This document shows positions 1-64,000 of a stretch of DNA of 64,000 nucleotides, piece by piece. The stretch covers positions 1,860,001 to 1,924,000 of the forward strand of contig OZ017759.1 of NCBI GenBank assembly GCA_963969365.1, written 5' to 3'. This DNA comes from Asterochloris sp. CNOR1 (taxonomy: Eukaryota > Chlorophyta > Trebouxiophyceae > Trebouxiales > Trebouxiaceae). How positions within the stretch are numbered: the first letter of the stretch is position 1; the number at the start of each line of letters is the position of its first letter. The notes below the pieces were generated by a model. The model ran no database searches. It was not told where the DNA came from and saw only the letters and a program-made list of their open reading frames with translations. The translations under genes were made by a program, and so were the position numbers.

Positions 1-2869
1 GGGCATGCCCTCAGCAGGTGCGGGAGGAGCTGGCTTGCTGAGCCAGCGCAGATTGAAAGGCAGCTGAGCGGGTTTCTGGGTTGGTTCCTGGGGGTCTGAG
101 AGCGGGGCCTGGAGGAGGCTGGGCTGGGGCTGGCTGTCGTTCTGACTTTGTGTGCTGGAGTCATGCAGCTGCAGTGCAGGCTCATCAAGCTGATTGCTGA
201 TGTCCTGCTGCTGCCTCACATCCTCATGGTGGCTGAGCTGGTGGCTCAAGGTGGCTGCTAGGGCATCTGCCACAGCATGAGACTGCTGGTGTTCAGGCAC
301 CTGAGCCTCTGCAGATGGAAAGCAGCCCTGGGACCTTTGTAGCTGGTCACGCATATCCAGCAGGCTGCAGCAACACTTGAGATCCCAGGTGGGGCACACA
401 CTCAAACCCGGCCCGTGCATGTCAGGCTCACCCTGCAGCTGCTGCTGCTGGCTGGCCTGCAAGGGCTCCACCTGCGCCCGCCCAGGCCTGAGGCAGCTGC
501 GCTCTGCCCGCAGGGTTGGCAGGCGCTCCCTGCCCCCCCAGCGGGAGTACCCGCCAGCCTCCTGGCTGTGGTGGGCTGGCCGGAGTCTGCCATCTGGCTG
601 CTGAGCGCTGGGCACTTGTGCAGATGTGGAGGCCTCCCCTGCCTGCCTGGCAGCGGCATCCCATCTGGGGTCCACCCCGCTGCCGGCCTTGGCAGTGGCG
701 GCCAGCACAGGGGCTGTGTCCTCCTGAAGCTGGAAGGCCACCCGCTCCATGCCTGCCCCAGCAGCAGCATCATGGCCCTCCTTGTGTTGCTGCTGCTGCT
801 CAGGCTGAGGGTGGGCAGCGTCACTTGTTGGCCCACTGCCGGCAGACCCCTCTGCCAGCACCCAGACCTCGGGTGGGGCCCAGGTAGCTGAGCGCTTGAC
901 TGTCAACCTCTGTGACGGCCTGACGGTCTGGGGCCCATGATGGAACCCCAGCCAAGCAGCTCTGTCTGCAGCCTGGCGGCCGTTGGTCTGGTCCTGCTGC
1001 CAGCCCTGGTGCACATCAGCGGAGATGCCTGCTGGCCTGCTGCCGCCAGAAAGGTGTCCTGCCCTGCTGGCCTGCTCCTGAGCGCCCCGCTGCTGCTGCT
1101 GCCCTGTGCCTCGCCGCCTGCCCCGCTGGCTGCCACTGATCCAGGCAAACCTGCCACCGCTGCTGGCAGGGCCAGCCCGATGACTGCCGTTCTGTCCATT
1201 GCCTGGCTGTCGCTGCCGGTCAGCAGCAGACTGCGAGCCTGGCTCATGCTCCTCTGATGCCCCTGGGTGCTGGCCTGCCTGCGACCAGCTAGGCACTACA
1301 GCGGGTTGCTGGCGGGCGCTGGCAAAGTGGGGAAGGTGGAACTGCCTGGCAGCGTCAGCAGTCCGCTTCTGGGACCCATCCTGCAGCAGCTCCTGCCCCA
1401 CCACAGGCACAAAGTTGGCAGATGCATCTGGGGGCCCCAGCAGCATGCGGCGGCGGGCCTCTTTCTGGGCCTGCTTGACAGCTGCTGCCTCTGCGCGCCT
1501 GGCCTTTACGTCACCCTGTTGCTTGGTCCGGGCTGGGCTGCCCCCCTACATGCAGCAGAGGCCAGCTGCTCAGCTAGGAACACAGTGGCACCATACACAA
1601 GCACAAGCATACAGTGCGGCAGATTGCCACCTCACCTTCATTTTGCCGGGCAGTACATCCCTCGCAGATGGTATGGTGTCATCTGGATACCCAAACCAGG
1701 CAAAGTTATCCAGCTGCACAAGATCCACCTGCAGCACAGGGCAAATCTCAGCCCCTGCCCGCCTGCTGAGGGGCAGGCCCTGGCTATCAGCGCAGCGGCA
1801 GCTGTCATCCTCACCCCCACGTGAACGGCTGCTTGAGTCTGACAAGCCAGCTGTGCAGACTGTGTCCCACCTGAGCAGCTGGAATGTGGATCTTGAGCAC
1901 CACCTGGCGCTGCACCAGGGACTGCACAGGGTCCATGCTGATCTGCACATTCGGCAGCAGGGCAGAGGAATGCTCGATGGGACCTGGGCCGACCCTGACT
2001 GGCCCTATGGCTGCCAGCGGGTGCAGGCCCAGCACCCCTGAGGGCGCCACCCACTTAACCCGTCCCACATCCACCTGCAGGCAGATGGCATGCGCTGATG
2101 GCAGGCAGCAGCATGCAAGACTGCAGGACAGCTACTGTGTCTGCTGATGCTCCGCACCACTAGCAGCAGCCAAATGGATCATGCTCACCTCTCGTGCCAT
2201 CATGGCAGCCATCTGCGGCTGAGCAGAGGGCAGCACATTGGAATTGAGATGCCGCACCCCCCAGATGTTGGCCGCAGCTGTCGTGATGCCCAGCACCAGG
2301 GCCAGTCCCAGCAACAGCTTGACGTACCTGCAAGGCATCGCAGGTGACAAAGGCATGCGCGACATGCCTGCTGTGGTGCGCGCTGAGATCTAGGCAAGTG
2401 ATCTGGGCTGGTCATGTGCGCTGAAACTGGCCTGATGCTGCGCACCATCTCTTGAGCCACTTGCGCTGGCTGGCCCAGAACAGCATCATGGCATCTGCAG
2501 CCCTCCTGAGGACGGCCAGAGCACGAGTCATGCTGGGCATCTGGGCGCCATGCCAGCCCTCCACACACTGCACTGGCAGCAACCTGCGCCTTGCAGCCCT
2601 GATGGCATGCTGCCCGCTGTGGGAGAGCCTCCTCAGCGCTCGTGCTCCTTCATGAAGAGGGGCAATGATCAGCAGGCAATGAGATGGCAATGAGTAGGCC
2701 AGCTTATCTGGTGCTGATGCACACCTGACAGTAAAGGAACAGCATCACGACCAATTGCCGAGCAAAGTCTGCCATAACAAGCAATCTGATTTGCTTGGAC
2801 TAGGGTCCTGAGGGGTCCAGCGTTGCATGCCCGCAATAGTCTGGTGTCAAGCCCGGCCCCATGCTGCAT
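1..2869 (-). CDS. TIC236: TIC236/TamB-like chloroplast envelope protein, N-terminal part (runs off left edge)
   Basis: Plant TIC236 is an inner-envelope protein with a long TamB-like domain that links the TOC and TIC import complexes. Only the N-terminal part is here. Exons I could follow on the minus strand: 2189-2327 (membrane segment KLLLGLALVLGITTAAANIW, then VRHLNSNVLPS), 1871-2074 (VDVGRVKWVAPSGVLGLHPL through DPVQSLVQRQVVLKIHIPAAQ-type sequence), 1636-1728 (VDLVQLDNFAWFGYPDD) and 1545 to the window edge. The last is an open, Gln/Ala-rich exon beginning with a basic KARRAEAAAVKQAQKEARRR stretch. The order membrane helix, V-D-x-G-x-V-x-W, P-x-x-S-L-x-R-x-x-V-V-L, then D-N-F-x-W-x-G matches the TIC236 N-terminus as I know it. 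All four exons stay in phase. An ATG at 2869 opens a basic, transit-peptide-like segment (MQHGAGLDTRLLRACNAG) ending in a GT donor near 2724, so I chose that start; exon edges between 2724 and 2450 are uncertain. The large beta-helical domain lies outside the window. Confidence 0.75.
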
Positions 2870-3104
2870 CTGATTGTTGTGGTGTTTACATTAGTTCAAA
2901 CATCAGCATGCGTTTGTACCTGAGATGCTGCTTCAGAGGTCAATCCTTGCCTACAGAGGCGACATCGAAAAGTCAACACTGCGGACCATGAGGAGCACCA
3001 GAAGTCAACACAATTCCCTGTTCTTTATATCTCCAGCCACAGGCTTGTGGCGTGTGGCAGGCAGGCGATCCCATAGCACCACAACTACTTGGTGCACAGC
3101 AATA
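2870..3104. promoter_or_regulatory. Divergent intergenic region (TIC236 / pseudokinase)
   Basis: This is a short gap between two genes read away from each other, both for plastid-targeted proteins. It should hold both promoters and 5' UTRs. I saw no convincing TATA box or other motif. Confidence 0.35.
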
Positions 3105-5551
3105 ATGGGACTGCAAATGCAAGGCTTTTGCCACGCAGTTCCCGAATTGCAGATTGGGCTGCATACTGGGCAGCAGTCCTGCGGCCAGCACGGCCTGAAA
3201 GGCCGGCAGCGCTCATGCAGGGCCCTAGTGACCCAAAGGCGTGACAGGCATGCAAAGCGCAAGTTTGCATGTAACAGCTCCTCCAGTGAGGGCCCTAATG
3301 ATGTGGACATGGACCAGCTCAGCGCCCAGCTTGCCCAGGAGGCAGCACGGCGCCAGCAAGAGCTGCAGGACCGCAGGGGTGATACCCCTGCTCTCAGCTC
3401 TTTTGACAGAGCCTTTCAGGATGAGTTGGCCACTCGCAGCAGCACAACCTCAGAGTCAGATGATGACGAGGAGAGACCAGCGCCAGCTGTGATCAGTCCC
3501 TTTGGACCAGAGGTGAGCGCGTGTGGGGCGCACCTGCCTGCGGGAACCTTTGGATGGGCAGTTGCCTGAGTTTGTCACTGCTTGCAGAGCAACTCTCGAG
3601 AGGATGAGATTTTTGCAGAAGTTGGCGATGGCGGCTTCAGCACAAACGAGTTCGAGCTTGTTCAGCAGCTTGGCCAACTTTCATGGGTGAGCTGCTCATG
3701 CCTGCATCCTTTGCTGCTCCTTTTGAAGCCCCCAGGAGTGCTTGCACTGCTCCCGAGGCAGCAGGACAGCATGGCAAGTCCAGCTTGAAGACTCTGCATG
3801 CCTGGCGTGCAGGTTACTGAGACGCAGTCAGCCGACCCCCTCGCGCTTGGGCAACAGAAGAGCGCCCAGCAGGCAGCTGTGGTGGCCTTTGCTGCACGCT
3901 ACCACAGCCGCATGGCCTTTCAGGATGCGCAGGTGGTGCTGCTCAAGGAGTACCTGCCAGGCGCCCGCTCACTGGGCTGCAACGAGCTGCAGCTGCTGAA
4001 TCACCTGTACAGCATTCCAGAGCGCAAGTGGCAGGCAGCCAGCGCACCCTTGTCAGCAGACCCTCCTGTGGTGCCCCTCCTGGGTGAGCTGCCCTGGCGG
4101 CGTGGAGACAGAGCTGCTGCACACCCATGTGCAGTGAGAGACTGTACCTTTCCTGTCAAGACAAGTGGCTCTCGGCCAGGGCGCGGCGCAGTCAGGGCGC
4201 CCGGCAGCTCCAGATGGCAGCAACCATCAGGCTTTTGTCTGCAGGTTACTTTCTGGCAGGCCAAAGTGAGACAAGTGCCCGCATCAGCAACTCCAAGAGC
4301 CCAAATGAGGGCACGCTGTGGCTGGTGCTCAAGTGGGAGGCCCTGCAGCCCCTCAGCCAGTACCCCTTTGCGCAACAGTCCGGCGGCGGCTTGTTTGGCA
4401 ACAATAATGGGGCAGCCCTCAGGTCGCGCTGCACCATGGTCAGGTAAGGGTTCGTTTGTCTCAAGCAGACTGGCCAGCACTGCTTGACCCTCAGCTCTTT
4501 CAGCTTCTTGTTTGCGTTTGCAAAACACCTTCAAAGCCAAAATGTGCAGCAGGCAGGCCAACCGACAGCCTGCTCCCCCTGCAGGTCGATAATGCGCGGC
4601 GCCCTGCAGGCGCTGGCCTACTGCCATGAGCGCGGCGTGGCCCACGGGTCCCTGGGCAGCGGGTCCATCCTGCTCAGCGCCTTCGATGATCGCCGCGCAG
4701 GCGACCTCATTGTCAAGCTGGACAACTTTGGCTTTGCCCGCGCCAGCTTTGCATGCAGCTTGACGCAGCATAGCGGTGAGCAATGCATGGCCTGCTCAGC
4801 GCATTCCTCCTTATCAGCCTGCTCTTGAGCCATGCAGACCGCCTAGCTAAGCTGCTTGATGTGGCGCTGCATTCCAGGCAGCGCCTTCGAGCTGGTCCTC
4901 ACAGGCCCAGTGAATTGTCAACTTTATTATGCCAACACGCTGCTGGCTGCTACAGGTGGAAGCCTCCCATGTGGTGGGCCCCTGTACCCTGGACCCCGCC
5001 CGCTGGATGAGGATCACCCCCTCATGCTGTCCCAGCAGGAGGATCTGCAGGTGAGGCCTGGTGCTTGGTGGTCTTGCATGGCAGCTGCCTGCAGCTGTGT
5101 CTTTGGCATGCATCAATTTCAAGCATTCATGGCTCTGCAGTGGATGGTGCGCAGACCATTTGTCTGCAAACAAACACATCTTCTGGTATTGCTGCAGGCG
5201 CTTGGCAGCGTCTTCCAGGAGCTCATCTTCAGCGCTCTCAGCACGGCAGGCCCCTCTGAGATCACCAGCGGTGCTGCCCTTCAGCGACTGCTGACAGACG
5301 TGTTTCAAGGCCGCATAAATGAATTCAAGTGAGCATCCCTCATGCCTGTGTGTTTGCCATTCATGAACAAACGCACCCTGCTCAATTTTGATGCCTGCTG
5401 CAGGCGGTATTGCAGCCAGGAGCCAGACTGGCAGGATGCGATCCTGCTCCTAGATGAGTTTGGCAGCTCGGGATGGGATCTCATTGCCAGCCTTGCTGCT
5501 GGCGAAAAATCTGCAGGAGATCTGCTGTTCAACCCCTTTATCTGCAATTGA
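3105..5551 (+). CDS. Chloroplast-targeted protein kinase-like protein, probable pseudokinase
   Basis: Start: ATG at 3105 gives a Ser/Arg-rich presequence and a plausible transit-peptide end at RKFACNSSSS, then an acidic stretch (ESDDDEERPAP). Later exons include FSTNEFELVQQLGQLSW, a kinase N-lobe-like block at about 3810-4085 (VVLLKEYLPGARSLGCNELQ, with a candidate beta-3 Lys and helix-C Glu), YFLAGQSETSARISNSKSPN through WLVLKWEALQPLS at about 4245-4445, and the catalytic-loop exon at 4585-4775. There the HRD motif reads HGS (CHERGVAHGSLGSGSILL) and DFG reads NFG (VKLDNFGFAR), so both catalytic aspartates are replaced. The final exons give VFQELIFSALSTAGPSEI and EPDWQDAILLLDEFGSSGWD, ending LLFNPFICN and a stop at 5549-5551. 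The fold assignment is fairly secure; loss of phosphotransfer is inferred from the missing Asp residues. Its role is unknown, and a scaffold or regulator in the plastid is only a guess. Confidence 0.7.
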
Positions 5552-5689
5552 GAAGATCAACTTGCTCTCTCTGTCTGGTGTCAATGTGCTCACAATAATA
5601 CCAAACATTGTTGTGAAAGTTTGTTGCTAGGTCAGATCTCTTATCGTCTGCGTGGCCCCCCTTGCAGTGTTTGCCCCTTACATGATTTC

Positions 5690-8600
5690 ATGCGCTTCAC
5701 CGCCTCTGGGGCCCCACCAGTAGCACTCCTAGGAACGTCAGCACCTCAGCAAGTTCCTCGCCAGCGATCTCAGGATAGCTCTATTCCCTCAGGGAGCAGA
5801 GGCCCTGTGTACCCCCAAGAGGCTGCCAACAGCATTCTACAGAGGCAGGCCAAGTCAGCGCAGGCACCTTCCCAGAAGCGCCACATTGACAGGGATCCCC
5901 TTCTTGAAAATTACTATGGGCAGCTGCTGGAGGGGCCCGAGCCTAGCAGCCTGCATGCCTTAGTGCAAGCAGCACAGGCAGAGACAGCGGCAGACCCTCC
6001 CACAGAGCTCATCTTCCAGCTTGACAGGCGGGGTGAGGGATGGGGGGAGGAGATCTTCCCCACCCTGACTGTCATCAGGCGCCCCGTGGTGGCTCCCCCC
6101 AAGAGAGATCGCAATCGTAGCAAACGGCCACCACCCTGGACGGTGAGCTCCTCCTGCTGCAGCCGGGCCTCAGCCTGCCAGTATTGGCTGCTGGCTCCAG
6201 TCAGGCAGCATGCTGCTGTGAGCCTCTCTGTACTCCAGGGCCTGCATGTCAACCATGCTGCCTGCCCTGCCCTGGCCAGGGGTGCGCCGCCACCTGCACG
6301 CGTCGCAGTGCGCTGCCAACTGGCGCTACCCTGTGCTGCTACACAGGGCCTGGGTAAGACCCTTGGAGCGGACACACGCAGGTGGTGGTGCGCACCTCGC
6401 CCAGGCACCGCTCCCAGCCTGACAGCCTGCCAGGCCTTGCCCGCAGGGCTGCCCAGCCCACAGCTGCGTCTGCAGCAGGCTCGTGGGCGGTGCCTGGCAT
6501 ACTCCATGCTCCACTTGGACCTCTCCCTGCTGCCAGACCCCCCACAGGACACAGCAGCCACGCAGGAGCCGGAGACAGACCCGTTCAGCACAGCGGCTGA
6601 CGCTGCAGCACCTCGCAGGGGCCGGGGGCGCCCCCGCACTGCCCACCTCAAGCCTGCTCCTGAGAAGCCTGCTCCTGAGCTGCCTCCTGCTTCGTGCTGG
6701 CAGGAGGGCAGCGCTGAGCTGTTCCTGCGTGACGTCTGCGGCGTCCCAGAGGAGCGGGTGGACGCAGTGCTGACTGCGGCTGTGGCCTGGCGCTACACCG
6801 CTGCTGGCCGGCCGCTCATTGACCGCCGCCGCCGCAGTCGAGTGGAGCGTAATGCCGTCATCTGCGCAGAGTACTTGGTGGGCGAGTGTGGCATCGCACC
6901 TGGTGGGGCTGACCTGCAGCAGGCTTGCTGTCACCTTGTTCGAGGGTGATTGAGGACCTCTTTGGCTTGGGCTAGACTGCAGCAGCTCCTGTGTCTTCTG
7001 ATTGGGCAGATGTCTCAGAGCCTGGCAAAGCCTGCCCAGTGCAAGTTGTCTTGGACCAGCTGCAAGACCACAGCCGGGAAGCCACATCTGGTTGAGCTAT
7101 CTGAAGCAATGCAGTACAGCATTGCACCTCTGGCCTGTGCAGGAAAGGATGGCGTGGGCGCCATGTTTGCTCACATGCCTGAGATCATGCTGTGCAAGCC
7201 CAGCAACCACGACAGATGGGATCGGCGCCTCCTCCAGCTGGCGGTCTTCCTGTATCGACATGGGCACTGCAATGTGCCAGAGGCAAGTCTTCACGCCTGT
7301 GCACTGCCCCGGCATGACTGCATGGGGACTTCTGCCACCTGGCATGGCGCAGCAGGCCTGGCAGAGATCAGGGCCTGCAGACCACTGCACTGTGCACACT
7401 GCATGATGAGCCAGTGCTCCTGCAAGCTCCGCAGCAGCTCAGCAGAGCATCAGCTTCAGACGCTGCGTGAAGCCTCATGCCCTGGTGTGCCTTCAGGAGT
7501 GGCCGGACAACCCTGAGCTGGCCACCTGGGTGCGCCGACAGCGCGCTCTGCATTCCCAGGGGCAGCTGATCCCCGAGCGCCACCAGATCCTGAGCGCGTT
7601 GGGCTTTGAGTTTGGGGAGGGCGCCCATATCACGCAGGAGTGGGAGTCCAACTTTGACCAGCTGGTGGACTGGCTCCTCTGGCAGGTCAGGGCCCATGCG
7701 TTTACTCTGCTTCTACTGCCAAGCACTTGCTGCAGACAGGCTGGTGGCATGCACAGTATCAGTGTGCGTAGCATGGCTTTGCCTGTGAGACAGGCACTGG
7801 GCGGTTGATGCCAGCATCTATAATGCTACCCATCACAGTGTGGCCACCTTGCTGCAGGAGGAGCGCCCGCGACACCTGCGGGGCTTCAGCTGGGTGGGCA
7901 CCGACTGGGGCGCCCAGGGCGGGGTGCGGGCGCGGCAGCTGGCCCTGTGGCTGCAGCTGCAGCGTGAGTTTCATCGCCGAGGGCTGCTGGGCAGCGAGGC
8001 AGTGCGCCGTCTGGAGGCTGTGGGCATGCCCTGGGAGCCACAGGTGGGCCGCCTGGTGGTCCTGTAAACAGCAGGCGCTGCATCAGCCAGAAAGGCCAGC
8101 AGCAGCATGGCCACCGGAGTCATGCACAGTTCAGACAGATTTGAGGACTTCACAAGCCCTGTCCGAATTTCCTGAGTCTTAAGCTGACAGCCTGTCAGAC
8201 AGCCGCATGTCCGATGCTTTCCGCACCCCAAGCCTGGGTGCACCAGCTTCTCATATTGAGTTCCTCCACTTTGCTACAGGATGGCAGCCCTCATGACCAG
8301 CGCTGGATGCACCAGTTGGGAAAGCTTCTGTACATGAGTGATCGCCAGAGGCGGCTCACCAAAGCGCTCGAGGGCAACGTTAGGGCCAAGCTGGCTGGGC
8401 AGGCCACAGTGGCGCCCGCCCAGCAGCCCCGCCCTGTCTCTGCAGCAGACGTGCACGCACAGGGCTCTTGCAGCAGCTCAACTTCTCGTGGGCACAGTGG
8501 CTTTGATGACTGGGAGGTGCTGAAGGGGCAGCGCCAGTACCCTGCGGCAGGCAGCACCCTGGCTGAGCCGGCAACAGCTGCCCTCAAGGGGCAACCGGCG

Positions 8601-10180
8601 GAGGGCTTCACCCACCTGCAGGAGGTGAGCTGCCAGCAGCCCAGCTTCCTCGCAGAGAAACCCACATGCCGAGATTTAGCAGTCGCATTTAGTAGCAAAC
8701 CTGCGCACTCCAGGGCACAGGCTGCCTCACTGTGGTAGCTGCTGCGCCTCAGCTGCCCCTGAGTGCTCTGCATCCGACAGGGCTTCCCTCTGCCCTGCAG
8801 GACATGTCGTGGAGCAGGTCCAGCCTCCATGCAGCCCGCCTGATGGAGGGCGTGGCCTTCTGGCTGGCTCGTCAGCGCTGGCTGTGGTGCCAGGGCAGGC
8901 TCCCCCTGGAGCAGGAGCTCATGCTGCAGCTGGCAGGCGTGGAGCTGGACAGCCAGACCCCCGCGCAGTGGCGAGCCAGCGCCCACGAGGCTGCAGAGTA
9001 CCTGCAGGGCACCAGCGTCCCCACGCAGTCCACGCTGCCTGCACGGTCGGCAGCTGCCAGCAGCACGGGCAACTCTTCTGCCAGGCCCCCTCCAGCACCC
9101 TCTGCTGATGGTACTGCAGCGTCGGGGCCCGCCAGGCAGCTCTCCCCATCGAAACGGACGGTGGCTGCTCAGCTTGGCGGAGCTGGCCCCTCAGCAGCAG
9201 CGCTGGTGGCTGCTGCGTTGGGTCGCCCAGCAGAGCCCCAGGCAGCCGCCCGGCCAGCAGCTCGCGCACTTCTGTACCTGGGCCCACCCCCTGGCCGACC
9301 TGCAGGGCGGCGCTGTGCAGTCAGGCGCTGGGTGCTGGTGCAGCGCGCCATGTGGCATGCAGGGCGCTTCACCGCTGCCCAGCTTCGCTACATGACGGTG
9401 CTGGGTGAGCTTGCGTTGCTGTGCCCGGGCACTGCCTCTTGGATGTCCCACAGTCCAGTCCCAATCTGGTAACCTGCTAGAACGTCATCCACTGAACGCT
9501 TTGCTGCCCCCGGCCCTGAACGAAGACCTTGCGCTGCAGGCCTGACATGGGTGCTTAGCGATGCAGCCTTCTGCATGCCATCCTTCGAGTGGCAGTGCAA
9601 GTTCCAACTCTATATTGATCATGTCTCCAGCCAGCAGGATGCGGAATGTTTGCTGCCAGGCTGCGAGGTCTTGCGCGATTGGCTGCAGCATCAGAAAGCC
9701 CTGTACGCCCTAGGTGAGCTGTGGACAGAGAGGTCCATCTGTGCGGCTGCTGACCCAATGCCTGGGTGCTCAGCCTCACTGAGGCTCTCAACAACTGAGT
9801 CTTGGCTGCTTGTGCAGGCATGCTATCCCCAGAAAGATTTTGTCTGCTGGAGGAGGCTGGCATAAACTGGGCGCCCGTGACGACAGCATCAGAGCGCAAA
9901 TGGCAGCTCTGTCTGAGCCAGCTTCTGGCTCATAGGCGCGTACATGGCGCCATGCAGGTGGGTGACATGGCCTGTGACTATGCTGAGCAGCCCCTCTCTG
10001 GTCTACAATGCCTTACTGGACTGCACAATGCAGGATGGGCTCACAGAAGAGAGTGACCGGCCTCTCAAGGCCTGGCTGGATCAGCAACTGCTCCTTTGGC
10101 GCCAGAACCAGCTTCATCCTGGCCGCATGTCTCAGCTCAAAGCTGTGGGCATTACACTGGATGTCATGTCAGCAAATTGA
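5690..10180 (+). CDS. mTERF-like plus helicase-associated (HA) repeat protein
   Basis: This is a multi-exon gene. A Pro/Gln-rich N-terminus (QKRHIDRDPLLENYYGQLLE) is followed by a basic AT-hook-like PRRGRGRPRT near 6620. Next comes a segment resembling mTERF repeats: ELFLRDVCGVPEERVDAVLT, ICAEYLVGECGI, and MPEIMLCKP near 7170. From 7200 there are degenerate HA domains with the signature W-x-L-hG-x-VP then W-V-x-x-Q-R-x-G-x-L-x-x-R-x-x-L-x-x-L-G-F. The clearest is RWDRRLLQLAVFLYRHGHCN, continued after an intron by ATWVRRQRALHSQGQLIPER and ILSALGFEFGE. Others are LALWLQLQREFHRRGLLGSE, FWLARQRWLWCQGRLPLEQE, WLQHQKALYALG and AWLDQQLLLWRQNQLHPGRM. HA domains are known as small helical modules often found in multiples in algal proteins and beside helicases; no helicase motifs are seen. 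An organelle nucleic-acid role is inferred. The start is uncertain: 5690 is the best in-frame ATG. The stop at 10178-10180 lies inside a tandem repeat. Confidence 0.65.
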
Positions 10181-10299
10181 CAATTGTACTGAAAGCTGTG
10201 GGCATTACACTGGATGTCATGTCAGCAAATTGACAATTGTACTGAAAGCTGTGGGCATCACACTGGATGTCATGTCAGCAAAGCGACAGTTGTACTGCA
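10141..10299. repeat. 53-bp tandem repeat, three copies, spanning the HA-protein stop codon
   Basis: Copies lie at 10141-10193, 10194-10246 and 10247-10299. The first two are identical. The third differs at several positions, including AGCAAAGCGACAG in place of AGCAAATTGACAA. The first copy holds the last codons (KAVGITLDVMSAN) and stop of the HA protein. The remaining bases to the SelD stop at 10375 are the convergent 3' region. Confidence 0.95.
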
Positions 10300-10374
10300 A
10301 TTATTTGATGCATTCCTTTGATATCGTGCCCCCTTTTGAATGCATGCTGGAGCAGCTTTTTAGGCCTGAGGTGC

Positions 10375-13300
10375 TCAGAAGTTCAAAAGAATGTCCTGAC
10401 CCGTTGCTGGCCCTGGCAGAACCTCGCCAATCACGGCTGCTTCCAAGTAGCCAGCAGCATGCAGGATGTCCACCAGCAGCCCAGCAGACTTGGCTGGAAT
10501 GCCTGCCAGCAAGCCACCACCTGCACAGCAGTAGCTCAGGCTCTTGCAGATGGTGCTGGTCATGTGCATGACAGCTGTACAGACTTGGCCCAAGCCCTCA
10601 CCTGTCTGTGGGTCTACAAGCAGAGGCCATTTTGCATTATGTACAGCCTCGCTGGAGTTCTGCACAGCCGCTGAGGCCTGGGCATTCTGCCCATGAATGC
10701 TGCTCAAGGCGCCAGCCTGAATGCACTCTGCGGCGCCCTCCAGGACAGGAATGGCTGCAACATTTAGCTGTGCTGTCACCTGCATGGCGTGACCACTGTC
10801 GGAACGTCTGCAGCAGTCCAGCTGAGGGGAGGAGCACTGCTGGACCACGCCTCACCTGGGAAGGCCTGGTCATTTCTGTGAGATGGCCCAGCAGTCCAAA
10901 CCCAGTCACGTCTGTGCAGGCTGTGGCGCCTGCTGCCTGGAGGGCCTCAGCTGCTCTCTGGCTGCTCTGCTGCATGCTTCGGAGAGCCCCTGCAGTGTGA
11001 AAATCAGCAGTCCAGGTACCGGGTGGTGCTCGGCCGCTGCAGGCTGCTGTCATGTGCAGGCAGTGGAGCAAGCTTGAAGTGCAATTCATAACCAGTCATT
11101 GATCTGTCTGCAGCACAGTACGGTGGCAGCCTGACCTGTGACCCATCTGCCACGCGCCTTCCCCCGCATGGCAGCAGCCATGATGGTGCCAGTGCCCAGG
11201 GGCTTGGTCAGAACCAGCACTTGCCCTGCCTGCAGGCCGCCCTTGGTCATCAAGGCGTCCTCCCTGGCAGTCCCTGTGACAGAAAAGCCTGCGAGAAAGA
11301 CCATTGCTGGGAAAGACAGACGGTAAGATGATCCTGGCGGCTCCTGCTGCAAGCCTTCCTGTGGCAGGTAGATGCTCAGGTGCATTGCATACAAACCCTC
11401 CCAGGCCAGCCTGGGATGCAGTGGTTCCCCACGCGAGGCTGGTTGCTGCTGCAGCGGGCCAAGGCAAGGCCCACAGGTGGCCACCAGACAGCCTCACCCA
11501 GGGACAGCTGCTCTGCCTCGCAGGTGTGGCCCCCAGTCAAGGCGCATCCTGCGTCCTGCAGCACCCTGGTAGCGCCTGCCATCATCTGGAAAAGCTCCTC
11601 CTCCACTTTGGCATCCAGGCCATGGGGCACGGCAGCGATGGCCAACGCTGTTTCAGCCTTGGCACCCATGGCCTGACAGTCCTGCAGGGACCAGTGTCAT
11701 CCGTCAGGAGGCAGGCGGCGCCGTATGCCTGCACAAGCAGGCAGAAAGCAAGCACGGGCATGTTGCACAGAGTCTGCTCCTGTGCACAAAGCTCAGCCAG
11801 GTTGTCCACAGCACCCTGCTGCTGGGCGTGGCAGCTGGCATGGCCTCACAGGCCAAGATCAGAGGAGGCAGCAGCCATCAAACACTGGGCAGCTCACCCC
11901 AAGGGCATGGTTGGCAGCAATGGCGCCGAAGACAAAGGGGTCCTCTACAATGGAGCGGAAGAAGTCCACTGTCTGCACCAGTACATGGCCAGGCGGCGGG
12001 GGCCGCATCACTGCTGCGTCGTCAGGGCTGCCCAGCCCCATCAGGACGGAGGGGTGCTGCAGGGGCTCAGGCAGCCGCGCAAGGGCTCGGGACAGGACGC
12101 TGGCGCCCACCTGCAGTGCCCCCAGACAAACAGTGCGGGCTGGCTGCTCTCATGGGTCATGCTGAGCCCAGCACCTCCAAAGGTCGAGTCCAGCCAGGGC
12201 AGACCTCAATCTCACCTTGCCACCGCAGCCGCCGCAGCGCATCTTGGCGGCAGACAGGGCTGCCAGCGCCTGCGGCCCTGAAGCTGCTCCCACCGCCTGC
12301 GACATCCTTGCCATAGCAGCAGGGTCTGGTGGCTTCATGCCCCTGCTGCGCTGGGCACCTGCCTCTGCAGGGCCGTCAGACATGAAAGGGAGGTCATCGC
12401 CGTACTTCCGCATCCACCCACGGTCGATCCAGTCTTTCACTGTCCACAGCCAAGAGCCCTGCACGTGCACAAGGTCAAGAGTTGTTGTGCAGGTTTGGTG
12501 TGAGCCTTTCAGCGCTCTCATAGCTCTACTCACCTCCAGACAGAGCCAGCCCTTGGTGCCTACGACGTGCTTGGTGCCCGTGGTAATCAGGCTCAGCCAT
12601 GTTGTCTGGGGCACATAGGGCACCAGCTCCTCCCCCTTGAACTGCCTGCAGGGCGAACACAACACATGACTGCACCACACAACCTCAAAAAAGGACGAAG
12701 CCTTCAGACCACCTTAGGCCCAGCCACACCAGTGGAATGACTGGTGGGCACACTCTTCAAGCACGCGCAGCTTGGGCAGAGCCCAAGCCGCAGCGCACAT
12801 CCTTCATGCTCAGGGCCCAAGGTCTGACTTCTTCATCAAGCTTGGGAAGCTTGCCTGTGTTAGAGAACACGACAAGGTGTATCAACTACAATACAGATCC
12901 TGTACAAGTATAGTCGATAACCACAATGAGATTTTTGAAATGACATACAGCCGAACGACCTGTCGACCTCGAGTATGGGGCGCTCACGAAAATTGCCGAA
13001 TAGGCGGCAAAGGGTCTGGGGAGGCCTCACCTGCGCAGGTTGACTGTGAGGGGCAGCCCTGCTCTGACGGCAAAGACGCCAGCTTTAGGGCGCGGGTATA
13101 TCACTGAGGTGGCCACGTCGCCACAGGCAAAGATGTTGGCTGGCCCCGCCGCTGCTTGAAGGCACTCATTGATCAGGATGAAGCCTTTGTCGTCTGCAGC
13201 ACACCACCAGCAAGCCCTCAGCAGTGAGTGAATCCGGCAACGCAGGGCCGGCTCTGTGGCGCATGCGATGCTGCAGTCACCTAGCTGGAGGCCTGTGTCT

Positions 13301-14843
13301 GCCAGCCAGGGTGCTGCGCTGGCCTGTGTGCACCACAGGCACTCGTCAAAGGGTATGCGCTGCCCGTCCCCTGTGGTGAGCCATCCCTGCTCCACGCCTG
13401 TGACCTGTGCGCCCTCAAGCAGCTCCAGACCTTGGTCCTGCAGCAGAGGCACAGCAGCTATAAGCTTCGAGGCCTTCTGAGGGACTGTAAGGGTACTGCT
13501 GCCAACATGCAAGGGACAAAAAGGTGTCACATGCAGTGCAAAGCGTGACAGTGTGCCAAGTTGCGCTTGAGCACTGCATGCAGCCGATCAGCCTGACAGC
13601 CTGATCACCTGCATGATGCGCAGAAACTTGCGGCGAGCTGCCGGGGTGTGCCCCTGCAGGATCTCGCCGCCGCTGAGCAGCTTCACCAGGCACCTCCTAT
13701 CCGCAGCATGGCCAGCTGCAGCACGCTCAACCTCCAGGCGGTGATTCAGAGCTAGGCTGAGCTCCACGCCCCCCGCACCCCCACCCACTACACACACCTG
13801 CACATGTGGCGCGGGTGACAGATAGGAGGAGCAGGCCGCCACACAGCTGCCACACCGGCTGTTTCAGGCAAGCTGCTGAACCAATGGCATCCCAGGCAAT
13901 GCTGGCCTTGGGAGCTGACTACGCAGCTGGCCGGCAAGTGTACGACATCCTCAACAGCAACGGCTTTCAGAGGTGCTCACCACGAGGGGTTCTGCGCTCG
14001 TCTTGCAGTGGTCCAAGACCTTGTGGAATCTGTCCACAAATCTGCACAGCAGGTGCCTTGCTCTCACTGGTGCAATGGCCCTCTCAAAGCGCAAGGGCTC
14101 CATGCCTGAGCCTCTGCGCCAACCAAGGCAGACATGCATGTGCTGGCGATGCCTTGCGCTGCAGGATGGGGCACCTGGAGATGGGCTTGACAGGTGTGGC
14201 CACTGAGCTGGAGCCAGGGACGGCTCTGCTGGGCGTGATTCCTATATCGACACTGAGAGCATCATATGCCACAGCAGGACGACCCTGCAGCTGTACGCGC
14301 TGAGTCTGCAGCAGGCAGCGCGCCTTCATCAGCTCAGCATCTGGGCCCTGTGCTGGCTCTGAGCTGGCAGGCACAGCAGTACTGGAAGCGGAAGTCTGCA
14401 TGTAGCATCAAGCTGCAGAATACCTTGGTGCAGATGCCGATGGCCTCTGCGTGTATGAGCCTTGCGCGGGCAAAAGTGCACAGCCTGGCGAGGTCCACAT
14501 GGCACTCGTCAAAGGTGTACCAGCCAGCCACGAAGCCAGGCAGCATGCCGCTGCAACACAGGCAGCACTGGCGCTGATCAGCGAATAGGCGCGGTTGAAG
14601 CCCACAGTGTAGTGGCTGGGCAAGCAGACCTGTAGGGTGTGTTGACATCCTTGGTGACCAGTGTCACCCTGACGCCAGGCATTGGCTGCATGCCAAAGCT
14701 GCGCACCACCTCCACGTGGGCATGGCCACCGCCCAGCAGAACCAGGTCCTGTCGCAGGGGAGCAAGTGCTCACTCAGCGGGAGTGACAGACCTGCGCCGA
14801 TCCAAGCTGCAGATACCACCTTCAGGACTGGCACATTCTGCAT
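10375..14843 (-). CDS. selD: Ndh-SelD fusion: pyridine-nucleotide oxidoreductase fused to selenide, water dikinase
   Basis: The N-terminal half is an NADH-dehydrogenase-II-like FAD protein. It has [20 protein letters not shown] near 14745, [19 protein letters not shown] near 14530, [12 protein letters not shown] and ATPVKPI near 14200-14250, a second Rossmann motif [20 protein letters not shown] near 13780, [20 protein letters not shown] near 13360, and IFACGDVA near 13120. A linker ([17 protein letters not shown] near 12400) leads into Sel[12 protein letters not shown] near 12240, [31 protein letters not shown] near 11950, [11 protein letters not shown] near 11520, [19 protein letters not shown] near 10900, and [10 protein letters not shown] then GGLLAGIPA near 10600-10450. 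SelD makes selenophosphate from selenide and ATP. The catalytic position is Cys (TGC), not Sec (TGA). Such Ndh-SelD fusions are known in cyanobacteria and some protists. The stop is at 10375-10377. The first exon and ATG (14843 proposed) are uncertain because I could not make a clean phase with the exon that starts DLVLLGGG. Confidence 0.85.
12660..13020 (-). other. Long, AT-richer intron of the Ndh-SelD gene
   Basis: This lies between the exons encoding [15 protein letters not shown] and [16 protein letters not shown]. The segment from about 12860 to 13010 is visibly more AT-rich than its surroundings and shows no coding signal on either strand. It contains a 12-bp SalI-XhoI-like string at 12962-12973 (see rejected items). 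Confidence 0.5.
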
Positions 14844-15133
14844 GCTGCCTGCCAGGACCCTCTGCTGATACCGCCTGGGCCTGGTGGTGTGGCCAATGCT
14901 GAAAGAGTGCTTCACATGGGAAGACCTTTGTGCTGGGCAGATCAATGTGCAGTGGCAAGCAGGTTGTGAATGCAAAGGCTTCCTGCTGCTCTGCCCAGAT
15001 GTAACGAGGACAGTGGAGCCCTGCACTGTAGTGCAGTACATGCCATGTCCTTGACCTCTCTCCACAGCTGTGGTGCATGCCTCTAGTTTGCAGCATGAGG
15101 CTCCTCATATGCAGCTCATCCCATACCTTCGGG
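14844..15133. promoter_or_regulatory. Divergent intergenic region (Ndh-SelD / SDR)
   Basis: Just under 300 bases separate the two proposed start codons. It probably holds both promoters and part of the uncertain first exon of Ndh-SelD. No motif stands out. Confidence 0.3.
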
Positions 15134-16536
15134 ATGCCGGTGATCTCTGCTCGTTGTGCAAGACATCTCAGAGCAGTGTTGGTGCAGGCCCAGCAGTCAC
15201 AAGAGCGCACCAAAACTGTTCTGATCACAGGCAGGCTGGAAGCATGAGTTCAGTGTGGCAGGCAGCATCTCTTCTTGCCAGGAATGGACCGTACCAAATT
15301 GCACCAAATGCAGGTGCCTCCCCAGGCGGGATTGGCTGTGCTACTGCAGAGCAGCTGGCCGCCAAGGGCTTTCATGTTGTGCTGGCGTGCCGGGACATGG
15401 AGAAGGGACAGGCAGCAAAGCAGGAGATTGAGTGAGTGTTATGGCATGCACCCACAAGTTGCCCAGCATGGTCCCCCAAGTAAGTGCTGCTTGTACTGCC
15501 GCACAGGGAGGAGGTGGTAGGCAGTCGGGTGGAGCTGCGCAACCTGGACTTGGCTGATTTGGACAGCATCAGGCAGTTCTGCAGAGCATCAGTCGACTTC
15601 GGACATCCCTTGGACGTTTTGATCTGCAATGCAGCGGTCATGGCCTGCCCTGAGCGGTGGCAGACCAAGCAGGTGGGGCTCTCTTCAGTGCCTGGCCCGC
15701 AGCACTGCTGGCGCCCATGACCTCGACCTCTGATTGCCTGCATGCAGGGCTTTGAGCTCCAATTCGGCACCAATCACTTGGGGCACTTTCTGCTGACCAT
15801 GCTCCTGTTACCCATCCTACAAACCCCTGAAGTGTGAGGTGTCACCTCTGTCTGCCTTGAGCTCAGCTCTCAAAACAGGAGGCTCAAACTCTGGGTGCCT
15901 GCCTGCAGGTCTAGTCGAATTGTAAATGTTTCTTCGTTCAGTCACGCAAGCCCGTCCCTGGACCTGGATAACTTGATGAGTGAGAAGAGCTACAGCCCCT
16001 GGGGGGCCTACTCTCAGGTACATAGCCTCTCTGCCCAGCAGTTGCATGGCCAGCATCCTGAACCGATGACCCACATGAGGGCATGACCCAGCATATCCCC
16101 CCACCTGCAGGGCAAACTCGCACAGGTTCTGTTCACCTACGAGCTGGCAAGGCGCCTGAAGCCAGAGTGCAGGCTGACCTGCAATGCTTGCAATCCCGGC
16201 CTGGTCAGGACCAACATTCAGAGGTGGGACGCCTGCCAGACGCTGGTGCCACTGCGCCTCTGTAGCTGGACAAGCTGCTATGGTGCTCGCAGGTTCATCA
16301 CACCCCCCGACATGGAACACAAGACGCCAGATCAAGGTGCAGAGACCAGCGTGTATCTTGCCAGTGCAGCAGAGCTTGAGGGTGTCACTGGCAGGTACTT
16401 CCAGGACTGCGCAGAGAGCCAGTCCTCTGAACTCAGCCATGACCGGGACCTTGCCCTCAAAATGTGGAATGAGTCTAGTAGACTGGTTGGAATTGATGCC
16501 AATTCCCTTCTCCAATCAGAAGATGTTCACGTCTGA
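15134..16536 (+). CDS. Short-chain dehydrogenase/reductase, retinol-dehydrogenase-like
   Basis: This is a classical SDR with a Rossmann fold and NAD(P) binding. ATG 15134 starts a short basic leader ([16 protein letters not shown]), then ERTKTVLIT. The cofactor motif is completed across intron 1 as TGASPGGIG, followed by [17 protein letters not shown]. Further motifs are [11 protein letters not shown] (the NNAG position, near 15620), [20 protein letters not shown] near 15755, the catalytic Ser in [12 protein letters not shown] near 15920, Tyr and Lys in YSQGKLAQ across the intron near 16020-16115, and [12 protein letters not shown] near 16190. The C-terminus ends EDVHV at 16536. Order and spacing fit the RDH11/TIC32/WWOX-like SDR group. 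The substrate cannot be read from sequence. Intron 1 (15231-15313) has a GC donor: exon 1 ends ATCACAG and exon 2 starts GTGCCTCC, the only join I found that restores the glycine motif. About seven exons. Confidence 0.88.
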
Positions 16537-16875
16537 GGAGGATAGTAAAACCCACTACCCGCCATTGGCGATGATTATATAAGATCAGAGATTGCGTGCA
16601 ACACAAAGTCTAAGAGATGTGGTCTCTGCATGATTTCAGTGGTGTAGTAGATATTCAGTGGTGCTTATCAGGTTGGTAGCATCCGCCAGCCACTTTTAGC
16701 ATGCCGGGCCTGAGAGGGTGGACCGGGGTGTTGGGCTGGGTAGGGTGAGGAACTTTCCTTTCCCAAAGGCCATGCAGAGAGTTGGCTTCCTGCATAAAGC
16801 ATGCAACAGTCCGCGTGCAGGTCTGCTGTGGTGCTGTACATTACGCTTGACAATGCAGCACAGGCTTACTGGGGA
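16537..16875 (+). promoter_or_regulatory. Intergenic region upstream of the opsin-cyclase gene, candidate TATA box
   Basis: This roughly 340-bp gap follows the SDR stop. A TATATAAG at about 16577-16584 with an ATTGG (inverted CCAAT) about 12 bases before it is the only core-promoter-like signal I see. It may equally be part of the SDR 3' UTR. Confidence 0.25.
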
Positions 16876-19800
16876 GATGGAAGCCCCGAGGCTGCAGCCC
16901 TCCTTTTTGCAGAAGTCAGTATCATCACATCAGTAGATTGTGTCATCAAGGCCGCTCATGCTCTGATGTAGGGTTGCTCTGCCCTGCAGGTCCCTCAGCA
17001 GTGGTTCAGATATAGTGCAGATTTCTTCCTTGCAGGTTCAGAACAACGCCTTGCCAGACAAGTCCTTTACTTGGGCAATTGCTGTGACTGTGTTTTATGT
17101 TCCCTGCAGCATTGTTTGTTAGTCTGCTGTCAGTGCTCTATGAGGACAGCCCAGCCAAAAAGCAGGTGATGTCCTGGGCTCCTACAGATCTGCAATGCCT
17201 TCTGCTGATTCTGAAAGTAGTGCCCTTCTGCAGGCTGCGGTGCTGTCCTGCCTCATCAAGTCAGTGGCATGCTATGCCGACTGGAAGCTGTCTGTAGATG
17301 GCAAGGGAGTCATCTGGGACTCTGCTGGATACCCCTTTGTGGTCAAGCGCTATGTCAATTTCATGATCACTACGCCCACCATGCTGTGAGCAACAGGCCA
17401 GAATTTACCCTTCCCACCCTGGGTGCACAGACATTTGGTATCCGGTTCCTGCACATAGCGTCTGCACTTGGTGTCTGCATCTGCTTTTGGTGTCTTGAGG
17501 GGCAGGGCAGCTGCTGCTATGCTGATGACCTGGCTTGTGGAAGTTGTTCGCTGGCTGCCTGCGGATTGTGAGCCCTGCTGTTGCTGGGCAAGCTGCCTGG
17601 ATCCAGACTCGACCGTTCACGCAGGTACCTCCTGTCAGGCGTCTCAAGCTTTTCGGTGGGAGAGGTGGGGCTCCTGCTCAGCTGCTGCGCCAGGCCCTTT
17701 TGTATGTTGCGACCTCTCACTCCTTGCTTTTCCAACTGCAGGTGGCAGCTACTGCAGGCATGCAGTGGGGCTGCGTGGTCACTGGGCTGATCGCCTCCCT
17801 GACTTATGGCTTCTGGAAATGTGAGGTGGCAGTGCATGAGCAATGTTGTGGCTGCTACTGGGACCGGCACTGCTGCGTGCAACGTGACGTTCAGCTGCAC
17901 GCTTTCTGCAGGGTTCTGGGTCACTCTGTCCTTTGCGTTCTATGGCCTGGTGCTGCGCGAGATGCAGCGCATGGTCAACTCCGCAGCTAAGGCAAATGAG
18001 GGCACCAAAATGCGCCTGAGAGGGCTCAACTTCATTCACAACTACTCAGGTTGGGCTGCTCTATCACCAGAGGCATGCGGTGGCAGAGAAAGCTGCTGCC
18101 GCAGCAAGACCCTCTTGCATGCAGCGCCAGGCAATCCGCAGATGCAGGAGCAAAATGCCTGTGCATTTGCTGGCCCTGCCTCCTCCTGCTGCCCCGTGGT
18201 AGGATCCAGTGGCGCTGCCTCAATGTCTTAGAGCTTGCCTCTTCTTGCAGTGGTTGCTTGGAGTCTGTTCCCGGCAGCCTGGGTTACGGGGCACCTTCAC
18301 TTGACAAGCATTGGCGATACAGAGCTGCTCATGATGGCTGGGAATCTGGTGGCTAAGGTGAGTGCGGGCTCAAGCAGGTGCAACCTGAACAGGTAGGCAG
18401 GAGTTGTAGACTGGATCTGCGCGATGGGTTGGCCTGGCTGTTGCAACTTTCTTACTTAGGACATCTGCATGATGCCCAGCCTTTAGTGGCCTGGAGGGCA
18501 GACAGCCACTTTCTAGCCAAAGGTCCACTGCTGCTGCAGCTGCTGTACAGCTCCGGCATCATGTATGACAACTTTGTCACCGTCTCGGAGCGGAGGGATG
18601 CAGCAGCTGCCGAAATTGAGCAGCGCCAGCGGTTGGTGATGATTACAGAGCTTAAGTCAGCCATGCAGCGAAAGGACAGCTTCCTGTCAGTCATGAGCCA
18701 CGAGATGCGTACTCCGCTGAATGGTGTTATTGGTGGGTGCTGCCAGCCTCACATAGCCCTGCCAGCCTGCTGTGCATGCTGCAGCACAGCCTGAGTGCTC
18801 TGCTTGCGCAGCTTACGGGGAAGTCATGCTGCAGCCCCTCCTCAATGTGGGGCACAACAGCATCAGGGCAGTCCAGCAGCTGGTGCCCAGCTTGATTAGC
18901 CGCGCATGGAGTTCAGCAATGCCACATGCTGACGCAGCAACACCCTTTGTGACTGGCAGGGCATTGCCTGCAGGTCTCACTGATGCGCTGCTGAAGGGGA
19001 GCAGTGGCAAGATGACAGAGAAGGCTGTGAAACTGCTGCACACCATCCACGACAGCGCCAACTACCTGCTGAACCTGTGAGTCATCTAACTGAGGTGCTT
19101 GTAGAGGCATCGGTGTCGGTGCATCCCAAGACATGAGCCAGTGCTGCTGCTGCCTGAGGCATGTGTGCAGGATCGGCCGGTGGGCTCCTGAGCGGCTCAG
19201 CACAGCTGCCGCCTGGGGTCTGTTTGCACCCATCTCAGCTGGACTGCTGCAGCCTGAGGCATCCTGACCTGCGCCAACATAGTGCTCTACTTGCCCAGAC
19301 CATGTCAGACAGTGTCAAGCCATGGTGCTGTCACCTGTAGGGTGAATGACGTGCTGGATGCAGCAGCCTTCAGGCATGGCAAGCTCAAGCTGATGGTGCA
19401 GCAGGTCAGTACACGCCAGACAGCTACTTTAGCGCTGAGCTGCTGTCATGGCATTCAATGGGCTGCACCTGCAGGCTGTGCGGCTGACATGGCCTGCCCC
19501 GCAGACGTGTGGTGCACTGTCCAGGTGAACATCTCGGAGCTGGTGAACACAGTCTTCTCCAACGTGCTGACCATGCAGCAGGAAGGGGTCAAGCTGCACG
19601 CTGAGGTGGACCCTCGGATGCCCATCATCATTGCCGACAAGGACAGGCTGACTCAGGTGATGCACACTGATGCCTGGGTGGTGAAGCAGCCGCTGTAGCT
19701 GGTGCGCCTGCTTGCTGCTATCTGCCTCTCCCCCAGCTTCCCAGGTTTTATTCTATTCTACTTGGATCCTCTAGGCCAGGCCTTGCTGGTCACTGCTTCA

Positions 19801-22800
19801 TGCCCTGCAGCCCTCAAGCCACCACAGTACCACCGCCTGCAGGTTTTGTACAACATTGTGGGGAACGCGCTCAAGTTCACATCGATGGGTACTGTAGGTG
19901 TGCTAGTGAAACCATTTGCTGACATGAAATCTGTGGTCTTCACAGTTGCGGATACAGGGATAGGAATCCCTGAGAAGAACTTCTCCAGCATCTTTCTGCC
20001 GTTCGAGCAGGTGAGGCATGTGCGCTGCTTGGTGAGAGTCTGCTGCTGGCTCGTGTCCTTGCTTTGCTACAGGCACAGCAGCGACAGGTATGGGGACGCT
20101 GCTTGCTCATGATCCTGACAGCAGGGGGCCATTCAGAACAGTAATGGCTGCACTTGGCCGTGCCATTAGCCACTCAATGCTGCCTGCTGGCTGCAGCTGG
20201 ACATGTCCCCTACCAGGAAGTATCGCGGCACTGGCCTGGGGCTCAGCATCTGCAAAGTGCTGGTGGAGGCGCATGGCGGATCCATTGCTGTCTCATCGGA
20301 GGTTGGGGCGGGGTCCACTTTCACTTTCACGCTCCCTGTGGAACCTCCCCAGCCGCACAGCATACGTGGTGATGGCAGGCTGTCCAATGATGGGAGCCTG
20401 CTGCCCAAGCCAGAGGAAGGTGTGTGCAGATGCCAGGATTCGGTTGCCAGGCTCTTCCTGTCTGACTGCGCAGGGCATGTCGCAAGCTGACAGCCTGCTT
20501 CTACAGCCTCAGGGGCACGTGTGTGCAGCGTGCATGGGGTCAACCAATGACTGCTTGAGGCTGCACACAGCTAGCTGCCCTGGCTCTAGGCAAGCGTGCT
20601 GCACACCCCCTGAATGCTCCTGCAGGCTCCCCCAGCAGAGCATCCTTGCAGCTGGCCAACCCTGAAAAAGCAATATCTGCCGGCACTGGGGGCAGTGTGG
20701 CCGCTGGCAAAGGGCCCCTGTCTCCCTTAGGAGGCATAGGGACACCAAGTGCAGGTGGAGCTACAGAGTCCAAGCTGAAGGTGTCTCTGCATCACGGTGA
20801 GGCGATTGTTAAAAACTGCTGACAGGCTTGGAGTTTGATAGGGATGGCTATGGCAGCACATCCCCAGGCCTGTGCAACTGCCCAGTTCAGTTGTGCTGGT
20901 GGTCTGGTTGAGACTTGCTGTCCAACACTGTTGCTGTGATTCTTAATGAGGTGTGAAAGGCCTGACTGGGGGGTGCAAGCATGGCTTTGGTCGGTGCAGA
21001 TGACTTTTCATTGCCCTGCTCTGTAGTGGCCAGCTGCCAAGCCCTGGACAGGCGCAACAGCAGCACCACCCCCCACAGCCGACATGCCTACACGCTGGAC
21101 CATGTCAAGCCCCTGCACGGGCAGGAGAATGGCACCTTTCTGGTGCTGAGTGTGGATGACGACCCTGTGGCTCACCTGGTGCTGCGGGAGATGCTGACGC
21201 CAGAGGGGTACGAGGTGAGGCGGGTGGCATGGCAAGTGCCTGAGGGGTTCAGCGTGACTGTCCTTGCATCTCTGAGCAGTCTGTGCCTTCAGAGAAGGCA
21301 GCATATGCAATGGGTCTTTGGCCACCGCGGCACACTCAACACTGTGAAGATGCCAGCCCCAGAGGGCAGGGGTGTGAGCGATCTGGATGCCGCTCATTTG
21401 GGCTGCCTGCCCTGCATTGCCTCCAGGTAGCAGTCATGGCGTTTCAGCAGGCTCCACACTAGAGCTGCACTCACTGTCAGTGTAGCCAGCACCATGTGCC
21501 TTTGGGAGAGTGCACCCCCTGCGGCCTGCAGGTGCACTCAGAGCTGGATCCCCAGAAGGCGCTGCAGTGGGTGGCGGCCTCCCCCTTCCTGCCCGACATC
21601 GTCCTCGTGGACTGCATGATGCCAGGTGGACACACCAGACCTCACCAGCAGTGCATGCTGCCCACACCTGCAGCCAGGGCATGCTGCGCCAGCCTGACCA
21701 GCAGCGCATGCTGCTGAAGCCTGAGTTCAGGGCATGCTGACTTCCATCGGGCCCACTCTGGCACTCACCCCACTCCTGCCTGGTGCCTGCAGGCCTCACG
21801 GGGTATGAGGTGAGCTGCTGCACCACTGTGGCTTTGGCCAGTCCACTTCCGCTGCGATGGGATGCCTGTCGACATGCTGTCTGCCATTGGATGCAGCTGC
21901 ATGCCCTCTTCCTGGTGCTGACTGTCTTGCCTGTGCATGTCTGCTGCAGTTCACTGCCAAGCTGCGCGAAACTGTCCCCCGCACACTTGTGCCAGTTATC
22001 ATGGTGTCGGCCAAGGCTGAGGGCACCCTCATCAAAAATGGCTTTGATGTCGGCTGCAATGACTTTGTAAGGTGGGCTCTGCTGCTTGATGGCGACCCTC
22101 TTGCAAATCAGATTGGAGGGCTCACCACTCCAGGCTGCACTTTTGCGGCATCAGGTAGGCACTCTTGGCTCCTGCATAGAAGGCCCCCGCATCTGCCAAT
22201 TGCCAAGCCTGCACCTGTGCAGTTTCAGCAGTTGCTCCAGCAAGCCCTCCCTGCCAGCTTTTGCCATCATCAGTCAAACAGCAATGGCGTTAGTGGGACC
22301 TGAGCAGCACTTTGCTCACATGAGACATGGGCTGGGCACCCACCGCGCGGCATGATGTGTTTGTCAAGCCACACTTTTGAGCCACACACACCACTCGCAG
22401 TCTGCTGGCAAAGTGCCAACTTGAACAGCATCAGATGCACCATGCCCTTTACATTGGGACTGCCCTGCCTGCACCAAGTTGGTGGTGCTTGTGCTGGTAC
22501 CCAAGAAACAGGTCCCACCCAGTGCTGCAGCCAAGGGTGGCGTGAGACCTGCTCCTCGTCTGGGCTGCCTGCAGGAGCCGGTGGTGCAGACCCTCAGGGC
22601 TTGCAGTCTGATGTGCATGGCACAAGACCAGCAGGGGTGCCCCACATGGCGTGAGGTGTGGGCCCTGTCATGCCTGCAGCAAGCCAGTGATGGCAGAGGA
22701 GCTGCTGACGCGGATGGCTACCCACCTCGATCTGCGACAGGACGCGCCCGGGTGGATGCAGATCATCACTGGGGGGCCCAGCAAGCTGGACAACGAGGCC

Positions 22801-25800
22801 CTGCGCCTGCTGAGGAGCATCCTGCCCGACAGGATCATCCGCCGCATGAAGGAGGTACTCAGTCTCTTGCACTGTGGGGCTGGCTGCGCAACTCTGCTGC
22901 AGCACGCTCATTTGGTGGAGGCTGCTTGCTGCATGTGCAGGCTGCTACAGCACATGCATGTGAGGGCTGGCTGGCGGCCGCTGCAGCTCTGCCTTAGGAG
23001 CTTCTCGTCATGTGTCTAGTGCACACAAGCTCTGTGAGTAACGGCCTGTTGGCAGCATGTGCAGCTTTGACTTGAGGCCTTAAAACAATGTGTGCATGGA
23101 GTCTCAAGGTAGAGTGCAACCTGGGTAGCCCACACTGGCTGCTTGCTCTTTGCCTCCGCAGCTGCTGTGCTATCCAGATGACGACAGGCTGTACGCATCT
23201 CAAGATGGTGTTTGCAATCTGCAGGGGCAGACGCTCATAGCAGACTCACACCCCAGCGTCTGCATCCTTTTTGCGGGTGGGTTACCAGCTGAAGCACCTG
23301 CTGTGATGTGCACCGTGTCCCTGGCTGTCACAACCCTTTGATGCCTTGGACGCAGACATCTGCAACTTCACTCCCCTGTCATCATCCATGGCCACGGCTG
23401 AGGTCTTTCTGCTGCTCAGGTGGGCATCTGCATCTGCGGCTGCTGCCCAGCCTGCACATGCATGCTCAGCAACAGCGTGCAGTGCGGCAGACCAGATTGC
23501 TGCTGTGCTGGCTCAACTTTCAACCTGTTCCCTTGCTCTGCAGCAACCTATTCTCCCTGTTTGACAAGCTGACGGACCGCCACGGTGTCTACAAGGTTGA
23601 GACCATTGGGGACTGCTACATGGCCTGTGCAGGTGGGATTTCCCTGCCACCAGCTGGCTGCAACCTATGTGGCCATCCCGGTCACCCAGGCACCTTGTTG
23701 CTGCTGCTGCCCCTGGGGACAATTGAGGCAAGCCTCCAAATGATTGCACCCCAAGTGGCTGCTGAACGCGACTCCATATCGCCTGAGGCAAATGGTGGCC
23801 TGCACCTCCCTGCTGCTGGTGCCACCCTGGCTTTCAAAGGAACCCCTTTGTGCTGCTGCAGGGCATGACGAGGACGATGACAAGAAGGCCAAGGGCTCGC
23901 CTACACAACGCATGCTGGCCATGGCTGTGGACATGCTGCAGGCGGTGCAGGATCTCACGGTGCCCAACGGGGGCAGCGTGCGCGTACGCATCGGCATGCA
24001 TGTGGGGCCCGCCTATGCCGGGTGGGTGCCAGGGGTTTGCTGAGGAACAACAGCACTTGGGTACACAGCTGCAGGGCTGACTTTTGAAGATCCCTTTGGA
24101 TGTGCTGCTGCACCTGCAGCGCATGGCGTATACCACACATGCTACTCAAGCTGGCCTAGCATTGACTTGCTGCTGCTTAGCCCCTGTGCAGTCTGCAGGG
24201 CAGGATCTGCTGCCCTCGACCTGCCGATCTGCTGCAGGGTGATCGGTCAGAAGTGCCCACGCTACTGCTTTCTGGGAGACACAGTCAACACAGCCTCGCG
24301 CATGGAGAGCAACGGGTTCCCCATGACCATCCACCTGAGTGACGCAGCCCACAGGGAGCTGCTGATGTGCATGGATGGCAGCAGTTTTGCGCCGCTGGGC
24401 AAGCGGGCCATCAAGGGCAAGGGGACCATGGAGACATTCCTGGCCAAGGTCTGGCCTGCACTGCACTCTGCTGAACAAAAGGCATGGGCTGCAAGGGGCT
24501 GGGGCTCCAGCTCAGCATGGCCTGCATGTGGAGACACTCCTGGGCAGCATGAGTTGAGGCTGCCCTGCACTGTGGCTGCAGGCCACTGGGAAGGTATCAT
24601 TTTATCACTGTTTTACCAGGCAGGCTCCTGGCTGAGATGTGCCAGCAGAACGCTGCTGACTCATGCAAAGCATGCCCAGCTCAGCAGTGCCCATGGCAGC
24701 TTTCTGGCCACAGTGGGCCTGCTCAGTGCTGGGGTCTCCCCGGGCGCAGCTGGTAGGATGTTGGCATGGGCTGACTGCGTGGCACTCCTGGCCAACGATG
24801 GGCCAGTGTGCTGCCAGGGTCATAGCACTTGGCAAATTGGGACGAGACAAGCAGCTTTGCCCAGGCGCCAGCTGACTCATAGGCTCAGCAAAGTAGTTCA
24901 TGCAGAGGGCTTTGCTGTCAAGCGCTCCATGCAGCGGGCTCCAGCCTCTGGAGGTGCAGCACCCTAGCTGCCCTTCCTCCGCAAAAGGCCGACTTCAACC
25001 TGCCCTGCAGCAGAGTGCAGGTAAAGAGCTGTGCACATGGTGCATTCAGCCGCAGGCATCCTGATGTCAGCTGCTGTTCCTGCAGGAGGGCGAGTGGAGG
25101 GCAGCGGTGGAGGCAACCCAGCACCCCAAGCCTGGCAAGCTGAGCAAGATGAGGTCTTTGCTGCCTCTCATCCCTGCCTTGGAGGTGAGGCATGTTTGGC
25201 CAGTGCACAGGCTCGTCCCATGCAGGGTTGTGCTGCTGGCAGCAGCCCTGCGAATCAAGGCGGCGTTGCCTCCACCCCTTGATGTTGTCAAAGGGCGCTC
25301 CCTGCATACAGTCATGCGTACCTCGCTACAGGCCATGCTCCTTGTGGGGAGAAGTATGCTGCCAAAAACTATGCTCGGCCAGAACTTGCAAGGGTGTGGT
25401 ATGCTTGGTGCAGGCGCGCGGCGGTGATGCCTCAGTGCAGCCAGGCATGGCGGGGGATGTGCATGCCGCAGCCAAGCAGGCTGCTAATGCTGGCTTGCCA
25501 GCCTTAGCAGCCAGCTCGCGGCATGCCGCCAACGCTGAGGGCGCAGCGGCCTCTCGCATGGCCTCCGAAAGTCCTGCAGCCGTCCTCAGCCCGAGTAGGG
25601 ACGGCAGCCAGGCCAGCACCCTGCAGGCTCAGCTGGAGGCTCAGCAGCATGCGCTGGCTGCAGCCAGGGCCACGGCAGATGCGCAGCTGCAGCAGGTGGG
25701 CAGCAGCATCTCTGCAGCTGTCTACAGCCCACCACCAGAGAACATGGTTGCCTGTTGTCTGTGAGCTGGGATGCCACAGGCCTGCATCACCTGGACTGCC

Positions 25801-27004
25801 TTCCTTGTGGGTTGTGGACTTTCTGAGGGATCCCACACTAAAAGCTGGCTGACACCACAAGTGCCGTGGTTATGGCTGTGTGCCCACCCAAGCGGGTGTG
25901 TTTGGAGTCTGACTGCCTGGCGATGGCACCTGTAACACCTCACTGATGCAGCTGCCGTGTGGCTGCCCTGCAGATGCTGCGCGTTCAGGGCCAGCTGCAG
26001 GCGGAAATCCTGCGGCACCAGATGCAGCGGGACCAGGCCTCTGGCTCGACTTCTCGGGTGTCCAGCTTCAGCGCCCTGCCTGGTGAGCAGCCTGTTGTCT
26101 GGCCCCACTGCTTGCATGTGATTGGGCTTCCCCGTGATGACGTGGATGCTGCTGCCATGCATGATGTGTCGATCACTGCTTCATCCTGTCACATTGCATC
26201 CCTGCAGGTATGCCCTGCACCAGAACCTTCTGCTGTCGAGCACTGGACAGGCTTCCCGCCCAGAAAGCGTGGCCTGTACAGTGCTTCCTGCAGGCTGCCC
26301 CACCCTGGAAAGTATGCACCAGGTGCCCTTCTCACCTGCACCCTGTGTGATACTGCAGGTGCAGATGCCATGGCCCACCTGAATGGGGGCGGGGCCCTGA
26401 GCCTGGCCCAGTTGCAGGCGCTGGCTGCAGCTGGCGCAATGGGCATGGACATGTACGGAAATGCTTACCCAACCACACCAAGAGGCTACCCTGGGATGTA
26501 CCCTCCGCCTGGTGGGTACTACTGGCCGCCACCTGGGCCCTACTGGACGCCAGGCCCCAGCTCTGTGGCAGGGGCTCCTGCAGCAGGTGCAGGGCCGGTC
26601 CCAGTGCCGTCCAGTGTCGACCTTGAGCTGCGCCTGAACAGCGCGCCTGTGGCCAGCACGCGGACCTCAGTGGACCGGGGCTCAGGAGATGCCTCAGGTG
26701 ACCTCCTGCCCTGTTTGCCAAGCCTGCCTGCCACCAGCATGGGTGGCCTGTCTCAGCATGCAGCCCTTCCCTTGCTGCCCAGCCCCAGCAGTGACGGCTC
26801 AGAACAATGGTTGTCCCATGCCTACCCATCCCTGGCTGTCTTGGCTGAGGAATTTGGCCTGTTCTGTTCCCAAGGTACTTGGTCCTGCGTGCAGGCAATC
26901 CAGGAAGTCCTGACAAGACTCCAGCTGGGTGGACCAGAAAATTGTTCAAGAAGGTGGGCAAGTCGGGCCATCATGCGCCGCCCAGGAACACCAGCCTCCT
27001 CTGA
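16876..27004 (+). CDS. Histidine-kinase rhodopsin with response regulator and guanylyl cyclase (two-component cyclase opsin)
   Basis: One gene in more than 20 exons. Opsin (17109-18357 and on): helix B/C exon 17234-17385 with [13 protein letters not shown], helix [21 protein letters not shown], helix E exon 17912-18049, helix [20 protein letters not shown], and helix [13 protein letters not shown] with the retinal Schiff-base Lys at 18355-18357. Histidine kinase: [18 protein letters not shown] (His codon about 18699), [33 protein letters not shown]. Receiver: [32 protein letters not shown] (phospho-acceptor Asp near 21612), [12 protein letters not shown], then a conserved Lys in KPVMAEELL. 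Cyclase: [41 protein letters not shown], carrying both metal Asp, the transition-state Asn and Arg, and the Glu/Cys pair typical of GTP-specific enzymes. A Gln/Ala helix and Pro/Gly/Tyr-rich tail end at a TGA at 27002-27004. In Chlamydomonas and Volvox such proteins are light-inhibited, ATP-dependent guanylyl cyclases. The first exon and helix A are uncertain. Confidence 0.88.
25430..27004 (+). other. C-terminal low-complexity tail of the opsin-cyclase
   Basis: After the cyclase domain the predicted protein continues with an Ala/Ser-rich region and a helix-forming segment ([20 protein letters not shown] near 25625, then [18 protein letters not shown]). A Pro/Gly/Tyr stretch follows near 26490 ([20 protein letters not shown]), and a basic end ([15 protein letters not shown]). 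Exon edges are approximate. Whether all of this belongs to the same transcript is inferred from strand, proximity and lack of another start. Confidence 0.5.
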
Positions 27005-27446
27005 CTATGGATTGGGGGCACCATTCTTGAAGTACACACAGAGGAGATATGGTCACATGCCAAGATGCTGTCCTCAGCAAAATAAAAGCCGAACCAGCAT
27101 CTTGGCAATGACTGCCTGCCTCAGAATGTCTGCAGAACTGATTATTTAGTCGGCGCTGTGTCAGTGTTGAGAGGCTGATGTGGCCTGCAGCATTGTCAGG
27201 TATTGCTCGTGTCTATGTCTGATAGGTCCAGCAGTTCATAAACGTATTGAGCAATGTACAGGGGCCCTGCCTGGACGAAGATAACTTTTGCTGCACTTGA
27301 TGGCATTTGTTCAGATGATTTAAGTGAAAGCATGGGAGACATATATAGGCATGATGAGCAGCCCTTTGTGACACGAAACTGCACTCAAGAGCTTGGAACG
27401 GAGGGCGGGGCAACCATTTTTTTATGAAATGGCAGTCATCGCGGCC
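27005..27446. other. Convergent intergenic region (opsin-cyclase / golgin)
   Basis: This is the shared 3' region of two genes that end towards each other. It is more AT-rich than the coding DNA. I see no coding signal, repeat or defined terminator. Confidence 0.4.
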
Positions 27447-30400
27447 TCAGTTAGAGAGTGGCGTGTGTTCAAGACCAGCAGCCCTGTCTGAGACAGGGTT
27501 GCTCAACGACCGCCAGTCGTGCCGCCCAATGCTGCGGCGCGGACTGACCTGCTGGAAGGGTGACGGCCCATCAGCAGCCGTTTGCAGCTGGCCCCCCGCT
27601 GCCAGTCCACCCTGCCCCTCTACAGCCAGCTGCTTGCCGCCACTGCCGCCGTCCTTGGCATCTGCCTCAGCCTGCTGTATGAGGAAGTCCAGCCACTGGT
27701 CAGCCAGGGAGTCGTCCCCAGAGGGGCCCCTGTCGCCCACAGGGCCGTGCCCTGCATCCAGCATGCCCCGCACCAACGACAGTGGAGCGCCTGCCACCGT
27801 TCGGATGATGCCTCGCCGCTGCTGAGCCCCCAGGCCAATGCGGCGCTTCTCTTCCTCTGCAGGGCAGCAGCTGCAGACTCTGGACCAGCTGTCAGGTGCC
27901 CTGCGTGTGAAAGGGCCTTGCTTGTCACCCGCTGGAAGGCAGTGACAGCAGGTGGTGCGGGGTTGCAGGCAGCGGCCATCAACTCTGACGCAGGCAGCAG
28001 GTGGGGCCGAAGCCGCCTGCCTCTGCATGATAAGACAAGCACATCGCTTGGTATCGGGCACAGCATCAGCATATGTCAGCTGGAAACTTGATGCCAGAGC
28101 AGTTGTATGCCACACAGCTGCCAGGAGGGTCCACTGTTACCTTTGGGTGCAGGCAACTACAGGCAGGATAGTGCTGCGCGCCAAAAGAAGCCAACCTGCT
28201 TGTTGAGACCAGCACCAGCTCCAAAGCTGGGGTATCACACAGGTACCCACCTGTGAAGCCGAGCATGCGTGCCATGACCTGCAGCACCTCTGCACTGTGC
28301 CCCTTCTCGAAGTAGGTGGTAAGCAGCTTCACGACAATGCGGCGGTCCACCTGGGCACTGCCCTCGGAGGCCAGGGCGCTCATGCGGCGCATGGACTCCT
28401 GCAGGGACCGGCGGAGCATCGCTGCCTCCTCCTGCAGCCGCCCAAACACCATGTCCAACGACAGCACTCAACATGTTGCTGAAGCGTGACATAGGCATGG
28501 CTGCTGGCCCATTTCTGGCCAGCCGTCGGCTCCTGCGAGAAGCTGCACGGCAGGGTGGGCCCCCCCCTGCAGCCACCAGAGCAACTCTGAGCAAAGCCGG
28601 ACTACCAAGTGGCAACCCTGGCTGCTGGCCAGGTGAGGGCTCTGGCAGCATGGCCGCACCCTCCTCCCAGAAGGCAGCAGTTCAGCTGAAGCGGGTCACA
28701 ATGGATGCGTGGATGCTGCCCACTGAGCTCATGCAGCAGATGCTTGACCACGGATGGCCGCATTCTCCTGAAGACTTGCCGCATGGTAGCCAGCATGCAG
28801 GCACAACATGGGCAGCTGGTGAAGTGCTGTGTGTGCAGGCATGCCAGCAGGGGGAGTGTGAGGGACTGATGGCCCCTGCTGCAGCTGGGTCTGGACATGA
28901 ACATCACCCAGGCTGCCCTGGGGTCACCAGAAAGTGCTCAGCGCGAGAGGAGGCAGCACCCAAAACAGGCAGTCAGACCTGCAGCTGCCGGTCGCTGTCC
29001 TTTCGCAGCTGCACGGCATGCCGCGCCTGCTCGGCATCTGCCTGGGCGTCCCGCTGTGCCTGCTGGGCAGCCTCAGCCGCCGCCTGCGCAGCTGCCACCT
29101 GCTGCTGTAGGGCCCCCTGCTGGCACTCTGCGGCTCGCAGCTCCCCCCTCAGGCGCTCAGCCGCCTCGCTCTCAAAGGTCAGCTCCCCCAGAGCAGTCTG
29201 CAGCCAAGCATGTATTCTCAGATTGGACGCCCTGCCAAGCATGAGGACTGCACCGCCTCCCTTGCAGAGGCAGCACAAGGCAGCACTGGGGCCAGGTCCA
29301 TCCCAAGGAACTGGGCTGCCAGACCTGACGCAGCAGTGCTGTCTAACGCACAATGCACCGACACCCCGAACGTCTGATCATGTCGTTGACAAGCTGAGGG
29401 GCGGCCAATGCTGGAGGCAGGGTGTATCAGTGTGCCATGCTGCCAGACGGCACAGTCACAGCTGCAGTGGGGGGCCTGGTGCTTGCACATGACTGCCACA
29501 GCTGTGGGTCCAAGGGCCACAGCCGCTGACCTGCAGGTTGGTGAGCTCTGCATCCCGGGCAGCCACAGCAGCCTCCCAGGCGTGCAAGTCTGTGACCATC
29601 TGCTCCACAGACGCGTTGGCCTCCGCCAGCTCGGTGCGCAGCCTCTGCACCTCGTCTGCAGGTGTGCACGAGCAGGCATAAGTCGACTGTCATTGCTCTG
29701 TGAGGTGCTCTGCCTTTCTGGCTGCAGCGCCACTTGACGACCAGTGCACCCCCAGTCCTGCAGGGCCAGTGCAGATGCCACCTGGTCCACTGGCAGGTCT
29801 CCAGCACACTCACTGAGGCAGCAGCTGGCAGCACAACGCTGGATGCACGACCACATTGTCCTGAGGCCCGCCTGCTGGTGCCGCTCAGCAGCCACATCAC
29901 CAGGGCTGCCAGACCCAGCAGCGGGCAGCACGTGTTGAGCATGGGTGACGGGCTCCTGATGGCTCCTGAGCTGTGCAACAGCATGCACACCTGCCTGATT
30001 GGTCCCGACCGCCGCGGCTGCCCAGCTGTTGCTGCTCAGCAGCCAGAGTGCTGGCCACTGCAGAACCAGCACCTGGCCTCACCTGGCTGGACAGCTCCAG
30101 TATCTGCCTGCTGCTGCGTCTGCTGTTCCGTGGCCAGGCGCGCCCTCATGTCCTCTGTGGCCAGTCTGACCTCTGCCTCCACTCGCCACCGGACCTTGTC
30201 CTCCTCCTCGTCCTGGTCTGCAACCATCTGCTGCTTCAGCCTGCAGCGACGTCAGGGACCTTAGAGAGCCACAGAGCGCAATACAACACACGTAGCAGAG
30301 GGCTTGTCACCACCTGCTGTTTCAGGCTGAAGAGCTCCAGGACGCTCACTGCTGACACGGCATTCTGTGGCAGTGCAGCAGAATGCAGCAGATCTCAGAT

Positions 30401-33400
30401 CGCCAGAGGTATATTTTGCTGCAAGGCTCAGCCCACAGCCGTGATGCACCCTCAGCCCTGCCTCCCACCATGTCTCTGCTCATTCTCTATGCCCATGCCT
30501 GGTGAACAGCATGATCTTTTCCCTCCAACAGGAGGCAGCATAATCTTTCCCTCTTTTGACACCAGTGCGACATGGCATTTCTCACCTGCTGAGCTGCTGC
30601 CTGGCCTTGTCCCGCTCCATGTGGGCTGCCTTCAGCTGCCCCAGCAGGCTGGCGAGCTCCTGCTGCAATCCCTCCACCTCAGCTGCGGCAGCACCACTAC
30701 TCTCTGCTGGCGCTGGAGAGGGCTCAGCAGCCTCTGACACCGTGTGTGGGAAGCCAGCCTGCACCTTTGCAGGCGCCGGCGCGGCAGCAGCAACCTGGGG
30801 AAGCACTCCGTTCCCTGCTGGCTGCTGCTGCTTGGAGGCAGCGTCGGAGGCTGCTGTGCCAGCTGCAGCCCTCAGGGAGTGAACCTCAGCCTGCAGGAGC
30901 TAGCAATCAGCCATGGCTGCACGCCAGACAATGGTAAGCCAAGGCTACTTGCCCATGTGGCAGCTGCTATGGCAGCAACAGCCCCCAGTTGTTGCATGTC
31001 ACATTGGGCCCCTGCGAGAGCAGCTCCAGTCGCAATGAGAGCTGACCTGCAGGTGTCAGGCAAAGATCCAGCCACGGCCATGTGCAAGGTGCGCAGCAAA
31101 AGAGACACCGGCTGGACTGTGGAACATCATCTTTTGGGGACAAGTCAGCAGCAGTGAGGACAACATGCGGGTCTAACGATGCTCATTTCAGTACAGTGTG
31201 TATTTGCCCCAAGCAGTCCAAGAAGCACAACACTTCAGATGCACCTGACCTGCAGTCGGCTGACTTCTGCCTGGGCGCCCCGAAGCTGTCCCTCCCGCTG
31301 GCTGTGTGCAATGCCTGCCTCCTGCAGAGCCCTGTGCTGTCGATCCGCCTCCTGCACAGTGAAGTAAAGGCCCATGCATGGCAGTGCGTGATGAGGGGCC
31401 CACTGGCAACCGACCAGGACCTTCAAAGCAGGGCCGCCTCTGCAGAAGAGAACCGCATCAATGTCCCCTTGAGCCTTTCACACAAGCTGCCTGTAAAGGT
31501 CATCCAACCCACATCTGCTCACAGCAGTTGGTTGGTACAGGCCCCAACATGGGCATGGGCACGAGACTGGCCAAGTCAGGGGCACCCATGCAGGCCACAC
31601 AGCAGCCCCAAGCAGCAGGGCATACCTGCTGCAGAGTGACCGCCCGAGCCTGTTGCATCGCAAGCTCTTGCTGCAGGCGGGCCACCTGCTCCTGCAGCTC
31701 AACAGCTCGAGGGCCCTCCAGCTGCTGCTGCGAGGTTGCTGTCTGGCTGCGCTGGTGCTCCTCCTGGAGGGCCTGGTGCTCTCTGAGGAGCTGGGCCAGC
31801 GCAGACTCACTGCCCTCAAGCCTGCCTCTCAGCTCACTCAACTCCTGCAGAGGGGAGGGTGCACAGAGTCAGCGGCCCAGCTTCTGCGGGAAGGACGCGT
31901 ACGCTCAGTGTGCAGGCTGCTCCCCTGCTGGCCCTGCCTCCACCCCGAGGGGAGAGCATATGGGTAGTGGAACAGTGCTCCAGGAAGCCGTGACTGTACC
32001 CCTGCATGGCACAGCCTGCCCCTCTGGTGGCATGCCCCCAAACCACCACACGTCTGCTCCTCAGCTGGCCTGCCTCATGCACAGCAGAAGGAGAGGCAGT
32101 GCTTCTGCAAGTAGCCCACTTGCTCGGCTCCTGCAGATTGGCAGCACCGCTGCAGGCATCGTGTTCCTGAGTCCGATCCACAGGGAGGAGGATGAGTCAG
32201 ACACTTGCCAAGTGAGGTGGCTATCTCAATTGACACGGGATAGCACCAAACCACTCCACCAAACCAAGTCGTTGCCTTGCTGCTGGCACTGGCTTGTGTC
32301 TTCAGGCCCCCTGCCAACACCAGCCCAGCACACAGAGAGATGCCAAGAAGGGCACCGGCAAGCAGCCAGGCGCAACCGCCTCCAGGCGGGAAGCCTGTGC
32401 CTGTGCAGCACGAGTCTCGGCCTGCTGCTCCTCGAGTGCCTCCTGCAGCGCGTGCTGGGCCTCTGCAGCGTGCTGGCCCGCCTCTGCTGCTGCCAGGCGG
32501 TGCTGGTCCAGCTGCTGCTGCAGGCGATGAGCCTCATCCCTGCAGACAGCTGGCTCCTGGGTGCAACATGCTGCCTGTATTGTGTGGGGGCAACAGGCAC
32601 CGGCAACCCCATGCCAGTGCAGGCATTGTGCCTCCTGCATGGTGATTGAGCACCCACAGTGGCAGCCAGGCCATCACTAACATGCCTGTTGAGGTGATCC
32701 AGCTGCTGCTGCAGGCGATGAGCCTGTGTCTTGCAGAACATGCTCAGTCCACCGGTAGGTGCTGCACAGAGGGCAGCAGGAGGCCACTCCCCTGCAGAGC
32801 AAGCCTGAGTGGCTGACTTGGAGATGGCGCACAGTCAGGAAAGGGGCAGGCTCTTTTTGCTGCAGGCTGCAATCAGACTTCAGCATGGCAATCTTTCCCC
32901 ACTGCACAGTCACTGAGGCTGTCTCACTTCCCAGCCAGACAAGAGACACTCAACACTCTGGGCTGCACACTGTTTAAGGAACTCACTCTGCCAGCGCCTC
33001 TGCGTGCTGCAGCTGGCTCTGCAGGGAGTCAACCTGTGCCTGCAGCTCTGCCTGGGCTTCCTCCTGCCGGGCTGCAGAGGTTCCGGCGCCCTGCCGCACC
33101 TGTGCCAGCTCAAGCTGAAGCTCCTGCAACAACACAGCCCAACAGTTGGTGCCCGAAAGCGTCCCTCTGCATCAGCCCGGCATACCTGAGCCATCTCCTG
33201 CCATAAGCTCTACAGCTGATCAGGGGCAGGCTTGTGTGTGGCCACTGAGGCAGCATCAGTCGGCGCCTGTAGTACGCCATGTACATTCCAATTGTGGCAA
33301 GTGCAATCCATGGTCGGTCTTCAGCAGCGTCCCTGGCTCAAGTGTTCCCCCTGGGTTGCCTGCCAAACCTGAGCCTGTTTGTGCAGCAATTGCAGCTGTC

Positions 33401-36400
33401 CACAGCAGCGGAGCAAGTGCCAATCAATGGCAGGTGATAGGGGTGGCCAGTAGCACGTGGTTGTGCCATGAGCGTGTTGGCAGTCAAGCGCACGGGTTCC
33501 AAAAGTGTTGAGCTGCTGAGTGGCATGTCAGCTACACAGAGCCTTGCCTGCACATGCTGCTGAGCGTGCTGCCTCTCGTGCTGCTCCTGCTGCAGCTGCT
33601 CCTGCCAGGCCGCCTCCCTGGTGGCTGTGGCAGCCTGCACTGCTTCAGCAAGCTCGCCACGAGCCTGCTGCGCCTCTGCCTGCAGCCTCTGACACTGCCC
33701 CTGCAGAGCACTGGAGGTGACTGACGACCCAGCCTTGCCATGCCAGCGTGTCGGGGCATGTCTTGAGGGCAGCCAGTCAGACTGGGACCACCTGCATGCT
33801 CCCATGTGCAAATGAAGCAGGGCACTGTCAGGCGACAGCTTGTGCTTGCTCAGCAGAGAACTTCTCACACCCTCCAGTCCCCGTGCGTCGTGCCCTTTAC
33901 CCCTTCCAGACGATCAAACTTCTCAGATGCCAGCATAGTCTCACCTGCAGAGTGTCTCGTTCAGCAGTGGCTTCAGCCAGCTGGCTGCGCACGCGCTGCC
34001 ACTCGCTGCGCTCTTGTGCAAAACCTGTGGCTGCCTGCCTGAGGCTCGCCATCGCCTGCCTGACAGTGGCCACCTCCTCGTGGAGCTCGCGTACCATTTG
34101 CTGGCGCTCCTCGCCGTCAGCCTGATGGGCCTGCGCAGCTGCCAGGGCCTGCTGCTGCTGGCTCTGGAGCGTCTGCACCTGCTGGCAGAGGGCACCAACC
34201 TCCTGAGCATGCACCTGCACCCAGTTCCACCATGGGTCACAACCTGGCACGCTCAAGCATCAGGGTCAGGACGCCTTTGGGCCCAGGCAATGCTGGCATG
34301 CAGCTTCTGCTTGCCATGCTTTGAAGCAAAGTCAAGGGGTGCTGAATGCACGAACGCAACTGCCTCTCCAAAGACAGGTCACCTGCTGCGAGTGAGAGAG
34401 CACTGCATGAAATCCTTGGGTTCGCCACAGCATTCATGAAGTGATCAGTCACTGCAACTTACGCTTGACAAGCTGCCAGGTGTGCTGCACGACAGGCTTA
34501 CCTGGTGTTGCTGCTGCAGATCTGCTGCATGTGCAGCATCTGCAGCAGCCTGCGCCTGCTGGCTCTCCTCAGCCTGAGCCTCGGAAGCCTCTACCAGCTG
34601 GCGCTTCAGCTTGGCAACCTGCTGCTGCAGCTTGGCCACCTGGACGGCAGCATTGCCATCTGACGCAGCCTCTGGGCCTGTCACCAAGGCGTGAGCCTGC
34701 TCAGCGGCAGGCTGAGGGCCGGTGGGCAGTCCATCTGCATCCAGCGACGCTCTGTGAGAAGCCTTGATAGGGGCACGCGGCCAGTCAGCAGCAGCACTGG
34801 CCACGCCTGCTGGCTGATGCTGCGCATCTGCCTGCGCAGTGTCAGCAGCGTGGGGCAGCCACTGCGATTGGTTGTATGCCAGGCCAAGCGTCTGAGCGGC
34901 ATGCCCACCTTCAATGACCTGCGGCTCATGCTGTCGAGCGCCCAGTGCTGCAGGGGCAGCTGAGCTCTCATGCTGGTGCCACTGCTGCCCCTGCGGCTGG
35001 AGGAGGCCTGCTGCCCCAGAGACAGGGATAGCCTGAGCGTCACCCTGAGCCTTGACCTCAGCATCCGGCTGTGGATGAGGCTGGCTTCCATCCCAAGCAT
35101 CAGCTGGAAATGCAGCCTGCGCCTCAGCTGGGCCCGCAGCTGGGGCCTCATCCTCTGCCGCTTCACCCTCTGGCTGCGCCCAGCCCAGCCTGAATCGATC
35201 AAACATGCCGGCCACGCTGCCGGCCCCTGCCCTGGAGGCAGCCACTGTGGGCTCCCCGCCATGCCGGGGTCCCTCTGGGGCAGCAGCAGCGGTGGCGCTG
35301 CTGCCATGCTCAGTGCCCCAGCTTGCAGGCCTGTCCAGCCAGCTGCTGACCAGGCCCACAGGGCCAGGGGCAGCCAGGCTGCCACTGCTGCTGATGCTCT
35401 CAGCCATCATTGCCGTGGCACTGCCTGGCTCGTGAGGTACCTCGGAATGCGCCTCAGGCAGCAAGCCGTTGCCGACAGCGGCGCTGGGCTCTGCAAGCGG
35501 CCGCTGGGCAGTGCTGCGGTGGCTGCCTGGAGTGGATGCCGCTGAGGATGCGCTGAGAGGGCCGGGGGGAGGGGCCAGGGCAGCACCAGCCTTGCTGGCG
35601 GCTGCAGCCGCCCCTCGCAGGGCCCTCTGCAGGTGCTCTGACTGCCACACCTTCCCTCGGGCCCAGCGCGACACCCCCCACCCCTTCAGCATCTGCTGGG
35701 GGCCCTGCTCCTGCTGGTCTCCCTCTGCAAAGTCAGAGCCTGCCTCTGACAGTGGCCACTCATGGCCCGCCTGAGACTGCTGAACCTCTAGATGCTGGCC
35801 CAAGCCTTGCAGAGGGTAGCTGGCGGGATTGGCCTCAGCCAGGGCAGCCTGTGGCTCCTCATAGGCTCCCCCGTGCCCGGCAGATGCTGCCTGCTGTGGG
35901 GGAGGTGCTGACAGGGAAGTCTGTACCTCCTGCTGAGTTCCCCTGTACAGGCCGAGCCCACCTTGCTTCGGGAGCACAGCTGGTGCTGCCACACTGGGCT
36001 GGGCAGCGCTGCCATGGTGCCCTGCGCTGGCATCTGCTGGCCGAGCGCCACTGGAGAGGTCGACAGACTCAAAGCTAGACTGGGGCAGCGCCAGGCTCGT
36101 GGCGTGCCAGGCAGCGTTGGTGCTGGCAGCCTCGGCACGCCGCTCATCAGCTGAGGGAGCAGCAGGCTGCTGCCAGGGGCTGCCACTGAGAGTTGCGTGT
36201 GCGGTCCGTGGTGGTGGGCTGGCCACTGAAGGCCAGCCAGTAGTGCTGCTTGCAGGGTCAGGCTGGGGCTGTGGCTGCGACTGCGCCCCTCCTGCACTGC
36301 CTGCAGACCAGGGAGGTTCAGCAACAGAGCAGCGCCGCATGTGACGGACAACGGGCAAACGCAAGCTTCCGCCATATCTGCTAGGCTAATGCATGCTTGC

Positions 36401-36732
36401 CTTGGGCTGCTCTCCTGCGCTCCTCCCCTAGCTTGGCTTTGAGCAAAGCAAGTCTGTCGGACACTGCAGACTGGCCGCCAAGGCTGGCCGGCCCTTGCCG
36501 GCCTGGCAGAGTTTGACCAGGCTTAGCCTCCAGCTCTGGGGACGCTGGGCTCTTGATGGGCTGCCAGATGTCCTGGTGCAGGCCACTGGGCCGGTGCAGG
36601 GGCCTGAAAGGAATGGCGCCCGCTGCTGGCTGCAACAAATGGAATGCTAAGGTCAGCACCATGTAAAGCTTCGATTGCATGGTGCTGACCCTCATAAGCA
36701 TGGGATACCTGGCTCTTCCCCTCAGGCTCCAT
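27447..36732 (-). CDS. Golgin-type long coiled-coil protein with C-terminal GRIP domain
   Basis: GRIP domains bind Arl1-GTP and dock golgins on trans-Golgi membranes, where the coiled coil tethers vesicles. The GRIP block is at about 28245-28360 on the minus strand: QVDRRIVVKLLTTYFEKGHS then VLQVMARMLGFTGG, keeping the Tyr that family members use for Arl1 contact. Upstream lie heptad-rich exons: AERLRGELRAAECQQGALQQ (29150), RLRTELAEANASVEQMVTDL (29620), VEGLQQELASLLGQLKAAHM (30650), LRGRLEGSESALAQLLREHQ (31800), HRLQQQLDQHRLAAAEAGQH (32510), LQGQCQRLQAEAQQARGELA (33700) and VGALCQQVQTLQSQQQQALA (34190). A single large exon at about 34500-36330 encodes an Ala/Gln/Pro-rich, probably disordered region that ends in a coil. 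N-terminal exons give MEPEGKSQ (ATG at 36732) and AVSDRLALLKAKLGEERRRA. After GRIP a poorly conserved tail ends at a TGA at 27447-27449. Family assignment is secure; the specific orthologue is not. Confidence 0.85.
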
Positions 36733-37158
36733 GACATCTGAGGCCTTGGGCCCAATGATCCACAAAGTTGCTATTGATTTGGGCCAGCTCTGTGCTTTCA
36801 ACAGTCAGCAGCATCGATCATCATCGAGAGAGGCTTGGGCCACACTGTTGTCACGCTGGGTGAGGAGGGTCAAAAACTACCAACAGAGCCGGGCCTCTCT
36901 CCCGTGATTTCGGATACCAGCTGCTGTGCCTCTATCCTGGCAGGCTGGAACCTCGTGCAGAAGTTCAAAGTACCGGCCAGCAAGCTCAGCGCACATGACT
37001 GATGGTACTTCACTGTTCTACTAACTCCAGCAGTCTTGAGGGCATTCGAGACCGCTCGGCAGCGAGAGGTGGCGCATTTTACACTTGTCCGTTCAGCCAA
37101 GTTTGCTAAGAGCCTCGTGACACGCTGGATCCCCTGCCCTTTGCTGCGGTGCAGCTCA
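36733..37158. promoter_or_regulatory. Divergent intergenic region (golgin / unrecognised gene)
   Basis: About 425 bases lie between two start codons on opposite strands. It should hold both promoters and 5' UTRs. No clear box or repeat was noticed. Confidence 0.3.
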
Positions 37159-40100
37159 ATGAGCGAGCCATACCCCAGCGCAGGCAGTCACTCATCAGCA
37201 TTTCTGCGTGTGAACTCTGGCAGCAGCCCGCGGGCGCCTGCTGTCCTGATCTGCAAGGAGATTCCTGTGGACAGCAAGGTAGACAGACAGACAGACCGCT
37301 GCGGCACCTGTGCTGCTCTGCACCCTTGTGCAAATTGACGAAGGAATCACGCAGATTTCACGGGAGCAATCCATGTGCCCTGCAGGCCTCCATCCTGTAT
37401 GCCGACATCTGGGAGGAGTGCGCTAATGACAGTGTGGAGAGCAGGTCGGTACAATGGTCACTGGTTCTGCCGGGCAATGCCAAAGCCCACCTCTACAACC
37501 TGCTGCAGGGATATCTTCCCCTGCCGGCTAGTGGGCAGGAAGGGTGCCACTCCGCCTGTCACATACACAGCCCACACCACCACGCTGGACCTGGCTCAAC
37601 ACAGGTGACGGTCCTTCAGAGAGCTTGGCCACTACTTAGTGGACCTGGGGACGAGCAGCATGACACTTCATCTGTTCAAGCAGAGTGGGCCCAGTGATTC
37701 TGCGCCAGTGCCTTGCTAATGTGCGGTCCAGCCTGCTGTGGGCACCCCTCTGGCCATCTGTGGTCGTGCCTGATGATTCAGAGCAAGCCTGCACCAGTGC
37801 CATGCAGCAGGCACCCACTCAGGGCGACCGCATGCCCCCTCACAGCTCAGTGCCGCCTGCAGTGCATGGTTCCGAGGCTGGCTCAACCAGCGCAGCTCCA
37901 TGACGGGTGCCTCCACATCCCTGGGCAGACTCCAGCCCCCCTGTGCTGTGGACCAGAAAGTGTTACATGACATAGTGGGGGCTCTGTACAAACACAGCAT
38001 CAGCCTGTCCAACGAGGTGAGGAGCAGGCTGTGCCCAAGCGCTGCATGTAAGTGCATTTCATGTTGAAGGCATTCTCACCCAGCATGCAGCAGGGGCAGC
38101 CACTCTGTGACTGCTGCGGGCTGTAAGCCTGTGCAGAGTAGCTGACGCTTGATGTGCACTGAACCTGCAGAATGTTGAGGCGACTCTGTGCGCGGCAGAC
38201 AGCATGCAGGTGGGCAGGCCGCCTGCACAACACAGCAGTGCACCCCAGATGCTTGCCTACTTGAGCTTCTCAGAAGGGAGCTGCATGTTTACTGTTACCG
38301 GCGTGGTCCTGGCAAGGGCATGGTTCCTGGCTATTTAAGTTTCAGCTGTCAGTGCTGCTGCTGCTCTGCAGATCATGTGCATCGTCCAAGCCTGCCGCCT
38401 CTTCATCCTGAAACATGTGCTGCCAGCGTGAGTTATGCCTCATGCTGCTACTTGGTGTTTGCAGACTGTGGACTGTGTGTCGGTGTATCCTGCTTCAGCT
38501 CGGTCGTTCAATGCAGCGATGGTATCCTGTGCTCACGGCATGTCTCCCCAGCGAAGCCCCTTGGCCTCAGCTGGCTTTCAGAAGTCTCAGCAACTTGCAT
38601 CGAACCTGCTGTCATGATTGTGCACGTGGCCAAGCAGCATTGCGTCCCCCTACACCGCACAATCCTGTCTGTTCAACAGCATAGCCTCGTTCTGCAGGCA
38701 GCAAATGGCTGGCGGCGAAGTTGCTTACCATGGCTCACTGCAGCATGCAACTTTCTTGCTCATTTTACCATGTTCTCTGTACAGGGACCCTGCGGCTGTT
38801 GTGCACCTGGCCAAGAAGTTTGCTGACCTGGACGCAATCCCTGCCATCAAGACCCACTTCCTGGGCAAGTCCATATTCACTGCCAAGGACGAGGAGGCCC
38901 TGCTATCCCTGCTGGACGATGCAGACGACTCGGTGGCCAAGGCGCTGATTGCCCTTCTGCTTGACAGGGCAGTGTGCAAGCTGGAGGTGAGCTGCACCTG
39001 CATCCTGCTGTGGAGTACTGACCAGACATCACCTGCCCAGGTGGGCGTGGGGAGGGGGTTTTGTTGGGCGGGGGAGCTCTTGGGCTGACTGCTCGGCTAC
39101 TGAAAGGGGTGCCTGCCATCTGAAGGCAGGGTGGACATGCTTGAGAAGTGTGATGGTTTTGCCGGAGTTCCGTCTGCAGTGGAGTTTGGCAGCGTTCGAG
39201 CTGGGGGGTGGCCCTGCGAAAGTGGATGCACCTGCTGCATGCAGTCGTCCTGAGGCACAGTAAGGGTTGCAGGGCCTCTTCCAGGGCTGACTGCCTTGCT
39301 TTGAGTGGTGGGCAAGCTGAAGATGGGTTGGAGTTGACAGGATGTGGGTCAGATGAGCTTGCCTGCTGCCTTGACAGGGTTGGTGTGCCCTTTCAAAAAC
39401 TCAAGGGCAAGGATCGACAAGCACCTCCTCCCTGGCAGGCCCGTTTGTATATGCAATGCACCCAGAATGGTACATGCGGCGCTCCAGACAGACCTACTGC
39501 CTGCTGTGAGCCCCAGCTGGGACGACAAGAGCTTCCGCAAGCCACGTGGCTGAGCTGCGTCAGCATGCCTCAGGGCCGCGTCATCCTGGCCTGGCCTGCT
39601 GCAGGTGTACCGTGTGGTCAGCAGGAGCATCAGGTCAGTGGACTACCTGAAGCTGCTGGACGTCAACCGGCTGCAGAAGGCAGAGGCTGACGCTCTGATC
39701 AGGTGGGCAGCAGCCTGCACAGTGACATTCCCCCAGGTCTGGAGCTGACTCCCAAGCTTTGTTCCACGCTGGCGCGCAGCATGTGCAGCGTCTCTGGACG
39801 TCATGGCAGGCAGGCGAGCTGTTGTCGCCCACAGCCCAGTAGCCTGGGTGAAGGGCCGCGCAGGTGTCAGCCTGGCGACTGCAACAGCTCGTGCCTCCAA
39901 AGCAGTCGTGTGGGCTATCCCACGCACACACACCCAAGTGCACCTCTGCATTGGTTGTGATGCCGCCATCTGGGCAGAGCCTGGCAGCTCACAGTCCGCC
40001 GGGCACCAGACTGGGCTGCCGTTCCCACGCTGCGAGCCCTTCTGCGCAGGCACATCTACAAGATGACCCCCAAGGAGCGGTCCCAGCCCTTCTGGTCAGA

Positions 40101-41312
40101 GCTGCTGCCAGAGGCAGCCATGCGCTCAGTCAGGGATGTGCACGTGCAGCAGCCAGATCCCAAAGCCACCTTCTATGCAGGCGAGGCTCCTGTGCCAATG
40201 CCCTGCATCCGTGCTCCACAATGCTGATCTGAATTTAGTGCAGGCAATGCCCCAGCAGTCCTGATTGCGCAGATGCATTCGATGGAGGTGCAGAGAAGCT
40301 TGGTCCCATTCATAGGCACAGACTGTGCAGGGCTCTCCGCCTGCTGTCATGCTGCTACCCTTGATAGGTCCTGACCTCGCATGATCAAAGCAATGCCTGG
40401 CTTGCTTTTGATTGCTGCCAACCTGTTTCCAGCAGGTGTCGCTGCCAGCCCATGTCCACCCAGCCTGTGATGCTCTGTGCCTGCAGACCTTGACGTGGAG
40501 AGCCTACGACCAGATCCCAGGGCGGCAAATATCCGCCTGCATGCAGGCCGCCTGGATGGTCGCGACTACCAGCTGCTGCTGCAGCCAGACCGGGAGACAG
40601 GTGTGCTGGCAGCCTCCACTGTCTCGCGCCCCATCATTAGGGGCAGCACCCAGAGTTATTCTGCACCCTCCTCAGCAAGGCTGCAGTGGCCGTGTTGGTA
40701 TGCTTTGCCTGCCTCTGCTGCATGAGTGCCTATCTTTGGGCATCCTGGGACTGAGCAGCGCTTCTGTCAAGTTTGACAAACCACTGCTGTGCCAATCCCG
40801 CCACCCTGAGGGATGGCAGGCTCAGCTGAGTGTGCTGCCGCCCTGCTTGCGTGCTGGAGCAGCTGAGAGACAGATGAGTGCCTGCCATCAGGCCTGTCTG
40901 CATGTTGCTGTGATGGACTGCCCCCCTGGGAGCACAGCCTGCACCCCACAAGTGCTGGAACCCCCTGCAGCCTGCACATTGTCACTCTTGAAAGCTGCTG
41001 CACTGCTCACTCATGAGTGCCCACCTCTCAGGTGTGTGGGGCCTGTACTGCGCAAGCCGCGGGGACTTCCACAAGGATGAGGGGAAGCCGATCATTTCAT
41101 TGTTCATTCTGAGCCAGAGCACGCTAGGGATCTACTCTATGCTCATGAATGCCTCCAGTCCTCGCGAGCTGCCCTTCAGCGGGTGGGGCATCGCTGAAAG
41201 TTTTGCTAAGGCAGTGCTTGCGGACCCTGCTGCTCAGATGCTTGACCCTCAGTCTCAGCGCAGGTTCATGTCTGTTGGCATGCATGTCAAGCACACCAGG
41301 CAGCACGCTTGA
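37159..41312 (+). CDS. Unrecognised multi-exon protein
   Basis: I do not recognise the family. The exon pattern is convincing: ATG 37159 opens MSEPYPSAGSHSSAFLRVNS and ends IPVDSK before a GTAGA donor near 37278. Next comes ASILYADIWEECANDSVESR (from 37386), RDIFPCRLVGRKGATPPVTY, AWFRGWLNQRSSM and QKVLHDIVGALYKHSISLSN (37850-38017), and CIVQACRLFILKHVLPA (38372-38430). Further exons are DPAAVVHLAKKFADLDAIPA then EEALLSLLDDADDSVAKALI (38785-38985), YRVVSRSIRSVDYLKLLDVN (39606-39700), HIYKMTPKERSQPFWSELLP (40050-40110), LRPDPRAANIRLHAGRLDGR (40505-40560) and GLYCASRGDFHKDEGKPIIS to the stop at 41310-41312. It looks mainly helical and soluble; no signal peptide or catalytic motif was found. Two genes could be merged here, with a possible break near 38040-38340. 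Confidence 0.55.
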
Positions 41313-41604
41313 TTGGCACAGCCATGCTGCCGCTCTGACTCCCCTGTACTGAGGCCCTCCCTGGCTGTATGCTGCGCAAACGATTTTACTAACAGACATG
41401 CCATGAACAGCTGCATCTACCATACACCTCAGAATTGCATTTATTCCCCATTCTCTTCATGCATGCTGCTCCAAAACTACATCTGGCTGTCAGCTGGCAG
41501 GATGCTGAAAGACACCGTGCAATGTGCCCAACATTGTTGACCTAAGATTATCTCATCTCCCAAAGAAAGTAAGTGAATCTGACCAGAGACCCCCATCATT
41601 CACC

Positions 41605-44600
41605 ATGATGCAAGCACTTCGCCAGCCATACAATGCTCGACTGGCTGCTGCAGCCACAGGAATGGCAGGAGCCCTTTTCTGGGTGAGAGAAGTCATCACT
41701 CATGAAGGGCCTTCTTCTGAAGGAACAGCACCCTGTACCTCGACTTTGTTCACCTCCAAATGCATGCATGCCTGATGCATGACCCACCATGTGCATGCAG
41801 GGTTTCCATGCCCTTCCTGCCCACGCCGAGCAGCAGAAGGAGAAGCAGACCTCTGGCGCCCTGTCACCAGATGAGTGGAGGAGCTTTCAAGTAAAGGAGG
41901 TCAAGGACATCAACCACAACACCAAGCTCTGGCGGCAAGTACCCCATCAAGCATCTGCTGCCTGTGCTGCGTGCCACATCTGCTCCTGTTGAATTGAAGT
42001 GACAGTGTGAGGGGCAGTAGCCCACCACAGGCAACAGTCTGCCACACCACAGCCGGTGTGTCATGAGCTGTGGCCCGTCGCTGCAGGTTTGCTCTGCCTG
42101 ACGCAAATCAGGAAGTGGGGCTTCCTGTTGCTTCCTGTCTGGTGACCAGGTACGCTTCCAATGCATTCAGTCTGCAGGCATGATGCTATGAGGTCTGCTG
42201 CTTCCCTTGACAGCCAGCTTGCAACCACATCGCTGCATGGCTATCAAGAGGTCCAGCACGTACGCTGCACAAGCAGGCATGGGTGCTGGGGTGCCTGCTG
42301 CACCCTTGATTGACAGCAGGCATTGGCTGTGACACCTGTCTTGTCCATGCAGGGCTCCCATTGGCTCTGAAAAGGAGGATGGCAAGAAGGCCTTTGTGAT
42401 CAGGCCTTACACACCCACCTCAGAAACAGGTGAGGCATCTCCGCCCCTGAGGCCTGGTGCGCCTGCCCCCCCCGGGTCTGTCGAGTGCATCTGCCCAAGC
42501 AGGCTGTGCAGCTGCAGGGCATGGCTGTGGCCTGCCACTTCAACCAGGCAGCAGCATGGCGCTCTACCATCCTGTGCAGAAGCGTTGTGTGTCCGCTGCC
42601 CCTCACTGATGTCCTCTGCTGTACAGATGCAAAGGGCTACTTTGACCTGGTCGTCAAGGTGGGATGATGCTGAGTGTCAGCAGCTCCACCCTCTGCATCC
42701 TGGACAGACCAAGTGCCGTCAAAGTGGGGCCCTACTGAGCCATGAATGTGGCTGAGCTGCCAGCTGTGTGGCCTCAGCGCACTGCCTGCCATCCAGCTGG
42801 ACACCTGCCACTCCCTGCAGGTGTACCCTCAGGGCAAGATGTCGAAGCACATTGGGGACCTGAAGGTGGGCAGCTGCCTGTCTGCTGTTCATCTGTGCTG
42901 TTGCTCCCTGCCAGATGCGGCAGGTGCCGCCAATGCAGATGATCTGCATCAAGTTGCCAGTCGCTCAGCTCTCGCTGAGATGCTGGCATGCTGGTGTGCT
43001 CCCTGCCGGCAGGGAACTTGCTGGACTGCAGCAAGTCCTTCCTGGACAAGTTGCCAGTCACACAGCCGGTGCTGAGATGCTGGTGCGCTCCCTGCGCGAA
43101 GGGGACGTGCTGGACTGCACGATGTATTGTGGATGCTCTTACTGTCACCCAAGTGATGTTGAGATGCTGGTCTGCTGCCTGCAGGAAGGGGACTCACTGG
43201 ACTGCAAGGGGCCCATCCCCAAGCTGCCCTACAAGGCCAACATGAAGAAACACATTGGCATGGTGCGCAACCAGCATTCAGAGAATCCTGCATTGCCCCG
43301 GCGGGCCTTCATCCCAGCAACAGCTTTAGGCCACCTCAGCAGCTAAAGCCAGCAGTGCATGCTGTAGCACATCTTGAGGAGCACTGGCATGCATGGATTC
43401 ATGGCTGTGACACAGATTGAGGGGCAGTGCCAAGGCAGCACGCTCTACCCTTAGAAGAGGTGCAATGGGGGCAGGGGTCACCAGCCGGCGGCACCGCTGC
43501 AGAGTGTGGCATGCCAGCAGTACTGTGGCCGTTGATGTGCGTATCTGCTGTCAGCCTCTGCCCACACTGTCTCCAGCACAGGTGGTGGTGCAGGTCTCGC
43601 ATTGTACGATGCCAAATTCCAGCAAAGCCATGCTCTGACAGACATCCACCAATGCCCTCCAGCACATGTGGGCTCTGCACTGCCCCAAGCCAGCTGCAGC
43701 AATGCTGCCCCCAGACTGAGACTGCGCAGGTGCCGCAGCTGAGCAGCTGCCGGATCTGCTGCAGCCTGGCCGGGCTGCAGCTGCTGCTGGGAGGGAGTAG
43801 TGCCCGGGGGTGGGCAGGGCAGCCAGGCAGGTGCTGCTGCCAGCGGGCTGCCCTGTGGCAGGGGCATGAGCAGGGGCACGGACCTGGCTAGTTCTTCCCC
43901 GCCACCTGCTAGCTGCAGGGTGTCTGCAGGTTTTGCAGCGGCAGCAGGGGATACGCCAACTGCCAGCAAGCCACTCCTTGATCTGCTGCAGGAGTGAGGC
44001 CTGTATCAGCACCGGCTGCTCCCAGACTGACGCTGCACCTATGGCTGCAAATGCGCAGCTGCAGACTACGACACGCCAGCTGCCCTGATCATGCATTCCA
44101 GCGCCGGTAGCTGCAGTGCACAGCAGCAGCAGGTCAGGCCAGCTCTCACTCCGCACTCCTCAGCCAGTGAGGACAGTGCCGCTGGCTGCAGGTGTGCGGC
44201 GGCAGCGGGGTGACACCCATGCTGCAAGTGGCTGGCCACATCCTGCGCAACCCTGAGGACAAGACCAAGGTCTCCCTGATCTTCTGCAATCAGACTGAGG
44301 ACGACATTCTCCTGAAGGCAGGTACTGGGGTACACACACGTACAGGGCTTTGCATGGCAGCACTGATTTGGCGGCTGGCAGTACCCAAGGCTCAATGGCT
44401 GAGGGCCTCCAGAGGGCTGCTGTGTGCCCGGCTGTGCACCAAGCTTGCTCAATTGTTCTTTCAAGCAGCTGCTGGCATGCATCAAGCTCAGTGTTTGGCT
44501 CAGGACGCCTCCAGAGGGCTGCTTTGGAGGTGATCTTGCCTTTCCTATGTTGTTGAGCCAGGCTGTTTGCCCCGCCGCTGGCACTGATGCTGGCTTCTGG

Positions 44601-45492
44601 CATTCATCTGTCACAGCAGGAGGCAGGACTTCTGCCCCTTGCCTGCTCTTTACCAGTGAGCTCAGGTTGGCCTCTCTGCCTGCAGCCTGAGATTGATGAA
44701 ATGGCTAAGAGTGACCAGTTTAATGTAAGCTGCCCATGTACTGCCATGCATTACTTGCTCACAGCAGCATGCTGCTGCATGCTATGCGGGCAGTGCTGAT
44801 TCAAACTTTGTGCAGGACTGCTGCAGCATGCCCTCCTCCTTGCGTGGACTGTTCAGCAACCAATGTGCAGGTTTACTATGTCTTGGACCATCCCAAAGGC
44901 AAGGACTGGAAGGGTGGTGTGGGCTATGTGACCGAGGAGATGGCCAAGGCAAGCCTTGTATCACATAGCCTGAAGTAGCCAGATGCTTCTCGAAACGCTG
45001 GATTATACCTTTGACACCACGAACTGGCAAGTGTTGCAGCTAAGCAGCCAAGCCGCCAGAACGTGATTGTGTAGCACTCTCTTATGCAGCCTGGATGTGC
45101 ATGACAGAGGTGCAGTCCTGGTTACTGACCATTGGAATTGTGCTGTTTGTGAACAGCAGAGCTTGATGACATTCTTCATGCTGCGCTGCAGAAGCATCTG
45201 CCACCGCCCAGCGATGATAACCTGATTCTTGTGTGTGGGCCCCCGCCAATGTACAAAGCCCTCAGTGGCGTCAAGCCTTCACCTAAAGATCAAGGCGCGC
45301 TATGCATGCCACATGTTTCACAGCTTGACTGGCTTGCCAGCCTCAAATGCAGTACTGCCGACATAGTATGCGTTCCAAGTCGCAACTTGGAATTGCGTAC
45401 CCCAAAAGATTACTGTGTACTGCCTTGCAGGAGAGCTGACAGGTCTTCTAAAACAGCTGGGCTACACTCAAGAGCAAGTCTATAAGTTCTGA
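41605..45492 (+). CDS. NADH-cytochrome b5 reductase
   Basis: This FAD enzyme transfers electrons from NADH to cytochrome b5 or similar acceptors. ATG 41605 ([20 protein letters not shown]) gives a short basic leader and a hydrophobic segment. [20 protein letters not shown] and [20 protein letters not shown] follow. The FAD part has [20 protein letters not shown] (42087), [20 protein letters not shown] with the R-x-Y-T-x-x-S flavin motif (42352-42430), [22 protein letters not shown], and [20 protein letters not shown] (43185). The NAD part has [18 protein letters not shown] (44191), [54 protein letters not shown] (45222) and [18 protein letters not shown] before TGA 45490-45492. All family signatures are present in order. 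The leader suggests a mitochondrial or membrane-anchored form. Intron 41935-42086 uses a GC donor (ggcg/gcaagt), the only join giving LWR-FALP. Confidence 0.9.
42974..43210 (+). repeat. Degenerate tandem copies of an intron/exon junction in the b5 reductase gene
   Basis: The block GCTGAGATGCTGG..., then TCCCTGC..., a G-rich run and CTGGACTGC occurs three times. CTGGACTGC lies at 43021, 43110 and 43197, so the spacing is 89 and 87 bases. The third copy is the real acceptor and exon start ([10 protein letters not shown]). The first two lie in the intron before it and still encode similar peptides ([18 protein letters not shown]). Confidence 0.75.
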
Positions 45493-45947
45493 TAGCTTCA
45501 GGCTTGCTCTCTAAAATTTTTTAATGCATGTCACACTTGCTGCTTTCATTCACAAGGATGTGTCTGCCCACAACAGGCAACAAGTTGTCAATCAAACATT
45601 GTGGCCTGCAGTGGGCAGGAGCTTTAGCAAAAGGGAAGGAATTCCAAGCAAAAGGAAGGGGGCTGTGCATGCACGCCTCAGTGTATGGCAACGCAGAGCG
45701 ATGGCGATCCTGAAATTGAGGGAGCCTGCTTTATGCCCCAGAGCTGGCCATGTACAGGTGGGGGGACAGAGAGCCAAATCAGGGCAACATACTGGATGGT
45801 AGGCAGTACTTTCAGTGCTTGGCAACGGGGAGCAGTGGCGGTCCTGAAACTGAGACAACCTGCATGATGCCCCCAGACCTGGCCATGTACAGGTGGGGGG
45901 ACAGAGGGTCAAGCCTGGGCAACACTGTAGCTGGTCCGAGGCATAGG
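45493..45947. other. Convergent intergenic region (b5 reductase / GT92)
   Basis: This is the 3' region of two converging genes, AT-rich just after 45500 (a run of T at 45517-45522). Most of the rest is the 134-bp duplication described separately. No gene was seen. Confidence 0.5.
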
Positions 45948-45954
45948 TCAGTGC
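45687..45954. repeat. 134-bp tandem duplication
   Basis: There are two diverged copies, 45687-45820 and 45821-45954. The best-kept block is CTGGCCATGTACAGGTGGGG followed by GGACAGAG. The second copy runs into the stop codon of the GT92 gene at 45948-45950, and the matching place in copy one reads TTCAGTGC. Confidence 0.85.
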
Positions 45955-48143
45955 CCACCAGGCCATGTAATTCTGCCAAACCAGTCAGTGCAGTTGATGA
46001 ACGAGAGTGCGTCCACTGAGTCAAAAAAGGACCAGTCCTTGCCCTTTCCACTGCCTGACTTGCGGGCCATTTTCTCTGCAAACTCCTGCCTCGACTTGAT
46101 TGCATAATGGTATATGGACACCTGCTTGGCATGGTGGAGCTCTGTATAGTGAGACTCCACTGGCTCCCCGTCCTCTGAGACTGGCAAAGGGGAGCCTGCC
46201 TTGTACTGGAATTGATGGGGGTTGATGACTGACTCCACGTGGTCTGTGTTGGCTATCGTCTTTACGTGGTACTCTGCGGGGCCGTCCATGGGGGTGCACA
46301 TGTCATAAGTCTGGAAGACGTTGGGGTTTGCCGGGCGCTCTATCAGGCCGGAGCTGCCAAAAAGGACCCAGTTGGCTACCAGGCCTGCAGGCAAGGACAT
46401 TGTTGTGATGCACAGCTTCACAGCAGGGGCTGGGGACCCAAGAGAACCAGTTGGCTGCCAGCAGGCAACGGCAGAGCCACCGTGCAACTTCAGGGCCTGG
46501 GCTGGCATCTGCAAGATGTGTGAGCAGGGGTCAGGCAGAGCAGCCCAGCGCAAAGCCAGCACGCGACGGTTGCAGGCTAAAGTCCGCCAGCATGGGCAAT
46601 GCCACTGCCGGCAAGAGGTTCAGGAGGCATTGTGGCCTGCGCTCAGCAGCAAGCAGGGCACCAGACATAGGCACTCTTGGTAGTGGTGGTACACGATGCA
46701 GACAGCAAGGCATCACGCACTGCAGGGCTTCTCTGGCTGCAGCATCTCACTTGGCTGCAGGCTTGAAAAAGCATGTGCTCCACACCAACAGGGGCTGGGG
46801 GTCGCAAGTCGGCCCATGCACTCAATGCTGGGAGGGGCAGTGTCAGTATTGAGTTGCTCCTTGACGCAATGATGCCGCTGCTCAGGTTTTGGAACTGCCC
46901 TAGTGCAAGATGTACAAACGCCTGCACAGAGCACAGGCCCATGCAACTGGCTTGCCCTGGCAACCCCCCTGACAGGCTGGCTGGCGGGCCGGCAGCAACA
47001 CAAATGCAGCGCAGTGCTGAGTGATGGCCACGCCTCTGTCCGCCTCTCAGATAGGAACTACGGAGAGCAGGGACGGCTCACCTCCATACTGCTCATAGTT
47101 GCGCAGCAGGTCTGGCAGCTGCTTGTACTGCGGATTGTGCAAGACCAGGTACTCGTCGATGTCAATGAAGACGATCCATCTGTGCCGGTGTTTGAACTTG
47201 TCCAGGCAGCGTTGATAAGCGTACAGCTGAGGGGACTGAGGAGTGGGCCAGGCTGCAAACCAGTTATCTGCAGACAGCAGAAGGGGGTTGCTGCCGCTGC
47301 TATAAGCTCAAGAAACTTATTGGGGCCCAAAACAGTGCTGCTGTTGGCCCTCAAACAGGAGCAGTTCCTGGTGGAAACAAGGCCCGCAGGAGCCAGGTCA
47401 GGCCGCTGCGGGGATGCTGGTGAGCAGCCATGAGAGGGTCTGAAGGCTCCTCAATGCTTCTCGGAGCATGTGATGGACACACTTTGGCGACTAAGCACTG
47501 GCCCCAAAACGCCCCAGAGGGCACACAGTCAGCCCAGGTGCCAATCCACAGGGGAGGCTCGCCAGGATATGGGGCCCTGTAAGACATGCTAGTGCAGCCC
47601 CAACCAGTTGTGCGGGGCAACTCACACTGCACAATGCCGTCATCAATGTGATCTTGCAGCGCAGAGCTCAGAGGAATCGTGCTGTTGTTGTCAAACAAGT
47701 AGACACGGGGAATGCCCAGAGCGTAGTGGTAGTCCACCCAAGCCCTGATGTCTGCGGGCTGATCCTGCAGCGGCAAGAAGGCAGATCTACAAAGGGTGCA
47801 AAGGGCAGCAAACAGGGACTGCAGCTGGACTGCAGGTCTTTGGGCCGGAGGAGCCACCATGCATGTGTGCAGCCGTGTATCTTCACATCCTCCTGTCCTG
47901 TCTAGGAGTGCGTAGGAGCTTTTGGCAAAGGCAACTCAACAATAGGCAGGGCCTGACCTTAGCCACAGCGCAGATCGCCAGGTAGCTATCGGCCGGGGGA
48001 GCATCCCTCGAGACTCTGCCCAGCCAGCTCCATGCTAGAAGGAAGGCAACAACTGTCAGGCCTGCTATTGCAGCACCACATGTCAGGGCGGCGTGATAGA
48101 GACGTGAACGAGAGTGGCAGGGAGAATCGGGAGCCTTCGTCAT
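45948..48143 (-). CDS. Family 92 glycosyltransferase (DUF23), type II membrane protein
   Basis: GT92 enzymes add sugars, such as galactose in plant galactan or worm glycans, in the Golgi lumen. ATG 48143 begins MTKAPDSPCHSRSRLYHAAL, then one hydrophobic signal anchor (AAIAGLTVVAFLLAWSWL), consistent with type II topology; exon 1 ends near 47961. Exon 2 (about 47764-47628) carries the start of the catalytic domain, DIRAWVDYHYALGIPRVYLF then DNNST. A third exon (about 47259-47083) has FKHRHRWIVFIDIDEYLVLH, with the D-x-D-type metal-binding motif. The last exon (about 46390-45948) has NWVLFGSSGLIERPANPNVF, HVKTIANTDHVESVINPHQF, VSIYHYAIKSRQEFAEKMAR and ends TWPGGH. These blocks match the GT92 order. 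Acceptor and donor sugars cannot be read from the sequence. Confidence 0.85.
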
Positions 48144-48445
48144 CTCCGTTCAACAAAAGGAGAGCTTTGACAGGGGCTGGCCCTGTGCTAGGTCCAATGC
48201 CTTGCTGCATGAACTTTGCACCCGCTTTGCAGCAGCGGCCCCGGCCTGCGACGCAGGAATTTAAATCAGTCTCTGGGCGACTTCCCTTCTCTGTGTCACG
48301 CTCAGCGGCAGCCTGTTTGCTAGTTTGCTGCTGAAGTAGCAGAGACATGTTGAGTACCCGACTGAGTCGCCCTTGAGTGCGTCCGACCTCAAGACGCAGC
48401 ATGCTACGCAGATTCTGTAAATTACATGATTTTCATTTGAGGCCC

Positions 48446-48658
48446 TCAAAGGCAAGCTACATCTTCACAGGCAGACCGAGATCCCGCCCGAGGTTGCCGA
48501 TGCCGTGACGCCTGACCTTGTTGATTAGCTTTCACGATAGCACCTTCAACAGCCATGACCTTCAGTGGTCCTGTGGACCATTCTAGGCGTCTGAAGTGGT
48601 GTTCCCACTGCTTGGGCGTGCCGCAGAGCTCTTGTTGCCGCTGTGCACCGTCAAGCAA
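48446..48658 (-). CDS. Candidate small exon or ORF
   Basis: This minus-strand open frame reads LCGTPKQWEHHFRRLEWSTG, then PLKVMAVEGAIVKANQQG, and ends EDVACL before a stop at 48446. It has a balanced amino-acid composition unlike the Cys/Ala-rich shadow frames around it, so it may be the last exon of a small gene. I found no convincing upstream exon and do not recognise it. Confidence 0.25.
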   Translation of the reverse strand: MLDGAQRQQELCGTPKQWEHHFRRLEWSTGPLKVMAVEGAIVKANQQGQASRHRQPRAGSRSACEDVACL

Positions 48659-50465
48659 CGTTGCGTGCTGTCAGCGTGCTGCAGCCAGCCTCTGCTGGTC
48701 CCTTATGGCAGCCCATGCTACAGATGAGCCCTTAGCGTGCAGTGGGAGTGCAAGCCAGCATGCAGGGCTTGTCTTTGCCTGGCAGGTGCATTCACTTTGC
48801 GGTTGGCTCTGAGGCCCTAATGACATCAATAAGTCGTCATGGCATGCAAGCAGCAAGCCCTTGGCAAGGCGGCCCTGCATGCACCACCTGCAAGTCTGCC
48901 TGGTGTCCAACAGTGACCCCAGGGCGTCTTGTGTTGAATTGGCTGCTGCTCTACGCTGCGTCCCTGACATGCTGAAGCTCTACGCTGTGTCCCTGGCAGC
49001 AATCATACATCTTCGCGTTCTGAGACAGCTAGCCTCTGGCTGCAGCATGCTGACAGCAGAACCCCACGTTGTGTGTGTCCTCCCACAAAAAACACCTGCC
49101 AAGCCTGGCGCAGCCCAGTGCGATGCAGCAGCTGCTGGTGGTAGGTAGAGCCAACTCAGACAGGTGCACTCAGCCTTGCCGGAGCAGGCTTAGAGGCTGG
49201 CAATAGCCAGCCAGCCAGAACTCATGCCTGCTGCAGGCTGCTTCTACCCTGAATTGCAGCCCTTCCATACAGCTGGGTAAGGTGGGCAGCTGTAATGCAA
49301 CAGCTGCTAAGTGCCAGGAGGGCCAGCGCAGGGGGCAAGGCATTTGTGGTCTCTCAGGTGTCAATTGTGCCCTGGGCAGTCTGCTGTTGGCCGTACAGGA
49401 CTCAACAACAGAGGAAGGAGCAAAGGCAGCTTGTGAGATGCCTGTTCCTAGTGCAGCGCTGCAAGGCAGCCCACAGCAGCTGCTGAGACACCAGGCCCCC
49501 AACAGTAGCCAACAGATGGAGCTGCAGATGCTGCACAGACAGAGGGCTGGATCATCACAGCGGTCAGCATTGACGCAGTGACTGGAGCGTGCACTGTTTA
49601 GTCACTATCTGATGCAGCAGCAGAGATGCAGCCTTACGAGGCCGAATTACACTGCTGGCATTGATCTGCGCTGCATTGCACATCGTGGTTCTGAAAAGCT
49701 TCATTTGTTGCCCCAATGTACTACACTGAGGCCTGTGGCTTCGTTACAGCGCACAGACATGACCTCAGAGCCAGACATGCATGTGTCATGAGGGTTGCAA
49801 TGCTGCAGGCAACACTGCAATGCCTATTGGGCAGAAGTGCACCCTTGCTGTGCCAGGCACTGCAAGCTAAAGTAGTGGTCAGGAACAGGCCATACGTTGT
49901 TCAGATGTGCCATTGGCTGCTGTGGAGGAGCCCGCTGAAGCACCTCCAGGTTGGTCATGCCAAGCTGCAGCGGCGCAGGTCCTGCTGTCATGCACGCTCA
50001 CATGCTGGCAAGCCCACACTGAAGCACTCATGTGGAGCAGCATTGGCGCTGGTGTCTGCGCGTCACAGTAGCCACCCCTCAAAAGCACAGCAGGTGGCCT
50101 CCTTCAGGTAAATTGCTGCAGGTGCCTGTGCTCCAGGGTTGCCTACCTGATGCAGCCATTGCAGCGCTTCACAGTTGCTGCTGTATATGTGTTCCTGTGG
50201 GGACACACATCATGTCCCAGGCATCTTGGAAAGCTGACAGGTCACCCTGCTCGCCGGCTTTCAGGCAGCTGCAGCCAAGAGCAGATCTGGCATTGATCGT
50301 GGCAGGCGCTTAGACCTCAGGAGAAAAAAACATCAGCTGTGTTGTAGCCTCGATCTCAGGCAATCATCTCAGCCAGCCTGCTGAGGCGTGGTCAACGAGC
50401 CAGATTCCTGTCATGGTCAGCACTGACGAACTTCTGTACCGCAGCTCTCAGTGGTTGAGGGATGC
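48659..50465. other. Gene-poor stretch, no supported feature
   Basis: About 1.8 kb with only short, Cys/Ala/Ser-rich shadow frames on both strands. A TAA/TGA-rich patch lies around 49600-49730. I see no splice-flanked exon, RNA gene or element I can support. Confidence 0.4.
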
Positions 50466-50542
50466 AGGCAGCTTGGGAAGGTGTACATGCCTGCTTCAAA
50501 CGGCTCAAATTGCCTTGGAGCTGGTACGCCCCCCGGGACAAA
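50466..50542 (+). CDS. Candidate isolated exon
   Basis: An AG acceptor in GGATGCAG and a good donor (ACAAAG/GTGAGG) bound a frame reading AAWEGVHACFKRLKLPWSWY then APRDK. Its composition looks coding, but neighbouring exons of the same gene could not be joined with confidence. It may be the 5' part of the gene whose later exons appear at 52.1-53.7 kb. Confidence 0.3.
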
Positions 50543-50739
50543 GGTGAGGCTTTGCAGTGTTCCCGACCTGGTTGCCTTGCACCTGCTCTGGGCTCCGACT
50601 TGCTGCTGCTTGGGGGCTCACATGCAGTTGGGCTGGCACAGTATCTCACGATGCATCCTGGCATGCTCAGTCAGCAAGCTCTGTCATGCTGCAATGATGC
50701 AGAGGCCCAGGCCCCTGATGCTGAGGGCGCTAGAGAAGT

Positions 50740-51300
50740 CCCACAGGGCGTCAGGTCAGCTTGACTTGTGCTCTGAAAGCCCAGTTTGACTGGCTGCTGC
50801 ATGGCGCAGTCTGCTTTTGTGTCAGGCAGACATTGCAATGGAGGCATGCTGTCTGGAGCGCACACCAGAGCAGTTGAGCTGAGCACCTCATGCAGGCTGG
50901 GCAAGCGCAAAGCCCCAGAGCCAAGCGCTGGCGTCAGGTCAGCTTGACTTGTACTCTGAAAGCCCAGTTTGACTGGCTGCTTGCATGGCGCAGTCTGCTT
51001 TTGTGGGCTGGCAGACATTGCAATGGAGGCATGCTGTCTGGAACGCACACCAGAGCAGTTGAGCTGAGCACCTCATGCAGGCTGGGCAAGCGCAAAGCCC
51101 CAGAGCCAAGCGCTGGCGTCAGGTCAGCTTGACTTGTACTCTGAAACGCCCAGTTTGACTGGCTGCTTGCATGGCGCAGTCTGCTTTTGTGGCCAGGCAG
51201 ACATTGCAATGAAGGCATGCTGTCTGGAGAGCACAGCACAGCAGCTGAGCCGAGCACCTCGTGCAGGCTGGCTAAGCGCAAGGCCCCGAAGCCAAGCGCT
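50740..51300. repeat. About 184-bp minisatellite, three copies
   Basis: The anchor TTGACTT recurs at 50761, 50944 and 51129, giving periods of 183 and 185. Each unit has AGCCCAGTTTGACTGGCTGC, GGCAGACATTGCAATGGAGG and AGCCAAGCGCTGG blocks. The third copy is slightly more diverged. A minus-strand frame stays open through it, but with an odd, repeat-driven composition; I treat it as non-coding. Confidence 0.9.
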
Positions 51301-52150
51301 GGACCACCAGCAGATGCAGTAAATGCGGGCATGCCAGATGGTGAGCAGGGCATGTGATGCGCGCGCTGTCTATGCCCGAGCAGGACATGCCCTGGTATGC
51401 ACGAGCACCTGCAGTTCGTGCATATGGTGAGCTGCTGCAGAGCATCTTGAGAGCACTCAAAGAGTGTTGAACCTACCAAGGGGCTTCCACCGGAGTGGTT
51501 TGACAACGCCATCTGCCAGACAGAGTCTCTTGCTGCCAAACAGTGCTGCACATGGTCATGCCAAATCCCAAACAGCAGGCAGCCCCTTAGCACTAGGGAA
51601 CCCTGGCAGCAAACCGGTGTCACTGTTTCCCTTTGCCTGGCGCCTGCACCAGGCGCGAGCTGCCAGGTGGCCATTGCTAAACAGGTGTCTTGCACTCCCC
51701 TGCATGGTGCTGGCCCCTCAGGTACGCTAGGCCAGACTGCCACTGCCAGCTCAATGAGCACCCCAGCGCGGCGCAGGCCCCTCTGCGCTCAGGCACACAG
51801 CATCCTGTCTCTGGTTCAGGGCCAAAGCGACATACAAGACTGTCCTGTCCAATGCAGATTGAGGCTGTCAAGAAGACATTGAGCTGTCAAGAACCCCTAC
51901 ATGTCTGACACAAACATATTGCAGCTACAAGGCTGACGCAATGCTGACACCCGTCAGACTGTTGCAGGCCGCCAGCAGAGGTGCTGGTAGCTTGTTTGTA
52001 GTGGCAAGAGTCACCCCAGTGTAAATATCCCTCTGAGCTGAGCTGCCCCTTGCAGCAGTATTGAGATCCCTGCAGCCTGGCTGGCTTTATTTGCAGTCCT
52101 CCTGACCTAAGGCTGTGCCTGCAGGGCAGAGCAGCTTTGCCATCCCATAA
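51300..52150. other. Stretch without a supported gene
   Basis: No convincing exon was found. A short plus-strand frame near 51822-51858 (AKATYKTVLSN) follows an AG acceptor but lacks a clear donor. Confidence 0.3.
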
Positions 52151-52190
52151 GTCTTGTCTCTGCCACACTTGAAGACTGCCTTTTGTGTAC

Positions 52191-53640
52191 GCTGCAGGCG
52201 CCAGTGCGGCTTTTAATGCAGGGCATAAGGATGCCGACACACAACAGCAGAAGAAGAGCCGCAGTGCTGTACAAATTGAGGCGCGAGCGGGCATTTCGCC
52301 AGGTATGACTTGCTGAGGAGACCGGCATGACTGCCTGCACCTGTAGGGCATTGAGCGATGTTTTTGTTTCCTATGACAGACTGACGCTCTGCCAGCTTCA
52401 GCTCTGAGGCGTCATTGCACCCGCCAAGTGGGTGGTTGTCCAGCTGATGCCACCAGATGCCGGTCAGGCCTTTGATCAACAAGGTCCAGGCATGCAGACA
52501 ACAGGTGGTGCACTCAGCTTCACGCCAGGGCCAACATGAGACCGTCTCTTGTCCTGCTGCAGGTGCCAGCAGCAGCAGCAGCGTACAGGGGCTGGGTGCC
52601 GTGACTAAAAGGTGAACGCCAGCTCAGATGCTAGTGCCTGACCAGGATGCCCAAGCCCCTGTGAGCAGCATGCCTGCAGAGTTTGCTGCTCAAGGTCTTC
52701 AAACAGTGACCACAGACTCCTTTACCTGCTCCAGTGGGGCTGTTGTGTTGTGGGCACCAAAAGGCTGTGCTCATGGCAAAGTCTTACAGTGTGACATCCT
52801 TCCCCTGCAGACTTACAAGGGGAACTGCCCAGCCTGGGCAGGTTCCTGTTGAGAACATCACACAGCGCTCTGCAGCACCAAGAGGACAAGGTGATCTGCT
52901 GGTTGACTGCCTAGCCTCAATGCAACTGTTTCAGTATGGGAGATAGCATGGTGACTGCTCTGCATCATGATTCAGTAGTAACATTGTGGGACGACCCAAT
53001 GCTCCTGCGATCTGCCTAGGACTGACTACACACAAAGCTGGGACACTGCTCGGCAGCTTGTCAGGCGTATTGATCAAAGGCCTGGTCTGCAGAGGGGGTG
53101 AGGGCATCTGTGACCTCCCATGAGGCTGCTGCCCTGGGCAACCAAATGGACCAGAACCCCGCTGACGGCAGGCCCCTTCCGAGAGGGGGTGCTGCAAGTG
53201 GAGTCCCTGCATTGCAGCATGGAACAGTGCCTGCTAAAGGGCATCCAAGGGCAGGTGGGGCCTGCCTTACAGATACGCAGCTGTAACACCATGCACCTCT
53301 ACCACTCAGCGGACCCTGCCAGCATTGAGGCTGACTGCAATGACGCCGAACTAAGCATGACTCTGGCAGTCTTGCCCCAAGCCTGAAGCGGAGGTGTTGA
53401 TGACGAGCAGCACCCAATGTCTGCTCTGGCCTCACTTCACCTGCATTGCTGTAGGTGCCAGTTGGCATCCAGGCTCTACACCCTTCCATCACCCCATTCT
53501 TCATATTGTGTTGCAATCGTGGCAGTGGTCTGGAACCCCTTGCCCATGCCTGCAGCAGAAGGAGGTCAAGTGGTTCCAGACCACTGCCAACATTGCGGCA
53601 CAGTATGAAAAATTGGGTCACGGGAAGGGTGTGGAGCCTG
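52191..53640 (+). CDS. Candidate exons of an unrecognised gene
   Basis: Three plus-strand pieces look like exons. One begins after ACGCTGCAG near 52199: ASAAFNAGHKDADTQQQKKS, then RSAVQIEARAGISP, ending at a GTATGA donor near 52302. A short one near 52811-52841 reads TYKGNCPAWA between CCCTGCAG and GTTCCT. One near 53556-53628 reads QQKEVKWFQTTANIAAQYEK then LGHGK. The middle one is weakest. They may belong to the coiled-coil gene that follows. No family was recognised. Confidence 0.3.
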
Positions 53641-54449
53641 TATGCCAAGGGGCATTTGCCGAAGGCAGCCCTGCAGGATGTAAAACAACAGCAGCTAGGG
53701 TTGGGCTTGTTCTTGGGCACAGGGAGTTGTGTAACGAGTCCTACATGCAACGTATCAGTTGCAGGAGCTGGATTGGGTGGCAAGGTGCACCCGGCGGAGC
53801 ATGCTCCCTGGAAAAGTCATATTGCTGCAAAGGCTTTGAAGACTGCATGCTTCTGCGGTAGCTGGGAGACCACTACCCGCATGCTTGCCCTTGAGCAGCG
53901 CCCCTCAGTCCCTGTCTCACGCCTGCCGGGGAGCCTCCTGTCCACTCGGCGGCTGCTCAGAATGCCATGCATCCAGTGCAGCGTAAGCTGTCTGCCATTG
54001 CTGCTACAGTTACAATGTGCTGCCGTGGCCATCATGCAGGTGTTGCTTGTGCCTCACTTACAAGCTTCCATAGCAATGCCTGAGACGCTCAACAGCCTGG
54101 ACAGCCATGCGCTTTCACTGCTCGACAAATGCCCTGTCTGCCGACTGGCCCCATGTGATGCAGGGAGGGAGGCGGAGGGAATCAGGCAGGGCGCACAGGG
54201 CAGCCAAAGGGTGCAGCAGAGGCAGGCAGCCACCACCGGCAGCAGCCAGCAAGCCAGGGTGCCTGGGGCCACGACGCCGAGGGGCGCCTCAGCACGCACT
54301 GTTGGCGCCCAGACGGTGGCAGGTGTGCAGCCCTGGCTGTGCAGCACATGTTGCGAGCAGCTGACAACACCGTGCACATGCAGCTGGGTGGGGCTGCCTT
54401 CTCACAAAGCATGTCGTCCCCAGCAATTGGGGCCCAGTGTGTGACCAAA

Positions 54450-57400
54450 CATGTGCAGCAGTCCCAACAGCAGTGCCCCATTGTTGCAATTCATTCATGT
54501 CAAAAGCATCCACATGCTCGTCCAACGTCGGGGGCCACTCATGTTGGCCTCAGCATCACGTCAATATCTGCTCGCAGAGCTCTCTGCTGCGGCCACAAGG
54601 CCTCAGCGCCTTATTCAGAGCCCCGAAAGACGCCATCATTGGCCTGCAGGGGGGACAGAAGCTGCACAGGGAAGCAAAGGCAGCGAAGAGCGTCGTGCCA
54701 AGCGCCAGTGCTTTGCAGCAGAGGCTGCAGGCGGCTGCTCTGCCAGCCAGGATGCTGCAGGGGTCCAGCCGCTGGCAGGCCCAGCTGCTGAGCTGCAGCA
54801 GCAGGTGGCCCTGCTGCAACAGCGACTGGAGCAGGCCTCAGCCGTGGCTGTGGAGCTTCAGCAGGCCCACGCTGCTACAGGGGATGGCAATGCAGAGAAG
54901 TTGCAGCAGAGGCAGCAGGCAAGGCCACTGTGCTTGACAGTTGGCATGTCAGTTGCAACCTGCAGCAGTGCTGTTGCTGCAATGCATGCCCTGCCGACCG
55001 TGTTCCACAGACTTGCGGATGGACTGGAAAGACCTTGTTTGCTGGGCTGGACAGGCTGCATCACGAAATATGTCTTATGACTTCCGAAAGACACAGTCCC
55101 TTCCGCTTCAGGAAATCTGCCGTCAACTTCAGCCAGGCATGCTCTGACTTGGGTGCAGGCTCACGCGAGGGAGCTTGCTGTACTCCACCAGCAGCTGCAG
55201 GATCTGCCACGCCACCTCCCCGGTCTCCCGGCACAGTTGGAGCAGGCCAAGGCAGATCTGCAGGCTCACCAGACACAGGTAGCCACGGTGGCAAGGCTCC
55301 AAGCAGAGCTGAACAGCACTTGGCTGGAGGTGGAGGGGCTCAAGCAGAGAATGTCAGCGATGTGTGATGACGAACCCCGCTGGCTTGAGTGGCAGGTGCA
55401 CCGGATGAGGCGGCGTGAAGCGCAGGAACGGCTCCGGGTGCAGCTGCAGAGCGCCAAGCGGGAGATTGAGGCCCTCAGGCAGCCAACTGCGGCGGCTGTA
55501 CAGCTGCAAGGGGGCCTGCAAGCATTGTGGGCCCAGCGCCTTACGATGCAGGTGGGACATGGTGGTCGGGACATCACGTGCCGTCTTGAAACTGACAGCG
55601 ACTGCCTGCTGCTCTAGATGCGGGGGGGCAGGGCCCAACCACTGCTTGCACTTTGCCTGGCAGCTGCACCAGCTGCCACATGACAGCAGGCATGTGACGC
55701 ATGTCCTGCGCTGCAGGAGCAGATCGAAGGGCTCCAGGCAGACGTGCAGCGCGCCCTCTCCAAGCAACAGGCTGCAGTGCAGGCTGCTGCTGCTGCCAAC
55801 CACGCAGCGTGCCAGGAGAATCTGAGGCATGAGCGGGAGCAAGCCCAGCAGGCAAGCCTCAGAGGGGGCATGCCAATCGGCAGCATGTCATCAGGTGCTG
55901 CGGCACAGGCAGGGGTCGTGCTGGTAGCACGAGATAGGCACTGCTTGCTTGCTGCCTGACACATTGTGGCCACTGCTCTCAGGATGACTGATTGCTTTGT
56001 TCTTGGCCTTCTATAAGGATCTGGTCTCCCCCCTCCCTTCCCCCGGGTCAATGTTCCTCAGTGCCTGCAGTACCTGACATTGTGAGGAGGGCAGCAGCAT
56101 TGCTGGACCCAGCACACACTTGTGTGCGCTGCAGGAGCTCCTGCTGCCTTGACTTTCTTGACAAGCTCCTTCATCTCGTCAGTCCTGGCCTGGCCGGGAG
56201 GACTCTCGTTAGTCCTGCTGGCCAGGACTGACGAAATGAAGGGGCTTGTCAAGAATATCAAGGCAGCAGCATTGCTGGACCCAACACACACTTGTGTGTG
56301 CTGAGCCTTCTGTGAGGCTTTCGCATTACCCAGATGTTTCTCAGGGTCTGCAGTGCCTGACATTTGAAAAGTGCAGCAGCATTGGTGGATCTGACCCAGA
56401 CTTGTGTGTTTGAAGGAGCAGAGGCAGAATGTTGCAGCCTCTGCACCCCGCAAGGAGGTGCAGGTCGCCAAAGCACCCTCTGCAGCTTGCAAGGAGCTGC
56501 AGGCCGAAGTGGACCATGCAAGGGAGCGGGTGCATGAGCTGGAGGCAGCAGAGCAGGTAAGCCTTTCCATATGCAGCACTGCCTCTTTGGGGGCTTCACC
56601 CAGCCATTTCTGCGCTGATGCCCGTGTCTATCTCTCGAGCTGGCTCCGCGCATGCTGCCTGTGCTCAGAGGTGTTGTTGACAGCCAAGGGCGAGTTGTTG
56701 CTGTCAGCCACTCATGGGCTGGCTGGCGCCACAGACCACGCTGAGACACCCGAGTCTGGGCTGACATGCTGACTGGGAGCCATGCCTCTGCTGCAGGTCA
56801 CCCAGCAGCAGCTGGACAAGGCTCGCCAGGCCAGCAAGGCCTTGGCAATTCAGCAGGAGCGGACACGCGCAGCAGCGCAAAGTGAGGTCAGTGCTTTGCT
56901 GGACAGGCTGCAGCAGGTGCAGCATGAGCGGCAGAAGGCAGTCAGGAACCTCCAGGCAAGCCCTCAGATGTCTTGCCCTGCTTCGCTTCTGGGCTGTGCA
57001 GAGCTGCTGACACTGTGCTTTGCCTGCCATGCCTGCGCCTCTGCTGTGTCCAACTGGCTCAAGCTGCACCGAGGGTCCACCAAGTCCATCACAAGGTCCT
57101 CATGCAAGTGCACTCATTGGTGGCACAGTGCTGTCAGCAGCGTGCAACCATGCCCTGCATAGCAGGTTGCCACATGACGGCTGAGGGGGCAAGCAATGGG
57201 TGATGACAGACCGCTTCCTGTGCTGCAGGACCTCCAGCAAAAGCTCAGGGCCGAAGAGCTTGCCCAATCTGCCGCCAATGCTGCAGCTGGGCAGCAGACG
57301 CTGCCTTCTGGCGCGGCTTCCCTCTCAAGGGCAGAAGAGCGTGCCCAGTCCGCCGCCCCCTTTGCAGCTGGGCAGCACACGCTGCCTTCCAGCGCGGCTG

Positions 57401-60400
57401 CCTTCCCAAGGGTCGAAGAGCGTGCCCAGTCCGCCATCCCCTCTGCAGCTGGGCAGCAGACGCTGCCTTCTGGCGCGGCTTCCCTCCCAAGGGCCGAAGA
57501 ACGTGCCCAGTCCGCCGCCCCCTCTGCAGCTGGGCAGCAGACGCTGCCTTTCAGCGCGGCTGCCTTCCCTAGGGTCGAAGAGCGTGCCCAGTCCGCCATC
57601 CCCTCTGCAGCTGGGCAGCAGACGCTGCCTTATGGCGCGGCTTCCCCCCCAAGGGCCAAAGAGCGTGCCCACTCCGCTGCCCCCTCTGCAGCTGGGCAGC
57701 AGACGCTGCCTTCCAGCGCGGCTGGCTTCCCAACGGCCGAAGAGCGTGCCCAGTCCGCCGCCCCCTCTGCAGCTGGCCAGCAGACGCTGCCTTCCGGCGC
57801 GGCTGCCTTCCCAAGGACCGAAGAGCGTGCCCAGTCCGCTGCCCCCTCTGCAGCCGGCCAGCAGACGCTGCCTTCCGGCGCGGCTGCCCTCCCAAGGGTC
57901 GAAGAGCGTGCCCAGTCCGCCGCCCCCTCTGCAGCTGAGCAGCAGACGCTGCCTTGCGGCGCGGCTGCCTTCCCAAGGGCCGAAGAGCGTGCCCAGACCG
58001 CTGCCCCCTATGCTGCTGGGCAGCAGACGCTGCCTTCTGGCGCGGCTGCCTTGCCCAGGCCTGAGGAGCATGGTGCAAGCAACCAGCAGCAGACACCTCC
58101 AAGGAGGCATCAGGGGACTGTGGCTGAGCAGCATGTTGCCATGAGCGTCGACACGCCTCCCTCAAGCAGGCCAGTGGAAGCATGGTTGAGCACACAAGCC
58201 GGCTGGAACGTGGCAGGTGAGCCCCTGCTGAGCTCTGCTATCTCATGCCCCTGGGCAGGCTCTGAAGTTTGCAGGGCTGACTGGATGGCGGAGTCAAGCT
58301 CCTGCAGCCATCAGGCCTCTGCAGAGGAAGCTGACATGGCTCCTCTCGTAGGGCTGCCTGCACAGCCTGCCGCAGCAGCTGGAAGGTCCTGTTCTCAGGT
58401 GACGCCAGGCGTCGTGGCCCAGGGCACCACCTACTGAGAAGTACAGGCCTGCCTGGGATGCCCCAGCTGCCAGGAAACAGCACTCACGAGCTGCCTGTCA
58501 CGCTTCCCGATTTGAGGGTGGTGATGGTGTGCTGTACTCCTGCATAGCATTGACTCAGCACTCAGTGCCTTCTCCTTTGCAGAGTCTGTCCCTGTGCCAT
58601 GCTGCTTCCCGCATCAGCATGCCCCTCTGCTCCTGCAGGTACGCCAGTAGGGGCTGCAGCCAGCACATCATGGGCACGTCCAAGCCCACCCAGCACTCCT
58701 GTGCACGCGCCAGCTGCTGAACAGCAGGCAGCCCCTGTGGGTGGCTCTGGCGCGCAGGTCGTGCTGCCTCAGCAGCCGCCATGCCTGCCCATGCCAGTGA
58801 CCACCCCGGCAGGCGCACCTGTGCCTGTCACTGCTGCTCAGCAGGCGACAATCGCGTGGCCTGGCATTTCTGAGGCCCTGTGGGCTCCACCACGTGCGTT
58901 CATTGAAGAGACAGCCACCTGCCATGCAGAGCACCCAGTCTGCTGTGCTTGTGGGGTCTGTAGTTGCGCCCTTCACAGCAACAAAGGTGCACCTGCTGAG
59001 GACACCGCAGTTCGTCATTTCTAGGCCCCGGTGTGCTTGCCTGTGTGGTGGGTTCTGGAGCCTTATTGCCGGCAGTGAAGCTGTCAGGTGGGGAAACCAC
59101 TGCCTCAGAGGATGGTGCATCCTGCATCAAGCCTGCTGCTCACTTCATCTGCACAGCTGAGCATTGGCCTGTGTGGCGGATTGTGAAGCCTCTGCCAGCA
59201 ACAATGGAGCAGAGTTGCAGCTGTGTCACTGCTTCAGAGCATGGGTGCACCCTGCCAGCCCAGCTACTATATTGCACCAGCAATGCTGAGGGTTCTCCAC
59301 TACCACCACTTTCAAGCCGCAAGGAATGGGCTCTGCTGGTGGCGCCTGCCCCTCCACTGTCTTCAGGATGGAGATGCAGGGCATTGTATATCAATTGTGC
59401 AGGCAATGTGGGCATAGGGGCTCACACTCCCTTTGTATAGCTGCATCCAGCCTGATTGCCCGCAAGCAAGGATGTGTCTGAACCTCAAAACGCACAGCAG
59501 CTGCTGTCGATAAGCAGACAACCTTGCACTGAAGGCTCCTGCAGGTAACCCGATCATCACGCAAGCCCTGACGGCTCACTGCCTGTGCTGGCAGGTGGAG
59601 GAGCTGGGGCCAAGGCTGCGCCAGGGGCCTGCCAGCCCTCTGGGCCAAACAGGGCGCAGCGGAACCCTAACGAGGGTCCAGGCTCATTCCAGCAGCAGGA
59701 TGACAACATGCAGGACGCTGGCAACAACTCTCCAGATGACAACATGCCTGATGGAGGTGGCGACAATCCTCAGCAGGGAGCCCATGCTGGGTCAGGTCAG
59801 CCACAGGCGCTGACTGACACGTCTCTTGCCCAGGGTGTTCCTTACCTGCCCCTGAACAGCCCTGTTGCTGCATCAGCATGCCCCCTTGGTCCTGCGTGTG
59901 TTAGGTAAAGAGCATTGCAACATGGCGCTGCAGGAAAGGCTGGGGCAGGCATCAGAGGTTGAGGCAGCTTAGCAGCGGAAGGGGTCCCTTCTGACTCAGG
60001 TAAACAGCATGCTCACGTCCTGAGCTGCCTCTATTCCTGCTCTGCAGGGTCACAGCCCGCGCCACTAGCGCCAGCCCTACCAGGCCCCAGCCTGGCGCAA
60101 GTCACCCCTTCCGGAATGGCTTCGACACCGGCGCACGGCTCGCCTGTGGCGCCCAACCAGCCCCAGCCCTGGGGAGGTGTGCCTGCACCCTCAGCAGGCG
60201 CAGGCCTGCAGGCCCTGGTGGCCTCCCAGCAGGGCTCATGCGGACAGAAACGGCAGCTGGCACCCACAACGTGGGCGCCAGCCATGGCAGGCCCCAGCCC
60301 GCTGCAAGTCATCCCTCCCGGAGTGTCCACGACGCCGGCGCACCTCTTGCCTGTGGCGCCCAACCAGCCCCAGCCATGGGGATTGATGCCTGCACCCACA

Positions 60401-63400
60401 GCAGGCACCGGCCTGCAGCGCTCACGCGGCAAGAAACGGTGGGTGGCGCCCGCGGCATGTGCGCCAGCCCCACCAGGCCCCAGCCTGCCGCAACTCACCC
60501 CTCCCACAGCGCCCCTGACACTGGGCCACCTCTCGACTGTGGTGCCCAACCAGCCCCGAACCAGGGCAAGGACACCTGCACCCACAGCAAGGGCTAGCCT
60601 GGAGGCCCTCTTTGCCTCCCAGCAGAGCCCACAAGGCATGGCAGCGCGGCTGGGCACCAGCCAGCAGGCTGCTGGCTCAGGCGGCGGCCCCGGCTCCGAC
60701 CAAGTCACCGCCCGCCAGCAGGCCGGGTCGGTCCGGCCCCTCGGCCGGGCCACTGCCCGCCAGCAGGCCAGGTCGCACCAGCTCCTTGGCCGGGCAGCCA
60801 GGCGTATTCTCTCGCGGCCAGCTGGCATCATCAAGAGGGCAGTAGCAGGTGCCAGACGGCCCGTCAAACAACCGGCCAGGCCGCCTCGCTCTCGGGCGGG
60901 TGGTTCAACCCCGGCTCCACTGAGTGGCCCTAAGACTGGGTTGCCTGCCAGCTCCAGTGCTCCTCCTGCCGCCCTCGTTGCCCCTGCTGGCAGCGCGGGG
61001 GTGGTGGAGGATGCAGCAATGGACACAGAAACGCCTGCTCTGCCCAAGTCTGCCCAGATGCTCAGTGCCCCACCTCAGCCTGCCAGCCAGGGAGTGGTGG
61101 AGGATGCAGCAATGGACACAGAAGGGCCTGCTCTGCGCAACCCTGGGCAGGTGCTCAATTCCTCATCTCAGCCTGCCAGCCAGGGGAGGGTGGACGATGC
61201 AGCAATGGACACGGAAGGGCCTGCTCTGCCCAACCCTGGGCAGATGCTCAGTCCCCTCTCTCAGCCTGGCAGCATGGCAGGCGGCCTGGGGCAGAGTGCA
61301 CATGCTGAGTCCAACGGCATGGCTGCTGGATTCTCCCCCAGCCGCCCCATCCGGCCTCGTGCTGTGAGGGCCAGCTTCCAGATGCCGCCCTCACCCCTGC
61401 ACCCACTGCTGCCTGTGGCCACCGCTCAGGGGCCCTCCTTTGGCAGCATGCAGAGCCATGCATTTGCAGGCGGGTTCCAGCCCTGTGGGCCTGCGCCGTG
61501 GCAGCACATCATGGCCGGCAGCGGCTCCGTGGCAGCGGCAGTAGGTGCCGCCACTGTCTCCCCCGTCTCTGGCGGGCTCACCGCGTCAGCAGCTGGCCCT
61601 GGCTTCAGAGCAGCTGGGCCTGGTGTGGGAGCAGCTGTCGCTGCTGGGCAGCCTGCCCCCCACCCCTTGAGCCTGACCAGCCTGCCGCCAAGCATCCCGG
61701 CAGGCGTCAGCGCGCTGCCTCAGGCCCTGCAGGCAGCTCAGCTCCGGGTGGGCAGCCTGCCCAGCCCTCAGGCATGGCTGCAGGGAAAATTCTTGCTCGA
61801 GCTAAGGCGGCTTGGGCAAACCCTGCCTGGGGCCAGCAGCCAGGGGCTGGCGAAGAGCCTGGCACAGCCCATGGCAGCAGCCAGGGGCCAGATCAGGGGT
61901 TCCGCACAGCCCATGGCAGCGGCAGCCGGCTGGCGGCAGGTGGAGCGCCTGGTGCAGCCCCTGGCAGCATGCAGGCAGCCTCAGGCCAGCCCAGCCACTG
62001 CCAGCACGGCCCAGTCAGCGCTCTGGGCAGCAGTGGTGATCAGGTGCCACCGCAGGCAGCGCAGCCGGCGCTGCCCTCGCTGCTCCAGCAGACCACCATG
62101 GCCATGGGGCAGGCAGCGGCAGGCCTGTCTGCAGGTCCCCCAGGTGCGCTTGCTCTGCTACCGTGCCTGGTGCACATTCCCACTGCAAGGACCTTGCATC
62201 AATGCAGTATGCATGTTGCAAGGCAGCGGGTGGAACTGTCGTGAAGCAGGGAAAGCGCCTCAACAGACTGTCACTGGGTGCCAGGTCACTCTGCTTGGCT
62301 CGGGCTGTCTCCCACCAGTGGTAGCTCAGCAGCAGAGCATGTGACACCCTGGATGCTTTGCTGGGAAGCGTGTGCTCGACCATGGACCTCTCTTGCTCAG
62401 GAGCATGGTGCTCCTGGTAGCTTGGATGCGCTCCAGAGGCTCTCCAGGCAGGCTTCCAGTTCCCAGCATGCCTACAGGGGGTTCAGGCGCCAGCCCAGGG
62501 CTCGGAGTCCTTGATGGCACTGCTGTGCGGCATGGCCAGGCTTCAGTGCTGCACCCTGCGTGCAGGGCTTGCAGTGACCTGCACACACCTGTCACCTGGG
62601 GCAGGCAGGGCTCTCGGCCTGCTCCCTCACCAGAGGGAACACGCGGCACCCGGTGCCTGTGTGCAATCCTGTGGGCCACAAAAGCAAGGCCACTCTCTGC
62701 AGATGTGCCTGCCTCCAGGGAGGGGTAGCAGCTGGCTGGCAGGCTGAGCCCCTGTCGTAAGTGGCAGAGGTGCAGGCCTCCATGCCACCTTGGGCAGGGC
62801 CTGGCCAGGGGCCCAGAGCGCTGCTGTCTGCAGCAGCTCTGCTAGGGAACCTTCCTGATGGAAGAACCCTACCTTGCCCACAGGGACAATGCAGCACCAG
62901 CGTGTGAGGCAGGGGTGTCAGGTTCACAGCACCTTCAGCATTGCTGGTCAGTGGTACCTGCGGGAGCCTAGGCTGCCGGGGGCGGCACAGCGTCACATGC
63001 CCGCAGGTGGCAGCGAGGGTGGCGAGTGCCTCTCTCTCTGGCACAGCTGCTTGCTGCTCACGTGGGGCAGCAGCCTCCCACCTTGCCTGCAGGTCCCCCA
63101 TTGCAAGCAGCAGGCCACTTGGTGCTCAGCTGTCAGACAAAGTCACGTGTCGCCTGGCCTGCAGGGGTTCCAGGCGCCAGCACACAGCCAGGGCCCGAGG
63201 GTGATGACGATGAGCAGGGGATGCAGCTGCCAGAGGAGGAGGAGCAGAGCCTGGCAGACCTGATGAGCTCACTGACAGGCAAGCCAATGCAGCTGCCAAA
63301 GGAGGAGGAGCAGGAGCTGGCAGACCTGATGAGCTCACTGACAGGCAAGCCCGTGCAGCTGCATGCACCACTGCCTGACGGTCTGCAACGGTAAGCGCCT

Positions 63401-63875
63401 GGCTAGACCCTGGCAGGTGACCAATGGCAATGCAGTCAGAGGTGACCCCTGCTTGCCTCGTAGGCTGCCCTCGCTGGCAGCAAGCTGGACAACATCCTCG
63501 GGTGGCAAGGTAGACAGGACAGGACAACTTCTCACTGCTACACCATTGCTTTCGGGCAACTCCCCACTGCTACACCATTGCTTTCTTTGCCAGGGCACAT
63601 CGCAAGCAAGGCTTTGGCAGCTGCGGCCCTCGCCTGGTGCGCAGTTTGACCAGGAGTGTCTGAGCCCACCTGCAGAACATGTGGGTGCAGGTGGTGGAGG
63701 GCACGATGGCTCCGCTGCTGCTGGAGGTGGTGGTCATCCTGGATCGTCTGGCAACCAGGTCCCTTCAGTGGCTGAGGAGGCTACTGCTGCTGCCTCTCTC
63801 ATGGAGCTGGCAGGCCAGGCCAGTTTGCCAGGTGTGCCCCTGCATCCAGCCAGCAGGGAGCCGCGCATGGCCTAA
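54450..63875 (+). CDS. Coiled-coil, low-complexity, repeat-rich protein or proteins (unrecognised)
   Basis: This is a series of plus-strand exons. Coiled-coil exons come first: AELQQQVALLQQRLEQASAV (54785), ELAVLHQQLQDLPRHLPGLP and RLQAELNSTWLEVEGLKQRM (55165-55350), EGLQADVQRALSKQQAAVQA (55725), CKELQAEVDHARERVHELEA (56490), VTQQQLDKARQASKALAIQQ (56798) and DLQQKLRAEELAQSA (57230). The last runs without a break into a 27-residue tandem repeat (57253-58062). From about 58.6 kb the predicted protein is Pro/Ala/Gln-rich, with an acidic DDNMPDGGGDNPQQG patch (59735) and one very long open exon at about 60047-62240 holding three kinds of internal repeat. A final acidic repeat (EEEEQSLADLMSSLTGKP) lies at 63224-63355, and a frame ending REPRMA stops at 63873-63875. 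No enzyme motif was found. The coil suggests a structural or tethering role. It may be two genes; start, exon joins and end are uncertain. Confidence 0.5.
56058..56408. repeat. Foldback element with nested direct repeats
   Basis: An imperfect inverted repeat has arms at 56141-56190 and 56220-56269 around a 29-base loop (left arm CTGCTGCCTTGACTTTCTTG, right arm complementary to it). A 36-base direct repeat (GCAGCAGCATTGCTGGACCC, continued to CTTGTGTG) flanks the hairpin at 56091-56126 and 56263-56298, and returns, diverged, at 56373-56408. The longer unit starting CTCAGTGCCTGCAGTACCTG at 56058 is repeated near 56340. It lies between coiled-coil exons, so it is probably intronic. Confidence 0.85.
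57253..58062 (+). repeat. 81-bp (27-residue) coding tandem repeat, ten copies plus a remnant
   Basis: Anchor GAAGAGCGTGCCCAGTC-like sequences recur every 81 bases from 57253 to 57982, with a truncated copy from 58063. The protein unit is AEERAQSAAPSAAGQQTLPS plus GAAALPR. Units 2-5 alternate between an AEE...SAAP...SAAAFPR type and a VEE...SAIP...GAASLPR type, a 162-bp higher-order period. Confidence 0.95.
60110..60600 (+). repeat. About 186/207-bp coding repeat, three copies
   Basis: The motif VAPNQPQPWG / VVPNQPRTRA starts near 60146, 60353 and 60539, with spacing 207 then 186. The 21-base difference matches seven residues (ALVASQQ-type) missing from the second unit. Each unit also carries PAPSAGAGLQ-like and GPSLPQLTPP-like blocks. 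It lies in the long Pro-rich exon. Confidence 0.85.
60998..61276 (+). repeat. 93-bp (31-residue) coding repeat, three copies
   Basis: VVEDAAMDTETPAL, VVEDAAMDTEGPAL and RVDDAAMDTEGPAL recur at 61001, 61094 and 61187, each followed by a Q(M/V)L-S/N-x-x-x-QP(A/G)S spacer. The reading frame is kept through all copies. Confidence 0.92.
63224..63360 (+). repeat. 66-bp (22-residue) coding repeat, two copies plus start of a third
   Basis: The unit QLPEEEEQSLADLMSSLTGK plus PM starts at 63224, 63290 and (only QLH) 63356. The two full copies differ at a few bases. The unit is acidic and probably helical. Confidence 0.92.
63523..63586. repeat. About 32-bp tandem duplication
   Basis: CACTGCTACACCATTGCTTTC occurs twice about 32 bases apart, near 63533 and 63565, each preceded by a CAACT. 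It lies just before a TTTGCCAG acceptor-like sequence and is probably intronic. Confidence 0.8.
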
Positions 63876-64000
63876 GTGCTTCTGTGACTTTGACTCTGAA
63901 ACCAGCCTCTCAGCTGCCTGCCAAGTGCCTGCATACTTGCAGCTCAAGGTGGCTTTCTACCTGGTTCTACAGTGCTGCTGCAGTCCCAGCAGTGACACCC

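Follow-up and report, generated by a model that had tools for sequence, protein, structure and literature searches.

The window analysed here, a stretch of 64,000 nucleotides (positions 1860001-1924000 of its contig, in a genome searched over 56.4 Mb and 21 contigs), carries one complete gene in which opsin, histidine kinase, receiver and guanylyl cyclase modules follow each other. Its product, in a presumed lichen-forming green alga, belongs to the two-component cyclase opsins (2c-Cyclop) and, by analogy with characterised algal relatives, is probably a guanylyl cyclase that would depend on ATP, work in the dark and be switched off by light. The existence of this gene is not new: judging from its residues, it is AsRh1, already published in silico, since all eight residues tabulated for that protein (N122, T126, T127, L133, L232, T240, N248, K252; Awasthi et al. 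2020, Life 10:259, PMC7693036) agree with the gene model in both identity and number. The available part of that source provides an in-silico residue table and a domain list, with the same domain set (opsin-HisK-RR-Cyc) and no difference from the present gene; exons, a transcript and the helix B acid discussed below were not found in it. The 'As' of the name probably stands for Asterochloris, a name that a text search locates once in that source. Among the papers listed by literature searches, none reported experiments on AsRh1.

Exons were joined on the forward strand, where three frames were read, according to open frame, phase and GT-AG borders, which gave a 28-exon draft; the final model is detailed in Table 1. 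Of its 31 exons, 27 were drawn before a public contig described below had been seen, and exons 1, 2, 3 and 6 were placed with the help of this contig. The initial annotation had described four modules lying in order on one strand over about 10 kb, which is borne out, with a genomic span of 10,304 b from start to stop codon and a single open frame, in which premature stops were looked for and none was found. The feature had been said to begin at 16876; its start codon lies instead at 16701, downstream of an in-frame TAG (16677-16679), and the proposed end coincides exactly with the stop codon. The opsin part had been read as helices B to G with the Schiff-base lysine. This lysine is indeed present, and the model includes helix A and another N-terminal hydrophobic segment as well. 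The 2c-Cyclops are characterised by eight transmembrane helices and a cytosolic N-terminus. The hydropathy profile of the model has eight peaks above 1.0 and two weaker ones (0.37 and 0.64), a measure that is unspecific, as cyclase residue 829 also peaks at 1.38. Several candidate features were rejected during model building: an 'FLAKG' string around 18510, considered as the Schiff-base site, is located inside intron 9; the segment 17573-17624, considered as an exon linking helices C and D, was discarded by comparison with P0001, the protein of the public contig; and an apparent frameshift in helix A is explained by a missed exon. Among seven neighbouring raw frames, one had a Pfam match, a weak one to a short-chain dehydrogenase and below the curated cut-off.

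Table 1. Positions in the window of the AsRh1 gene, its exons and its main functional residues.
Feature	Position	Strand	Basis or remark
Whole gene, start to stop codon	16701..27004	+	31 exons, 1306 aa; spliced model, 30/30 introns GT-AG
Opsin, exons 1-9	16701-16744, 16821-16914, 16990-17035, 17110-17165, 17234-17385, 17625-17664, 17742-17820, 17912-18049, 18251-18357	+	Bac_rhodopsin, 61.3 bits (draft)
Histidine kinase, exons 10-15	18540-18732, 18974-19076, 19341-19404, 19525-19656, 19843-20010, 20197-20419	+	HisKA and HATPase_c above cut-off
Linker and receiver, exons 16-21	20626-20796, 21027-21214, 21532-21625, 21793-21809, 21950-22071, 22680-22854	+	Response_reg above cut-off
Guanylyl cyclase, exons 22-26	23225-23276, 23356-23419, 23544-23632, 23862-24021, 24238-24448	+	Guanylate_cyc, 172.1 bits
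C-terminal tail, exons 27-31	25086-25184, 25414-25695, 25974-26082, 26359-26697, 26895-27004	+	Gln/Ala-rich and Pro/Tyr/Gly-rich
Asp96, helix B acid, candidate counterion	17279..17281	+	Opposite bacteriorhodopsin Tyr57 (presumed number)
Asn122, at bacteriorhodopsin Asp85 position	17357..17359	+	Alignment
Asn248, at bacteriorhodopsin Asp212 position	18343..18345	+	Alignment
Lys252, retinal Schiff-base lysine, in GNLVAK	18355..18357	+	Alignment
His306, phospho-His of kinase	18699-18701 (exon 10)	+	Motif
Asp693, phospho-Asp of receiver	21610-21612 (exon 18)	+	Motif
Receiver Lys745	in exon 22680-22854	+	Spliced model
Cyclase Asp820	in exon 23356-23419	+	Spliced model
Cyclase Glu860, Asp864	in exon 23544-23632	+	Spliced model
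Cyclase Cys934, Asn941, Arg945	in exon 24238-24448	+	Spliced model

The integrity of the gene is documented by the public contig of 6,896 nt, which encodes the whole protein without interruption (P0001, 1297 aa). Residues 11-1306 of the model correspond to residues 2-1297 of P0001 and are identical at all 1296 positions, which excludes chance as the source of the gene model; the protein search had already given 97% identity between P0001 and the draft over the 500 residues searched. P0001 opens with a Met where the genome reads GTG (Val10), as an open reading frame caller would place it. With 6,896 nt against 10,304 b in the genome, the contig almost certainly derives from spliced RNA, with opsin and cyclase on one transcript; otherwise, it would have to come from a processed copy identical to the letter. 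Transcripts separating the opsin from the cyclase would have argued against the gene as first described, and the opposite was found. The many introns, together with a stretch of some 120 residues between kinase and receiver in which Pfam finds no domain, could have suggested that an opsin-kinase gene and a neighbouring receiver-cyclase gene had been wrongly merged, or that the copy was decayed. With 31 exons in one stop-free frame and a contig spanning all of them, this reading has become extremely improbable and is already refuted by the contig, barring an assembly chimera.

All five domains of the spliced 28-exon draft score above the curated Pfam cut-offs (Bac_rhodopsin, E = 1.2e-16; HisKA, 1.9e-15; HATPase_c, 1.6e-28; Response_reg, 1.1e-22; Guanylate_cyc, 1.2e-50), so that the rhodopsin, kinase, receiver and cyclase models proposed for a domain search have all been matched. 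Raw single frames before splicing gave partial matches only, in seven frames out of ten. The opsin is of type I and fused at the N-terminus, with its Schiff-base lysine K252; the kinase has His306 as well as the N- and G-boxes, and the receiver has the phospho-acceptor D693 and K745. The cyclase domain, of class III, starts near the end of exon 21 and is strongly matched by solved guanylyl cyclases, 3et6 among them. Its catalytic residues D820, D864, E860, C934, N941 and R945 are all in place. No Pfam domain, SAM included, was detected at E 0.001 in the C-terminal tail of the 28-exon draft.

The fungal rhodopsin-guanylyl cyclases, such as BeGC1 and CaRhGC, also place a type III guanylyl cyclase under the control of an opsin, and are not known to have a kinase or a receiver in between. 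AsRh1 has both, so the direct opsin-cyclase plan of the fungal enzymes does not apply to it. They are activated by light, according to a review, and carry acids at positions 85 and 212 of bacteriorhodopsin (E254 and D380; PMC7693036), neither of which is found in AsRh1. Of the same architecture are Cr2c-Cyclop1 (Cop6/HKR2) and Vc2c-Cyclop1, with the same domains, a many-exon gene, phospho-His, phospho-Asp and an intact cyclase; they differ in length (2549 and 2210 residues, respectively, vs 1306 in AsRh1; PMC6284317), the linker and the tail being shorter in AsRh1. Cop6 has Asn at position 212 (PMC7693036), like AsRh1. Position 85 is Asn in AsRh1, in contrast to the Gln of Cop6 and of three Volvocine rows of our alignment, and colour and photocycle may thus differ from those of Cop6.

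The assignment to the two-component cyclase opsins known from Chlamydomonas and Volvox, made in the initial annotation together with the suggestion of a tree, agrees with the phylogeny of 33 opsin-kinase sequences. AsRh1 branches with Pleodorina P0002, Volvox P0003 and P0123, and Symbiochloris P0127 with a support of 100/100; this branch of 5 of the 33 rows is recovered in 100% of 200 bootstrap trees. Cr2c-Cyclop1 and Vc2c-Cyclop1 are themselves absent from the tree and are represented by the Pleodorina and Volvox relatives, which share the Gln/Asn pattern of Cop6; the columns of the counterion trait were kept in the alignment, and the pairing of AsRh1 with Symbiochloris P0127 carries a long-branch warning. 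As judged from this tree, AsRh1 shares descent with the 2c-Cyclop1 relatives. Over the whole protein, P0002 and P0003 are 43% and 40% identical to P0001. When the opsin part of P0001 was the sole query, only P0001 itself was found (1 of 3469 candidates). HKR1/Cop5 has the same domain order as AsRh1, whose cyclase residues are intact, in contrast to the degenerate Cop5 cyclase devoid of key residues (PMC8006352). Cop5 also differs from AsRh1 in its Met85 and Asp212, and it has a SAM domain, which is tabulated for Cop5-8 (PMC7693036) and was not found by Pfam in AsRh1. Relatives of Cop5, which was not itself aligned, sit in another part of the tree.

Grouping with the 2c-Cyclop1 relatives makes an ATP-dependent, light-inhibited guanylyl cyclase the likeliest function of AsRh1. 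In the dark, the kinase would autophosphorylate His306 from ATP, the phosphoryl group would pass to Asp693 of the receiver, and the phosphorylated receiver would keep the dimeric cyclase producing cGMP. A photon would isomerise the retinal on Lys252 and stop the phosphoryl transfer, and cGMP synthesis would then fall, as predicted by homology with Cr2c-Cyclop1. The latter is indeed a dark-active guanylyl cyclase which needs ATP and is inhibited by green light, and its mutants in the retinal Lys, the phospho-His and the phospho-Asp lose function as expected (PMC6284317). The equivalents of these mutated sites (K252, H306 and D693) are all kept in AsRh1.

A receptor of opposite sign or a bistable one, in which light would raise cGMP or a UV/visible pair would toggle it as in switch-Cyclop, has also to be considered, since neither position 85 nor position 212 is acidic in AsRh1. 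Counterion loss can favour a deprotonated Schiff base. A Cop5 opsin placed on the Cop6 enzyme gives such a switch, which light of 380 nm turns up and blue or green light turns down (PMC8006352). However, Cop6 likewise lacks both acids (PMC7693036) and is light-inhibited, with a peak at about 540 nm (PMC6284317). AsRh1 moreover groups with the Gln/Asn, Cop6-like rows and not with the Met/Asp rows, one of which is a protein named 'chlamyopsin-5'; this leaves such a receptor rather improbable compared with a light-inhibited cyclase.

An unusual feature of AsRh1 is that both classical counterion positions are Asn (N122 and N248). A total of 34 rows was aligned, comprising AsRh1 and all PF01036-bearing proteins other than P0001 from the best 120 of 7990 and the best 120 of 7073 matches. 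Two rows gapped at helix B were set aside, P0062 (truncated) and P0132 (Cys85, probably with a missed exon). Among the matches listed, 31 of the 32 rows with helix B data, AsRh1 included, combine an Asp or Glu in helix B with a non-acidic residue at position 85 (Met in 26, Gln in 3, Asn in 1 and His in 1). The single exception is P0052 from Mesostigma, where Tyr occupies the helix B site and position 85 is Glu. The helix B Asp of AsRh1 is shared by the Met85/Asp212 rows with a cyclase, including 'chlamyopsin-5'. In the solved rhodopsin phosphodiesterase the pattern is reversed, position 85 being acidic and the helix B site a Tyr. Two pump-like opsins encoded in the AsRh1 genome show the same reversal, one of them through a weak helix B match (E ~1.5); a third pump-like opsin of this genome has Asp85, and its helix B was not found. 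As for the register, hhalign, MAFFT and hmmsearch against the PDB all place the acid opposite the Tyr of solved bacteriorhodopsins, which we take to be Tyr57, with helix B ungapped, whereas single-sequence phmmer gaps this helix and shifts the site by one, so that Asp96 pairs with the Ser before the Tyr and Trp97 with the Tyr itself. Within residues 45-261, the acids common to all five clade members are Glu73, Asp74, Asp96 and Glu241, of which Glu73 and Asp74 would lie on the A-B loop side, while Glu241 would be close to where helix G ends on the outside.

Taken together, the double Asn, the helix B acid, the reverse pattern and the few acids shared by the clade lead us to propose, tentatively and at somewhat less than even confidence, that algal kinase opsins moved their counterion from position 85 in helix C to helix B. 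As position 212 is Asn too in the 2c-Cyclop1 clade, its members might then have no carboxylate close to the Schiff base other than the helix B Asp (Asp96 here). Two points weigh against this proposal: many rows are close relatives, so that the pattern reflects few independent evolutionary events and not 31, and an Asp in place of the Tyr has a short side chain, which may end at some distance from the Schiff base. In the literature matches available, phrases on a helix B counterion led solely to an animal (jellyfish) rhodopsin with a TM2 counterion. Positions 85 and 212 are discussed in PMC7693036. The available part of one review on histidine kinase rhodopsins contained no mention of a helix B counterion, nor was one found in the available part of one further paper dealing with HKR1, Chlamydomonas, counterion and Schiff base.

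AsRh1 is accompanied by relatives in its own genome, AsRh1-3 being all listed as HisK-RR-Cyc proteins, with AsRh2 and AsRh3 numbered otherwise than AsRh1 (PMC7693036). A second locus (contig C10, ~1.944-1.953 Mb) has Gln85/Asn212 as in AsRh3, and a third one (contig C1, ~4.435-4.444 Mb) has Asn85/Asn212 as in AsRh2; both were read from the raw genomic sequence, and in each the cyclase is assigned to the other domains from their order and proximity. Read by eye, the residues at helix B, 85 and 212 are D/Q/N in the C10 locus and D/N/N in the C1 locus, the Asp of the latter on an assumed splice. At least 13 cyclase matches in the genome, grouped into seven clusters, include three opsin-linked clusters, this link being deduced for two of them from order and adjacency; weak exons may be missed in this count. 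Cyclic-nucleotide phosphodiesterase exons gave 36 matches in the genome, so cGMP can be removed.

The initial annotation considered that the genome might belong to a non-flagellate lineage, where a light-to-cGMP receptor would need a role other than phototaxis. Related receptors in the non-flagellate Ostreococcus (PMC7693036), and the opsin-kinases without cyclase domain that the protein search found in Chlorella and Micractinium, would fit with such a setting. However, the genome itself contains IFT57 (best exon at 3.3e-27, above cut-off; matches in 3 of 14 control genomes, none above cut-off) and radial-spoke genes (1.7e-16; no match in the 14 control genomes), and Asterochloris, the probable genus, is reported to have flagellated zoospores, with 314 candidate flagellar proteins (PMC6652019). 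A non-flagellate origin is not supported in view of these genes, and a receptor without motility role on that ground is very unlikely. The accompanying idea of a role other than phototaxis still stands as a possibility, deprived of the support expected from absent flagella. Roles beyond phototaxis were already argued in 2020 from non-flagellate and symbiotic algae (PMC7693036). In Chlamydomonas, COP6 knockouts show normal ammonium chemotaxis, which is largely lost in COP5 knockouts (PMC11621555). AsRh1 might act in zoospores or in the lichen.

The interest of AsRh1 thus lies in its helix B acid and its lichen-alga setting rather than in the existence of the gene. It provides a complete, contig-backed 2c-Cyclop of a probable lichen photobiont, outside the functionally characterised Volvocine algae. 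The helix B acid turns the family's unexplained visible-light function without classical counterion into a single-residue test. If the proposal holds true, microbial rhodopsins would have another way of placing the counterion, and the absorption of green light by Cop6-like receptors, which have neither of the classical acids, would be accounted for.

Three microbial rhodopsins located elsewhere in the same genome look pump-like and carry Asp at position 85 (bacteriorhodopsin numbering). The genome also contains two further opsin-kinase-receiver loci, each with an adjoining cyclase exon. At the contig C1 locus, the receiver match reads LSVDGQPLC, versus LSVDDDPV in the opsin gene AsRh1, a difference which may reflect either intron read-through or an altered phospho-site.

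Features in the window and related rhodopsin loci elsewhere in the genome (G000)
Feature	Location	Strand	Description
U3 small nucleolar RNA gene	12698-12917	-	Rfam Plant_U3, 102.9 bits, full length
L027	G000 C10:2.505 Mb		pump-like microbial rhodopsin
L028	G000 C4:2.962 Mb		pump-like microbial rhodopsin
L029	G000 C4:4.067 Mb		pump-like microbial rhodopsin
L025	G000 C10 1.944-1.953 Mb		opsin-kinase-receiver, adjoining cyclase exon
L026	G000 C1 4.435-4.444 Mb		opsin-kinase-receiver, adjoining cyclase exon

Directly 5' of AsRh1, exons at about 15250-16540 (+) resemble a short-chain dehydrogenase gene, with a weak, below cut-off Pfam match to adh_short in one of the three raw frames. Further upstream, the frame at 14578-14769 (-), which has no Pfam match as a raw frame, includes a 14-residue stretch resembling the segment with which pyridine nucleotide oxidoreductases begin their FAD/NAD-binding region. 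On the 3' side, the frames at 28066-30000 (-) look similar to a golgin/coiled-coil protein with a GRIP-like end, the three raw frames searched giving no match in Pfam.

The 6,896-nt contig encoding the public protein P0001 exceeds its coding sequence by about 3 kb, which suggests long untranslated regions. In P0127, another trebouxiophyte relative, from Symbiochloris irregularis, the predicted cyclase is missing a middle stretch, perhaps through a gap in the gene model, and its opsin carries His85 and Asn212, together with an Asp at the helix B site.
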